DNA of 52,092 nt, from assembly GCA_001819335.1 (NCBI GenBank), contig MHMH01000015.1, forward strand, positions 1 to 52,092. The letters are read 5' to 3'. The notes beneath the pieces were generated by a model. That model saw only the letters and a list, made by a program, of their open reading frames with translations, was not told the DNA's origin and did no database searches. The position numbers and the translations under genes were made by a program. Positions 1 to 52,092 of the stretch are shown in pieces. Within the stretch, counting starts at the first letter, position 1. The number at the start of each line of letters is the position of its first letter. The stretch is from Candidatus Nealsonbacteria bacterium RIFCSPLOWO2_01_FULL_43_32 (GTDB lineage: Bacteria; Patescibacteriota; Minisyncoccia; Minisyncoccales; MHMH01).

Positions 1-46
1 TCCAGCGCAGCTTCTCTTCTTTGGTAGATTTTGGCATAGTTTTCAT
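1..46 (-). mobile_element. 5' end of a transposase/integrase-like CDS running off the left edge
   Basis: Minus strand from 46 reads ATG AAA ACT ATG CCA AAA TCT ACC AAA GAA GAG AAG CTG CGC TGG (MKTMPKSTKEEKLRW), preceded by a G-rich RBS-like stretch; resembles N-termini of integrase-type transposases seen in CPR genomes. Confidence 0.5.
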
Positions 47-102
47 ATGCCCCCAGATTACCTAGAAAAGTGCAATATGTCTGTATACATTACCACACGC
101 GC

Positions 103-131
103 TTGACAGGTTCAATATTTAGGAGTATAAT
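103..131 (+). promoter_or_regulatory. sigma70-type promoter of the DGR target gene
   Basis: TTGACA (103-108), 17-nt spacer, TATAAT (126-131). Confidence 0.85.
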
Positions 132-181
132 AGGGATATAATAATTTTGTTCTTTTTAACGAAAATACTTACTAAAAAAGT

Positions 182-230
182 AGTCGTAGCCAAAAGATAC
201 TGATGTTATCGGTATTTTCTGGCTATGACT
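182..230 (+). promoter_or_regulatory. 5' UTR hairpin of the DGR target gene
   Basis: AGTCGTAGCCA (182-192) pairs with TGGCTATGACT (220-230) with one G:T wobble; a second small hairpin TTCGGC/GCCGAA at 277-293 precedes the RBS. Confidence 0.5.
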
Positions 231-307
231 GCTTCGTTGGCAGGATTGGCCCTATAACCTCGGGAAGAGGTAAAAATTCGGCGAACAGCCGAAAGAGGAG
301 TGGAAAA

Positions 308-904
308 ATGAAGTACGGTGAACTGAATCTAGGACAGGTGGAGGCGGTGGTCAATAAGCTTGGCGGCATGGAAGGCGTGAGAATGTTTTTGGCGGGTGAA
401 TTGGTAGTTAAGGAAGCGGAACGGAAGTTTTCCACCTGGAAAACCGTCAAACTCGGGACCGGACTCAAGTCCGCCGACGATTTCCGCCGCACCCTTAACG
501 CTGGCGGAATCAAAATCAGCGATTGGGCCAACGATATTCTCGGGAAACCTGCTTTTTCGGTGGCTGCCGAGGCAACAGAAGTTGACCTAATTAAGGTCAC
601 GGTTGCCGAACTCGGTTTCAAGAAGGGTGCCCGGCGCGACCAGATCTACGAACGCGCCAAAGAGCTTGGACTTCAACTTTGTCCGCCAGAAGTCGGCCCG
701 CAGTTGCGTCTGCAGTACCAGGACCAGCCGAATAACGAGTGGATTCTCGTCGGAATGGAACCGATTGCCGGTTCCGGTGGCAACCTGCGCGTGTTCTCTG
801 TGGAGCGCGATGGCTCGGAGCTGTGGCTCAGCGGCGATTGGGGCTATCCCGACGGTGTCTGGGGTCCTGACGATCGTTTGGCCTTCGTCTTCCCCCGCAA
901 GTAA
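308..904 (+). CDS. DGR target (variable) protein, 198 aa, with C-terminal variable repeat
   Basis: ATG 308 preceded by GAGGAG (295-300); the ORF track start at 203 is probably too far upstream; C-terminus ...GGNLRVFSVERDGSELWLSGDWGYPDGVWGPDDRLAFVFPRK* is the VR. Confidence 0.85.
   Translation: MKYGELNLGQVEAVVNKLGGMEGVRMFLAGELVVKEAERKFSTWKTVKLGTGLKSADDFRRTLNAGGIKISDWANDILGKPAFSVAAEATEVDLIKVTVAELGFKKGARRDQIYERAKELGLQLCPPEVGPQLRLQYQDQPNNEWILVGMEPIAGSGGNLRVFSVERDGSELWLSGDWGYPDGVWGPDDRLAFVFPRK
764..900 (+). repeat. DGR variable repeat (VR)
   Basis: 137-bp alignment to 1259-1395 (offset 495) with 18 mismatches, all at TR adenines; the last 24 nt (877-900) are identical (IMH-like end). Confidence 0.95.
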
Positions 905-974
905 AAAAGCCCTTGGACCCTTGGATCCCTGGCTCCCGTTTGGGAACTTGGTCCCTTGGCCCTTGGACGGTAAA

Positions 975-1015
975 GCCCTCTCTCGTTTCGTAATACGAGA
1001 GAGGGCCTTTTATTT
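975..1015 (+). terminator. Rho-independent terminator of the target gene
   Basis: GCCCTCTCTCGT (975-986) / ACGAGAGAGGGC (995-1006) followed by CTTTTATTT. Confidence 0.85.
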
Positions 1016-1258
1016 CAACAGGGATGATTTATAATTAGAATTGGATAATAGGCGAATCTGTCCGCGGTTACGGCTTCGGGCGGCCGAATTCCGGAATTAT
1101 CGCAATGCAGAATCTTGGCGGCTACGGCTTCCAAGAGCGTCATTGATAATTTCCAAAAATAAAGATACTTGGTATAAGGCGTTAGGGTATTTTAGATACC
1201 GCATAAGATGCAGCCCCGAGAGTATTCAGGGGGCAGTGGCTTAGAAGACGCTTTATAC

Positions 1259-1395
1259 ATTACCGATTCCGATGGCAACCTGAACGTGTTCTCTGTGAAG
1301 CGCGATGACTCGGAGCTGTGGCTCAACAGCAATTGGAGCAATCCCGACAATGTCTGGAATCCTGACAATCATTTGGCCTTCGTCTTCCCCCGCAA
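1259..1395 (+). repeat. DGR template repeat (TR), non-coding
   Basis: Adenine-rich version of the VR with AAC/AAT codons (NLN, LNSNW, SNPDNVWNPDN) where the VR has other codons; located between target and RT on the same strand. Confidence 0.95.
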
Positions 1396-1433
1396 CTCTC
1401 TTTATTTTTTTACCCGTCCAATTAGAGACGGGT

Positions 1434-1727
1434 TTATTTGAGAACCTTAATCCACCCCCCAAGCATTTTGCCGATTTCATTTAATTTTTCAGATATTAAA
1501 ATATATTTTTTATTGTCCAATGATTTTATCTCCCAAGCTATTTGCAGAAAGAATTTTAACAAATCTAATTTTACGGAAGCATTCTTAAGAGAAATAAGTT
1601 TTTCTAATTTGTCTGAATAGCTCGCTTTTATTATTAGTTCAATTGTTTCCAGAAACAAAGAATCAATTTTTGTTCCGATGGTGTAGCGGGAATCTTTTTG
1701 GAAATTAGGCAAGAATTCATGCCACAA
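1434..1727 (-). CDS. avd: Avd-like DGR accessory protein (four-helix bundle, 23S rRNA-IVP/Avd family)
   Basis: MWHEFLPNFQKDSRYTIGTKIDSLFLETIELIIKASYSDKLEKLISLKNASVKLDLLKFFLQIAWEIKSLDNKKYILISEKLNEIGKMLGGWIKVLK; the frame stays open upstream to about 1814 (...PSPFGLSLIQKLVRAYKLWHEF...), so the annotated TTG start is probably internal. Confidence 0.85.
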   Translation of the reverse strand: MWHEFLPNFQKDSRYTIGTKIDSLFLETIELIIKASYSDKLEKLISLKNASVKLDLLKFFLQIAWEIKSLDNKKYILISEKLNEIGKMLGGWIKVLK

Positions 1728-1806
1728 TTTGTAAGCCCGAACTAGTTTTTGGATTAAGCTTAATCCAAAGGGGCTGGGGGGGGGTATTACCGGTAAAATT
1801 ATTATT

Positions 1807-2802
1807 ATGAAAATTCAATTGGCTCATAATTTCGAAGATATTGTCAGTTTGGATAATTTACTTGAGGCCTGGCCGGAATTTTTAAAGGGAAAAAGAGAGA
1901 AAAAAGACGTTCAGGAATTTTCTTTTCGCTTAATGGACAATGTCATATCTCTCCATTATGATTTAGTTTATCATATCTATAAACATGACGGCTATCAAGC
2001 GTTTAGCATTCAGGACCCAAAACCCAGGAACATTCATAAAGCGAGCGTGCGGGATAGATTGCTTCATCGCGCCATTTACCGCAGACTTTACCCGTTTTTT
2101 GACAAGACATTTATCGCCGATTCTTTTTCCTGCCGCATCGGCAGGGGCACTCACAAGGCACTGGATAGATTTCGTTTGGTTGCTTTTAGGGCTAGTGAGA
2201 ATAATACCAGAACCTGCTGGATATTGAAATGCGACGTTAAAAAATTCTTTGCCAGCATTGACCATGGCATTTTAATAAGCATCCTGCAAAAATATATACC
2301 CGATAAGGATATTTTATGGCTTTTGGGAACGGTAATAAGCAGTTTTCCCGGCCTTGGCCAGAAAACAGGACTGCCGCTCGGCAATTTAACTTCGCAGCTT
2401 TTCGCGAATATCTATATGAATGAATTCGATCAGTTCGTGAAGCACAGACTGAAAGCAAAATATTACATTAGATATGCCGACGATTTTGTTTTACTCTCGG
2501 AGAGCAGGGCTTGGCTAGGGGCGCAGATCCCAGCCATTGATAATTTTTTACAAAGAGAGCTGAAGCTTACTCTGCATCCCCAAAAAATTTCCATCAAAAC
2601 GCTTGCTTCCGGGGTTGATTTCCTCGGCTGGGTGCATTTCTCCGATTATAGGGTATTAAGAACCAGTACAAAGAAAAGAATGCTTAGAAGAATCCGAAGA
2701 CGCTCGTCCCTGTCAACAGCTAATTCTTATTTGGGGCTTTTACGGCACGGCAGTACCTATAAATTACGGGAAGAAGTTTTAAAACAGCATTTGTCGAATT
2801 AG
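1807..2802 (+). CDS. DGR reverse transcriptase
   Basis: RT motifs incl. CDVKKFFASIDH, GLPLGNLTSQLFANIYMNEFDQFVKH (LGxxxSQ DGR-type motif 4) and YIRYADDFVLL; adjacent to TR/VR and avd. Confidence 0.95.
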   Translation: MKIQLAHNFEDIVSLDNLLEAWPEFLKGKREKKDVQEFSFRLMDNVISLHYDLVYHIYKHDGYQAFSIQDPKPRNIHKASVRDRLLHRAIYRRLYPFFDKTFIADSFSCRIGRGTHKALDRFRLVAFRASENNTRTCWILKCDVKKFFASIDHGILISILQKYIPDKDILWLLGTVISSFPGLGQKTGLPLGNLTSQLFANIYMNEFDQFVKHRLKAKYYIRYADDFVLLSESRAWLGAQIPAIDNFLQRELKLTLHPQKISIKTLASGVDFLGWVHFSDYRVLRTSTKKRMLRRIRRRSSLSTANSYLGLLRHGSTYKLREEVLKQHLSN

Positions 2803-2809
2803 ATAAAAG

Positions 2810-2833
2810 TCGGCTTGGAAAAGCCGATTTTTT
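2810..2833 (+). terminator. Terminator after the DGR RT
   Basis: TCGGCTT (2810-2816) GGAA AAGCCGA (2821-2827) followed by TTTTTTA. Confidence 0.8.
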
Positions 2834-2863
2834 ATGTTAAGATGAAAAAGTCAAACTTTATTT

Positions 2864-5290
2864 ATGAACTCTTATAATCCTCAGGAAATAGAGCGAAAAT
2901 GGCGGAAGATTTGGGAGGAAAATAAAACCTTCCAGGTTGATTTAAAACATGCCAAAAATCCCTATTACAACCTGATGATGTTCCCTTATCCTTCGGCCGA
3001 AGGCCTGCACGTGGGAAATGTTTACGCCTTTACGGGTTCGGATATCTACGGCCGTTTCAGAAGAATGCAGGGGAACGATGTTTTTGAGCCGATGGGCTTT
3101 GACGCTTTCGGCATCCATTCGGAAAATTTTGCCATTAAAAAAGGCATTCATCCCAAAATTTTAATTAAAAAAAATACTGATAATTTTCGCGAACAGCTGA
3201 AAAACCTGGGTTGTCTTTTTGATTGGGAGCATGAAGTGGATACTACCCGGCCCGAATATTATAAATGGACCCAGTGGTTGTTCTTACAGCTCTATAAGGC
3301 TGGTTTGGCTTACCGGAAAAAAGCGCCGGTTGATTGGTGCCCTTCTTGTAAAACTGTTTTAGCTGATGAACAAGTTATTTCTGGTCAATGCGAAAGATGC
3401 GATTCTGAAGTTATCCAGAAAGAAACCGAGCAGTGGTTTTTTAAAATTACCGAATACGCCGAAAAATTGCTGAAAAATCTAAATACGATTGATTGGTCGG
3501 AAAGAACAAAAATTACGCAGAAAAATTGGATAGGCCGAAGCGAAGGAGTAAATTTAAAAGAAAAGGTGAAAGGTTTAAATATTGAATTTGAGGTTTTTGA
3601 CACTGTTCCCCAAACTTTCCTTGCTCAGACTTTTACCGTTATTGCTCCAGAACATCCATTAGTTAAGGAGCTGGTAAAAAATACAAAATATGAAAAACCA
3701 GTGATGGAATTTATTGAAAAAATCAAGAGAAAAAGAATAGAGGCACCGAACGAAATAGAAAAAGATATTGAAGGGATTTTCATAGGCAGATATATTGATA
3801 ACCCCTTTGGGACGGGCGATTTACCCATTTGGCTTGCTTCTTATGTAATTGCCGGATATGGAACAGGGATTGTCAACTGTAGCGCCCACGACGAACGCGA
3901 CTTCGCTTTCGCTAAAAAATACAATATTCCTTTAAAATTGGCGATGTTACCTTCCGATAAAGAATTATCCGAAAAAGTGAAGAATTTCGAAACCTGTTAT
4001 CATCATGCTCCCGAGGGAATTATTCAAGAACCAATAGAAATGAGGGGTATGACTTGGGAAAAGGCGAGAGGGCCTATTATTGAACATATTGAGAAAAAAG
4101 GTTTTGGTAAAAGAGGAGTCAATTATCACCTGCGCGATTGGCTTATTTCCAGGCAGAGATATTGGGGTCCGCCAATCCCGATTATTTATTGCGCAAAGTG
4201 TGGCGTTGTCCCCGTGCCGGAAAAAGACTTGCCGGTATTATTGCCCGACGTTGAAAATTTCAAGCCCAAAGACACGGGAGAGTCTCCTCTGGCTTTGGTC
4301 TCGAGTTTTGTCAAAACAAAATGCCCACAATGCGGAGGGCCTGCCCGGAGAGAAACGGACGTCTCTGATACTTTCTTAGATTCTTCATGGTATTTTTTCC
4401 GTTACCCTTCGTCTGATTTTAAAAATAAACCATTTGACGAAAATATTACAAAAGAATGGCTGCCCGTTGACATGTATATTGGCGGTCAAGAACATGCTGT
4501 ATTGCATTTGCTTTATACCAGATTTATCACGATGGCCTTAAAAGATTCTGGTTTTATTGATTTTGAAGAGCCATTTAAGAAATTCCGAGCTCACGGTCTT
4601 TTGACTAAGGGCGGAGCCAAGATGTCCAAATCCAAAGGCAACGTGGTCAACCCGGACGATTACTTTAAAAGATTCGGGGCAGACACCTTGAGAATGTATT
4701 TAATGTTTATCGGTCCCTTTGAGGCGGGCGGGGATTGGCAGGATAGAGGAATTATTGGGATTTCGAGATTTTTAGAGAAAGTTTGGGCGCTCCAAAGAAA
4801 ACCAAAAACAGAAATTGAAACCCCAAAAATAGAAAATTTATTACATAAAACAATTAAAAAAGTTGACCAAGATTTGGAGAATCTTCAATACAATACCGCC
4901 ATTTCCGCTTTGATGATTTTAGTCAATGCCTTAGCAGAAATCCCGCAATTGTCAGTAAAAACCTACAAAACGCTTTTATTGCTATTGGCCCCCTTTGCGC
5001 CCCATATTGCAGAGGAGCTTTGGCGCTACTTAGAACCTGGTTCTAAACAGTCTATTCATGATCAAAAATGGCCAGAATACGACTCCGAATTGATCAAAGA
5101 AGACACGATTACCTTGATTGTGCAGGTTAACGGCAAGGTCAGGGATACTTTAGAAGTTAAAGCCGGCATTTCCGAGAGCGAGGCCAAAGAATTGACATTA
5201 AGCCAAAAAAAGGTTAAAAACTATATATTGAACAAAGAGATAAAAAAGATAATTTTCATTAGGAACAAACTTATAAATATAGTCGTATAA
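2864..5290 (+). CDS. leuS: Leucyl-tRNA synthetase
   Basis: FPYPSAEGLHVGN HIGH-type motif, KMSKSKGN, 808 aa. Confidence 0.97.
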   Translation: MNSYNPQEIERKWRKIWEENKTFQVDLKHAKNPYYNLMMFPYPSAEGLHVGNVYAFTGSDIYGRFRRMQGNDVFEPMGFDAFGIHSENFAIKKGIHPKILIKKNTDNFREQLKNLGCLFDWEHEVDTTRPEYYKWTQWLFLQLYKAGLAYRKKAPVDWCPSCKTVLADEQVISGQCERCDSEVIQKETEQWFFKITEYAEKLLKNLNTIDWSERTKITQKNWIGRSEGVNLKEKVKGLNIEFEVFDTVPQTFLAQTFTVIAPEHPLVKELVKNTKYEKPVMEFIEKIKRKRIEAPNEIEKDIEGIFIGRYIDNPFGTGDLPIWLASYVIAGYGTGIVNCSAHDERDFAFAKKYNIPLKLAMLPSDKELSEKVKNFETCYHHAPEGIIQEPIEMRGMTWEKARGPIIEHIEKKGFGKRGVNYHLRDWLISRQRYWGPPIPIIYCAKCGVVPVPEKDLPVLLPDVENFKPKDTGESPLALVSSFVKTKCPQCGGPARRETDVSDTFLDSSWYFFRYPSSDFKNKPFDENITKEWLPVDMYIGGQEHAVLHLLYTRFITMALKDSGFIDFEEPFKKFRAHGLLTKGGAKMSKSKGNVVNPDDYFKRFGADTLRMYLMFIGPFEAGGDWQDRGIIGISRFLEKVWALQRKPKTEIETPKIENLLHKTIKKVDQDLENLQYNTAISALMILVNALAEIPQLSVKTYKTLLLLLAPFAPHIAEELWRYLEPGSKQSIHDQKWPEYDSELIKEDTITLIVQVNGKVRDTLEVKAGISESEAKELTLSQKKVKNYILNKEIKKIIFIRNKLINIVV

Positions 5291-5327
5291 ATTTTGAATT
5301 TTGAGATTTGAGCTTTGAATTTTTATT

Positions 5328-7166
5328 ATGTGCGGCATTGTCGGCTATATTGCCAGAAAACAAAATCCCAATTCTCTTAAACTGGGCATTGAGGCCTTGA
5401 AAAGGCTGGAATACCGCGGATACGACTCCGCCGGTTTTGCTTTTTGGGACGAAAGCAAAAAAGATATTTTCTGCCAGAAAGCGGTGGGCCGCATTGCGGC
5501 CCTGGAGGAAAAAGCCAACGGTGCGGTTAACGCCGCAGCATTGGCGGCCAACCCCTTGATTTTACATACCAGATGGGCCACCCATGGCGGGGTGACCGAA
5601 TCCAACGCCCATCCTCATTTTGATTGCCAAAACAATATTTATTTGGTTCATAACGGTATCGTTGAAAACTACAAAGAATTAAAGGAAATGCTTCAAAAGG
5701 AAGGCCATCAGCTTCATTCTGAAACCGATACCGAGGTTATTGCTCACCTGGTGGAAAAGTTTTTTCAGGGAAATCTGGAAGAAGCGGTGAGAAAAGCCCT
5801 GCCTCTTGTCAAGGGCAGTTACGGGATTGCGGTCATTGCTAAAAAAGATCCGAATAAGCTGGTGGCCGCCCGGCTTTCCAGTCCCTTGCTGCTCGGTTTG
5901 GGAGAGAACGAATATTTTATCGCCTCTGACCCGTCAGCCATTATCGCCCATACCAACAAAGTCATCTATCTTGATGACGGCGAGATTGTGACCATCACCC
6001 CGGATAATTTTTCCATTCTTAAAGAAAAAAAGCCCGAGGAAATCGAGTGGAAGCTGGAAGACGCGCAAAAAGGCGGCTATCCTCACTTTATGCTGAAAGA
6101 AATCATGGAAGAACCCGAAGCCATTGAGAATTCCATTAAGGGCAGACTATTGGTTGAAGAGGGTATGGCTAAATTGGGCGGTCTTCAGGAGGTCATGACT
6201 CGGTTAAGAAATACCAAAAGAATGCTTTTTACCGCCTGCGGCACGGCTTTTTACGCCTCCTTGGTCGGCCGATATATGCTTGAAGAGTACGCGGGGATTC
6301 CGGTGGAGGCGGATATTGCTTCAGAATTTCGCTATCGCAAACCGATTATTGACGAAAATACGGTTTTACTTTGCGTTTCGCAGTCCGGAGAAACAGCCGA
6401 TACTTTAGCCGCTTTGAAAGAAATGAAAATGAAAGGCGTTTTGACCATGAGCGTGGTTAATGTGGTGGGCAGTACGATTGCCCGGGAAACCGACGCGGGA
6501 GTTTATAATCACATTGGTCCGGAAATCGGCGTGGCTTCCACTAAGGCCTTTATTTCTCAATTGACCATTATGGCCCTTTTAACGCTGTTATTGGGCCGTC
6601 AGCGGAACTTAAGTTTGATTAAGGGTCAAAGAATTGCTCAAGACATTATGGCTCTGCCTGAAAAAGCCCGGATTATTTTGGCTCAAGAAGCCCCAAAAAT
6701 AAAAGCCATCGCGGAAAAATATTACAAGCATAATAACTTTATTTTTTTGGGCAGAAAGTACAATTATCCTATCGCTTTGGAAGGAGCTTTGAAATTAAAA
6801 GAAATAGCCTACATTCATGCCGAGGGCTATGCTTCCGGTGAAATGAAGCACGGCCCGATTGCTCTGGCCGACGAAAACCTTCCTTTTGTTTTTATCGTCC
6901 CGCAAGACAGCGTTTATGAAAAAGTTATTTCCAATCTTCAAGAGGTAAAAGCCAGAAAAGCTCCTGTCATAGCCATTGCCACAGAGGGAGATGAAAAGAT
7001 AAAAGAATTGGTTGATGATGTTATTTATATTCCCAAAACCTCGGAAATGCTGACGCCTATTTTAGCCGCCATCCCGCTTCATCTTTTTGCTTATCATATG
7101 GGAGTTTTGCGGGGTTGCGACGTCGACAAGCCCAGGAACTTGGCAAAATCTGTAACAGTGGAGTGA
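5328..7166 (+). CDS. glmS: Glutamine--fructose-6-phosphate aminotransferase
   Basis: MCGIVGYI N-terminus, two SIS domains, C-terminal DKPRNLAKSVTVE. Confidence 0.97.
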   Translation: MCGIVGYIARKQNPNSLKLGIEALKRLEYRGYDSAGFAFWDESKKDIFCQKAVGRIAALEEKANGAVNAAALAANPLILHTRWATHGGVTESNAHPHFDCQNNIYLVHNGIVENYKELKEMLQKEGHQLHSETDTEVIAHLVEKFFQGNLEEAVRKALPLVKGSYGIAVIAKKDPNKLVAARLSSPLLLGLGENEYFIASDPSAIIAHTNKVIYLDDGEIVTITPDNFSILKEKKPEEIEWKLEDAQKGGYPHFMLKEIMEEPEAIENSIKGRLLVEEGMAKLGGLQEVMTRLRNTKRMLFTACGTAFYASLVGRYMLEEYAGIPVEADIASEFRYRKPIIDENTVLLCVSQSGETADTLAALKEMKMKGVLTMSVVNVVGSTIARETDAGVYNHIGPEIGVASTKAFISQLTIMALLTLLLGRQRNLSLIKGQRIAQDIMALPEKARIILAQEAPKIKAIAEKYYKHNNFIFLGRKYNYPIALEGALKLKEIAYIHAEGYASGEMKHGPIALADENLPFVFIVPQDSVYEKVISNLQEVKARKAPVIAIATEGDEKIKELVDDVIYIPKTSEMLTPILAAIPLHLFAYHMGVLRGCDVDKPRNLAKSVTVE

Positions 7167-7170
7167 TATC

Positions 7171-8667
7171 ATGCAAAAAACAATTTTAATCGGCGGGGCG
7201 GCCGGGCTGGGGTCAGCGGTCACCTCACATTTCATCGGCAAGGTCTTTTGTAGCTTGGGTTACCATGTTTTCAATTACAGGGATTACCCCTCCTTAATCA
7301 GGGGAGGGCATAATTTTAATGTGCTCAAGATTTCTGATAAGCCGGTTTATTCCCACGAACACCATTACGATTTTATTCTGGCTTTAGACCAAAAAACCAT
7401 TGCTCTTCATAAAAAAGATTTAAAAAAAGGAGGCCTCATTTTGAAAGCCAAAGAAATGGAGCCGAAAATTTTAGCCAACAATGTTTTAATCGGCATATTT
7501 TTTAAACATTTTGGCATAGACCGGGAGATTGTTTTAAAAGCGGCGGAAAAACTATTCGGCCAGAACGATTCCATCAAGAAAGCCATTGAAGAAGGTTACG
7601 GCTCAACCCAAACAAAAGAAAAATTGAAAGTGGCCGGCCAAGGAAAATATTTTATTTCCGGCAACGAGGGAGTGGCTATTGGGTCAATAGCCGCCGGCAT
7701 GGATTTACACTTAGCTTATCCTATGACGCCAGCCAGCCCTGTTTTGCATTTTTTAGCCAAAAGGCAACTGGAAAACAATATCTTGGTTTTTCAGCCGGAA
7801 AACGAAATTGCGGTAGCTAATATGGCCCTGGGAGCTTCATTCAGAGGCGCCAAAGTAATGGTGGGGACTTCCGGGGGCGGCTTTGCTTTGATGACAGAAG
7901 CCCTAAGTTTGGCCGGCATGGCGGAATTGCCCCTGGTAATTTATCTGGCCCAAAGAACTGCTCCTTCCACTGGCGTTCCCACCCATACCGCTCAGAGCGA
8001 TTTAAAGTTTGCGCTCAACGCCGGTCATGGCGAGTTTGCCAAAATCGTCGTAGCTCCCGGCGACGCCCAAGAAGCCATCACTAGGACGGAGGAAGCTTTT
8101 TACTTGGCCTGTAAATACAGGATTCCTGCCATTGTTCTGGGAGATAAGCATTTGGGAGAGAGCGATTACGCTTTTGACCAGCTGAAAAAATTTCAATTCA
8201 GCGGTGTTTCGTATCCCGTAGATAGAGCAAATAGTTATGAGCACAATGAGTTGGGTTTTACCGTAGAAGATGCGCCGAGCGTAGCCTGGGGGCACGAAAA
8301 AAGATTAAAGAAAATATCGCTGCTGGAAAAAGCGATTTTAAAACTTAACCCCATTTCTCTTTACGGTCAAGGTAAAAATTTAATCGTCAGCCACGGTTCC
8401 ACCAAAGGGGCAATCTTAGATGCTCTGCCCCAACTCCCCGGCTTTAAGTTTTTACAGGTTTCTTATTTAAAGCCGTTTCCCGCAGCATTGGTTGCCCGAG
8501 GAATTAAAAAAGCCAGCAAAGTGATTTTGGTGGAGAATTCAGCCACCGGTGCCCTGGCCGATGTGGTCGCCGAGCAAACAGGCTTGATGATAAAAAATAA
8601 AATTTTAAAATATGACGGCAGGCCTTTTGTGCCCGCAGACATAATTAAAAGAGTAAAACAGAAATAA
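7171..8667 (+). CDS. 2-oxoacid:acceptor oxidoreductase subunit alpha
   Basis: YPSLIRGGHN gamma-domain motif; AYPMTPASPVLHFLA pyrimidine-binding region. Confidence 0.9.
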   Translation: MQKTILIGGAAGLGSAVTSHFIGKVFCSLGYHVFNYRDYPSLIRGGHNFNVLKISDKPVYSHEHHYDFILALDQKTIALHKKDLKKGGLILKAKEMEPKILANNVLIGIFFKHFGIDREIVLKAAEKLFGQNDSIKKAIEEGYGSTQTKEKLKVAGQGKYFISGNEGVAIGSIAAGMDLHLAYPMTPASPVLHFLAKRQLENNILVFQPENEIAVANMALGASFRGAKVMVGTSGGGFALMTEALSLAGMAELPLVIYLAQRTAPSTGVPTHTAQSDLKFALNAGHGEFAKIVVAPGDAQEAITRTEEAFYLACKYRIPAIVLGDKHLGESDYAFDQLKKFQFSGVSYPVDRANSYEHNELGFTVEDAPSVAWGHEKRLKKISLLEKAILKLNPISLYGQGKNLIVSHGSTKGAILDALPQLPGFKFLQVSYLKPFPAALVARGIKKASKVILVENSATGALADVVAEQTGLMIKNKILKYDGRPFVPADIIKRVKQK

Positions 8668-9525
8668 ATGAAGCCAGAAGATTTATCAACCAAAGAAATA
8701 AATACCTGGTGTCCCGGCTGTCCCAATTTCGGCATTTTGCAGGCCGTCAAAGAGGCTGTTGCCGAGCTGGCTATAGCCAGTAATACGGCCATCGTGACCG
8801 GCATCGGCTGCCATGCCAAAATTTACGATTATCTGAATTTAAAAGCTTTTTACGGAATCCACGGCCGAGTTTTACCGATAGCTTTCGGAACTAAATTGGG
8901 TGATCCCCAAATGACGGTGATTGGTTTTGGCGGAGACGGCGATACTTATGCTGAGGGCATGGAGCATTTTATCCATCACTGCAGGTACAATGCCGATTTA
9001 ACAATGCTGGTCCACAACAACCAGGTTTTTTCTTTGACCACCGGCCAATTTACCCCCACCACGGAAAAAGGATTTAAAGACGGCTCCAGCCCCCTGGGCT
9101 TAGGAGAAAAACCGTTCAATCCCCTTGTTTTGGCTTTGGCAGCGGGCGCCACTTTTGTAGCCAGAGGCTACGCCTTAAACGTTCCGCACCTGAAGGAATT
9201 AATTAAAAAAGCCATTTTACATAAAGGTTTTTCTTTTATTGATATTCTTCAGCCCTGCATTGTCTATCATAAACATTCACTGCCTTATCTCAATAAGAAT
9301 GTTTACCAAATTGAAAAAACGCACGATCTTGGAAATTTAAACCAGGCGCTGGCCAAAGCCCGAGAGTGGGATTATTCTTACGAAAAAGATAGCAAGGTGC
9401 CCATCGGCGTTTTTTACCAAAAACAGCGCCCGACTTTTGAATCCCAATGGCCGCAGTTGAAAAAACCCTGGCATATCGTTGGGAGAAAGCCGGATTGGGC
9501 CAAAATAATCAAAGAATTTAAATAA
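8668..9525 (+). CDS. 2-oxoacid:ferredoxin oxidoreductase subunit beta (TPP-binding)
   Basis: WCPGCPNFGIL, GIGCHAKIYDYL, GDGDTYAEGMEHFIH...NN TPP motif. Confidence 0.92.
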   Translation: MKPEDLSTKEINTWCPGCPNFGILQAVKEAVAELAIASNTAIVTGIGCHAKIYDYLNLKAFYGIHGRVLPIAFGTKLGDPQMTVIGFGGDGDTYAEGMEHFIHHCRYNADLTMLVHNNQVFSLTTGQFTPTTEKGFKDGSSPLGLGEKPFNPLVLALAAGATFVARGYALNVPHLKELIKKAILHKGFSFIDILQPCIVYHKHSLPYLNKNVYQIEKTHDLGNLNQALAKAREWDYSYEKDSKVPIGVFYQKQRPTFESQWPQLKKPWHIVGRKPDWAKIIKEFK

Positions 9526-10485
9526 ATGCCCAAAATAAAATATTATAAAATTGCGTGTCTGGGCGGAGGCAATGCCATGCCTCAAGCGGTTTTATCGGGC
9601 CTGAAGAAGTATCCCGTAAAATTATCAGCCATTTCTTCTATGCTGGATTCGGGGGGTTCGGCTGGTAAATTAAGAAAAAGTTTCCAAACTGGCGTTTCTT
9701 TCGGAGATATCAGAAGAGCCATCCTGGCCCTGTCTGAAGCGCCTCAGGCAGTTAAAGCAAGTTTTTCCCAGCGCGATTCAATGGGCCACGTGCTCGCTAA
9801 TGTTTTTTGTACAGCTGTGACTGTGGCCACGGGCAGCCCCGAAACCGCCATCGCTAAACTTAAAGCTCGCTTGGCTTTTCCTGCCCGCCATCAGGCTCTG
9901 CCCGCTACTTTGAGCGACGTCGAGCTCTGCGCCGAATTGAAGAGCGGAGAGGTCATCAATACCGAAACCAAAATAGACGTTCCCGAAGCGAGAAAAAGGC
10001 CACCCATCAAACGAGTCTATCTGTCCGCTCAAGCTACGGCTTATCCTCCGGCCCTGTCAGCCATTAAAAATACGGATTTAATCGTTATCGGTCCCGGTGA
10101 TTTATATTCTTCGTTAGCCCAAATTTTATTAGTCCAGGGCATGGCTCAAGCCATCAGAGCAAGCAGAGCCAAGAAAGTTTATGTCGCCAATGCCATGACC
10201 AAGCACGGCGAAACGAATGGCTTCTCGGTGCTGGATTTGGCCAATGAAATAGAAAAATATTTAGGGCAAAAACTGGACTATGTTGTTTATAATAAGGTTT
10301 TGGCCGCTCAAGATAGGATTGAGGCGACCAAAAAAGGAAATCCTAACCTGGTCGCTGCGGTCAGGGTTGACGAAAACTTGCCGAGCGAGAAATTTATCGG
10401 CGAGAATCTTTTGCCTGACTCCGGGTTGGTGATATACGACCCGCAAAAATTAGCCCAAATTTTATTAAACCTATGCAAGCGATAA
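9526..10485 (+). CDS. YvcK/CofD-like protein (gluconeogenesis factor family)
   Basis: GGGNAMPQAVLSGLK, SSMLDSGGSAGKLR, IVIGPGDLYSSL. Confidence 0.85.
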   Translation: MPKIKYYKIACLGGGNAMPQAVLSGLKKYPVKLSAISSMLDSGGSAGKLRKSFQTGVSFGDIRRAILALSEAPQAVKASFSQRDSMGHVLANVFCTAVTVATGSPETAIAKLKARLAFPARHQALPATLSDVELCAELKSGEVINTETKIDVPEARKRPPIKRVYLSAQATAYPPALSAIKNTDLIVIGPGDLYSSLAQILLVQGMAQAIRASRAKKVYVANAMTKHGETNGFSVLDLANEIEKYLGQKLDYVVYNKVLAAQDRIEATKKGNPNLVAAVRVDENLPSEKFIGENLLPDSGLVIYDPQKLAQILLNLCKR

Positions 10486-11660
10486 TTTTAGCGGCCGGGG
10501 AGTCGTCTCGTTTCTGGCCGCTTAACCACGGGCATAAATCCCAGATTAAATTATTGGGCAGGCCTTTGATTTTTTGGACGATCAAAGCGCTGGCCGAAAA
10601 CGGCGTTAAAGATATCGCCCTCATCATCAGCCCCTCCAACACCACCTTAAAAGAAGATTTAAAAACTGTGGCCGGCGATTTAAACGTTAAGCTTTCTTAT
10701 TTTGTCCAAGAAAAGCCCTTGGGAACGGGAAACGCCATATCTCTCGCCAAAAATTTTATCAAAGAGCCGTTTTTTGTTCTTTGGGGGGCAGAGGTTTCAG
10801 CCAAAGAAACCATCGCTGAAATTCTTGAAAAATATCGTTCAGAAAAACCCGCCACTGTCTTAGTTGGCGCTCAAACAAACACTCCCTGGGATTATGGTAT
10901 TCTCAAACTAGAAGGGGAGAGGATTATAGAGATAGTAGAAAATCCCAAATCAGGGCAAGAGCCTTCAAACATTAAAGTGGTTGGGACTTATTTTTTATCT
11001 CCTGATTTTTTTGATGCTTATCAAAAACTGTCCAAACATCACGAAGCCGATTTTGTTGACGCCCTGAACCTTTATTTAAAAGATAAGCCGTCAGAGCTTG
11101 TGCTTTTACCAAAAGACACGCCTTCTTTAAAATATCCCTGGAATCTTTTAGAAATTTCTAAAATCATGCTGGAATCGGAAGATTTTAAAAATTATATTTC
11201 GCCCTCCGCTACTATCGGTGCCAACATGGTCATTAAGGGCAAGGTTTACATCGGCCCTCACTGTCAGATCGGCGACCATAATGTTTTACGGGGGCCTTTA
11301 AACCTGGAGAGCGGCGTTAGAACCGGCGCCTTTTTTGAAATTAAAAATTCGGTGGTCCAGGAGGGCACTCATTTCCACTCCGGCTATGTGGGCGATTCGG
11401 TCATCGGCCGAAACTGCCGCTTTGGCGCCGGATTCATTACGGCTAATCGTCGGCTGGACAGAGGCAGCATTAAATCAGTCGTGAAAGGGAAAAAGACAGA
11501 TACGGGCTTAACTTATTTTGGTACGGTGGTGGGAGATAATACTAGCTTTGGGATTCAGGCCAGCACCATGCCCGGCGTTTTAATCGGTTTTGATGTGAAT
11601 GTTTGGCCGGGCCTGGTAGTCTTTAAAAACATCAAAGATAGTGAAAATTTTAAAAATTAA
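10473..11660 (+). CDS. Sugar-1-phosphate nucleotidyltransferase / GlmU-like bifunctional protein
   Basis: MQAIILAAGESSRFWPL nucleotidyltransferase signature; C-terminal hexapeptide left-handed beta-helix. Confidence 0.85.
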   Translation: MQAIILAAGESSRFWPLNHGHKSQIKLLGRPLIFWTIKALAENGVKDIALIISPSNTTLKEDLKTVAGDLNVKLSYFVQEKPLGTGNAISLAKNFIKEPFFVLWGAEVSAKETIAEILEKYRSEKPATVLVGAQTNTPWDYGILKLEGERIIEIVENPKSGQEPSNIKVVGTYFLSPDFFDAYQKLSKHHEADFVDALNLYLKDKPSELVLLPKDTPSLKYPWNLLEISKIMLESEDFKNYISPSATIGANMVIKGKVYIGPHCQIGDHNVLRGPLNLESGVRTGAFFEIKNSVVQEGTHFHSGYVGDSVIGRNCRFGAGFITANRRLDRGSIKSVVKGKKTDTGLTYFGTVVGDNTSFGIQASTMPGVLIGFDVNVWPGLVVFKNIKDSENFKN

Positions 11661-12195
11661 AAAATCTTTAAACGAAGCGATTATCTCAATTAAAAACGGT
11701 CAGGTTTTAATCTGTCCGACCGATACGGTTTATGGGTTGATTTGCGATGCCGGCAACAAAAAAGCGGTTGAGAAAATATATCAAATCAAGCAAAGGCCCA
11801 AAAATAAACTGATGCCTATTTTCGTTAGCGACATTAAAATGGCAAAAAAACTTGCAGAAATAAATAAAAAACAAGAAGGCTTCTTAAAAAAAGTTTGGCC
11901 TGGTACAGTTACCGCCATATTAAAATCAAAAAATGTGAAGGGGACAATTGGCGTTAGAATCCCAAATTATAAATGGTTGCTCGGCTTAGCCGAGCAACTA
12001 AATCAGCCGTTGGCGGAAACTTCAGCCAATATTTCGGGCGAACCAGCTACGACAAAAATCAAAGAAGTTTTAAAATATTTTAAAGGGAGAGAATATCACC
12101 CGGATTTGGCGATTGATGCCGGTAATTTAAAAAAATCCAGGCCGTCCAAAGTCATTGATTTAACCGTATGGCCGCCAAAAATATTAAGGGAATAA
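11641..12195 (+). CDS. tsaC: L-threonylcarbamoyladenylate synthase (Sua5/YciO/YrdC)
   Basis: CPTDTVYGL, KQRPKNK, SANISGEPA. Confidence 0.9.
   Translation: MKILKIKKSLNEAIISIKNGQVLICPTDTVYGLICDAGNKKAVEKIYQIKQRPKNKLMPIFVSDIKMAKKLAEINKKQEGFLKKVWPGTVTAILKSKNVKGTIGVRIPNYKWLLGLAEQLNQPLAETSANISGEPATTKIKEVLKYFKGREYHPDLAIDAGNLKKSRPSKVIDLTVWPPKILRE
11976..11998. repeat. 23-nt perfect odd palindrome inside tsaC
   Basis: GTTGCTCGGCT T AGCCGAGCAAC; same sequence recurs in mfd. Confidence 0.95.
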
Positions 12196-13223
12196 AAATT
12201 CTTGGGATAGACACTTCATGCGACGACACAGCCATCAGCGTGATGGAAATTCGAAATTCGAAATTCGAAATTCGAAGCAATGTAGTGTCGTCGCAGGTGA
12301 AATTACATCAAAAATATGGAGGAGTTTATCCTTCTTTGGCCAAGAGAGAGCACCAGAAAAATTTGCCTGTAGTTTTCAGGAAAGCCCTTCGACAAGCTCA
12401 GGGTAAACCTAATGATATTGATTTCATTGGCGTCACCAACGGGCCGGGCTTGGAGCCATGTTTGTGGCAGGGGATAAATTTTGCCAAAGACTTAGCCGAA
12501 AGATTAAAAAAACCAATAGTGCCGGTCAACCATATCGAGGCTCATATTCTTGCCAATCTTATTAATCGACGTCCGCCGTCGATTATGTTTCCGGTAGTGG
12601 CTTTGGTGGTATCGGGCGGGCACACGCAGCTGATTTTGATGAGGGGCATTGGGAAATATAAATTAATCGGCGAGACGAGAGACGATGCGGCGGGCGAATG
12701 TTTTGATAAAACGGCGCGCATTTTGGGTCTTAGCTATCCCGGCGGCCCGGCTATCGCCAAAATCGCTTCACTTGGAAACTTAGTTTCCAAGAAAGAAACT
12801 AAGTTTCCAGTGAGCTTGCCCAGGCCGATGATGCATCAGAAAAACTATGATTTCAGTTTTTCTGGATTAAAAACCGCGGTATTATATAAGGCGAGAGAAC
12901 TAAAAACTATAAACTATAAGCTAAAAACTGAATTATGCGCTGAAATTCAGCAGGCGATTATCGATGTTCTGCTCTACAAAACAATCAAAGCGGCAAAAAA
13001 CTATAAAGCAAGGTCAATTATACTTGGGGGAGGCGTAGCTGCAAATGATGAGTTAAGAAAGCAGTTTAAATTGAAAATTAAAAATTTAAAATTTAAAATT
13101 AATTTTTTCGTACCAGGAAGAATTTATTGCACCGATAATGCCGCTATGGTAGCCATAACAGCTTTTTATCATCGGACACAAAAAGTTAAAAATATCAAGG
13201 CCCAAGCCGACCTGCAAATTTAA
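12168..13223 (+). CDS. tsaD: tRNA N6-adenosine threonylcarbamoyltransferase
   Basis: GIDTSCDDTA, VNHIEAHILAN, VSGGHTQL, CTDNAAMVA; contains several palindromic/simple-repeat insertions. Confidence 0.95.
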   Translation: MAAKNIKGIKILGIDTSCDDTAISVMEIRNSKFEIRSNVVSSQVKLHQKYGGVYPSLAKREHQKNLPVVFRKALRQAQGKPNDIDFIGVTNGPGLEPCLWQGINFAKDLAERLKKPIVPVNHIEAHILANLINRRPPSIMFPVVALVVSGGHTQLILMRGIGKYKLIGETRDDAAGECFDKTARILGLSYPGGPAIAKIASLGNLVSKKETKFPVSLPRPMMHQKNYDFSFSGLKTAVLYKARELKTINYKLKTELCAEIQQAIIDVLLYKTIKAAKNYKARSIILGGGVAANDELRKQFKLKIKNLKFKINFFVPGRIYCTDNAAMVAITAFYHRTQKVKNIKAQADLQI

Positions 13224-13714
13224 TGGATTACTTTATTTTTCAACAAATTAATAATCTGGCCGGTCAATGGGCATCTTTAGACGCCCTGGGAATTTTTTTT
13301 GCTCAATATCTTGCATATTTATTAGTTGGTTTAGCTATTTTAATTTTTTGGGGCAAGCGGAGAACAATACTGCAAGCATTTATGGCAGTAGTTTTGGCTC
13401 GTTTTGGCATAGTTGAGCTCATCAGGCTTTTTTGGTTAAGACCGCGGCCGTTTGTTGAAAATAATGTTAGTTTGCTTTTAGAGCATAACGGAGCGTCTTT
13501 TCCGTCCGGACACGCCGCTTTCTTTTTTGCTCTGTCATTTATTGTCTATCAATATAATAAAAAAGCCGGCATTGGTTTTTTCGTGGCCAGTTTTTTTATT
13601 TCAATCGCTAGGGTCTTTGTCGGCATCCATTGGCCCTCGGATATTTTAGCCGGAGCCTTAGTCGGTATCTTTTCCGGTTGGTTAGCTATGAGAATTTGGT
13701 GGGCGAAGAGATAA
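13223..13714 (+). CDS. PAP2-family phosphatase (undecaprenyl-diphosphatase-like)
   Basis: RLFWLRPRPF, FPSGHAAFFFA, RVFVGIHWPSDI. Confidence 0.9.
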   Translation: MDYFIFQQINNLAGQWASLDALGIFFAQYLAYLLVGLAILIFWGKRRTILQAFMAVVLARFGIVELIRLFWLRPRPFVENNVSLLLEHNGASFPSGHAAFFFALSFIVYQYNKKAGIGFFVASFFISIARVFVGIHWPSDILAGALVGIFSGWLAMRIWWAKR

Positions 13715-13760
13715 ATCTCTTCTTTACAACTTCACAAATTAGCCGTAATTTGTTCGTTGT

Positions 13761-13842
13761 GGGCGAGGTGGGAGTCGAACCCACATGAGCTTGCGCTCAT
13801 AAGTTTTTGAAACTTACGTGTAAACCATTCCACCACTCGCCC
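13761..13842 (-). tRNA. tRNA-Leu (CAA anticodon)
   Basis: Minus strand GGGCGAG...CTCGCCC acceptor stem; anticodon loop TTCAAAA; long variable arm TGAGCGCAAGCTCA; TGGGTTCGACTCCCA T-arm; 3' CCA not encoded. Confidence 0.95.
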
Positions 13843-13918
13843 AACCTTAAAACTACCTAAAAATCTATCATTTTTTTCTTCATTTGTCAATTTAAAAATT
13901 TCATGATAAAATAATTTA

Positions 13919-14743
13919 ATGGCGCGGATTATCTGTGTAATAAATAATAAGGGCGGAACCGGTAAAACAACAACGGCTGTTAATCTTCCTGTTTTTTTGG
14001 CTGCTATGGGTAAAAAAGTTTTGCTGGTAGACCTTGACCACCAGGCCAATGCTACCTATTCCTTGGGTATCAGCCCCCGCAATCTGCCGCTTTCTGTTTA
14101 TCACGCTTTAGCAGGCCAGGTCAGCCCGTCAGCCATTATCCGTAAAAGTTCTTTTTTTAACTATGAGATTATGCCGGCTTCGCCGGATTTGGCCGGCTCT
14201 ACCGTGGAGCTGGTCAGCGCTGACAACCGGGAATTTAAACTGCGTCAGCTCTTGGAAAAAATTCAGGAGCCCTATGATTTCATTATCATTGACTCGCCGC
14301 CCAGCCTGGGACTTTTGACCATTAACGCTCTCTGCGCTTCAAATGAAGTTTTAATCCCGGTTCAGTGCGAGTACTTGGCCCTGGAGGGACTGGGGCAATT
14401 ACTGGATACGATTAATTTGGTGAAAGAAAATCTGGGAAGAGAATTAAAAATTACCGGCGCTCTTTTAACCATGTATAACAGAAATAACAAGCTGTCTCGC
14501 GAAGTGGCCAAGGAAGTCAGGAGGAATTTCCCCGGCTATGTTTTTGATACGGTTATTCCAAGACAAGTATCTTTGGCCGAAGCGCCCAAATTCGGTAAAA
14601 CTATTTTGCAGTATGCCCCCACTTCCTTAGCCGCCCAGGCCTACCGGGAGCTGGCTCAAGAAATAATAAATAGAAATCCGAATGATACGAATATATATCC
14701 GAATGCTCCGAATAATTCGCAGAATTCGGATAGCCATTCGTAG
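13919..14743 (+). CDS. parA: ParA-family ATPase
   Basis: NKGGTGKTTTAVNL deviant Walker A; IIDSPPSLGLLTINAL. Confidence 0.95.
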   Translation: MARIICVINNKGGTGKTTTAVNLPVFLAAMGKKVLLVDLDHQANATYSLGISPRNLPLSVYHALAGQVSPSAIIRKSSFFNYEIMPASPDLAGSTVELVSADNREFKLRQLLEKIQEPYDFIIIDSPPSLGLLTINALCASNEVLIPVQCEYLALEGLGQLLDTINLVKENLGRELKITGALLTMYNRNNKLSREVAKEVRRNFPGYVFDTVIPRQVSLAEAPKFGKTILQYAPTSLAAQAYRELAQEIINRNPNDTNIYPNAPNNSQNSDSHS

Positions 14744-14763
14744 AATTCGCATTATATATTTTT

Positions 14764-15642
14764 ATGAAACAAACTTTTGGCAAAGGATTGGAATCTCTTA
14801 TCCCTAAGAAAACCGATAAAACTCCCAAAACTTTTGAAGTTAAGCAGGAGCCGATTTTTTATATTGAAATTGAAAGAATCAAATCCAATCCCTATCAGCC
14901 CAGAAAAAACTTTGACCATGAGGGCTTGCAGTCTCTGGCCGATTCTATCAAGGAACACGGCGTTTTGCAGCCCATTCTAGTGAGCAGGATTGAAAACGCC
15001 TCGGGCGCGGGCGTGGAGTATCAGTTGGTGGCCGGAGAAAGAAGGCTCTTGGCCTCAAAAATGGTGGGCTTAACCCAGATTCCGGTCATAATCAGGGAGC
15101 CGACCGAGAAAGAAAAACTGGCGGTTTCTCTGGTTGAAAACGTCCAAAGATTGAATTTAAATGCCCTGGAAAAAGCCGAGGCCTACCAGAGAATGCAGGC
15201 CGAGTTTAATTTTTTGCAAAAAGACATTGCCAAATTAGTGGGCGGCAGCCGGGAAGCAGTGGCTAATACTTTAAGACTGCTTGATTTGCCCGAAGAAATC
15301 AAAAGCGCCCTGCGGGACAGCCGCATCACCGAGGGCCATGCCCGGGCCATGCTGGCGGTCAGCGACGTGGCAAAACAAAAAGCCCTGCTGGCCCGCACCG
15401 TCAGAGACGGACTGAATGTCAGAGAGGTGGAGAACTGGGCTCAAAGATTAAGCGTTTGGCAGCCAATCAAAAAGCAGGTTTCAGCCGCTTCAGCAGAAGT
15501 CAAAGCGCTGGAAGAAAAAATCAGGCAGGCCCTGGGCCTCAAAAATCTTAAATTGAGAATTGAAGCCGGCCGGCCCAAGCTCACGGTTTTCTTTAACTCC
15601 AAGAAAGAAATAGAGGCTCTGTTCAAAAAGTTCAGTCTTTAG
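14764..15642 (+). CDS. parB: ParB/RepB/Spo0J-family partition protein
   Basis: NPYQPRKNFD, GERRLLASK, ALEKAEAYQRM, HTH domain. Confidence 0.95.
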   Translation: MKQTFGKGLESLIPKKTDKTPKTFEVKQEPIFYIEIERIKSNPYQPRKNFDHEGLQSLADSIKEHGVLQPILVSRIENASGAGVEYQLVAGERRLLASKMVGLTQIPVIIREPTEKEKLAVSLVENVQRLNLNALEKAEAYQRMQAEFNFLQKDIAKLVGGSREAVANTLRLLDLPEEIKSALRDSRITEGHARAMLAVSDVAKQKALLARTVRDGLNVREVENWAQRLSVWQPIKKQVSAASAEVKALEEKIRQALGLKNLKLRIEAGRPKLTVFFNSKKEIEALFKKFSL

Positions 15643-17405
15643 GTTTTTTGTCTTTGTACCCAGGTGGCTTCAATCACTCTTTGAGGCCATTTTTTTTCCG
15701 CTTCTTTGATATTTTTGCAACTTAGCTGATGAACGATGGCGCCCCGGCCTCGAGTAATAAAAGCCTTAAGCTTGTCGCCGGCTTTGGGCGAACAGCATTT
15801 GGCCAGGGAGATTTGCAGGCCCGTTTGGCCGGCCAAAGAAACCTTCATCTCAATTTCCGGGGCTTTAATGCGCTTTGGGCGGCGCAGCCTGGGCAAACGA
15901 ATAATCATTCCCTTGAGGAATGTCTTCAGCTCCTGAACAGGCGAATCTTGCTTTAAAAAGCCCTTAATCCTGGAGCGGGCCAAATTAGTTTTGACAAATT
16001 TCAGCCAATCCCTGGAAGGTTTTTTATTCTTATCAGTAATAATCTCAACCACGTCGCCGTTTTTTAAAGGACGAGCCAGCTGCATCATCTTGCCGTTAAC
16101 CTTGGCGCCGGTGCAGCGGTGGCCGATGTCGCTATGGACAGCGTAAGCAAAATCCACGGGCGTAGCATTTTCGGGCAGATCAATGACGTCTCCTTTAGGA
16201 GTAAAAACAAAGATTCTATTTTTTAAAAAATCAACTTTCAGACCCTCTAAAAATTCTTTGGATTCCAAAATTTTAGACTGCCAATCCTTTAGCTGTTGGA
16301 CCCAGGCGAATCTTTTGGCTTGGGTTTTCAGATTAACTCTTTCTTTCATGGCCCAGTGAGCGGCAATCCCCCTCTCTGCTTCTTCGTGCATTTCTCTGGT
16401 TTTTACCTGAACTTCAATAATTTTACCTTCAGAGCAGAAAACAGTCGTGTGCAGAGCTTGATAGCCATTTGGTTTGGGCGAGGCGATGTAGTCTTTAATG
16501 CGGCCGGGCAGCGGCCGCCAGAATTCATGAATCGCGCCCAGGGCTTCATAGCAAGTTTTAATATCCTGGACAATGACTCTGATGGCGATGAGGTCGTAGA
16601 TGCTTTCAAAGTTCATATCATTTCTTAGCAGTTTTTGGTAAAGACTCCAATAGTGCTTGGGCCGGGAGTGGATATCGATGGGTTTAATGCCTGCTTGGGC
16701 CAGGATGGCCACCAAAAGCGGTTTAATTTTTGTCAGCTCTTTCTGCCTGACCTCGTATCTTTCTTTAATGTTATTTTTCAGCCATTCGTATTCTTTGGGA
16801 TAAAGATAAGGGAAAGCCAGGTCTTCCAACTTACCCTTCATCTCTCCCATACCTAACCTGTTAGCCAGAGGAGCGAAAACCTCCAAAGTTTCCAGAGCGA
16901 TTCTCTGACGTTTTTCCGGCGGCAGCGCACCCAAGGTTTTCATATTATCCAGCCGGTCGGCTAATTTGATTAAAATAACTCTTAAATCTTCGCTCATGGC
17001 AAAGAACATCTTCCTTAAATTTTCCGCCCTCAAATCCAAATCCACGGGCTTTTTTATTCTGGCTCTGGGCTCCTTAACATCCAAGCCTGTTTTGGGGTAA
17101 CGGAGTTTGCCCAGCTTGCTGACGCCGCCCACCAAAAAAGCGACTTCTTTGCCAAATTCTTTTTCAATATCCTGGAGCGTTTTTTTCGTATCGTCCGGCA
17201 CATCATGCAACAGGCCGGCGGCCACTGTTTTTTGGTCTAGCCGCATGGCGCTTAAAATTTGAGCCACGCTTAAAGGGTGCAGGATATAGCCTTCTCCGGA
17301 AAACCTTTTTTGGCCTTGATGGGCGCCTTCGGCAAATTTAAAAGCTTTCTCAATCAGCTTGGGGTCGGAACTTTGTTTGATTATTTCTTGGAGAAGCTTG
17401 CGCAT
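15639..17405 (-). CDS. RelA/SpoT-family (p)ppGpp synthetase/hydrolase
   Basis: HD domain (HPLSVAQIL...GLLHDVPDD), synthetase region, TGS domain (VFTPKGDVIDLPENATPVDFAYAVHSDIGHRCTGAKVNG). Confidence 0.93.
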   Translation of the reverse strand: MRKLLQEIIKQSSDPKLIEKAFKFAEGAHQGQKRFSGEGYILHPLSVAQILSAMRLDQKTVAAGLLHDVPDDTKKTLQDIEKEFGKEVAFLVGGVSKLGKLRYPKTGLDVKEPRARIKKPVDLDLRAENLRKMFFAMSEDLRVILIKLADRLDNMKTLGALPPEKRQRIALETLEVFAPLANRLGMGEMKGKLEDLAFPYLYPKEYEWLKNNIKERYEVRQKELTKIKPLLVAILAQAGIKPIDIHSRPKHYWSLYQKLLRNDMNFESIYDLIAIRVIVQDIKTCYEALGAIHEFWRPLPGRIKDYIASPKPNGYQALHTTVFCSEGKIIEVQVKTREMHEEAERGIAAHWAMKERVNLKTQAKRFAWVQQLKDWQSKILESKEFLEGLKVDFLKNRIFVFTPKGDVIDLPENATPVDFAYAVHSDIGHRCTGAKVNGKMMQLARPLKNGDVVEIITDKNKKPSRDWLKFVKTNLARSRIKGFLKQDSPVQELKTFLKGMIIRLPRLRRPKRIKAPEIEMKVSLAGQTGLQISLAKCCSPKAGDKLKAFITRGRGAIVHQLSCKNIKEAEKKWPQRVIEATWVQRQKT

Positions 17406-19456
17406 GTTTTGTTGGAGCAGCTTATTTTTTTATTTTTCTCCACCAACAAAGAACCGCACTCGGGGCAAGTTTGGCCGGTGCCTGCCTGCCGGCCAGGCAG
17501 GGGCTTGTCCCATAAAGCAAAGTCGCAGTCCGGGAATTTATTACAGCCATAAAATATTTTATTTTTTCTGGTTCTTTTTTCAACGATTTGCCCCTCTTTA
17601 CATTTCGGGCATTTGATATTTAAAGTATTTTCCGGCAGAGACTCGGTGTAGCGGCACTTGGGGAATTTCGAACAAGCATAAAACTTGCCGAACTTACCTA
17701 ATCTGACGAGCAGTGGGGCTTGGCATTTGGGACATTTTTTGCCGGTGGGTTTTTCAGTAAATTCTTTCTTGGAGACCTCCTGGTATTTTTTCTCCAAATT
17801 GTGGCTGAAATGGCCGTAAAATTCTTTGACAATGTTCTTCCATTTTCTCTGGCCCTGGGCGATATTGTCCAGATTCTCTTCCATATTGGCCGTGAATTTA
17901 ATGTCAACAATTTCAGGGAAATGAGCCACTAAAATATCATTAACGACCAGGCCGATCTCCGTCGGCTTGAAACGTTTCTCATCGTCTTTTTCAACATAGT
18001 TTCTCTCCTGGATAGTGGAAATAATCGGCGCATAGGTTGAGGGCCGACCGATGCCCTCTATTTCCAAAGCCTTAATCAGGGTGGCTTCGCTGAATCGGCC
18101 CGGGGGCTGGGTGAAGTGCTGTAAGGGAGTCAATTTTATCAAGGTTAAAGTTTCTGCTCTCTTTAAGAGAGGCAGGGTAGCTTCAATGATTTTCATCGGA
18201 TAGACTTTTAAAAATCCGTCGAATTTTAAAGTTTGGCCGTTGGCTCTGAAAACATAATTCTTGGCTGAAACATCAATGGTTGTTGAGTCAAACAAAGCTG
18301 CTTTCATCTGGCAGGCAATGAACCTCCGCCAGATTAAATCGTAAAGCTTGTATTGGTTGTTGTCCAACTTGGCTTGAGTTTTTATTTGTTCGGGATTTTT
18401 GTCCGGATAAGCAGGCCTGATGGCTTCATGGGCTTCCTGGGCTCCCTTGGACTTGGTTTTGAATTTTCTGAATTGATGATAAGCTTCTCCGTAATTTTCA
18501 ATAATGAATTTTTGGGCTGTGCTAAGTGCTAAGTCCGAAAGATTTAAAGAGTCGGTGCGATGATAAGTAATCAAGCCTCTCTCGTAAAGATTTTGGGCGA
18601 TTCTCATAGTTTGTTTGCCTGAATAGCGGAATTTTTTAAAAGCTTCCTGCTGGAGCGTGGAAGTGGTCAGGGGTCCCAGGGGATTTTTATTTACTTCTTT
18701 CTTCTCAATATTTTCAACTTTATATTCAGCGTTTTTCAGGTTCTGAACTATTTTCTCTGATTCGTCTTTTGTTTTGATGGCCAATTTATCCAAAACTAGC
18801 CCGTCTTTTTTACTTAAAAAAGCGGAGAATTCGGTCTTGCGGGACCGGAGCAGGGCCTCGATGCTCCAGTATTCTTGCGTTTTGAATTTTTCTATTTCTC
18901 TTTCTCTTTCCACGATTAATTTAACAGCCACTGATTGGACCCGGCCGGCTGAAAGGCCCCGGGCCACTTTTTTCCATAAAAAAGGCGAGAGCTTGTAGCC
19001 CACGATTCTGTCTAACACTCTTCTTGCTTGCTGGGCGTCAACCAGGTTCATGTCGATTTTCCTGGGACTCTCCAGGGCGTTTTCAATGGCTGGCTTGGTG
19101 ATTTCATGAAACACAATCCGTTCGTAGGGTTTCGGATTTCGTGCTTCGGATTTCGGATTTTCCAGGTCCAAGACCTGGGCAAGGTGCCAGGCAATGGCTT
19201 CACCCTCCCGGTCTTCATCCGTGGCGATGATTGTCAATTCTGCTCTCTTGACTTCGTTTTTTAACAGCTGGATTACCTTTCTGGCTTTAAGCGGGATAAT
19301 GTATTTCGGCTGAAAATCGTTTTCCACGTCCACTCCCAGTTCGCTTTTGGGCAAGTCCCGGACATGGCCGTACGAAGAAAGGACCCGGTATTTCGGGCCT
19401 AAAAATCCCTGGATAGTTTTTGATTTCACCGGACTTTCGACCACAACAAGCTTCAT
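17381..19456 (-). CDS. topA: DNA topoisomerase I
   Basis: MKLVVVESPVKSKTIQGFLG Toprim start; GLITYHRTDS active site; C-terminal C4 zinc fingers. Confidence 0.96.
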   Translation of the reverse strand: MKLVVVESPVKSKTIQGFLGPKYRVLSSYGHVRDLPKSELGVDVENDFQPKYIIPLKARKVIQLLKNEVKRAELTIIATDEDREGEAIAWHLAQVLDLENPKSEARNPKPYERIVFHEITKPAIENALESPRKIDMNLVDAQQARRVLDRIVGYKLSPFLWKKVARGLSAGRVQSVAVKLIVEREREIEKFKTQEYWSIEALLRSRKTEFSAFLSKKDGLVLDKLAIKTKDESEKIVQNLKNAEYKVENIEKKEVNKNPLGPLTTSTLQQEAFKKFRYSGKQTMRIAQNLYERGLITYHRTDSLNLSDLALSTAQKFIIENYGEAYHQFRKFKTKSKGAQEAHEAIRPAYPDKNPEQIKTQAKLDNNQYKLYDLIWRRFIACQMKAALFDSTTIDVSAKNYVFRANGQTLKFDGFLKVYPMKIIEATLPLLKRAETLTLIKLTPLQHFTQPPGRFSEATLIKALEIEGIGRPSTYAPIISTIQERNYVEKDDEKRFKPTEIGLVVNDILVAHFPEIVDIKFTANMEENLDNIAQGQRKWKNIVKEFYGHFSHNLEKKYQEVSKKEFTEKPTGKKCPKCQAPLLVRLGKFGKFYACSKFPKCRYTESLPENTLNIKCPKCKEGQIVEKRTRKNKIFYGCNKFPDCDFALWDKPLPGRQAGTGQTCPECGSLLVEKNKKISCSNKTCASFSKK

Positions 19457-19495
19457 AATTTTTAATCTAACATCAATTCTCTAAAATTACAAAAG

Positions 19496-21463
19496 TTACG
19501 CATTTTTTATTTTATCAATGGCTTCAGATAGCATCTGGCAGTATAAATTTAAGCCAACCTGGTTGATGTTGCCCGATTGCTCTTTGCCCAAGATGTTGCC
19601 CGCGCCTCTGATTTCCAAGTCTTTCATGGCGATTCGGTAGCCGGAGCCCAGCGCTTCGGCTTCTCTTAAAGCATTCAGTCGTTGCTCGGCTAAGCCGAGC
19701 AACTTTTTAGGATACAGGAAATAAGCAAACGATTGGATGTAGGAGCGGCCGATTCTTCCCCTGATTTGGTAGGCCTGTGAAAGCCCGAGTTTCGTAGCGT
19801 CAGCCACAATGAGAGTATTGACATTGGGCAAATCCAGGCCGTTTTCAATAATGGTAGTCGCTATTAAAACATCTATTTTTTTATTCTGGAAATCTGCCAT
19901 TGTTTTGATTAATTTTCTTTCTGCCATTCTCCCGTGGATTATGCCGAACTTCACTTTAGGCAATAAATTTTCCAGCAATTTTTTGGCTGTTTCAATCGTT
20001 TCCACCCGGTTGTGCAGATAATAAACTTGTCCGTGGCGGGAAACTTCTTCTTTAATGGTTTGCTTGATAATTTCTTTTGACCGCTGTCTGATGAATGTTT
20101 TTATCGGGAGCCGCTGGGCCGGGGGAGTTTGGATGACGCTGATATTTTTCAGAGAAGACATGGCCAGATAAAGGGTTCTGGGTATGGGCGTGGCTGAAAG
20201 AGACAGGACATCCAAAGCTGCCCGCATTTTTTTCAATTTCTCTTTTTGCCTGACGCCGAACCTTTGTTCGTCGTCAATCACCAGCAACCCCAGGTTTTTG
20301 AACTCAAGGTCATTGGATAAAACTCGATGAGTGCCGATTAAAATATCTATTTTGCCTTCTTTCACGTTTTCAATAATCTTTTTTTGTTCTCGCTTGGTCT
20401 GTAGCCTGCTTAATAATTCAACCCCGATGGGCAGGCCCTCCAATCTTTTTTTAAAGGTTTGGAAGTGTTGAGAAGCCAAGATGGTCGTAGGGCAAATCAG
20501 GGCTGCCTGATAGCCGGAATTGACCGCTTTGGCCATGGTTCTTAAGGCTACCTCAGTTTTGCCAAAGCCCACGTCCCCGCAGACGATTCTGTCTAAGGGT
20601 TTTTCTGATTTTTCCAGGTCTTTTTTAATATCTTCCAGTGCTTGTATTTGGTCGGGTGTTTCCTCATAAGGGAAGGTAGCGGCTATTTGGGCGTCAATTT
20701 CAGTGTCTTGAGCATAAACCGGCCGGGTAGCCATTTCTCTCTGGCTATAAATCTCCAAAAGCTCTTTAGCTAATTTTTCTGTCTCCTCTTTTATTTTTCT
20801 TTTGGTTTTTTCCCAGAGAGTAGAACTCAACCGGGAAATTTTTGGCTCTTGGAAGCCCACATACCTGGACAGTTTTCTTTCCAGGCCCAGGGGTACGTAT
20901 AATTTGTCTTCTTGGGCATATTCTAAAACATAATAATCGCTGGGGGTCGGAACTCCCAAGGAGGTCCGACCCCCATAAATTCCTACGCCGTGGTCTAAGT
21001 GGACCAAATAATCTCCTGTCTTGATGCCTTTCAGGTCGGAGAACAGCTTCTGCCTTTTTAATTTCTTTCTGATTCTTTCTTTGACTTCTTTTTCATCGCC
21101 CATTTCCACAGGCAGTTCTTCCATGTTTTCAATCAGATTGCCGTAAAAGTCAATTCTTAAGGCAAAATTGGCATTGATTGGAAAAACGTCAATCACGCCG
21201 CCCTGCCTTGAAAATTCGCCCGGCTCTGATACGTTCTGGACTTTCTCGTAGCCCATTTCATCCAATTTCCTTAAAAATTGGGAAAAATTAAACTCCTTTT
21301 GTTTTTCTACAAATATAATATTGTCTTCGAAAAAAGAAAGGGTTTTCTTGGCTTCTAAAATCTTCTCCAGATTTTCCTCAAACCACAAATTCCTCCTGTC
21401 CAGAAAATAGGGGGTAACGCTGACGATTAAAATCTTATCAATATTCTTGCTTGACAATCCCAT
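19496..21463 (-). CDS. mfd: Transcription-repair coupling factor, short form
   Basis: DYLVHLDHGVGIYGG RNAP-interaction domain; GDVGFGKTEVALR, IDDEQRFGVRQKE helicase motifs; only 655 aa. Confidence 0.88.
   Translation of the reverse strand: MGLSSKNIDKILIVSVTPYFLDRRNLWFEENLEKILEAKKTLSFFEDNIIFVEKQKEFNFSQFLRKLDEMGYEKVQNVSEPGEFSRQGGVIDVFPINANFALRIDFYGNLIENMEELPVEMGDEKEVKERIRKKLKRQKLFSDLKGIKTGDYLVHLDHGVGIYGGRTSLGVPTPSDYYVLEYAQEDKLYVPLGLERKLSRYVGFQEPKISRLSSTLWEKTKRKIKEETEKLAKELLEIYSQREMATRPVYAQDTEIDAQIAATFPYEETPDQIQALEDIKKDLEKSEKPLDRIVCGDVGFGKTEVALRTMAKAVNSGYQAALICPTTILASQHFQTFKKRLEGLPIGVELLSRLQTKREQKKIIENVKEGKIDILIGTHRVLSNDLEFKNLGLLVIDDEQRFGVRQKEKLKKMRAALDVLSLSATPIPRTLYLAMSSLKNISVIQTPPAQRLPIKTFIRQRSKEIIKQTIKEEVSRHGQVYYLHNRVETIETAKKLLENLLPKVKFGIIHGRMAERKLIKTMADFQNKKIDVLIATTIIENGLDLPNVNTLIVADATKLGLSQAYQIRGRIGRSYIQSFAYFLYPKKLLGLAEQRLNALREAEALGSGYRIAMKDLEIRGAGNILGKEQSGNINQVGLNLYCQMLSEAIDKIKNA
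19681..19703. repeat. 23-nt perfect odd palindrome inside mfd
   Basis: GTTGCTCGGCT A AGCCGAGCAAC; identical to 11976-11998 on the coding strand. Confidence 0.95.
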
Positions 21464-21478
21464 CTAAAATAGTATAAT
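21451..21478 (+). promoter_or_regulatory. sigma70-type promoter
   Basis: TTGACA (21451-21456), 16-nt spacer, TATAAT (21473-21478). Confidence 0.75.
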
Positions 21479-21528
21479 CTAATAAGTTAATTCGGGTCAA
21501 ATTCAAATAATGCAATAGGAGGTGTCAA

Positions 21529-21792
21529 ATGCCGAATTGTGGTTTTTGCGGCAAACCCCAGCAATCAGGGGCCAAGTCTCGAAAAATAGTCGTAGAGACG
21601 AGGTTGATTATAACGGGTATCTTTCAGGAGGAAGACCCAAAGACCGGCCTGGTGAGAGTTTACTCCAAGGGTCGGGTAGAGACCGTTAAGGAGAAATCAG
21701 CCTGTCCTGTCTGTGCAGGGCAACCTCACTTCGCCCAAACTGTTGAGTTTAGGGACGAATCACAGCCCGTTCTAAGCGAAGCCAAGACATGA
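21529..21792 (+). CDS. Small hypothetical protein with two CxxC motifs (possible zinc ribbon)
   Basis: AGGAGG RBS at 21518-21523; CGFCGK and CPVCAG motifs. Confidence 0.7.
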   Translation: MPNCGFCGKPQQSGAKSRKIVVETRLIITGIFQEEDPKTGLVRVYSKGRVETVKEKSACPVCAGQPHFAQTVEFRDESQPVLSEAKT

Positions 21793-21812
21793 TTGTCTTG
21801 GCTTCTTACTTT
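21781..21812 (+). terminator. Terminator hairpin
   Basis: GCCAAGACA (21781-21789) / TGTCTTGGC (21794-21802) then TTCTTACTTT. Confidence 0.65.
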
Positions 21813-22282
21813 ATAAAATTATTAATTTCTTCAATTACCTTCGGAATGACTTCTTTAAGAATTTCTTCTTCGTCTTTGGTAAATTTTTCCAGCACAAATT
21901 TTTCAGTACTACGGAACGGTCTATAGTACTGTTCTGGCTTAATGCCGATTCTTATGCGGGTAAAATCTTTTGTGCCCAAGGAGTCAATGATCGACTGCAC
22001 TCCTTTGTGGCCGGCCGAACCCCTGTTTTTTTGGATTTTGAATTCGCCCAGAGGCAAATCAATATCATCATGGACAACGATTAAGTTTTCAGTTTTTAGT
22101 TTATAGTTTTTAGTTATTTTTTTAACTGCGCGGCCGGATTCATTCATAAAGGTGGTGGGTTGCACCAGAATGATATCTTTCAAATTCAATGACTTCAGCT
22201 CGCCAACAACGCGCGAGCCGACATTATGCCGAGTTTTCTCGTATTTCTTCCCGGGATTGCCCAGGCCGACGATTAATAGCAT
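21806..22282 (-). CDS. pth: Peptidyl-tRNA hydrolase
   Basis: MLLIVGLGNPGKKYEKTRHNVG, VHDDIDLPLG, HKGVQSI. Confidence 0.95.
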   Translation of the reverse strand: MLLIVGLGNPGKKYEKTRHNVGSRVVGELKSLNLKDIILVQPTTFMNESGRAVKKITKNYKLKTENLIVVHDDIDLPLGEFKIQKNRGSAGHKGVQSIIDSLGTKDFTRIRIGIKPEQYYRPFRSTEKFVLEKFTKDEEEILKEVIPKVIEEINNFIK

Positions 22283-22330
22283 CTTGCTTGTATTTTAGCA
22301 TAAACTTAGGTATAATTAGAAAAGGTCAAA

Positions 22331-22377
22331 GAGGCTGGAGCCTCTTTTCCGCCTTCGTCCCACAAAGTGGGACTCGG
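22331..22377 (+). repeat. Two-hairpin element upstream of lepB
   Basis: GAGGCT GG AGCCTC then CCTTC-GTCCCAC-AAA-GTGGGAC-TCGG, 3 nt before ATG. Confidence 0.8.
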
Positions 22378-22380
22378 TTT

Positions 22381-22926
22381 ATGAAAAAGCTTCTTTTGTT
22401 TATCTGGGAAATATCAAAAATTGTCATCGTCGCCTTATTGATTGTGGTGCCCATCCGTTATTTTATCTTTCAGCCGTTTTTTGTCAGAGGGCAAAGCATG
22501 GAGCCAAATTTTTTTCAAGGCGATTATTTAATTATTGATGAGTTGAGCTATCAGTTCAGGGCGCCCGAACGGGGCGAAGTGATTGTTTTGAAATATCCCC
22601 AGGATCCTTCCCAGCGTTATATCAAAAGAATCATCGGCCTGCCCGGCGAAACATTGAGAATTCAGGGTGGCCAGGTGTTTGTTTTTAGAGACGGAGCAGC
22701 GCAAGCTTTAGATGAACTTGCTTATCTTGCTCAATTTGTCAGTACTTCAGGAGATATAGAGATGACTTTAGATAAAAATGAATATTTTGTTTTGGGAGAT
22801 AACCGTCCAGTTTCAGCTGATTCGCGGCGTTGGGGCTTATTGCCGGAAGGGAATATTATCGGCCGGGTTTTTTTAAGAGTCTGGCCTTTCGCCGCTTTAG
22901 CTAAAATTGAAATCCCAAACTACTAA
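22381..22926 (+). CDS. lepB: Signal peptidase I
   Basis: RGQSMEPNF (Ser), RYIKRIIGLPGE (Lys), LGDNRPVSADSR; start ATG 22381. Confidence 0.93.
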   Translation: MKKLLLFIWEISKIVIVALLIVVPIRYFIFQPFFVRGQSMEPNFFQGDYLIIDELSYQFRAPERGEVIVLKYPQDPSQRYIKRIIGLPGETLRIQGGQVFVFRDGAAQALDELAYLAQFVSTSGDIEMTLDKNEYFVLGDNRPVSADSRRWGLLPEGNIIGRVFLRVWPFAALAKIEIPNY

Positions 22927-22928
22927 TC

Positions 22929-24218
22929 ATGGTTAAGACACCAAAACTTAGAAGTCCGACTGGCATGCACGATATTTTGCCGGCAGATCAGAGCTTTTTC
23001 CAAAAAGTCTATACGACAGCCAGCAGTATCGCCAATTTTTATGGTTTCGAAAAAATAGATACGCCGTTGGTGGAAGACGCCGAGCTTTTTGTAAAAAGCA
23101 TCGGTATGAGTACCGACATTATTGAAAAGCAGATGTATGTTTTCCGCAGCAAGGGAGGAGATTTATTGGCTTTAAGGCCGGAGTTTACCGCCGGGATTGC
23201 TCGAGCCTATATTGAACACGGTATGTTTAACCTGCCTCAACCCTTGAAATTTTATTCCTTTGGTCCGTTATTTCGGTTAGAGAGGCCGCAAGCCGGCAGG
23301 TTTCGTCAGTTTCATCAGATTGATTTCGAAGTTTTCGGCGAACAAAGTCCGGTAATCGACGCCCAGATTATCCAGATTTTCTATAATCTTCTCCGGGAGC
23401 TGAAATTTAAAAATCTCATGGTAGAAATTAACAGCATCGGCGACAGGCAGTGCCGGCCTTATTATAAAAAATTATTAGTGAACTATTTTCGTTCCAGGGA
23501 AAATTCTTTATGCGCTGATTGCCGACGGCGGCTAAGATATAATCCCTTGAGGATTTTGGACTGCAAAGAAGAAAAGTGCCAACCCGTCAAGGCCCAGGCG
23601 CCTCAAATAGTTGACCACCTGTGCCTGGAGTGTAAGTCGCATTTTAAAGAAGTTTTGGAGTTTTTAGACGAGGTTGAGTTACCTTATCGCCTTAATCCTT
23701 ATTTGGTCAGGGGTTTGGACTACTACACGAAAACCGTTTTTGAGATTTTTGATGGTTCGGAAGAAGGTCAGAAAGGAGATGCTTTGGTCGGCGGTGGCCG
23801 GTTCGATGCACTGGTGAGGTTGTTGGGCGGTAGGAATACGCCCGCTTGCGGCGCGGCGGCCGGCGTCGAAAGAATTATCCAGGTTTTGAAAGAAAGGAGC
23901 AAAAAAGAATCAGCGCCCCCTGTACAGGTTAAAGACGTCTTTTTGGCTCAATTGGGAGGCTTGGCCAAAAGAAAGAGCTTAAAGCTGTTTGAAGAATTCA
24001 GAAGGGCCAAAATTTCTTCGGCCGAGTCTTTAAGCAAGGATTCTTTAAAGACGCAGTTGAGAAGTGCCGATAAGGCCGGGGTAAGGTATGCGTTGATTCT
24101 CGGCCAAAGAGAAGCCCTGGAAGGCACGATTATTATCCGAGATATGAAAACCGGCAAGCAGGAAACCGTCAAAATAGAAAAAGTGATTAAGGAAATACAA
24201 AAAAGGCTAAAGAGATAA
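22929..24218 (+). CDS. hisS: Histidyl-tRNA synthetase
   Basis: GMHDILP, FRLERPQAGRFRQFHQ, VRGLDYYTKTVFEI. Confidence 0.95.
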   Translation: MVKTPKLRSPTGMHDILPADQSFFQKVYTTASSIANFYGFEKIDTPLVEDAELFVKSIGMSTDIIEKQMYVFRSKGGDLLALRPEFTAGIARAYIEHGMFNLPQPLKFYSFGPLFRLERPQAGRFRQFHQIDFEVFGEQSPVIDAQIIQIFYNLLRELKFKNLMVEINSIGDRQCRPYYKKLLVNYFRSRENSLCADCRRRLRYNPLRILDCKEEKCQPVKAQAPQIVDHLCLECKSHFKEVLEFLDEVELPYRLNPYLVRGLDYYTKTVFEIFDGSEEGQKGDALVGGGRFDALVRLLGGRNTPACGAAAGVERIIQVLKERSKKESAPPVQVKDVFLAQLGGLAKRKSLKLFEEFRRAKISSAESLSKDSLKTQLRSADKAGVRYALILGQREALEGTIIIRDMKTGKQETVKIEKVIKEIQKRLKR

Positions 24219-24219
24219 T

Positions 24220-24555
24220 ATGCCATGTTTATTCTGTAAAATTATCAATAAGGAAATGCCTGCAGAAATTGTTTATGAAGATGAGAAATTTTCAGTGATT
24301 AAGGATATTAAGCCAGTGGCCCCGATTCACTTTTTAATTATGCCTAAAAAACACCTTGTTTCGGTCAATCAATTAACGGCATCAGACAAAGAATTAATTG
24401 GCGAGCTGTTCTTAGCGGCTAAAAAAGTGGCTCAAGACGCTGGGGTATCGGCAAGCGGCTATAGATTAATTTTCAATATAGGGGAAAAGGCTGGTCAAAG
24501 TATTGACCATTTGCATTTACATCTATTAGGCGGTAAAACATTACCATGGCCTTAG
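24220..24555 (+). CDS. HIT-family protein
   Basis: CLFCKIINKEMPA; HLHLHLLGG. Confidence 0.95.
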   Translation: MPCLFCKIINKEMPAEIVYEDEKFSVIKDIKPVAPIHFLIMPKKHLVSVNQLTASDKELIGELFLAAKKVAQDAGVSASGYRLIFNIGEKAGQSIDHLHLHLLGGKTLPWP

Positions 24556-24764
24556 AAGTTAAAAAACAAGAAAGGGAAACAGCTCAAAGCTTAGTGAGGC
24601 GCTTTGGTAAGCGAGTACAGCAGAGCGGTCTTTTGATTCGCGCCAGAAAAACCAGGTTCAGGAAGCGGCCTAAAAGCCATTTGGCCAAAAAGCGAGCCGC
24701 TTTAAGGCGGGAAGAATTAAGAAAGGAATACCAAAAATTAAAGAAATTAGGCAAAATCAACTAA
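24546..24764 (+). CDS. rpsU: 30S ribosomal protein S21
   Basis: Small basic protein ...SLVRRFGKRVQQSGLLIRARKTRFRKRPKSHLAKKRAALRRE. Confidence 0.85.
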   Translation: MALEVKKQERETAQSLVRRFGKRVQQSGLLIRARKTRFRKRPKSHLAKKRAALRREELRKEYQKLKKLGKIN

Positions 24765-24827
24765 TCGCGAATCAGTTACGAATTTACGAATTCGTATATT
24801 CGCAAGAAATTCGTTATTCGCTGATTT

Positions 24828-25301
24828 ATGTTAAAAGAAAAAATTCAAGCAGACCTCAAGAATTCCATGAAGCAAAAAGAAGAATTGACTCTTTCGGTTT
24901 TGCGTATGTTGAGCGCGGCTATCGTAAATAAAGAGAAAGAGAAAAGATTCAAAAGCGGCCAGAGTCAAGACATTGCCTTGACCGATGAAGAAATCATTGA
25001 GGTGATTGCCACAGAAATTAAAAAAAGAAAAGAAGCGGCTCTGGCGTATGAACAAGGGGACAGAAAAGAATTGAGCGAAAAAGAAAAGAAAGAAGCAGAG
25101 ATTTTGCAGCAATATCTGCCCGAGCAACTGTCTGAAGCTGAAGTTAAAAAACTGGTTAAAACTGCCATTGAGAAGGTAGGCGCTAAAACCCAGAAAGACA
25201 TGGGTAAGGTAATGCAAGAGTTAATGCCCAAAGTCAAAGGCAAGGCCGATGGGAGTTTAGTTTCCAAACTCGTCAAAGATTTATTGTCGCAAGAATTATA
25301 A
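24828..25301 (+). CDS. GatB/YqeY domain-containing protein
   Basis: LKNSMKQKEELTLSVLRMLSAAIVNKE; YLPEQLSEAEV; MGKVMQELMPKVKGKADGSLVSKLVKDLL. Confidence 0.93.
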   Translation: MLKEKIQADLKNSMKQKEELTLSVLRMLSAAIVNKEKEKRFKSGQSQDIALTDEEIIEVIATEIKKRKEAALAYEQGDRKELSEKEKKEAEILQQYLPEQLSEAEVKKLVKTAIEKVGAKTQKDMGKVMQELMPKVKGKADGSLVSKLVKDLLSQEL

Positions 25302-25310
25302 AATTTTTAT

Positions 25311-25339
25311 TTGACAATAATCTAAAAACATAGTAAGCT
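25311..25339 (+). promoter_or_regulatory. Putative hicBA promoter
   Basis: TTGACA (25311-25316), 17-nt spacer, TAAGCT. Confidence 0.45.
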
Positions 25340-25345
25340 AAAAAT

Positions 25346-25591
25346 ATGAAGAATATACTCCACTACAATGTTATTTTTCGTCCGGAGAGAGAGGGCGGAT
25401 TTACGGTTGTCGTCCCCAGCTTGCCCGGATGCGTTACTTACGGGAAAAGTTTGAAAGAAGCGAAAAAAATGGTTGCCGATGCGATTGAGGGGTATATCGC
25501 CAGTTTGAAAAAACACAAAGAGCCAATTCCTACCGATGAGGAAAATTTTTTCACTTCGGTAGATATTAAAAAGAATTTGGTTCATGCCTAA
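25346..25591 (+). CDS. hicB: HicB-family antitoxin
   Basis: GGFTVVVPSLPGCVTYGKSLKEAKKMVADAIEGYI. Confidence 0.85.
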   Translation: MKNILHYNVIFRPEREGGFTVVVPSLPGCVTYGKSLKEAKKMVADAIEGYIASLKKHKEPIPTDEENFFTSVDIKKNLVHA

Positions 25592-25805
25592 ACTCCCCGT
25601 TATTAGTTATAAAAAATTAGTAAAAATTTTAGTAAAGTTTGGTTTCCAGTTAGACCATACAACAGGAAGCCATTTTATTTTTTATCACCCGCAAACCAAG
25701 AAAAGAGCCGTAGTCCCGCGTCACTTAAAGGACTTGCCTAAAGGAACATTGATGAGTATTTTAAGAGAAGCAGGTATAGGTAAGGAAGAACTCGGAAAGC
25801 GATGA
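25584..25805 (+). CDS. hicA: HicA-family toxin (mRNA interferase)
   Basis: YKKLVKILVKFGFQLDHTTGSHFIFYHP...VPRHLKDLPKGTLMSILREAGI. Confidence 0.9.
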   Translation: MPKLPVISYKKLVKILVKFGFQLDHTTGSHFIFYHPQTKKRAVVPRHLKDLPKGTLMSILREAGIGKEELGKR

Positions 25806-25852
25806 AGCAGCAGCTTCATCTTTATCTGCGTTTTTAATAAATTAAAAACTTG

Positions 25853-26266
25853 ATGATAGAGGTTAATAATTTGACGAAGCACAGGGTGAATAAAGAGTTT
25901 TTGAAGGGACTTGCTAAAAAGGTTTTGGAGGGAGAGAATAACCCGCCAAAAGCCAGAGCATTTGGGCGGGCCCGCCGCAATGCGAAGCTTTGGGCGGGGA
26001 AAGAATTTAATCTATCTATTGCTTTAGTTGGACAGAGCACGATAAAAGAGTTAAATAAGAGATATAGAGGAAAGAATCAATCCACCGATGTGCTATCTTT
26101 TCAGTACGATGGCTCAGGAGAAGTGGTAATTTGCCCGGAAGCCGTTGAGAAAAATGCTCGCCAGTTTAAATTAATCTATCAAAAAGAACTGGCTCGGGTC
26201 TTGGTCCACGGCATTTTACACGTTTTGGGATACAACCACCAGCAGATGAAGCAAAAAAATGGCTAA
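25853..26266 (+). CDS. ybeY: Endoribonuclease YbeY
   Basis: RGKNQSTDVLSF; HGILHVLGYNH zinc motif; contains an in-frame palindromic insertion. Confidence 0.88.
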   Translation: MIEVNNLTKHRVNKEFLKGLAKKVLEGENNPPKARAFGRARRNAKLWAGKEFNLSIALVGQSTIKELNKRYRGKNQSTDVLSFQYDGSGEVVICPEAVEKNARQFKLIYQKELARVLVHGILHVLGYNHQQMKQKNG

Positions 26267-27488
26267 AACAAAAATCATTACCGGTCTGGATATCGGCACT
26301 TACTCCATCAAGGCTTTGGCGGCTAGTCAAAATCTGGACACGGGCGCCTTGGAGGTTTTAGGCAAGGTGGAAGCGCCGTCTTTTGGCACCAGACGAGCCG
26401 TGGTGGTTAAGGTTGATGAGGTTGCAAAACATATCGGAGAAGCGCTGGACCAGCTGCAGCAAGCCATCAGCCGCCGCATTGAAGACGTGAACGTTAATAT
26501 CGGAGGTTCTCATTTATTTTGCACTTCTTCTCACGGCACAGTGATTGTTTCCAGAGCCGACCAGAAAATTTCCAAAGAAGATGTCAGTCGGGTTATCCAG
26601 GCGGCCGAATCCATTCCTTTAGCTTCCAATAAGGAGATTTTAGAGGTTTTCCCCAAGGATTTTATGGTTGACGGCGCGCCGATTAAAGAGCCGCTGGACA
26701 TGCACGGCTTAAGGCTGGAGGTTGATATTTTGGCCCTGGGCGGTTTCTCCCCGTATTTAAAAAACTTGACCACGGCTGTTTTGAACGCTGGTTTCCAGGT
26801 CGCTGACACGGTGCCCTCTATTTTAGCCAGTGCCCAGGCGGTCTTGACTTCCTCGCAAAAAGAATTAGGGGTTTGCCTGCTGGATATCGGCGGAGGCACG
26901 ACCGATTTAGCCGTTTACGAAGAAGGAGACTTGGTGCACACAGCTGTTTTTCCGATTGGTTCTGAGCGCATTACTCACGACTTGGCCGTTGGTTTGAAAA
27001 CCGATGTGGAGATTGCGGAAAAAATAAAGCAGGAATTCGGCAGCTGCCTGTCCAAAGGCAGCAATAAGAAGGAGAAAATTGAAATACCAAGAGAATCGGG
27101 CAACAGTGAAATTCTGACTTTTCCCAATAAAATGCTGGTTAAAATTATTGAAGCCAGGGTTTCTGAAATCTTTCATTTAGCCGAAAAAGAACTGAAAACG
27201 CTTTCTCTTAAAGGTCTTTTGCCGGCGGGCGTTGTTTTAACCGGCGGGGGAGCCAAACTGCCCAAGATCGTGGAATTGGCCAAAAAAGAATTAAAGCTGC
27301 CCGTGAGAATCGGTGTGCCTCAAATTTTGGAAGGCCAAGAAAGAGACCCTTCTTTCAGCACCTGCTTTGGCTTGGTGCTCCTGGCTCAAGAAGGAGGCAT
27401 ACTGGATGGCGCAGCGAGCGGACATCCGGGTCCGAAACAAGGCGTCGGAGGGATAATGAAGAAAGTCTTAAAAATATTTATACCATGA
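26259..27488 (+). CDS. ftsA: Cell division protein FtsA
   Basis: TGLDIGTYSIKALAA; LLDIGGGTTDLAVYEEG. Confidence 0.95.
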   Translation: MAKTKIITGLDIGTYSIKALAASQNLDTGALEVLGKVEAPSFGTRRAVVVKVDEVAKHIGEALDQLQQAISRRIEDVNVNIGGSHLFCTSSHGTVIVSRADQKISKEDVSRVIQAAESIPLASNKEILEVFPKDFMVDGAPIKEPLDMHGLRLEVDILALGGFSPYLKNLTTAVLNAGFQVADTVPSILASAQAVLTSSQKELGVCLLDIGGGTTDLAVYEEGDLVHTAVFPIGSERITHDLAVGLKTDVEIAEKIKQEFGSCLSKGSNKKEKIEIPRESGNSEILTFPNKMLVKIIEARVSEIFHLAEKELKTLSLKGLLPAGVVLTGGGAKLPKIVELAKKELKLPVRIGVPQILEGQERDPSFSTCFGLVLLAQEGGILDGAASGHPGPKQGVGGIMKKVLKIFIP

Positions 27489-28423
27489 AAGCGGCGACTA
27501 AAATAAAAGTCGTGGGAGTCGGGGGAGCGGGCGGCAACGCCGTCTCGCGCATGGCTGCCTGCAAAACGCAGGGCGTGGAACTGATTGCCATTAATTGCGA
27601 CGTCCAAGACCTGCAGAAGGCCAGAGCTCATCAGAAGCTGCGCATCGGGCGCAGCTTAACGCAAGGCTTGGGTGCTGGCATGAATCCGGAAAAGGGTAGG
27701 CTAGCTGCGCTGGAGAATAAAGAAGATATTAGTGAGCTTTTAGCGGGGGCTGATATGGTTTTTGTGGCTTGCGGTTTGGGCGGAGGCACGGGTTCCGGGG
27801 CTGCGCCGGTTGTGGCTGAAATTGCCAAAGCCCAAGGGGCCTTGGTGATAGCCGTGGTCACGACTCCCTTTTCGTTTGAAGGAACCTACAGGCATCAGGT
27901 GGCCAAAGGAGCCTTGGAAATCCTGAAAAACAAAGTGGACACCTTGTTGGTCGTGCCTAACGACAAAATCCTCTCGCAGGAAAATAAAGGCGCTACTTTA
28001 CTTGCTGCTTTTTGGGCTTGCGACGAGGTGTTAAGGCAGGCGGTTCAGGGGATTACTGATTTGATTTTCTTTTCCGGCATCATTAATGTTGATTTTGCCG
28101 ACGTTAAAACCATTATGAAGAATGCCGGCCCCGCTTTCTTCGGTCAGGGCAAGGCCAGAGGGGAAAGAAGGGTGGAAACGGCCGTGAACCTGGCCATTCA
28201 TTCGCCTTTGCTTGATTTTTCCATCAGCGGAGCTAAAGGAATTCTGTTTAATGTTTCCGGCGGTGACGATTTGAGTCTGACCGAGATCAACGAAGCCGCC
28301 AATCTGATTACTCAAACCGTCGATCCCAGGGCCAAGATAATTTTCGGCGCCGTTCACGATAAGCATCTCCAGAAAGAAGAGATAAAATTGACGGTCATCG
28401 CCACTGGTTTTGAAAAAAAGTAA
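27485..28423 (+). CDS. ftsZ: Cell division protein FtsZ
   Basis: KVVGVGGAGGNAVSRM; GLGGGTGSGAAPVVAEIAK. Confidence 0.95.
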   Translation: MKAATKIKVVGVGGAGGNAVSRMAACKTQGVELIAINCDVQDLQKARAHQKLRIGRSLTQGLGAGMNPEKGRLAALENKEDISELLAGADMVFVACGLGGGTGSGAAPVVAEIAKAQGALVIAVVTTPFSFEGTYRHQVAKGALEILKNKVDTLLVVPNDKILSQENKGATLLAAFWACDEVLRQAVQGITDLIFFSGIINVDFADVKTIMKNAGPAFFGQGKARGERRVETAVNLAIHSPLLDFSISGAKGILFNVSGGDDLSLTEINEAANLITQTVDPRAKIIFGAVHDKHLQKEEIKLTVIATGFEKK

Positions 28424-28623
28424 TCTGTGGAACGTAATATTTGCTATGCAAATAAACGTTCCAACAGCGTTTAAATTTTTTAAGAAAATTTATTACGCTG
28501 TGGATAAGTCAGAATCCTCAATAGGGGTTGACAGGGGTTTGACCCCCTTTTTTTATCGGGGTAAAATGGAGTAATCTTTTAATTTTCTCTACTCAAAGAG
28601 ATTTTTTTATCGCCACGGACAAT

Positions 28624-30759
28624 ATGGTAGCCGACAAAATTAAAAAAATTCAAAAAAGAGACGGCCGAGTAGTTGATTTTGACCAGCAGAAGATTACCGA
28701 CGCCATCGAGAAAGCGGTGACAGCGAGCGGCCAGGGGGACGGAGAAGAATCAAAGCGGGTTTCCGACAAAGTGGTTGAATTATTGAACCGCCGGTTTAGA
28801 GATAATGGAGTGCCTCAAGTGGAACAGATTCAGGACATTGTGGAAGAAACTTTGATTGCGGAAAATTTAGCCGAAACCGCCAAAGCCTACATTCTTTACA
28901 GAGAGCAGCGAAGGAGAATCAGAGAGGCAGCCGGCGGTATTGATGAGTCGCTGGAAATGATTGATAAATACATCAAAGAATTGGACTGGCAGGTTTACGA
29001 AAACGCCAACATGGCTTATTCTTTGCAGGGCCTGAACCATTACGGCGTTTCCGCTTTGACCAAAAGGTACTGGCTCAACAAAGTTTATCCCAAGGAAATC
29101 AGGGAAGCGGCTGAAGGCGGAGACTTTCACATTCATAATTTAGACACGTTGGCGACTTACTGCAATGGCTGGGACCTTTACGATTTGCTTTTAAGGGGCT
29201 TTGGCGGAGTTCAGGGCAAAGTAGAGTCCAAGCCGGCCAAGCACTTGGCCAGTGCTTTGGGCCAGCTGGTTAATTTCTGGTACATCGTGCAAGGAGAAAG
29301 CGCCGGGGCCCAAGCGATTTCCTCGTTTGATACTTTATTGGCGCCTTTTGTCCGCTACGATAATTTAAATTATCATCAGGTTAAGCAAGCCATGCAGGAA
29401 TTCCTGTTCAACTGCTCCATTTCCACCAGGGTGGGGTTTCAAAATCCTTTTACCAATCTGACGATAGACATCAAGCCGTCGCCGGCCTTAGCCAAACAGC
29501 CGGTCATTATCGGGGGTAAAGCGCAAAAAGAAACCTACGGCGAGTTTCAAGAGGAAATGAACATGATCAACCGGGCCTTTTACGAAGGATTAATGGAGGG
29601 AGACGCCAAGGGCCGGCCTTTTACCTTTCCCATTCCCACGGTCAATATTACCAAGGACTTTGACTGGGACGACCCGAATCTGGACCCCTTATGGGAAGCG
29701 ACCGCCAAATACGGCGTGAATTATTTCAGCAATTTCATCAATTCCGACATGAAGCCCGAAGACGTGAGGAGTATGTGTTGCCGACTTCGTTTATCAAATA
29801 AAGAGCTTTATAAAAGAGGCGGGGGGTTGTTCGGCTCGCAACCCTTAACAGGAAGTATTGGCGTCGTGACGATTAACATGCCGAGAATCGGCTATCTTTC
29901 CAAAACCAAAAAAGAATTTTTTGAAAGACTGGGCCATATGATGGACTTGGCCAAAGAAAGCTTGGAGATTAAAAGAAAATCTCTGGATAATTTTATGGAA
30001 AAAGGCCTTTATCCTTATTCCAAGCATTATCTTTCCGGCATCAAGCAAATGAGAGGCAATTATTACGGCAATCATTTTTCCACCATCGGCTTGGTGGGTA
30101 TGAACGAAACCATGCTGAATTTTATCGGAGAAAATATCGGTTCCAAGCAGGGAAAAAAATTAGCCCTTGAAATTATGGATTTTATGAGGGAAAGGCTGAT
30201 TAAATACCAGGAAGAAACTAACAATCCGTATAATCTGGAAGCGACTCCGGCTGAATCAACCGCCTATCGGTTAGCCCAGAAAGACAAAGAAAAGTATCCC
30301 GACATTATTACGGCCGGCGAACAAGCGCCCTATTACACCAACTCCATCCATCTGCCGGTCAACTATACCGATGATTTGTTCGAGGTTTTAAAGCTTCAGG
30401 ACGAGCTTCAGACGAAATTTACCGGCGGCACGGTCATCCACCTGTTTTTGGGGGAACGGATTTTTGACATTCAAACGGTGAAAAGCCTGATTAAGAAGAT
30501 TTTTGAGAATTTCCGTCTGCCCTACATCACCCTGACTCCGACTTTTTCCATTTGCCCCTCTCACGGCTATTTAAACGGCGAGCATTTCGAGTGCCCCAAA
30601 TGCACCATCAAACAGCCCTGCGAGGTTTATTCGCGCATTGTGGGCTATCTCCGGCCGGTTCAGCAGTGGAACAAAGGCAAGAAAGAAGAATTCAGGCAGC
30701 GAGAGGAGTTTCAGGTTCAAGAGCCCCCAAAGGCGTTGATGGTCGCATCAACAAAGTGA
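28624..30759 (+). CDS. nrdD: Anaerobic ribonucleoside-triphosphate reductase
   Basis: ATP-cone N-terminus; C-terminal CPSHGYLNGEHFECPKC zinc site. Confidence 0.93.
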   Translation: MVADKIKKIQKRDGRVVDFDQQKITDAIEKAVTASGQGDGEESKRVSDKVVELLNRRFRDNGVPQVEQIQDIVEETLIAENLAETAKAYILYREQRRRIREAAGGIDESLEMIDKYIKELDWQVYENANMAYSLQGLNHYGVSALTKRYWLNKVYPKEIREAAEGGDFHIHNLDTLATYCNGWDLYDLLLRGFGGVQGKVESKPAKHLASALGQLVNFWYIVQGESAGAQAISSFDTLLAPFVRYDNLNYHQVKQAMQEFLFNCSISTRVGFQNPFTNLTIDIKPSPALAKQPVIIGGKAQKETYGEFQEEMNMINRAFYEGLMEGDAKGRPFTFPIPTVNITKDFDWDDPNLDPLWEATAKYGVNYFSNFINSDMKPEDVRSMCCRLRLSNKELYKRGGGLFGSQPLTGSIGVVTINMPRIGYLSKTKKEFFERLGHMMDLAKESLEIKRKSLDNFMEKGLYPYSKHYLSGIKQMRGNYYGNHFSTIGLVGMNETMLNFIGENIGSKQGKKLALEIMDFMRERLIKYQEETNNPYNLEATPAESTAYRLAQKDKEKYPDIITAGEQAPYYTNSIHLPVNYTDDLFEVLKLQDELQTKFTGGTVIHLFLGERIFDIQTVKSLIKKIFENFRLPYITLTPTFSICPSHGYLNGEHFECPKCTIKQPCEVYSRIVGYLRPVQQWNKGKKEEFRQREEFQVQEPPKALMVASTK

Positions 30760-31502
30760 TGCTCATTGGCGGCTTACAAAAGAATACCTTAATCGACTTC
30801 CCGGGCCGCTTAGCGGCCACGGTTTTTCTTTGCTCGTGTAATTTCCGATGCCCTTGGTGCTACTCCAGAGAGCTTGTGTTGCCCGAAGCCATAGAAAATC
30901 AGCCCAAAATTCCGGAAAAAGATTTTTTTGATTTTTTGGAACAGAGAAGGGGTTTGCTGGAGGGGGTGGTCGTTTGCGGGGGAGAGCCGACGATGAATAA
31001 AGATTTGCCGGAATTCATAAAAAAAATTAAAGACTTGGGATATTTAGTCAAGCTTGATACCAACGGTTCCAATCCGGAGATGCTGAAAAAATTAATTAGT
31101 AAGAAGGCGAAGAGAGATTCTCTCTCTTCTTCAACTTCGTTTCCGCAAAGCGGAAACTCGTTAGTTGATTACGTGGCCATGGACGTAAAATTGCCTAAAG
31201 AGAGATATCAAGAAGTTTTGGGAGTTGATGTAAAAAAGATTGATGAGAGCATCAAGATTTTAAAAAAAGGAGAAGTAGATTACGAGTTTCGAAGCACAAT
31301 AGTGCCCACCATCCATACCAAAGAAGATATTGTGGAAATAGCAAAATGGATAGGCGGGCGAGGAAGATATTATCTGCAGAATTTCCGGCCGGAAAAAACC
31401 ATTGACCCAGAATTCGAAAAACTCAAACCGTATCCGGAAGAATATCTTATGGAAATCAAAAAAGCCATTGCCCCATTTTTTGAAATTTGCAAGATACGAT
31501 AA
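30759..31502 (+). CDS. nrdG: Anaerobic RNR activating radical-SAM protein
   Basis: NTLIDFPGRLAATVFLCSCNFRCPWCYSREL (CxxxCxxC); start overlaps the nrdD stop (GTGATG); the ORF track start at 30552 is too far upstream. Confidence 0.88.
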   Translation: MLIGGLQKNTLIDFPGRLAATVFLCSCNFRCPWCYSRELVLPEAIENQPKIPEKDFFDFLEQRRGLLEGVVVCGGEPTMNKDLPEFIKKIKDLGYLVKLDTNGSNPEMLKKLISKKAKRDSLSSSTSFPQSGNSLVDYVAMDVKLPKERYQEVLGVDVKKIDESIKILKKGEVDYEFRSTIVPTIHTKEDIVEIAKWIGGRGRYYLQNFRPEKTIDPEFEKLKPYPEEYLMEIKKAIAPFFEICKIR

Positions 31503-31511
31503 AATGAAAGA

Positions 31512-32855
31512 ATGACTGCCTCAAGAGTTTTCTTATATTTTTGTCTCTCTTTTATCATAGGAATTTTTGTCAGTTCGCTTGCACCGGTTTCCCGGTTTTT
31601 TATACTGGGACTTTTAATTTTAGGAATATTTTTAATAAGCATATTTTGGCATGTTAAAAAATTAGTAGTCATAGGTTTCTGTGTACTATTTCTGGTGTTA
31701 GGCATTGGGCGACACCAAACGATTGAATCGGCTATTCCCAACATCACAGAACAAAATATTAATTTTGTAGGCGTGGTTTCAGAAGAGCCGGATATCAGAG
31801 ATAAATACACCAAATTAATCGTTGAAACAACAGCCGTTGAGGGCAAGGTTTTAGTCAACGCCAGCCGTTATCCCGAATATCAATACGGCGACCAGCTGAA
31901 AATTACTGGCAAGCTGGAAAAACCGCCAATCTTCGACAACTTTAACTACCATGATTATCTTAAAAAAGACGGCATTTTCACGACCATGAATTTTCCTGAA
32001 ATATCCTTAGCTGGCCAAAACTCCGGCCATCCGATTTATCAAGCTATTTTTTCTTTTAAAAATAAATTCAAAGAAACCGCCCGGAAATTTATTGTACCGC
32101 CCCAAGTCGGTCTTTTAGAAGCTTTGATTTTCGGGGATGAAGGCGGCATTTCAAAAGAGTGGCGCGATAAACTAAACCTTACTGGCACGCGCCATATCGC
32201 CGCGGTTTCGGGAATGAATATTACGATTATTTCAGTTTTGATTTTAAATTTTCTTCTGGCGCTGGGCCTTTGGCGCAAGCAAGCTTTTTATTTTACCGTT
32301 GTTCTGCTGGTGCTTTACGTTTTAATGGTGGGCGCTCCGGCTTCGGCGGTCCGGGCCGGGATCATGGGCGGCCTTTTTTTAACTGCCCGGCATCTGGGCA
32401 GAATGTCGGCTGCTTTCAGGGCAATTGTTTTCGCCGGTACTGTCATGCTAGCTTTCAACCCCTTGCTTTTAAGATTGGATATTGGTTTCCAGCTGTCATT
32501 TTTGGCCATTACAGGCATAATTGAGCTTCAGCCGGTTTTCTCCAAGTTTTTAAAAAAAATTCCCGATTACAGATTTTTCCCCATCAAAACCACCTTAGCG
32601 GCCACGTTTTCCGCCCAAATTTTTACCTTGCCGATTTTAATCTATAATTTTGGCCGCATCCCCATACTTTCACCAATTACCAATATTTTAATCGTGCCGT
32701 TTTTGGCGCCTATCACCGTTCTGATTTTTGTTTTTGGGATAACTTCAATGATTTTTTCGCCGCTGGGTTATGTTTTATCCTGGCCGGTCTGGTTTTCTTT
32801 ATCATATATGACCAACATTATCGACGTCTTTTCCAAACTTCCTAAAATTTGGTAG
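31512..32855 (+). CDS. comEC: ComEC/Rec2-family competence membrane protein (no C-terminal metallo-beta-lactamase domain)
   Basis: LTGTRHIAAVSGMNITIIS; multi-TM; 447 aa. Confidence 0.88.
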   Translation: MTASRVFLYFCLSFIIGIFVSSLAPVSRFFILGLLILGIFLISIFWHVKKLVVIGFCVLFLVLGIGRHQTIESAIPNITEQNINFVGVVSEEPDIRDKYTKLIVETTAVEGKVLVNASRYPEYQYGDQLKITGKLEKPPIFDNFNYHDYLKKDGIFTTMNFPEISLAGQNSGHPIYQAIFSFKNKFKETARKFIVPPQVGLLEALIFGDEGGISKEWRDKLNLTGTRHIAAVSGMNITIISVLILNFLLALGLWRKQAFYFTVVLLVLYVLMVGAPASAVRAGIMGGLFLTARHLGRMSAAFRAIVFAGTVMLAFNPLLLRLDIGFQLSFLAITGIIELQPVFSKFLKKIPDYRFFPIKTTLAATFSAQIFTLPILIYNFGRIPILSPITNILIVPFLAPITVLIFVFGITSMIFSPLGYVLSWPVWFSLSYMTNIIDVFSKLPKIW

Positions 32856-32867
32856 AATGAAACAATT

Positions 32868-34139
32868 ATGGATAAAAAAGCCTGGGTGATAGCGGTCGAT
32901 ATGGGTTATGGTCATCAAAGGACGGCTTATCCTTTGAGGCACTTGGCTTTTGAAGGAAAGGTGATTAACGCCAACAATTACGAGGGCATTCCCAAAAGAG
33001 ACAAAGAAATTTGGCAAAAAGCCAAGAATGGCTATGAATTTATTTCCGCTTTCAGGCGAACGCCCGTCATTGGCCCCTTAGTTTTTGGAGCTTTTAATAA
33101 GCTTCAAAGAATCTTGAGTTTTTATCCCAAAAGAGATTTATCAGAACCCAATTTTCAGCTGCGCCAAACCCTGGCGCCGATTCAAAAAGGCTGGGGCAGG
33201 GATTTGATAGAAACCCTTCGACTTCGCTCAGGGCGAGAACCCTTGCCCCTAATCGCCACCTTTTTTACGGCCGTTTTTATGGCCGAGTATTTTAAATATC
33301 CGGGCGAAATCTATTGCGTAGTTTGCGATACCGACATCTCCAGAACCTGGGCGCCCTTAAGACCGCAAAAGAGCAAGATAAAATATTTTACCCCGACGGC
33401 CCGAGTAGCCGAACGTTTGCAGCTTTATGGCGTGAGGCCAGAAAATATCTTTCTGACCGGTTATCCGCTGCCCCAGGAGAACATCGGTTCTGAAAAGACG
33501 GAAATTTTAAAAGAAGACCTGAAGCATCGCTTGGTGAATCTGGACCCCCGAGGAAGATATTTTAAAAACTATCAAGACCTCATTGAGCTGAAATTAGGCA
33601 AATTGCCTAAAAAATCAAACCACCCCTTAACGGTTATGTTTGCGGTCGGGGGAGCGGGCGCGCAGAGAGAAATCGGGGTGAAGATTGTTAATCATTTAGC
33701 TAAAAAAATTAAATCAGGTCAAGTCAAAGTTATTTTAGTGGCGGGTGTCAGAGAAAAAATCAGAAACTATTTTAGAGGCAAGACCAGGGGTTTGGACATT
33801 GAAATCATCTTTGATGAAAACATTACAAATTATTTCCAAAAATTTAACCAGGCTTTGAGGAAAACCGACATTTTATGGACCAAGCCCTCGGAACTTTCCT
33901 TCTATTCGGCCTTGGGTTTGCCGATTGTCATTGCTCCGCCCATCGGCTCCCAGGAAGAATTCAATCAAAGATGGCTTTTGAATTCGGGCTTTGGCATTTT
34001 GCAGAAAGACGTCAATTATCTTGAGCAATGGCTTTTTGACTGGCTGGACCAGGGGTATTTGGCTGAATGCGCCATGCAGGGTTTTGTTGAGGGTGAAAAA
34101 TTAGGCACTTTTAATATTCAAAAAATATGCTTTGGTTAG
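32868..34139 (+). CDS. GT-B-like glycosyltransferase-type protein
   Basis: MGYGHQRTAYPLRHL; GGAGAQREIG; EEFNQRWLLNSGFG; distant MurG/MGDG-synthase-like architecture. Confidence 0.5.
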   Translation: MDKKAWVIAVDMGYGHQRTAYPLRHLAFEGKVINANNYEGIPKRDKEIWQKAKNGYEFISAFRRTPVIGPLVFGAFNKLQRILSFYPKRDLSEPNFQLRQTLAPIQKGWGRDLIETLRLRSGREPLPLIATFFTAVFMAEYFKYPGEIYCVVCDTDISRTWAPLRPQKSKIKYFTPTARVAERLQLYGVRPENIFLTGYPLPQENIGSEKTEILKEDLKHRLVNLDPRGRYFKNYQDLIELKLGKLPKKSNHPLTVMFAVGGAGAQREIGVKIVNHLAKKIKSGQVKVILVAGVREKIRNYFRGKTRGLDIEIIFDENITNYFQKFNQALRKTDILWTKPSELSFYSALGLPIVIAPPIGSQEEFNQRWLLNSGFGILQKDVNYLEQWLFDWLDQGYLAECAMQGFVEGEKLGTFNIQKICFG

Positions 34140-35041
34140 CTATTGCTATCTTCTCTTATTTGATTCTGGCCATGGTGGCGTTGGTCGATAAATGGTTTTT
34201 AGCCGGTCCAGTGCCCAGCCCCAAAACCTATATTTTTTATATAGGTACGCTCCAAATTTTCGCCGTGCTGCTGATTCCTTTTGTCGGCTTGGCTGTCCCG
34301 GGAATTCCCCAATTTTTTTTGGCCTTGGCTTCCGGAGCTTTTTTTGTCTTTGGGCTCTATTGGTTTTTTAAAGGCTTGCAGTTTTTTGAGCCTTCAAGAA
34401 TTGTGCCGGCCGTGGGGGGGCTTTTGCCCATTTTCAGTTTTTTGTTCATTTTTATTTTTTCTGGTGGCCGGGAAACAATCAGCCCCGGAGATTTCTTGGC
34501 GTTCTTTTTATTGGTGGTAGGGTCGGTCCTGCTGACTTACGAAAGAGCTAAAAAATTTTCTTGGGCCAGCATCAAAATATCCACAATTACAGCCATTCTT
34601 ATTGCTCTTTCTTTTGTTCTGGCTAAATATGTTTATTTGGGCATAGACTTTTGGTCGGGTTTTATCTGGATAAAAGCCGGGAGTTTCCTGGCGGGCATTT
34701 CGTTCCTTTTGCTTTTTAGGAAAGAAATTTTGGCCGAAGTTTTTAAGAAAAAAGAAGACAGCGCCCGTAAAAAGACTACGGCCGTCTTCTTCCTTAACCA
34801 AGGAGTGGCCGCCGGAGCAAACATTCTGCAGAATTGGGCGATTGCTTTAGCTCCGCTGGCTTATGTTGCTTTTATCAACGCTCTTCAGGGCGTCCAGTAC
34901 GCTTTCTTATTGATTTTAGCCGTTTTGCTTTCTTCAAGATTTCCCAGATTATTGAAAGAACAAGTTGCCCGGGAAGTAATTTTACAAAAAATCATGGCTA
35001 TTTTAATTATCGGCGGCGGGTTAGCAATTTTAGCCCTATAA
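34127..35041 (+). CDS. EamA/DMT-like multi-TM membrane protein
   Basis: About 10 hydrophobic helices; FEPSRIVPAVGGLLPIFSFLF. Confidence 0.55.
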   Translation: MLWLAIAIFSYLILAMVALVDKWFLAGPVPSPKTYIFYIGTLQIFAVLLIPFVGLAVPGIPQFFLALASGAFFVFGLYWFFKGLQFFEPSRIVPAVGGLLPIFSFLFIFIFSGGRETISPGDFLAFFLLVVGSVLLTYERAKKFSWASIKISTITAILIALSFVLAKYVYLGIDFWSGFIWIKAGSFLAGISFLLLFRKEILAEVFKKKEDSARKKTTAVFFLNQGVAAGANILQNWAIALAPLAYVAFINALQGVQYAFLLILAVLLSSRFPRLLKEQVAREVILQKIMAILIIGGGLAILAL

Positions 35042-35044
35042 GGC

Positions 35045-35096
35045 GATGAAGAAATTATTCTTCATCTTCACCTTCGTCCCGTAAAACGGGACTCGG
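35045..35096 (+). repeat. Two-hairpin element upstream of the GH-like gene
   Basis: GATGAAGAA ATTA TTCTTCATC then CCTTC-GTCCCGT-AAA-ACGGGAC-TCGG, 3 nt before ATG. Confidence 0.8.
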
Positions 35097-35099
35097 TCA

Positions 35100-36095
35100 A
35101 TGAAGAAGATTTTTAAGAAAATTTTAATAATTCTTGCGGTTCTGGTTTTGATTTTTATTGGCTATTTTTCCACTGGTTCGGCGCCTCAAGCGCTGGAAAT
35201 CGCCTGGGGCGTTAATTTTTCTCAAAGGCATGCTGAATATTTAGGGCTTGATTGGCAAGAGACTTATTTGGCTTTCATTAACGACCTTGGGGTGAAAAGA
35301 ATAAAAATAGCCAGCCAGTGGGACCTGATTGAGCCGCTGGAGGGGGAATATCATTTCAGAGATTTAGATTGGCAGATTCAAAAAGCCCAGGACGCGGGGG
35401 TGGCAACTCTTTTGGTTATAGGAATAAAAACCGGCCGTTGGCCAGAGTGCCGTATTCCCGATTGGGCAAAATACTTGACGAAAGCAAATCAACAGGAAAA
35501 GATTCTAAGATTAATTGAAAATATTGTTCTAAGATACAAAGATTCAAGCTCCGTCAAATACTGGCAAGTAGAAAACGAACCGTTTTTCCCGTTCGGAGAT
35601 TGTCCCTGGCAAGATAAGAACTTCTTGAAAAAAGAAATCAATCTGGTAAAATCTTTAGACCCGACTCGTCCGGTCGTTATTTCCGACAGCGGCGAATTCT
35701 CTTTCTGGCTCACTGCCGCGAAACTTGGAGACGTAGTCAGCACCACTTTGCATCGCAAGGTTTGGTTCCAAGAGATCAAAACTTACATCACCTATCCCTT
35801 GAGACCAGTTTTTTATTGGAAGAAATCACAAATTATTAGGAGGTTTTTTGGCAAAGAAGTCATCGGCGGGGAGCTTCAGGCCGAACCTTGGTGTCCTCAA
35901 GGCATTAGCGATTGCGAGCTTTTTGAGCAGGCCAAAACCATGAATCCTCAACTCTTTAAAGAAAACATTGGATTCGCCCAAAAAACCGGCTTAAAAGAAT
36001 TTTACCTTTGGGGTAGCGAGTGGTGGTATTGGCTCAAAGAGAAGCAGAATAAGCCAGAAATTTGGAATGAAGCTAAAAAATTACTTACCCCGTAG
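35100..36095 (+). CDS. Membrane-anchored glycoside hydrolase-like TIM-barrel protein
   Basis: N-terminal TM; VKYWQVENEPFFPFG acid/base-type NEP motif; late Glu-containing FYLWGSEWWYW. Confidence 0.6.
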   Translation: MKKIFKKILIILAVLVLIFIGYFSTGSAPQALEIAWGVNFSQRHAEYLGLDWQETYLAFINDLGVKRIKIASQWDLIEPLEGEYHFRDLDWQIQKAQDAGVATLLVIGIKTGRWPECRIPDWAKYLTKANQQEKILRLIENIVLRYKDSSSVKYWQVENEPFFPFGDCPWQDKNFLKKEINLVKSLDPTRPVVISDSGEFSFWLTAAKLGDVVSTTLHRKVWFQEIKTYITYPLRPVFYWKKSQIIRRFFGKEVIGGELQAEPWCPQGISDCELFEQAKTMNPQLFKENIGFAQKTGLKEFYLWGSEWWYWLKEKQNKPEIWNEAKKLLTP

Positions 36096-36128
36096 TTAAA
36101 TTCAAAAAATTTATACTACCGGGGTTTA
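36088..36128 (+). terminator. Putative terminator
   Basis: CCCCGTAGT ... ACTACCGGGG followed by TTTAAAT. Confidence 0.45.
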
Positions 36129-36190
36129 AATAAAATAAAATATGAAAAATCGTCCGAATTTTATGATAAATAAATTACAAATAAATGGGC

Positions 36191-36218
36191 TTGACAAGGG
36201 TACCAGCTTTGCTATACT
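36191..36218 (+). promoter_or_regulatory. Putative promoter of the NYN-domain gene
   Basis: TTGACA (36191-36196), 16-nt spacer, TATACT (36213-36218). Confidence 0.6.
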
Positions 36219-36272
36219 TATAATAGTTAATCCCACCGCTCTCTCGGTTCGCCGGGACAGCGGTTTTTATTT

Positions 36273-36836
36273 ATGAATAAAATAGCCTTTGTTTTTATTG
36301 ATGGCGGCAATTTCTATTTCAAATTGAAAGAACTAGCTTCTGAATTGGACGGAAAGCACAGTTTGATTGATTTTAATTTTAGAGGATTTTCCGAATGGTT
36401 AGTTAAACCAAATGAATTATCGGAAGTTAGATATTATCTCGGGATAGTGAAAAGAGAACGAAATAATTCCAAAAGCGAGAAATTATACGCGGATCAGCAG
36501 AGACTTATTGGCAAACTTCAACAACAAAACATTAATATTACTTTCGGCCATGTTATTCGCCATCCCGATAAAACTCATCACGAAAAAGGCGTTGATGTGC
36601 GTTTGGCCGTTGAAATGATCAGATTTGCTAGGGAAAATAAATACGACATTGCTTATTTAGTTAGCTCCGACACAGATTTGGTGGCGGCGGTGGAGGAAGT
36701 TCAGGCTTTCGGTAAAAAAGTCCAATATGTAGGAATTTTTAAAGGCCAATCGTACGGTCTTTCAAGCGTTACTGACGATGTTAGATTATTAAGAGCAGAA
36801 GAGATGAGGCAATTCTTTTCCAATTCATTAATATAA
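36273..36836 (+). CDS. NYN domain (LabA/DUF88-like) protein
   Basis: FVFIDGGNFYFKL; KGVDVRLAVEMIRFA; YLVSSDTDLVAAVEEVQAFGKKV. Confidence 0.88.
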   Translation: MNKIAFVFIDGGNFYFKLKELASELDGKHSLIDFNFRGFSEWLVKPNELSEVRYYLGIVKRERNNSKSEKLYADQQRLIGKLQQQNINITFGHVIRHPDKTHHEKGVDVRLAVEMIRFARENKYDIAYLVSSDTDLVAAVEEVQAFGKKVQYVGIFKGQSYGLSSVTDDVRLLRAEEMRQFFSNSLI

Positions 36837-36850
36837 AACAATAAAACTTT

Positions 36851-37438
36851 ATGGGTTTTGATTTATTTACTCAAACTATTTTTCTCTTTGTCTTTTGTCT
36901 GGTCTTGGCTGCTTATGAGACGCAAATAGAGGGGGCTTTCGGCTGGGCGCAGAATCTGCCCACCTGGCGACCATCTCCCACCAATCTAATTGCGCGCCTT
37001 TACCGAAAGATTATGGGTGGCAGGGAAATGACTCTTTACCATGTCTTGGTTTTTACTTTAGTGGTTATTTTTATGCATTATCCTTATTTTGCTGGCAAAG
37101 CCTGGAGCTTTTCCTCGGAGTTAACTACGCTCTCTTTCTTTTTTCTGGTCGTAGTGATTTGGGATTTCTTGTGGTTCGTGGTTAATCCCAGGTATGATTT
37201 CGGACAGTTTTGGGGCCAGCATGTTTTGTGGCACAAAAAGTGGTTTTGGCACATGCCCACTGATTATTGGTTTGCCCTTATCGTCTCCGCCCTATTATAC
37301 GCGAGATTTTCTTTGAAATGGTTTCTGCTGAAAGAATGGCTGGAGATCGTTGGTTTGTCGCTTATTCTGACCCTGGCCGTCATCACCTTCTCTATAGCCA
37401 TCGGCATCTTTAAAGTAAAAGAAGAATTTAAACGATAA
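36851..37438 (+). CDS. Integral membrane protein, unknown function
   Basis: Multiple hydrophobic segments; translationally close to the downstream glycosyltransferase. Confidence 0.6.
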   Translation: MGFDLFTQTIFLFVFCLVLAAYETQIEGAFGWAQNLPTWRPSPTNLIARLYRKIMGGREMTLYHVLVFTLVVIFMHYPYFAGKAWSFSSELTTLSFFFLVVVIWDFLWFVVNPRYDFGQFWGQHVLWHKKWFWHMPTDYWFALIVSALLYARFSLKWFLLKEWLEIVGLSLILTLAVITFSIAIGIFKVKEEFKR

Positions 37439-37443
37439 CGGTC

Positions 37444-39003
37444 ATGAGGATTAGTCCTGAAAAATACTATCTTAACGTTGGCCGGGCGACGGATTTGAAA
37501 AATCCCAAAGCAAGAAGAATTTACCGTACTCTGGAGATTTTGCCCGGGGCTTTGGTTTGGGCGACCCTCATGGGCATGTTTCTTTTTTCATGGTTAAAAC
37601 CCATTTGGGTGGCTTATTTTATCATTGCCTTCAGCGTTTATTGGCTGTTGAGGACCCTCCATTTCTCCTTGCATATTATGGCCGCTTACCAGAAAATGAA
37701 AGCAAATCTGACGACCGATTGGCTTTTGAAATTAGACGAATTGACAGGGAAGCATCCGGATAAAGATTGGCGCAAAATATATCATTTGATCATTTTCCCC
37801 ATGTACCAAGAGAGCTTGGTGGTGATTGAAGGTTCGTTTGAGGCGTTGCTTAACGCTCGCTATCCCAAAGAGAAAACGATGGTGGTTTTGGCGATTGAAG
37901 AAAGGGCGGGCCAAGCCGCTCGAGAAACCGCTCAAGCCATTGCCAGGCAATATCAGGATAAATTTTTTCGATTTTTAATCACCGAGCATCCCAGGGATAT
38001 TGCTGGCGAAATCGCTGGCAAGGGCTCCAATGAAAGTTGGGCCGGGAAACAAGCTCAAAAGCTCGTTATCGACCCCTTGAAAATACCTCATGAAAACGTG
38101 ATTGTTTCTTCTTTTGATGTGGACGCTCAAGTTTACCCTCAATATTTTTCTTGCCTGACTTATTACTATTTGACCAGCGCTAACCCGACGCGGTCCAGCT
38201 TCCAGCCCATTCCCGTATATTTCAATAATTTTGCTGAAGCCCCCTTTTTTTCACGCATTGTTTCTTCGTGCAATTTTTTTTGGCAGCTCATGCAGCAACA
38301 GCGTCCGGAAAAAATCACCACCTATTCTTCTCATTCCATGAATCTTAAAACCCTGGTGGAGATGGATTTCTGGCAAACCAATGTGGTTTCAGAGGATGCG
38401 GGCGTTTTCTGGAAGGCCTTCTTATTTTATGACGGCGCTTATCAGATCATGCCCATCCATTATCCTTTGTCCATGGATGCGTGCGTGGGAGATACTGTCT
38501 GGAAGACGGTCATCAACCAATACAAGCAGCAGCGGAGATGGGCTTGGGGTTCAGAGGGCATCCCCTACCTATTATTCGGTTTTTTAAGAAATAACAAGAT
38601 ACCGTTTTATAAAAAATTTCGTTATGCGTTTTTAATGCTCGAATCTTTTTGGGCCTGGGGCACTAACGCCCTGCTCATTCTTTTCTTGGGCTGGCTGCCC
38701 CTTTTGCTGGGCGGCGGGGAATTTAATGCCACGGTTTTATCTTACAACCTGCCTCAGATTGTACGTAATTTAATGACTTTCGCCTTGGTCGGCGTTTTTG
38801 CGGCCATTATCATCAATACCTTATTGGTCAAGGCAAATTTTTCTTTAAGAGGCAAATGGCAGAATGTTTTCATCGTCGCCCAGTGGGTCTTTCTGCCGAT
38901 TTCTTTGATCGTTTTCGGAGCCGTTCCGGCAATTGAAGCCCAGACCAGGTTGATGCTGGGCCAATACATGGGTTTTTGGGTCACAGAGAAGGTCAGGAGA
39001 TAA
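37444..39003 (+). CDS. Multi-TM GT2-like glycosyltransferase
   Basis: SFDVDAQVYPQYFSCL; SEDAGVFWKAF; QQRRWAWGSEG (QxxRW-like); C-terminal TM helices. Confidence 0.75.
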   Translation: MRISPEKYYLNVGRATDLKNPKARRIYRTLEILPGALVWATLMGMFLFSWLKPIWVAYFIIAFSVYWLLRTLHFSLHIMAAYQKMKANLTTDWLLKLDELTGKHPDKDWRKIYHLIIFPMYQESLVVIEGSFEALLNARYPKEKTMVVLAIEERAGQAARETAQAIARQYQDKFFRFLITEHPRDIAGEIAGKGSNESWAGKQAQKLVIDPLKIPHENVIVSSFDVDAQVYPQYFSCLTYYYLTSANPTRSSFQPIPVYFNNFAEAPFFSRIVSSCNFFWQLMQQQRPEKITTYSSHSMNLKTLVEMDFWQTNVVSEDAGVFWKAFLFYDGAYQIMPIHYPLSMDACVGDTVWKTVINQYKQQRRWAWGSEGIPYLLFGFLRNNKIPFYKKFRYAFLMLESFWAWGTNALLILFLGWLPLLLGGGEFNATVLSYNLPQIVRNLMTFALVGVFAAIIINTLLVKANFSLRGKWQNVFIVAQWVFLPISLIVFGAVPAIEAQTRLMLGQYMGFWVTEKVRR

Positions 39004-39050
39004 GCCCCTTTTATTTTGACGAGATTTCCTTTATAATAGAATATGCAATT

Positions 39051-40217
39051 ATGGCAAAAATCTACTTAGATTACGCGGCCACCACTCCCCTTAATCCCAA
39101 CGTCTTTAAGGCGATGCTGCCTTATTTGAAGCAAGACTTTGGCAATACTTCTTCCATCCACAGCCTGGGACAGCAAGCTTTGGGCGCAATTGACGAAGCT
39201 CGCGCCGTGCTGGCTGATTTTTTAGGATGCGATGCTCAAGAAATTATTTTTACCGGTTCGGCCACCGAGGCCAATAATCTGGCGGTTTTGGGAACGGTCC
39301 AAGCCGTCAAAAACAAGCAACCCCACGTCATTACGACGCCAATTGAGCATCATGCTGTTTTGGAGCCTTGTCGTGAGCTGGAAAAGCAGGGTGTTGAGGT
39401 GAGCTATCTGCCAGTTGATAAAGAAGGATTGGTAACCCTAGCCGATGTTAAAAAAGCTCTTAAGCCGAACACGGTTTTGGTTTCAATCATGTACGCCAAT
39501 AATGAAGTCGGCGCTATCCAGCCGATTCAAGAGATTGGTCAGCTCATCAAGAAAACAAGTCCCAAAATTTTGTTTCATACCGATGCTGTTCAGGCTGTCA
39601 ATTATCTGGACTGCAACGTGGAAAAACTTGGCGTTGATCTTTTGACTTTAAGCGCGCATAAAATTTACGGGCCCAAGGGCGTAGGTGCGCTTTTCGTGAA
39701 AAATGGCATATTGATAAAACCGTTGATTTATGGCGGCGGCCAGGAAGCAGGGTTGAGGTCGGGGACAGAAAATGTGGCCGGCATTGTCGGCTTGGCCTCT
39801 GCCATCAAAGAAATTCAAAACCCCAAACACAAAATCCAAAATATCAGAACCAGACAGTTCAGGGACAAACTGATTAAAAACATCTTAAAAATTATTCCCG
39901 ATGCCCATCTTAACGGTTCACTGGTTCACCGTCTGCCCAATAATGTTAATATCAGTTTTCGCGGAGTAGAAGGCGAAGCCATTGTCATTGCCTTAGACCA
40001 AAAAGGCATTGCTGCTTCTACGGGCTCGGCTTGTTCGTCAAAAAGCCTGGAACCTTCGCATGTTCTTTTAGCTATGGGGTTTTCCGAAGAAGAAGCCCAT
40101 GGTTCCTTAAGAATCACCTTGGGCCGGCCCACTACTCCGAAAGACCTGGAAAGATTATTGAAAGTTTTGCCGCCTATTATTCAAAAATTAAGACAAATTT
40201 CCGGCTACCAACTATGA
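39051..40217 (+). CDS. iscS: Cysteine desulfurase
   Basis: YLDYAATTPLNPNV; SAHKIYGPKGVGAL; STGSACSSKSLEPSHVL; start ATG 39051. Confidence 0.95.
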   Translation: MAKIYLDYAATTPLNPNVFKAMLPYLKQDFGNTSSIHSLGQQALGAIDEARAVLADFLGCDAQEIIFTGSATEANNLAVLGTVQAVKNKQPHVITTPIEHHAVLEPCRELEKQGVEVSYLPVDKEGLVTLADVKKALKPNTVLVSIMYANNEVGAIQPIQEIGQLIKKTSPKILFHTDAVQAVNYLDCNVEKLGVDLLTLSAHKIYGPKGVGALFVKNGILIKPLIYGGGQEAGLRSGTENVAGIVGLASAIKEIQNPKHKIQNIRTRQFRDKLIKNILKIIPDAHLNGSLVHRLPNNVNISFRGVEGEAIVIALDQKGIAASTGSACSSKSLEPSHVLLAMGFSEEEAHGSLRITLGRPTTPKDLERLLKVLPPIIQKLRQISGYQL

Positions 40218-40606
40218 AGCCATATTATTCCAAACAAGTCATTGAACACTTTCTCCACCCTAAAAATTTAGGCAAGCTCAAAGATGCCGATGGGGTGGGC
40301 AAGGTGGGAAACCCCGCTTGCGGGGATGTGATGGAGCTTTTTATAAAAGTTGAAAAGAAAAACAGTAAAGAGATTATCAAAGACATAAAATTTTACACTT
40401 TAGGTTGTGCCGCTGCCATAGCTACCTCCGATATGGCTTGCGAATTGGTTAAGGGGAAAACCATCCAAGAGGCCCTGGAAATAAATTATCAGGATATTGT
40501 TGGTGAGTTAGGTGATTTGCCTCCAATAAAAATCCATTGCAGTGTTTTGGCCCGGGAAGGGCTGAAAGCCGCCGTCGAAGATTACAGAAAAAAATCCAAA
40601 AAATAG
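40214..40606 (+). CDS. iscU: Fe-S cluster scaffold IscU/NifU
   Basis: MKPYYSKQVIEHFLHPKNLGKL; GNPACGDVM; GCAAAIATSDMACEL; HCSVLA. Confidence 0.93.
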   Translation: MKPYYSKQVIEHFLHPKNLGKLKDADGVGKVGNPACGDVMELFIKVEKKNSKEIIKDIKFYTLGCAAAIATSDMACELVKGKTIQEALEINYQDIVGELGDLPPIKIHCSVLAREGLKAAVEDYRKKSKK

Positions 40607-40607
40607 C

Positions 40608-41900
40608 ATGTCCATTTACGATTTGTCGCCATTCCATCCGCCCAAGATTAAATGGCCGAAAATAAATGGTAGGGGCCTGGTTTTGACTGTTTTGATTTCC
40701 GCTATCTTCGGATTTTCCGCCGGTTTGGTCGCCGCCAGTTTTTTTTATTTGGAAATAAAGAATTTTCTTTTAGAGGCGCCCGGTTTCCAGGGTATCAGCG
40801 ACAAAGTCGCTGAGAAAGAGTACGTGCCTCAAACGAGCCAGGAACAGGCGATTATTGACGTGGTGCAAGAAACTTCTCCGGCCGTGGTCAGCATTGTCAT
40901 TACCAAAGATATGCCCGTGTTGGAGCAGTATTATATCAGTCCGTTTGAAGAATTTTTTAATATTCCGCAGTATCGCCAAAAAGGCACCCAAAAACAGGAG
41001 ATCGGCGGGGGCAGCGGCTTTATTGTTTCTGAAGACGGCATGGTTTTAACCAATAAGCATGTGGCTTTGGACGAAGGGGCGGATTACACCGTTCTAACCA
41101 ACGACGGCAAAAAATTCCCGGCCCGGGTTTTAGCCAGAGACCCCTTGCAGGACTTGGCCATTCTGAAAATTGAGACGGAAAAAAAGATTGACGGCAACGG
41201 CGGTTTGGTTGAAACCAAGTTCCCGGTCGTGAAAATGGGCGATTCTGATAAACTGCAAAGCGGCCAGACGGTCATAGCCATTGGCAATGCTTTGGGAGAG
41301 TTCAGAAATACGGTTTCGGTCGGCGTGATTTCGGGCTTGGGCCGCACGATTACCGCTTCGGGCGGAGGACTAGTGGAAACGATTGAAGACGTTATTCAGA
41401 CGGATGCCGCTATTAATAAAGGGAATTCGGGCGGTCCGCTGCTCAATCTAAGGGGCGAGGTGATGGGTATTAATACGGCTACGGTCCTTGAGGCGCAAAG
41501 CATTGGTTTTGCCATCCCGGTCAACAAAGCCAAAAAAGACATTGAGCAGATTATAAGCTTCGGCAAAATAGTTTATGCTTATTTGGGTGTTTACTACGCC
41601 ATTATTAATGAAGATTTGCAGCTCAAATACGATTTGCCGGTTGATTACGGTGCTTGGGTAGGCCGAGACGCAGCCGGCGCTCAAACCCCAACCGCTGTCA
41701 TTAAGAACAGTGCGGCTGAAAAAGCTGGTCTTAAGCAAGACGATATTATTTTGGAATTCAACAGCGAGAAAATTACCACCGACAATTCCTTGGCCAAAAT
41801 GATTCAGAAGCGCAATCCGGGTGACGAGATAATTTTGAAAGTCCTGCGGGACAAAACTGAAATGACTCTTGAAGCCACCCTGGGCGAACGCGAAGAGTAA
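40608..41900 (+). CDS. HtrA/DegP-type serine protease with PDZ domain
   Basis: TM anchor; VLTNKHVA (His), DLAILKIE (Asp), NKGNSGGPLLNLRGEVMGINT (Ser); PDZ C-terminus. Confidence 0.93.
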   Translation: MSIYDLSPFHPPKIKWPKINGRGLVLTVLISAIFGFSAGLVAASFFYLEIKNFLLEAPGFQGISDKVAEKEYVPQTSQEQAIIDVVQETSPAVVSIVITKDMPVLEQYYISPFEEFFNIPQYRQKGTQKQEIGGGSGFIVSEDGMVLTNKHVALDEGADYTVLTNDGKKFPARVLARDPLQDLAILKIETEKKIDGNGGLVETKFPVVKMGDSDKLQSGQTVIAIGNALGEFRNTVSVGVISGLGRTITASGGGLVETIEDVIQTDAAINKGNSGGPLLNLRGEVMGINTATVLEAQSIGFAIPVNKAKKDIEQIISFGKIVYAYLGVYYAIINEDLQLKYDLPVDYGAWVGRDAAGAQTPTAVIKNSAAEKAGLKQDDIILEFNSEKITTDNSLAKMIQKRNPGDEIILKVLRDKTEMTLEATLGEREE

Positions 41901-41946
41901 GTGACTCCCGAAGTTACTTAAAAACTATGAATAGGAAAGAGGGAAG

Positions 41947-42375
41947 ATGATTTACTTAGTGGCTGTGCCGGGAGGAAAGGGCTGTCTTTATCCTAAACCA
42001 GGCGCTGAAGGCCAAGATGTTATCTTAGAATTTGACCCGAAAAGGCCGGGAAGCCTTCAAGAGGAAATTTACCACATTAAACTGGGCCATCACCGGGAAT
42101 TGGGCAAAGGAATTTCTCGTAAAAGAAAATGGGAGATGGAGCAAGAAGTCACCGAACTGAAAATAACCATTGGCGCAGTGAATATCAACCAGGCTATTAT
42201 GTGTTTATATAATGTTCGTCAGGACATAATTGCCTCGGCTGATGAAGGCAGGCAGATAGATGTGGAAGACAGGAGGTGGTTTTCTTGGCCTTCTTTTTTA
42301 AGTCAGGTTGAAGAAATGACCGGCGTTTCCCAAGATTATATTCAGGATTATCTTGCTAAGGAATCCAATCAATAA
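41947..42375 (+). CDS. Hypothetical protein
   Basis: 142-aa ORF with upstream GAGGGAAG RBS and downstream terminator. Confidence 0.55.
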   Translation: MIYLVAVPGGKGCLYPKPGAEGQDVILEFDPKRPGSLQEEIYHIKLGHHRELGKGISRKRKWEMEQEVTELKITIGAVNINQAIMCLYNVRQDIIASADEGRQIDVEDRRWFSWPSFLSQVEEMTGVSQDYIQDYLAKESNQ

Positions 42376-42413
42376 GCGGTGCGAGCCAAAATATTCGCGC
42401 CGCTTTTATTTTT
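42376..42413 (+). terminator. Rho-independent terminator
   Basis: GCGGTGCGA (42376-42384) / TCGCGCCGC (42395-42403) then TTTTATTTTT. Confidence 0.8.
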
Positions 42414-42475
42414 GTTTTCTTGATTTTTCTTGAGATTTATGATAAAAAAGAATGTAGTATAATGGTATATATACG

Positions 42476-45184
42476 ATGAACGGCGCAGGCAATTTTACCC
42501 ACAAAGCCCAGGAGGCGATTATGGAAGCCCAAGACACGGCCCGCCAGGCCGGCCAGCAGCAAATTGACGCTTTGCACTTGCTTTTCGCTTTAATTTCGCA
42601 AGAAGGCAGCGTGGTTTTGACTTTGCTTCAGAAAATCGGCGTTGATATTGAGAACTTGAAAAAGAGGGCCAAAAGCGCTCTGGAAAAAATTCCGGTCATC
42701 GCCACACCCCAGACCTTAGGCCAATTTTACTTAACCCAGGATATGGCCAAGGTTTTGGACAGAGCGCGTCAGGAATCAATGAAAATGGGCGATGAGTTTA
42801 TTTCCGTTGAGCATTTGTTTTTAGCTCTGCTTGATACCGAAAGCAAGGCCAAAGAAATTTTAGACAAAGCCAGCTTTCTGCAATCGGGCGAGGCAGCCAC
42901 CCTGGAGTTCGGCAAGTTAAGCTATGCCGAGGCGCTGAAAATCTTGGCTCAAATCAGGGGCGGCACGCGCATCACCGACCCTGAACCGGAATCCAAATAC
43001 CAGGTGATTGAAAAATACGCCCGCAATCTGACTCAGCTGGCCCGGGAAGGCAAGCTTGACCCGGTTATCGGTCGAGAAAACGAAATCCGCAGGTTGATGC
43101 AGGTTTTGTCCAGAAGAACCAAGAATAACCCGGTGCTCATCGGCGAAGCCGGGGTCGGGAAAACCGCTATCGTCGAGGGCTTGGCCCAGCGCATTATCAG
43201 AAAGGATGTGCCCGAAAGCTTGAAAGAAAAAGAAATTATTGCCTTGGATTTGGGCGCGATTATTGCCGGCACCAGATACCGGGGCGAATTTGAAGATAGA
43301 ATCAAGGCTTTGTTAAAAGAGGTGAACAGGGCGCAGGGCCGATACATTTTATTTATTGACGAACTTCATACCCTGGTGGGCGCGGGTGCGGCCGAAGGCG
43401 CCATTGACGCCTCCAATCTTTTAAAGCCGGCTTTAGCCCGGGGCGAGTTAAAAGCTATTGGCGCTACCACTTTGAAAGAGTATCAAAAATACATGGAAAG
43501 AGACCCGGCCCTGGAAAGAAGGTTCCAGCCGATTTACGTGGCTGAACCCTCCATTGAAGATACGCTGGCTGTTTTAAGAGGCATTAAAGAAAAATACGAA
43601 GTCCATCACGGCGTCAAAATCAAAGACGCGGCTTTGGTGGCCGCCGCCGAATTGGCTGACCGCTATATCAGCGACCGATTTTTGCCAGACAAGGCCGTTG
43701 ACTTGATGGACGAAGCCGCTTCAGCTTTGAGGCTGGAAATTGAATCAGAGCCTTCGGACCTGGACGAGTTGAAGCAGGAAATTCAAAAGCTGGAGATTGA
43801 GAAACAATCTCTGAAAAACGAAAAAACCCCTGTTGCTGCTAAAAAAACAGCGGTCATCAACCGCTCTCTGGCTGATTTGAAAGAAAAAGCTCAAAACATT
43901 GAATTGAAATGGCAGACTGAAAAAGATTTGATTCAGGCTGTCCGAACCATGAGAAAAGAAATAGACGACTTGACTTTTCAAACCGAAGTGGCCCAGCGTG
44001 AGGGCGATTTGCAGAAGGTAGCCGAGATTAAATACGGGAAAATTCCCGAACTTTTAAAAGAAATCCAGAAAAAAGAAAAGGCCCTGGTCCGTTTCCAGCA
44101 AAAACACCGCATCATTAAAGAGGAAGTGGGCGAGGAAGAGGTGGCCCAGGTAGTTTCCCGCTGGACCGGCATTCCGGTCACCAGATTAATTGAAGAAGAA
44201 GCCAAAAAATTGGAAAGAATGGAAGATATTATCGCTAAGCAGGTGGTCGGCCAGGAAGAAGCCATTTCCGCTGTTTCTCGGGCTATTCGGCGCTCTCGAG
44301 CCGGCATTGCCGAAGAACAAAGGCCTATGGGTTCTTTTATGTTCTTGGGGCCCACGGGCGTGGGCAAAACCGAAACAGCTCGGGCCCTGGCTGGATTTTT
44401 ATTTAACGACGAATCGGCTTTGGTCAGGCTGGATATGTCAGAATATATGGAAAGACACACGGTCAGTAAAATGATCGGCAGCCCGCCCGGCTACGTGGGC
44501 TATGAAGAAGGCGGCCAGTTAACTGAAAAAATCCGCCGCCGGCCTTATGCCGTTATTTTATTGGACGAAATTGAGAAAGCCCATCCCGAAGTTTTTAATA
44601 TTCTTTTGCAGATTTTGGAGGACGGTCGTTTGACCGATGCCAAGGGCCGGACCGCTTCTTTTAAAAACACTATTTTAATCATGACTTCCAATGTCGGTTC
44701 CGAGCACATTGCTAAAATGGGTTCTTTGGGCTTTTTGGGCGACAACGTCGAAGCCACCAAGGCGGATTTGAAAGAGAAAGTTATGGAAGCTTTGAGAGAA
44801 AATTTCCGGCCGGAGTTTTTAAACAGAATTGACGAAATTGTCATTTTCAATTATCTGGGCAAGCCAGAGATTAAAAGAATCGTTGAACTGGAGCTGGAAA
44901 AAGTGATTCGAAGATTGGCCGATAAAAAAATTGAAATTAAAACAACCGGAAGCGCCAAAGATCTTTTGGCCGAGCAGGGTTTTGACGCCAATTTGGGCGC
45001 TCGACCCTTAAAAAGAGTGATTCAAAAATTGGTGCTTGACCCCCTGGCTTTAAAAATCGTGGCCGGAAATATTAAAGAAAAAGATGAGGTTGTCATTGAC
45101 GCCGAAAAAGACCAGATTGTTTTTAGAATGCCCAGTGATTTAGTGCACAAAGTTCCATGGCCAAAAATATCCTCAAAATCTTGA
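42476..45184 (+). CDS. clpB: ATP-dependent chaperone/Clp ATPase (ClpB/ClpC family)
   Basis: Clp N-repeats; [65 protein letters not shown]. Confidence 0.92.
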
Positions 45185-45879
45185 GTATCTTCATCGTCGG
45201 CGCAGTGGGCGGCATTTTTGCCGACCAAATTCTCTGGCCCTATTTCATTGAGCGGCCGCTTTTTTATCAGTATAGATTGGAGCAGACGCCGATTTATGTG
45301 ACCCAGAAGCAAGAAACCACCATGTATGTCCAGGAGAATTTTGCTTTAAGGGAAGCAGTGGAGAAAGTGGCCAAAGTCGTAGTTGGCGTCAAAACCAAAA
45401 CCGAAGCACGAGAGATTTTGGAAGGTTCGGGTCTGGTCGTCACTTCGGATGGCCTCATCGTCACCTTGGCTTCGCTGGTGCCGCCGGGCTCTGCCTTTTC
45501 TTTTTTTGTTGAGGGTCAGTGGCCCAATTACCAAATTTTAAAAAGAGATTTGACAAACAATTTAGCTTTGGTCAAACTTGAAAGCAGCAGATTGTCAACG
45601 GTCGGTTTTGCCGACTTGGAGAAAACCAAAGTCGGGGAGCGGGTTTTTCTCATAGGCACGGACTTCAGCACGACCACGCCCCGGGCCGTGGTCAACGAAG
45701 GCATTATCAGTTTTTTTAGCGAAGATTTAATTAAGACGAATATTTTTGAAGACCAAGTTGTTCGGGGCAGTCCTTTATTCAATCTTGAAGGTAAGGCCGT
45801 CGGCCTGAACATACTTGATGAAACCGGCCGGGTTCAGACTATTCCTATCAACGTTATCCGCGCCTTCATCGGTTTGTAG
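45157..45879 (+). CDS. HtrA-like pseudoprotease, membrane anchored
   Basis: GSGLVVTSDGLIVTLASL, NLALVKLE, VVRGSPLFNLEGKAVGLN align with HtrA motifs, but catalytic His/Asp/Ser are replaced. Confidence 0.75.
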   Translation: MAKNILKILSIFIVGAVGGIFADQILWPYFIERPLFYQYRLEQTPIYVTQKQETTMYVQENFALREAVEKVAKVVVGVKTKTEAREILEGSGLVVTSDGLIVTLASLVPPGSAFSFFVEGQWPNYQILKRDLTNNLALVKLESSRLSTVGFADLEKTKVGERVFLIGTDFSTTTPRAVVNEGIISFFSEDLIKTNIFEDQVVRGSPLFNLEGKAVGLNILDETGRVQTIPINVIRAFIGL

Positions 45880-45914
45880 CCTTAACAATTAAATTAAAAA
45901 AGGAGGAAACGGTC

Positions 45915-46394
45915 TTGGCCATAAGTAAGCTTAGTTTAATGCGAGAAGAAGTTTTGAGGCTGGTCAGGCAAAATGACGGCAAATTGTCGGTAAGCGACGT
46001 AAAAGCAAGACTCGGCAACCCTGACGTCGCATGCTCATCGATGGTAGATTACATGGAGTTTAATTCTAAAGTTATTTATACCAAAAAGATCGGGACAAAA
46101 AGGATGCTCTTTCTCAACAGAAGAACCCAGGCGGCAGATGGCGTTCCGTTGACAGAAGTTGACTGCGGGCTGATGGCAAGATTTAATCTGGATATTCTTG
46201 ATTTCAAAATTCTGGAAGCGCCCGAGAGCGAATCGTCGTATGGCTTAGCTGATAGGCTAAAAGTTTTAGAAAACCAGGTCGTAGCCAGGGTTGAGCGAAG
46301 TATTCCCCTTAAATTCAAAGTCGCGAAATTTCAAGAAGCCCAAGAAATCTTTCATAAGTGCAGGCAAGAGTTAGCAGCGCTCCAGGTGGTGTGA
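45915..46394 (+). CDS. Hypothetical protein with winged-HTH-like N-terminus
   Basis: LMREEVLRLVRQNDGKLSVSDVKARLGNPDVACSSMVDYMEF; AGGAGG RBS; TTG start. Confidence 0.5.
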   Translation: MAISKLSLMREEVLRLVRQNDGKLSVSDVKARLGNPDVACSSMVDYMEFNSKVIYTKKIGTKRMLFLNRRTQAADGVPLTEVDCGLMARFNLDILDFKILEAPESESSYGLADRLKVLENQVVARVERSIPLKFKVAKFQEAQEIFHKCRQELAALQVV

Positions 46395-46421
46395 GAACCC
46401 ATCAATCTCGCACCACTTTTT
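46385..46421 (+). terminator. Rho-independent terminator
   Basis: GTGGTGTGAGA / TCTCGCACCAC followed by TTTTTAATT. Confidence 0.8.
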
Positions 46422-46429
46422 AATTAATC

Positions 46430-46542
46430 ACCTCCCGAGGGTACTTACCTAAACATTTTCCGAAGGGACTTTTATACCTATTTCTCCAAAAGTTTGTTAT
46501 ACTAAAATAAATACCTCCCGAGGGTACTTCAAGAGGGTACTT
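46430..46542 (+). repeat. REP-like repeats, 5' side of the RAYT-like gene
   Basis: ACCTCCCGAGGGTACTT at 46430-46446 and 46513-46529, partial GAGGGTACTT at 46533-46542. Confidence 0.7.
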
Positions 46543-46548
46543 AAATTT

Positions 46549-47274
46549 ATGCCATATCGAAGAATATATTTTGAAAAAAATAAGCCCGTCCATATCGTTT
46601 CTCGATCGGTGATAGATGTTTTTAAGCAAAAAGAAGATTGTTATAGGTTTATTTTCCAATTTTATGTTACCAATTTAGGTAAAAGAGGTTTTAATGTCAC
46701 CGCGAAAGATGCTATCAAAGCAGGACAAGCTTTGTTATATGAAGAGAAAATTCCTCCAAGGTTTGTGTCCGAAGAACATTCCTCCTTTGTTTATTTATTA
46801 GATTTTTCTTTAGTGATGAATCATTATCACTTCTATTTGTTACCGACCAGCGAGAACGTAATACCTATTTTTATGCAAAAACTAAACAATGGTTTTGCCC
46901 AATCTTTCAATCTACTTCATAAACGGAAAGATGCTGTTTTTGGAAGTAGATACAAGGGCGTAGTAGTTGAGGATGAATTTCAATCTCACGCGGTAAGTCG
47001 ATATGTTAGCATAATTAATCCTCTTGATATTTTTCAGCCAGGATGGAGAGAGGCTGGATTAAAAAATTCAAACGAAGCTTTTAATTTTTTGGAGGATTAT
47101 GAATTTTCGACTTTTCCGGATAAAATAAGGAAAAGAAAGGCTCAAATATTAGCTCCTCAAGAAATTTTAGAGCAATATGCTCCCTTTTGGGGAGACGAAA
47201 ACGAATATCGAGAATTTGCCGAAGAATTTTTAAAAGAAAGATTAACCTCTTCTCGCCCTGCATTTATTGAATAA
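46549..47274 (+). mobile_element. REP-associated (Y1/IS200-like) tyrosine transposase, RAYT-like
   Basis: MPYRRIYFEKNKPVHIVSRSV...MNHYHFYLLPTSENVIPIFMQKLNNGFAQSFN...GSRYKGVVV; flanked by REP-like repeats. Confidence 0.75.
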
Positions 47275-47293
47275 ACACCCTCGGGAGGTGTTT
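47273..47293. repeat. REP-like palindrome, 3' side of the RAYT-like gene
   Basis: AAACACCCTCGGGAGGTGTTT; core ACCCTCGGGAGGT is the reverse complement of ACCTCCCGAGGGT upstream. Confidence 0.75.
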
Positions 47294-47311
47294 ATTTGGG
47301 GATATACACAG

Positions 47312-47339
47312 TTGACAGGGGTTTTCGGGGGCATAAAAT
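47312..47339 (+). promoter_or_regulatory. Putative promoter
   Basis: TTGACA (47312-47317), 16-nt spacer, TAAAAT (47334-47339). Confidence 0.6.
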
Positions 47340-47347
47340 AAAAGTAT

Positions 47348-47914
47348 ATGGCGCAGAGAATTGTTTTTTTGATTTCGGGCATTGTCGTTTTAGTCCTCAT
47401 CAGCGGAGGATTTTTTTATTGGCAGCAAAACCAGGCAGATGTCAGAGAGCTTAATAAAACCCTGCCCGCGGGGGTGAGGGTGGCAAAGAGTTTAATTGGT
47501 AATGAATACAAAGTAGTGAATAAAATAGACGGGTACGATTTTAAGGTGCCGATGGAGTGGAGGGGGATAAAAGAAGTGGAATATATATCAGAGAGAGAGG
47601 AGAGTGGATTTCGCGGTACAAGTATAAATATTGAAGGATTAGAGGGTGGGGCTAGGGGGTTGGGTGTTGATCGTTTCAAGATAGAACGCAACCCAAATTT
47701 AATTGATTGGGCAAAAAATATGTTTAGTACAGTGGGCCTAGATGGCGATTTTAAAAGCGAAACTATTAAAAATTTTGAAGTGATTAAAACGCAAGAAAAC
47801 CTACATTTAGTAGGCATGTATATGTATTTTTTCAAAAAAGATTCGGCAATTTACTCTATAACTAATGGTTCTGAAGAATTCATTCGCTATATAATTACTA
47901 ATGGTCAATGGTAA
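47348..47914 (+). CDS. Hypothetical membrane-anchored protein
   Basis: N-terminal TM VFLISGIVVLVLISGGFFYW. Confidence 0.65.
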   Translation: MAQRIVFLISGIVVLVLISGGFFYWQQNQADVRELNKTLPAGVRVAKSLIGNEYKVVNKIDGYDFKVPMEWRGIKEVEYISEREESGFRGTSINIEGLEGGARGLGVDRFKIERNPNLIDWAKNMFSTVGLDGDFKSETIKNFEVIKTQENLHLVGMYMYFFKKDSAIYSITNGSEEFIRYIITNGQW

Positions 47915-47936
47915 TTTAAGAGGAGGTAAACCCATA

Positions 47937-50900
47937 GTGATTATACTAATAATCACTATTTTTTTGTTTAGTAATGTCGCTTTGGCAGCAAAGATGAAAA
48001 TCAGCGCCCAGCAGGCCGAAGAGATAAAAAAAGTTTTAGGTATAACCCAAACACTTCTTAATATTTCCAAACTTATCGTAAACGATAACGACTTGGCAAC
48101 TATTTTAAATAAAGCGATAGGCGTTGGCCAAACCGGCACTGACGCCACTTACGGCCTGCTTGTTTTAAGCGCTTTAAACGAAATGGACTTGATGGATTTG
48201 GTGCTTTCGCAAAGATATAAGGAAGAAGCCAGGGATTATTTTAACAAAGTATTGAAAGAAAAGACAGACCTGCTTTCCTATTGGAAAGGCGTAGGTTTTG
48301 ATATCCCCAAAGTGGTTTCTGGTTATATCACCGGGCCCATGGCTGGTTTAACCTTAAATAGTTTTGCTATTACCGACAAAGCCATTGCGATCTTCGGTGA
48401 GTTTTATATTTTGGAAACAATGAAGTTATACGACGGTTTGTGGCGTTATTTTGATGAGAGAAGAAATGGCGAATTGCATCAAGGGGCTTGGGAATTGGCT
48501 GAACCTGAAATGGGTTTTGCGGCACTAAGAGGATGGAGTTTTTCTTATAAAAAGCCATCGGATCGAAATTCATACGAGCTTGAAGCTAAATTTTTAGCGC
48601 TTTGGGATAAATGGGGACCTTACGCCACTCCCTATGGCATAAGCAAAAAATACAAAGACCAGCTAGCTGGCGAGTTGAGAGATACTTTAGTCGCAGCCAT
48701 ACAAACTCAACCCCTTGCCAAAGAAGCGCCGCAATTTTCATTGATAGACAAATTGTATAATCAATTTATCAAGCTGAAAGAGGTAGCAACAACTTTAATC
48801 AATCAAATCAATCCCTTTAAGGCTGGTCCGATAATTGATTTATCCAGGGAATCGGTTGAACCTGGTTTAGCTAATGAGGGGAAAGTGGCAGCCATTGAGT
48901 CTGCGCCCGTTGACGCCCGAAATATTAAATCAGCGGAGAACAGTTCTCCGCTGGTAGAGAGTTTGGCAGAGGATAGTCCCTCGGGAAGTCCGGAGGAAAT
49001 TAAGGAGCCAGAAGAAATTTTAGAGCCTGAACCTGCGCCACCAATTCCTATAACGCCGAAACCAGTACCGGAGCCAGCCTCCAAACCGGCGCCAATTTCC
49101 GGACCAATATTGTGCGAAAGAGATAGTGGTAATCCAACAAGATTCAGAGTTTTTATTGATGAGGTTGCTTGGATGGGAACAGCAAATTCCTCTAACGACG
49201 AGTGGATTGAGCTCAAAAATATCTGGGGCATCCCAGTTAAATTAAATGGCTGGCAGCTTTTAGATAAAGATCGGCAAATTGAAATAATCTTCGGCGAAGG
49301 CGATATTATCCCCGCCAACGGTTATTATCTCCTGGAGCGGACCGATGATAATTCGATGCCGGACGCCAAAGCAGATTTGATTTATACCGGCGCCTTAAAT
49401 AACACCGACGAGGCTTTATATCTTTTTGACGACCAGTGCAATATTGAAGACGAAGTTTTAGCCAATCCCAGCTGGCCGGCCGGAGACAATACTCTTAAAA
49501 AGCCGATGGCAAGATTAGATGTTTTGGATTGGTATAGCGGCGTCAGCACTCCTAGGGGTGAAAATAGCTCTCCGCCAGTAATTCGTTCTTCCGCCAGCGT
49601 TCCAATTCCCTCACCGACACCGTCTTCTATCTCGCCTCAAATTTTTATCACCGAAACATACATTGGAAGCGAGGGCAGCCAAAAAGATGATTTCGTCGAA
49701 CTTTACAATCCTAATTCAGCGGCGGCCAATTTAACTGGTTGGTATCTCCAAAGAAAAACAAGCGGCGCTCAAGATTTTTCTTCTTATGTCCCTCACGAAT
49801 TGTTCGTTGGTAAAACAATCGGGGCCCAAGATTATTTTTTAATCGCTAACGCTTCCTCATCTTTTGCCACCTCAGCTGACGTCGTGACCACCTACCCTTT
49901 GACTGAAAACAATACTCTAGTTTTGAAAAACAGTCAGCAGGAAATTATTGACCAGGTTTCCACCGATAACCCTTCTTTAGGCAAAAGTTATGGCCGTAAA
50001 TGGTCGAGTACCACCCTAAGTTATACGGAAGATTTTGAGGCTCAAACTCCTACTCCTCGAGCTCAAAATCAGAATTCGGCCGCCGAAGATGGCGAGGAAG
50101 AGGAACCATTACCAGTGGTTATTAATGAAGTCGCTTGGGCTGGTACGCAAGCTAATCATTTTGACGAATGGCTTGAGCTTTTAGTAAATTCAACGACCAG
50201 TTTTGACGGCTGGAAGATTCTAGGCACTAAAAATGGAACCACTACGATAGAAATTCCCCTTTCTGGCTACGCTTCTTCGTCAACTTATCTATTAATTGAA
50301 AGAACCGACGATAATACAATCAGCGATATTCTGGCAGATTTCTTTTTTACCGGTGGTTTAGATAATAATGGCATGAAATTAGAACTTTGGGATTCAGAGG
50401 GCGCTTTAGTTGATTCGGTCGATGGTTCTTCCGGCTGGTTTGCCGGTTCGGCTTCGCCCGATTATGTTTCCATGGAAAGAATTAATCCATTAGCGGGGTC
50501 CGACCCCGCTAATTGGGCCGGCAATAATCGAGTTCCTTGGGAAGGTCAGCAAGGGAAAGACGCCGGCGGGGAATGGGTTAACGGCACTCCCAAATCAAAA
50601 AACAGCGTGGCCAAAGAATTAACCACCGTTATCGCCGGTGGTTTTCAAATAGAGAATGATTTTACTTTGGCTTTACTCGGTAGCCCCTATCTTGTGGAAG
50701 GTTCGATTAACGTGGTGGCCGGAGCAAAATTAATTATTGAGCCGGGTGTGACAATTAAGTTTAAGCACAATAATTCTTGGAAGTCAGAATTAAAAGTGGA
50801 AGGAGAGTTGATGGCTATTGGCACCGAAGTTCAAAGAATTATTTTTACTTCTTCCAGCACCCAGCCTGCGGCGGGCGATTGGGAATGGCTTTATTTTAAG

Positions 50901-52013
50901 AATGCTCAAGCCATCCTGAACAATGTGGTTATTCAATACGCCGGCAAAAAAGAAGGCAATCCGCCTTTTTCACCGCCCTTTACCCGAGGGGCTGTTTATA
51001 TTGAAGGTGGAAACGTGCAGATTAAAAATTCAACCATTGAAAACAACCAAACCATAGGTGTTTGGTTGAAAGACTCTGCCGATAGCTTGATTGATAACGT
51101 GGTCTTCGCCGATATCCAGGGAGACTGGGAGAAGCCGGCGGCCATCTTGATTGAAAATAGCAGCCCTATTATTAAAAATTCAACTTTTCAGAATAATAAC
51201 GTCGGGATTTGGATTGATAGCTCGGCCAGCTCGACCATTGAAAATAATGTTTTTGAAAGTAATCAAACTCCGATTAAAACCAACACCCTTTTAGCTACTT
51301 TTTCCGGCAATATTGCTCAAAATAATAATTTAAACGGCATTTTAGTTTCAAGCTTCGGTTTTTCCGACACAATCAACCAGGTTGATTGGCAAAAAGCCAA
51401 TTTGCCTTATATTTTTGAAAGCTATGCCATAATTTTTCCTGGGCAAACTTTGAATATTAAGCCGGGCGTAGTGATTAAATTGAAAAGCAACGGCCGGATT
51501 TATGTTGATGGCACTTTAAGGGCAGAAGGCAGTGAAAACGAGAAAATCACTTTCACTTCTCTTGAGCAGGCTTCGCCCGGCGCCTGGGGCTTTATTTCTT
51601 TTTCCGCTTCAAGCATTAATTCAATTCTTGACAATGTGATTGTCAGGTATGGGGGATGGTATAGCCAACCTTTTAAAAGTGGGGCCGTGAAGATAAACAA
51701 TACAGATGTTATTATTTCTAACTCTCTTTTTGAAGATAATCTTTTTGCCGGGTTAGAGCTGGAAAACAGTACGACGACTATTATCAACACTGTTTTTAAA
51801 GACCATCGGGCGAAATATAATTATGATATGGAAAACTCAAAAGGGGTTTTCATAAACAATGCCACGCCAATATTTACCAATGCGATTTTTAATAATAATT
51901 ACTACGGGGTGTATGTTGAGCCGGGGGAGTGTCCGGATTTGACGGAGGTGAGTTTTGGCGCAGGGGATGAAGCTAATTCCGTTGACGTCTGGCCGGAAAG
52001 TTGTCTGTTTTAG
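47937..52013 (+). CDS. Large secreted/surface protein with three lamin-tail-like domains and a right-handed parallel beta-helix
   Basis: GTG 47937 preceded by AGGAGG; signal peptide; FIDEVAWMG..DEWIELKN, IFITETYIG..DDFVELYN, VINEVAWAG..DEWLELL LTD motifs; repeated IENN/ILDN beta-helix rungs. Confidence 0.82.
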   Translation: MIILIITIFLFSNVALAAKMKISAQQAEEIKKVLGITQTLLNISKLIVNDNDLATILNKAIGVGQTGTDATYGLLVLSALNEMDLMDLVLSQRYKEEARDYFNKVLKEKTDLLSYWKGVGFDIPKVVSGYITGPMAGLTLNSFAITDKAIAIFGEFYILETMKLYDGLWRYFDERRNGELHQGAWELAEPEMGFAALRGWSFSYKKPSDRNSYELEAKFLALWDKWGPYATPYGISKKYKDQLAGELRDTLVAAIQTQPLAKEAPQFSLIDKLYNQFIKLKEVATTLINQINPFKAGPIIDLSRESVEPGLANEGKVAAIESAPVDARNIKSAENSSPLVESLAEDSPSGSPEEIKEPEEILEPEPAPPIPITPKPVPEPASKPAPISGPILCERDSGNPTRFRVFIDEVAWMGTANSSNDEWIELKNIWGIPVKLNGWQLLDKDRQIEIIFGEGDIIPANGYYLLERTDDNSMPDAKADLIYTGALNNTDEALYLFDDQCNIEDEVLANPSWPAGDNTLKKPMARLDVLDWYSGVSTPRGENSSPPVIRSSASVPIPSPTPSSISPQIFITETYIGSEGSQKDDFVELYNPNSAAANLTGWYLQRKTSGAQDFSSYVPHELFVGKTIGAQDYFLIANASSSFATSADVVTTYPLTENNTLVLKNSQQEIIDQVSTDNPSLGKSYGRKWSSTTLSYTEDFEAQTPTPRAQNQNSAAEDGEEEEPLPVVINEVAWAGTQANHFDEWLELLVNSTTSFDGWKILGTKNGTTTIEIPLSGYASSSTYLLIERTDDNTISDILADFFFTGGLDNNGMKLELWDSEGALVDSVDGSSGWFAGSASPDYVSMERINPLAGSDPANWAGNNRVPWEGQQGKDAGGEWVNGTPKSKNSVAKELTTVIAGGFQIENDFTLALLGSPYLVEGSINVVAGAKLIIEPGVTIKFKHNNSWKSELKVEGELMAIGTEVQRIIFTSSSTQPAAGDWEWLYFKNAQAILNNVVIQYAGKKEGNPPFSPPFTRGAVYIEGGNVQIKNSTIENNQTIGVWLKDSADSLIDNVVFADIQGDWEKPAAILIENSSPIIKNSTFQNNNVGIWIDSSASSTIENNVFESNQTPIKTNTLLATFSGNIAQNNNLNGILVSSFGFSDTINQVDWQKANLPYIFESYAIIFPGQTLNIKPGVVIKLKSNGRIYVDGTLRAEGSENEKITFTSLEQASPGAWGFISFSASSINSILDNVIVRYGGWYSQPFKSGAVKINNTDVIISNSLFEDNLFAGLELENSTTTIINTVFKDHRAKYNYDMENSKGVFINNATPIFTNAIFNNNYYGVYVEPGECPDLTEVSFGAGDEANSVDVWPESCLF
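48931..48953. repeat. 23-nt perfect odd palindrome in the surface protein gene
   Basis: CAGCGGAGAAC A GTTCTCCGCTG. Confidence 0.95.
50490..50512. repeat. 23-nt perfect odd palindrome in the surface protein gene
   Basis: TTAGCGGGGTC C GACCCCGCTAA. Confidence 0.95.
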
Positions 52014-52030
52014 ATACAGACATTTTGCAC

Positions 52031-52092
52031 TCACAATCTAAGGGCTTGGTTAGGAGTTAAACCGTTAAGTCCGCAGTGTTTGGTGTCATTGT
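52031..52092 (-). mobile_element. 3' end of a transposase/integrase-like CDS running off the right edge
   Basis: Minus strand reads N D T K H C G L N G L T P N Q A L R L stop (stop 52031-52033), an integrase-type transposase C-terminus. Confidence 0.55.

What the first reader, a model, noticed from the sequence alone, without database searches (positions are those of the whole stretch)
103..2833. Complete diversity-generating retroelement (DGR) in a CPR-like genome
The locus holds a promoter, target gene, C-terminal VR, terminator, TR, antisense Avd-like ORF, DGR-type RT and RT terminator. Over 137 aligned bp (VR 764-900 versus TR 1259-1395, constant offset 495), 18 positions differ. All 18 are adenines in the TR (18 of 32 TR adenines), and no C, G or T position differs. 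This is the hallmark of adenine-specific mutagenic retrohoming. The RT carries an LGNLTSQ motif-4 variant, as in known DGR RTs, rather than the group II intron QG motif.
Basis: partly seen in the sequence, partly recalled or inferred. Interest (0 to 1): 0.97.

Follow-up and report, generated by a model that had tools for sequence, protein, structure and literature searches.

The report
CPR retroelement with structured 5' template RNA
This tiny uncultured bacterium carries a real gene-mutating retroelement (DGR), and it and about a hundred relatives share an elaborate RNA structure placed before the template instead of after it, so this branch may start its mutagenic copying differently from the one DGR studied in the laboratory.

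Summary
Confirmed: a complete diversity-generating retroelement (DGR). All 18 VR/TR mismatches fall on TR adenines (p=3e-14), with a DGR-type RT, an Avd and a target gene ending at the VR. DGRs in Patescibacteria are already known, so that part is ordinary.

Between target and TR lies a structured RNA domain (about 1042-1258) with overwhelming covariation (93.7% of cells paired against 40-49% for slid controls; compensatory changes at 38 of 46 pairs; 62 sequences). A long-range helix (P0) pairs 1155-1165 with 1399-1409 across the TR. It covaries (z=10.4) and replicates in held-out loci (z=4.7). Helices P1 and P0 bracket the TR/VR homology to within a few nucleotides. A terminator follows at once, then an antisense avd. 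A covariance model finds the RNA in 52 of 287 Patescibacteria genomes; the best new hits lie beside antisense avd and RT. It is absent from Bordetella phage BPP-1 and other sense-avd DGRs. RTs with this RNA form one clade.

In BPP-1 the structured, priming RNA lies 3' of the TR; here it lies 5'. I propose cis-priming at the conserved junction adenosine A1167, with cDNA ending at P1. The architecture is shown; priming is inferred. New variant of a known kind.

The parts
103..131 (+). Promoter of the target gene, TTGACA-N17-TATAAT
   Evidence: 12 of 12 consensus matches; -10 region conserved in relatives
144..242 (+). Conserved structured 5' leader of the target mRNA: box GUUCUUU, then a long hairpin (about 174-233)
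   Evidence: 94.3% of cells paired against 29-49% when slid, 14 of 19 pairs with double changes, 24 sequences; model R2 match 68.9 bits; no Rfam match
308..904 (+). Target (variable) protein, 198 aa, stop codon directly after the VR
   Evidence: ORF; homologues in relatives; single copy in the genome; no Pfam or NCBIfam match
764..900 (+). Variable repeat (VR)
   Evidence: 18 of 18 mismatches at TR adenines
909..970 (+). Degenerate CTTNG repeats of 7-8 nt period immediately 3' of the VR
   Evidence: 63 loci: 212 motifs against 34.6 in shuffles; spacing 7-8 nt 82 times against 0.4; 46 loci with at least 3 copies against 1.0
975..1006 (+). Terminator of the target gene, 12-bp stem
1030..1035 (+). 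-10 box TATAAT of the template-RNA gene
   Evidence: A -10 box of at least 5/6 in 66 of 92 loci (shuffled 32, any position), mostly at one distance, 66-80 nt before hairpin 2
1042..1258 (+). Structured 5' domain of the template RNA: hairpin 1 (1060-1081), hairpin 2 (1114-1135), P0 5' strand (1155-1165), conserved junction A1167, P1 (1172-1183 with 1247-1258) enclosing two hairpins. 5' end inferred from the promoter
   Evidence: Covariation; covariance model R1 matches 1107-1266 at 155.3 bits, E 2.5e-33
1155..1165 (+). 5' strand of long-range helix P0 (AAAAATAAAGA)
   Evidence: Exact reverse complement of 1399-1409
1167..1167 (+). Junction adenosine, candidate 2'-OH primer (inferred)
   Evidence: A in 89 of 93 RNAs while both neighbours vary (62 of 64)
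1259..1395 (+). Template repeat (TR)
   Evidence: begins directly after P1 and ends 3 nt before P0'
1399..1409 (+). 3' strand of helix P0 (TCTTTATTTTT)
1412..1438 (+). Terminator of the template RNA
   Evidence: a terminator-like hairpin found downstream of the RNA in 93 of 93 loci, median 135 nt after the R1 match
1434..1727 (-). avd, antisense to the RNA and the RT; homology extends to about 1757 without an ATG/GTG/TTG, so the start codon is unclear
   Evidence: PF22296 and NF033474; antisense position conserved in relatives
1807..2802 (+). DGR reverse transcriptase, 331 aa
2810..2834 (+). Hairpin and T-run after the RT
   Evidence: and the sequence

Best explanation
A DGR that diversifies the C-terminal VR of a 198-aa target protein by adenine-specific mutagenic retrohoming, and whose template is a separate noncoding RNA of about 395 nt with a layout permuted relative to Bordetella phage BPP-1. 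The RNA starts near 1042 from its own promoter, folds into a structured 5' domain (two hairpins with the shared loop GGYYACGG, then P1 enclosing two more hairpins), presents the TR directly after P1, and ends at a terminator directly after the TR. Helix P0 pairs the strand before P1 with the strand after the TR, so the TR forms a loop between P1 and P0. SHOWN: the TR/VR pattern, the conserved covarying RNA, helix P0, the tight match of P1 and P0 to the two ends of TR/VR homology, the terminator, and antisense avd linked to this RNA. INFERRED: RT and Avd bind the 5' domain; the 2'-OH of A1167, next to the P0 strand, primes cDNA at the 3' edge of the TR; P1 stops the cDNA at the TR 5' edge; the mutated cDNA replaces the VR.
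For: TR/VR: for the window; for 66 pairs (A 1146/2108 changed, others 37/6151). RNA domain: 46 pairs on 62 sequences, 93.7% paired against 40-49% slid, 714 double-change cells against 210 in shuffles, 38 pairs with changes on both sides. Model R1 finds the window at E 2.5e-33, is strong in nearly all loci with enough upstream sequence that were not used to build it, and hits 52 of 287 Patescibacteria genomes; 19 of the 20 best loci were shown to carry both avd and RT on opposite strands (the window and 18 others; for L107 only the RNA was checked). P0: swapped-partner test p<=5e-5; scan of 270 window pairs peaks only there, z=10.4, best unrelated pair 3.0; still better than partners from the nearest RT relative, p=8e-5; 28 held-out loci z=4.7, p=5e-5. 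Boundaries: TR homology begins a median 3 nt after P1 (80% within 0-6) and P0' begins a median 3 nt after TR homology ends. A1167 is A in 89 of 93. Separate gene: conserved -10 and terminators in 93 of 93. Contrast: BPP-1 has avd abutting the TR and a 144-nt spacer before brt; its structured spacer 3' of the TR recruits the enzyme and holds the priming adenine (PMC12875486). R1 is absent from BPP-1 and the sense-avd loci L133-135 and present in the antisense-avd viral loci L126-132, weakly in L128. RTs with R1 form one side of one branch, 92/97.
Against: No transcript or cDNA data; priming at A1167, the stop at P1 and binding by RT/Avd are inferences from geometry and conservation. With a broad, poorly placed 3' window the first two held-out P0 tests were weak (p=0.03 and 0.10); the significant one uses a window set by the terminator. 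15 of 62 loci pair better with the nearest relative's strand, and 6 of 64 have no strong P0 stem. L118 has antisense avd but no R1 match, and L128 only a weak one. P0 could serve RNA stability or termination instead of priming.
Confidence: 0.72

Rival explanations
1. An ordinary BPP-1-type DGR: the conserved upstream RNA is only the 3' end or attenuator of the target mRNA, or a regulatory leader, while template use and priming depend on RNA 3' of the TR as in BPP-1.
For: BPP-1 works through a structured spacer 3' of its TR, and RT and Avd are homologous.
Against: The 3' flank before the terminator is only about 15-60 nt and is followed by antisense avd. The upstream RNA has its own -10, covaries with the TR 3' flank, and its P1 meets the TR start in nearly all loci, which a target 3'UTR would not need.
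Confidence: 0.12
2. P0 only closes the RNA fold or tunes the terminator, and cDNA is primed otherwise, for example by a nicked template RNA or the RNA 3' end.
For: P0' lies beside the terminator; a cited title reports cDNA primed by nicked template RNA in BPP-1 (reference 6 in PMC12875486).
Against: P0 places the near-invariant unpaired A1167 at the TR 3' edge, and the VR/TR homology stops about 3 nt from it in most loci.
Confidence: 0.3
3. A dead or decaying DGR in this genome.
For: avd has no canonical start codon before 1727 and a run of nine C upstream; the closest same-family copy (L004) lacks the RT N-terminus.
Against: RT, target and VR frames are open, P0 is perfectly paired over 11 bp, and VR/TR differ only at A, with no background mutations.
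Confidence: 0.08

Closest known systems
Bordetella phage BPP-1 DGR (mtd/avd/TR/brt)
   Same: Adenine-specific TR-to-VR change, homologous RT, Avd, VR at the C-terminus of the target; a preference for G before a 3' C is seen in both (PMC12875486)
   Different: In BPP-1 avd is sense and abuts the TR, and the structured RNA with the priming adenine is the spacer between TR and brt; here avd is antisense, the structured RNA is 5' of the TR, the 3' flank is short and ends in a terminator; R1 does not match BPP-1
DGR clade 2 of Roux et al. 2021 (Patescibacteria only; PMC8144416)
   Same: Cell-encoded, in Patescibacteria, targets without recognisable domains; the window fits this description
   Different: Membership is inferred, since their reference RTs were not available here; no RNA structure, Avd or orientation is mentioned in that text (searched)
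RT-7 RNA (Rfam RF03028)
   Same: Sub-threshold match 1106-1201 (26.8 bits, E 0.0011) with the same hairpin-2 loop; RT-7 and R1 matches overlap in genome G162, and an RT-7 match lies beside an RT and avd in G081
   Different: Far below the gathering score of 116.8 bits here and in all 287 genomes; an RNA without assigned role in the text available to me
Retron msr-msd RNA
   Same: Similar geometry in outline: structured 5' part, template after it, long-range stem joining the two ends, proposed 2'-OH priming (PMC8867640)
   Different: Different RT lineage, no msDNA evidence, template matches a VR, priming base would be A and not G

Membership tests
Diversity-generating retroelement | TR/VR pair differing at TR adenines only | tested here: met
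   18 of 18, p=3.4e-14
Diversity-generating retroelement | DGR-lineage RT, not group II or retron | tested here: met
   PDB best match 8ub7; tree separates it from group II RTs 100/100 and puts it in a clade of TR/VR-bearing loci; retron RTs not included in the tree
Diversity-generating retroelement | Accessory protein Avd | tested here: met
   PF22296, NF033474 over cut-off
Diversity-generating retroelement | VR inside an intact target gene, usually at the C-terminus | tested here: met
   VR ends at the stop codon
Diversity-generating retroelement | C-type lectin fold of the variable domain | not tested
Diversity-generating retroelement | Active mutagenic retrohoming | not testable with these tools
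   No reads or experiments
BPP-1-type DGR template RNA | Long structured spacer 3' of the TR, between TR and RT, carrying the priming adenine | tested here: not met
   Only 16 nt lie between TR and terminator stem, then antisense avd; the structured domain is 5' of the TR
Rfam RT-7 (RF03028) | Score at or above the gathering threshold of 116.8 bits | tested here: not met
   26.8 bits, E 0.0011
RNA family R1 (this work) | Match to a model built from relatives | tested here: met
   155.3 bits, E 2.5e-33, next best in the window 11.9 bits; the window is itself one of the 43 rows of the model
DGR clade 2 (Roux 2021) | RT position in their tree | not tested
   Reference sequences not available; host and target description fit

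The most novel reading that the evidence does not exclude
The large Patescibacteria branch of DGRs uses a permuted, self-priming template RNA: the enzyme-binding and priming domain lies 5' of the template, a long-range helix brings a conserved adenosine to the template's 3' edge, and a second helix ends the copy at its 5' edge, so RNA structure alone sets both ends of the mutated segment. A CTTNG repeat array 3' of each VR would mark the target in place of the BPP-1 IMH and stem-loop.
Probability: 0.45. Interest if true: 0.8.

Novelty: new variant of a known kind. Interest (0 to 1): 0.62.

Why it matters
DGR mechanism is known mainly from one phage, where the RNA that recruits the enzyme and primes the cDNA lies after the template. 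DGRs are common in Patescibacteria, and this layout occurs in about a fifth of the sampled genomes of this phylum. If the large CPR clade uses a 5' domain instead, the rules for where copying starts and stops are more flexible than thought and can be read from covariation. It names single bases to test (A1167, P0, P1), gives an RNA model to annotate DGR templates without needing a VR, offers a function for Rfam RT-7-like RNAs, and suggests a compact, separately encoded template RNA for targeted-mutagenesis tools.

Tried and rejected
Rfam at gathering threshold on ten relatives gave only tRNAs, so the RNA is not covered by a curated family at threshold. The idea that loop GAGAGU pairs with ACUCUC after the TR was dropped because it did not covary; P0 explained the region. 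Two held-out P0 tests with 3' windows anchored on avd were weak because the windows were misplaced or too wide; a terminator-anchored window replaced them, and all three are reported. PADLOC defence-RT matches are generic RT similarity and were not followed. A target match to FlgC at E 1.3 is noise. A tree join of the RT-7-linked RT with L119 is a long-branch join and is not used. Paul 2017, Wu 2018, Handa 2018 and Weinberg 2017 were not held by the library, so prior description of this RNA cannot be excluded.

Full report
OBSERVATION. The finding is correct to the base. VR 764-900 and TR 1259-1395 align without gaps over 137 bp; 18 positions differ, all are adenines in the TR (18 of 32), none of the 105 other positions differs, p=3.4e-14. 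The homology ends at the last sense codon of the target; the next VR bases are the stop codon, while the TR runs into a different sequence. The RT (1807-2802) and the antisense Avd (1434-1727) are confirmed by profiles; the best solved relative of the RT is 8ub7, which from my own knowledge is the Bordetella phage DGR RT. The genome holds one RVT_1 RT and one target gene.

RELATIVES. A scan of 85,462 genomes gave 392 relatives of the RT by patterns; the 80 best (59-69% identical) lie almost all in Patescibacteria MAGs. In 62 loci a TR/VR pair was found mechanically (66 pairs in all): 1146 of 2108 TR adenines differ in the VR against 37 of 6151 other bases, and G is the commonest product (679 of 1146). 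Where avd can be seen in these 80 loci it lies antisense to the RT, between TR and RT; the one exception is a second, unrelated DGR in L078. In the window's own family, G003 instead has a sense-avd DGR. RT relatives in other phylum-level groups are closer to the window (69%) than those of its own family (48-65%), which suggests horizontal movement (inference).

THE RNA DOMAIN. The 237-405 nt between VR and TR (most loci) hold a conserved structured RNA. On 62 sequences, 46 pairs of the consensus structure are formed in 93.7% of cells against 40-49% when slid; 714 cells carry changes on both sides against 210 in shuffles; 38 pairs have compensatory changes. In the window: hairpin 1 (1060-1081), hairpin 2 (1114-1135), an A-rich strand (1155-1165), a junction with A1167, and the 12-bp helix P1 (1172-1183 with 1247-1258) enclosing two hairpins. 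P1 ends at 1258 and the TR begins at 1259. The structure was taken from the same alignment, so the slid control is somewhat favourable to it, but compensatory changes of this number cannot come from that alone.

HELIX P0. The strand 1155-1165 (AAAAATAAAGA) is the exact reverse complement of 1399-1409, just after the TR. In relatives both strands change together, for example AAATACA with TGTATTT in L018, GAAGC with GCTTC in L014 and L083. Own strands pair better than swapped ones (p<=5e-5); among 270 window pairs only this one stands out (z=10.4; best unrelated 3.0); the result holds against the nearest RT relatives (p=8e-5) and in 28 loci not used to find it (z=4.7). Two earlier held-out tests with poorly placed windows were weak (p=0.03 and 0.10).

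BOUNDARIES AND GENE LIMITS. TR/VR homology begins a median 3 nt after P1 (80% within 0-6 nt), and P0' begins a median 3 nt after the homology ends; most often the P0 5' strand stops one base before the conserved A, which is A in 89 of 93 RNAs while its neighbours vary. A terminator-like hairpin follows in 93 of 93 loci, and a -10 box sits at a fixed distance upstream in most (66 of 92 with at least 5/6 against 32 in shuffles). The template is therefore a separate RNA gene of about 395 nt, not part of the RT message. No transcript data were available.

DISTRIBUTION AND SPECIFICITY. Covariance model R1 scores 155 bits in the window and 11.9 for the next match; the window is one of its 43 rows. 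It is strong in nearly all loci outside its alignment that hold the upstream region and in 52 of 287 Patescibacteria genomes. In the loci returned from those genomes, all but one (L107, not shown for avd or RT) lie beside an avd and RT on opposite strands. Controls: no match in BPP-1 or the sense-avd viral loci L133-135; matches in antisense-avd viral loci L126, L127, L129-132 and a weak one in L128. In an RT tree the R1-bearing RTs are one side of one branch (92/97), and group II RTs are far off (100/100). A few related RNAs stand without avd or RT nearby (G162).

MECHANISM. In BPP-1 the TR is flanked 5' by avd and 3' by a spacer that folds, recruits bRT-Avd and carries the adenine that primes cDNA at the TR 3' end (PMC12875486; layout confirmed). 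Here avd is antisense, only 16 nt lie between TR and terminator stem, and the structured part is 5'. The simplest reading is a permuted RNA: P0 brings A1167 to the TR 3' edge, its 2'-OH primes, RT copies the TR with errors at A, and P1 ends the copy. Shown: the structures, their positions and linkage. Inferred: priming, stop, binding, retrohoming.

OTHER ELEMENTS. The target mRNA leader is a second structured RNA: 94.3% paired against 29-49% slid, 24 sequences; model R2 hits 16 of 287 genomes, about half of the hits upstream of R1 cassettes and others not. Immediately 3' of the VR, and not of the TR, lies an array of degenerate CTTNG repeats with 7-8 nt period: 212 motifs in 63 loci against 34.6 in shuffles, spacing 7-8 nt 82 times against 0.4; clusters of four are rare elsewhere. 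It follows both VRs of L081. Its place is that of the BPP-1 IMH and stem-loop, so a target mark is possible.

NOVELTY. DGRs in Patescibacteria, including a Patescibacteria-only RT clade with targets lacking known domains, are published (PMC8144416). I found no description of a structured RNA 5' of the TR or of P0 in the library, but key papers are not held. The closest named RNA is Rfam RT-7, below threshold. Verdict: a real DGR, new variant of a known kind, with a directly testable priming model.

Noticed in passing
window 144-242: Conserved structured leader of the target mRNA (long covarying hairpin after a GUUCUUU box) in more than 20 relatives; R2 hits in some genomes are not next to a DGR RNA and may mark remote targets.
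   Followed up: partly
window 909-970: Degenerate CTTNG repeats with 7-8 nt period immediately 3' of the VR, conserved across relatives and rare elsewhere; role unknown.
   Followed up: partly
L131 (IMG/VR contig of 2797 bp): A contig with terminal repeat, so apparently circular (about 2.7 kb), that is nothing but one DGR cassette: target, R1 RNA, antisense avd and RT. Could be a circle, a tandem array or an assembly artefact.
   Followed up: partly
L114 7243-7446 and L115 5836-6072 (genome G162): Two near-identical R1/RT-7-like RNAs without avd or RT in the 6-7 kb that follow: possible orphan template RNAs.
   Followed up: no
window 764-900: 16 of 18 VR changes read G, more than the clade average of 59% (p=0.007); G is favoured before a 3' C, as reported for BPP-1.
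   Followed up: partly
window 1727-1790, - strand: avd has no ATG, GTG or TTG start ahead of its conserved N-terminus and a run of nine C upstream; start codon unclear.
   Followed up: no
L119 (G003, same family): A different DGR with sense avd and a 191-bp TR (20 of 20 mismatches at A) in the window's own family.
   Followed up: no
L113 7597-7749 (G081): RT-7 match (60.6 bits) between a sense avd and an RT, on the same strand; TR not found on the contig. Suggests RT-7 belongs to DGRs with another layout.
   Followed up: partly
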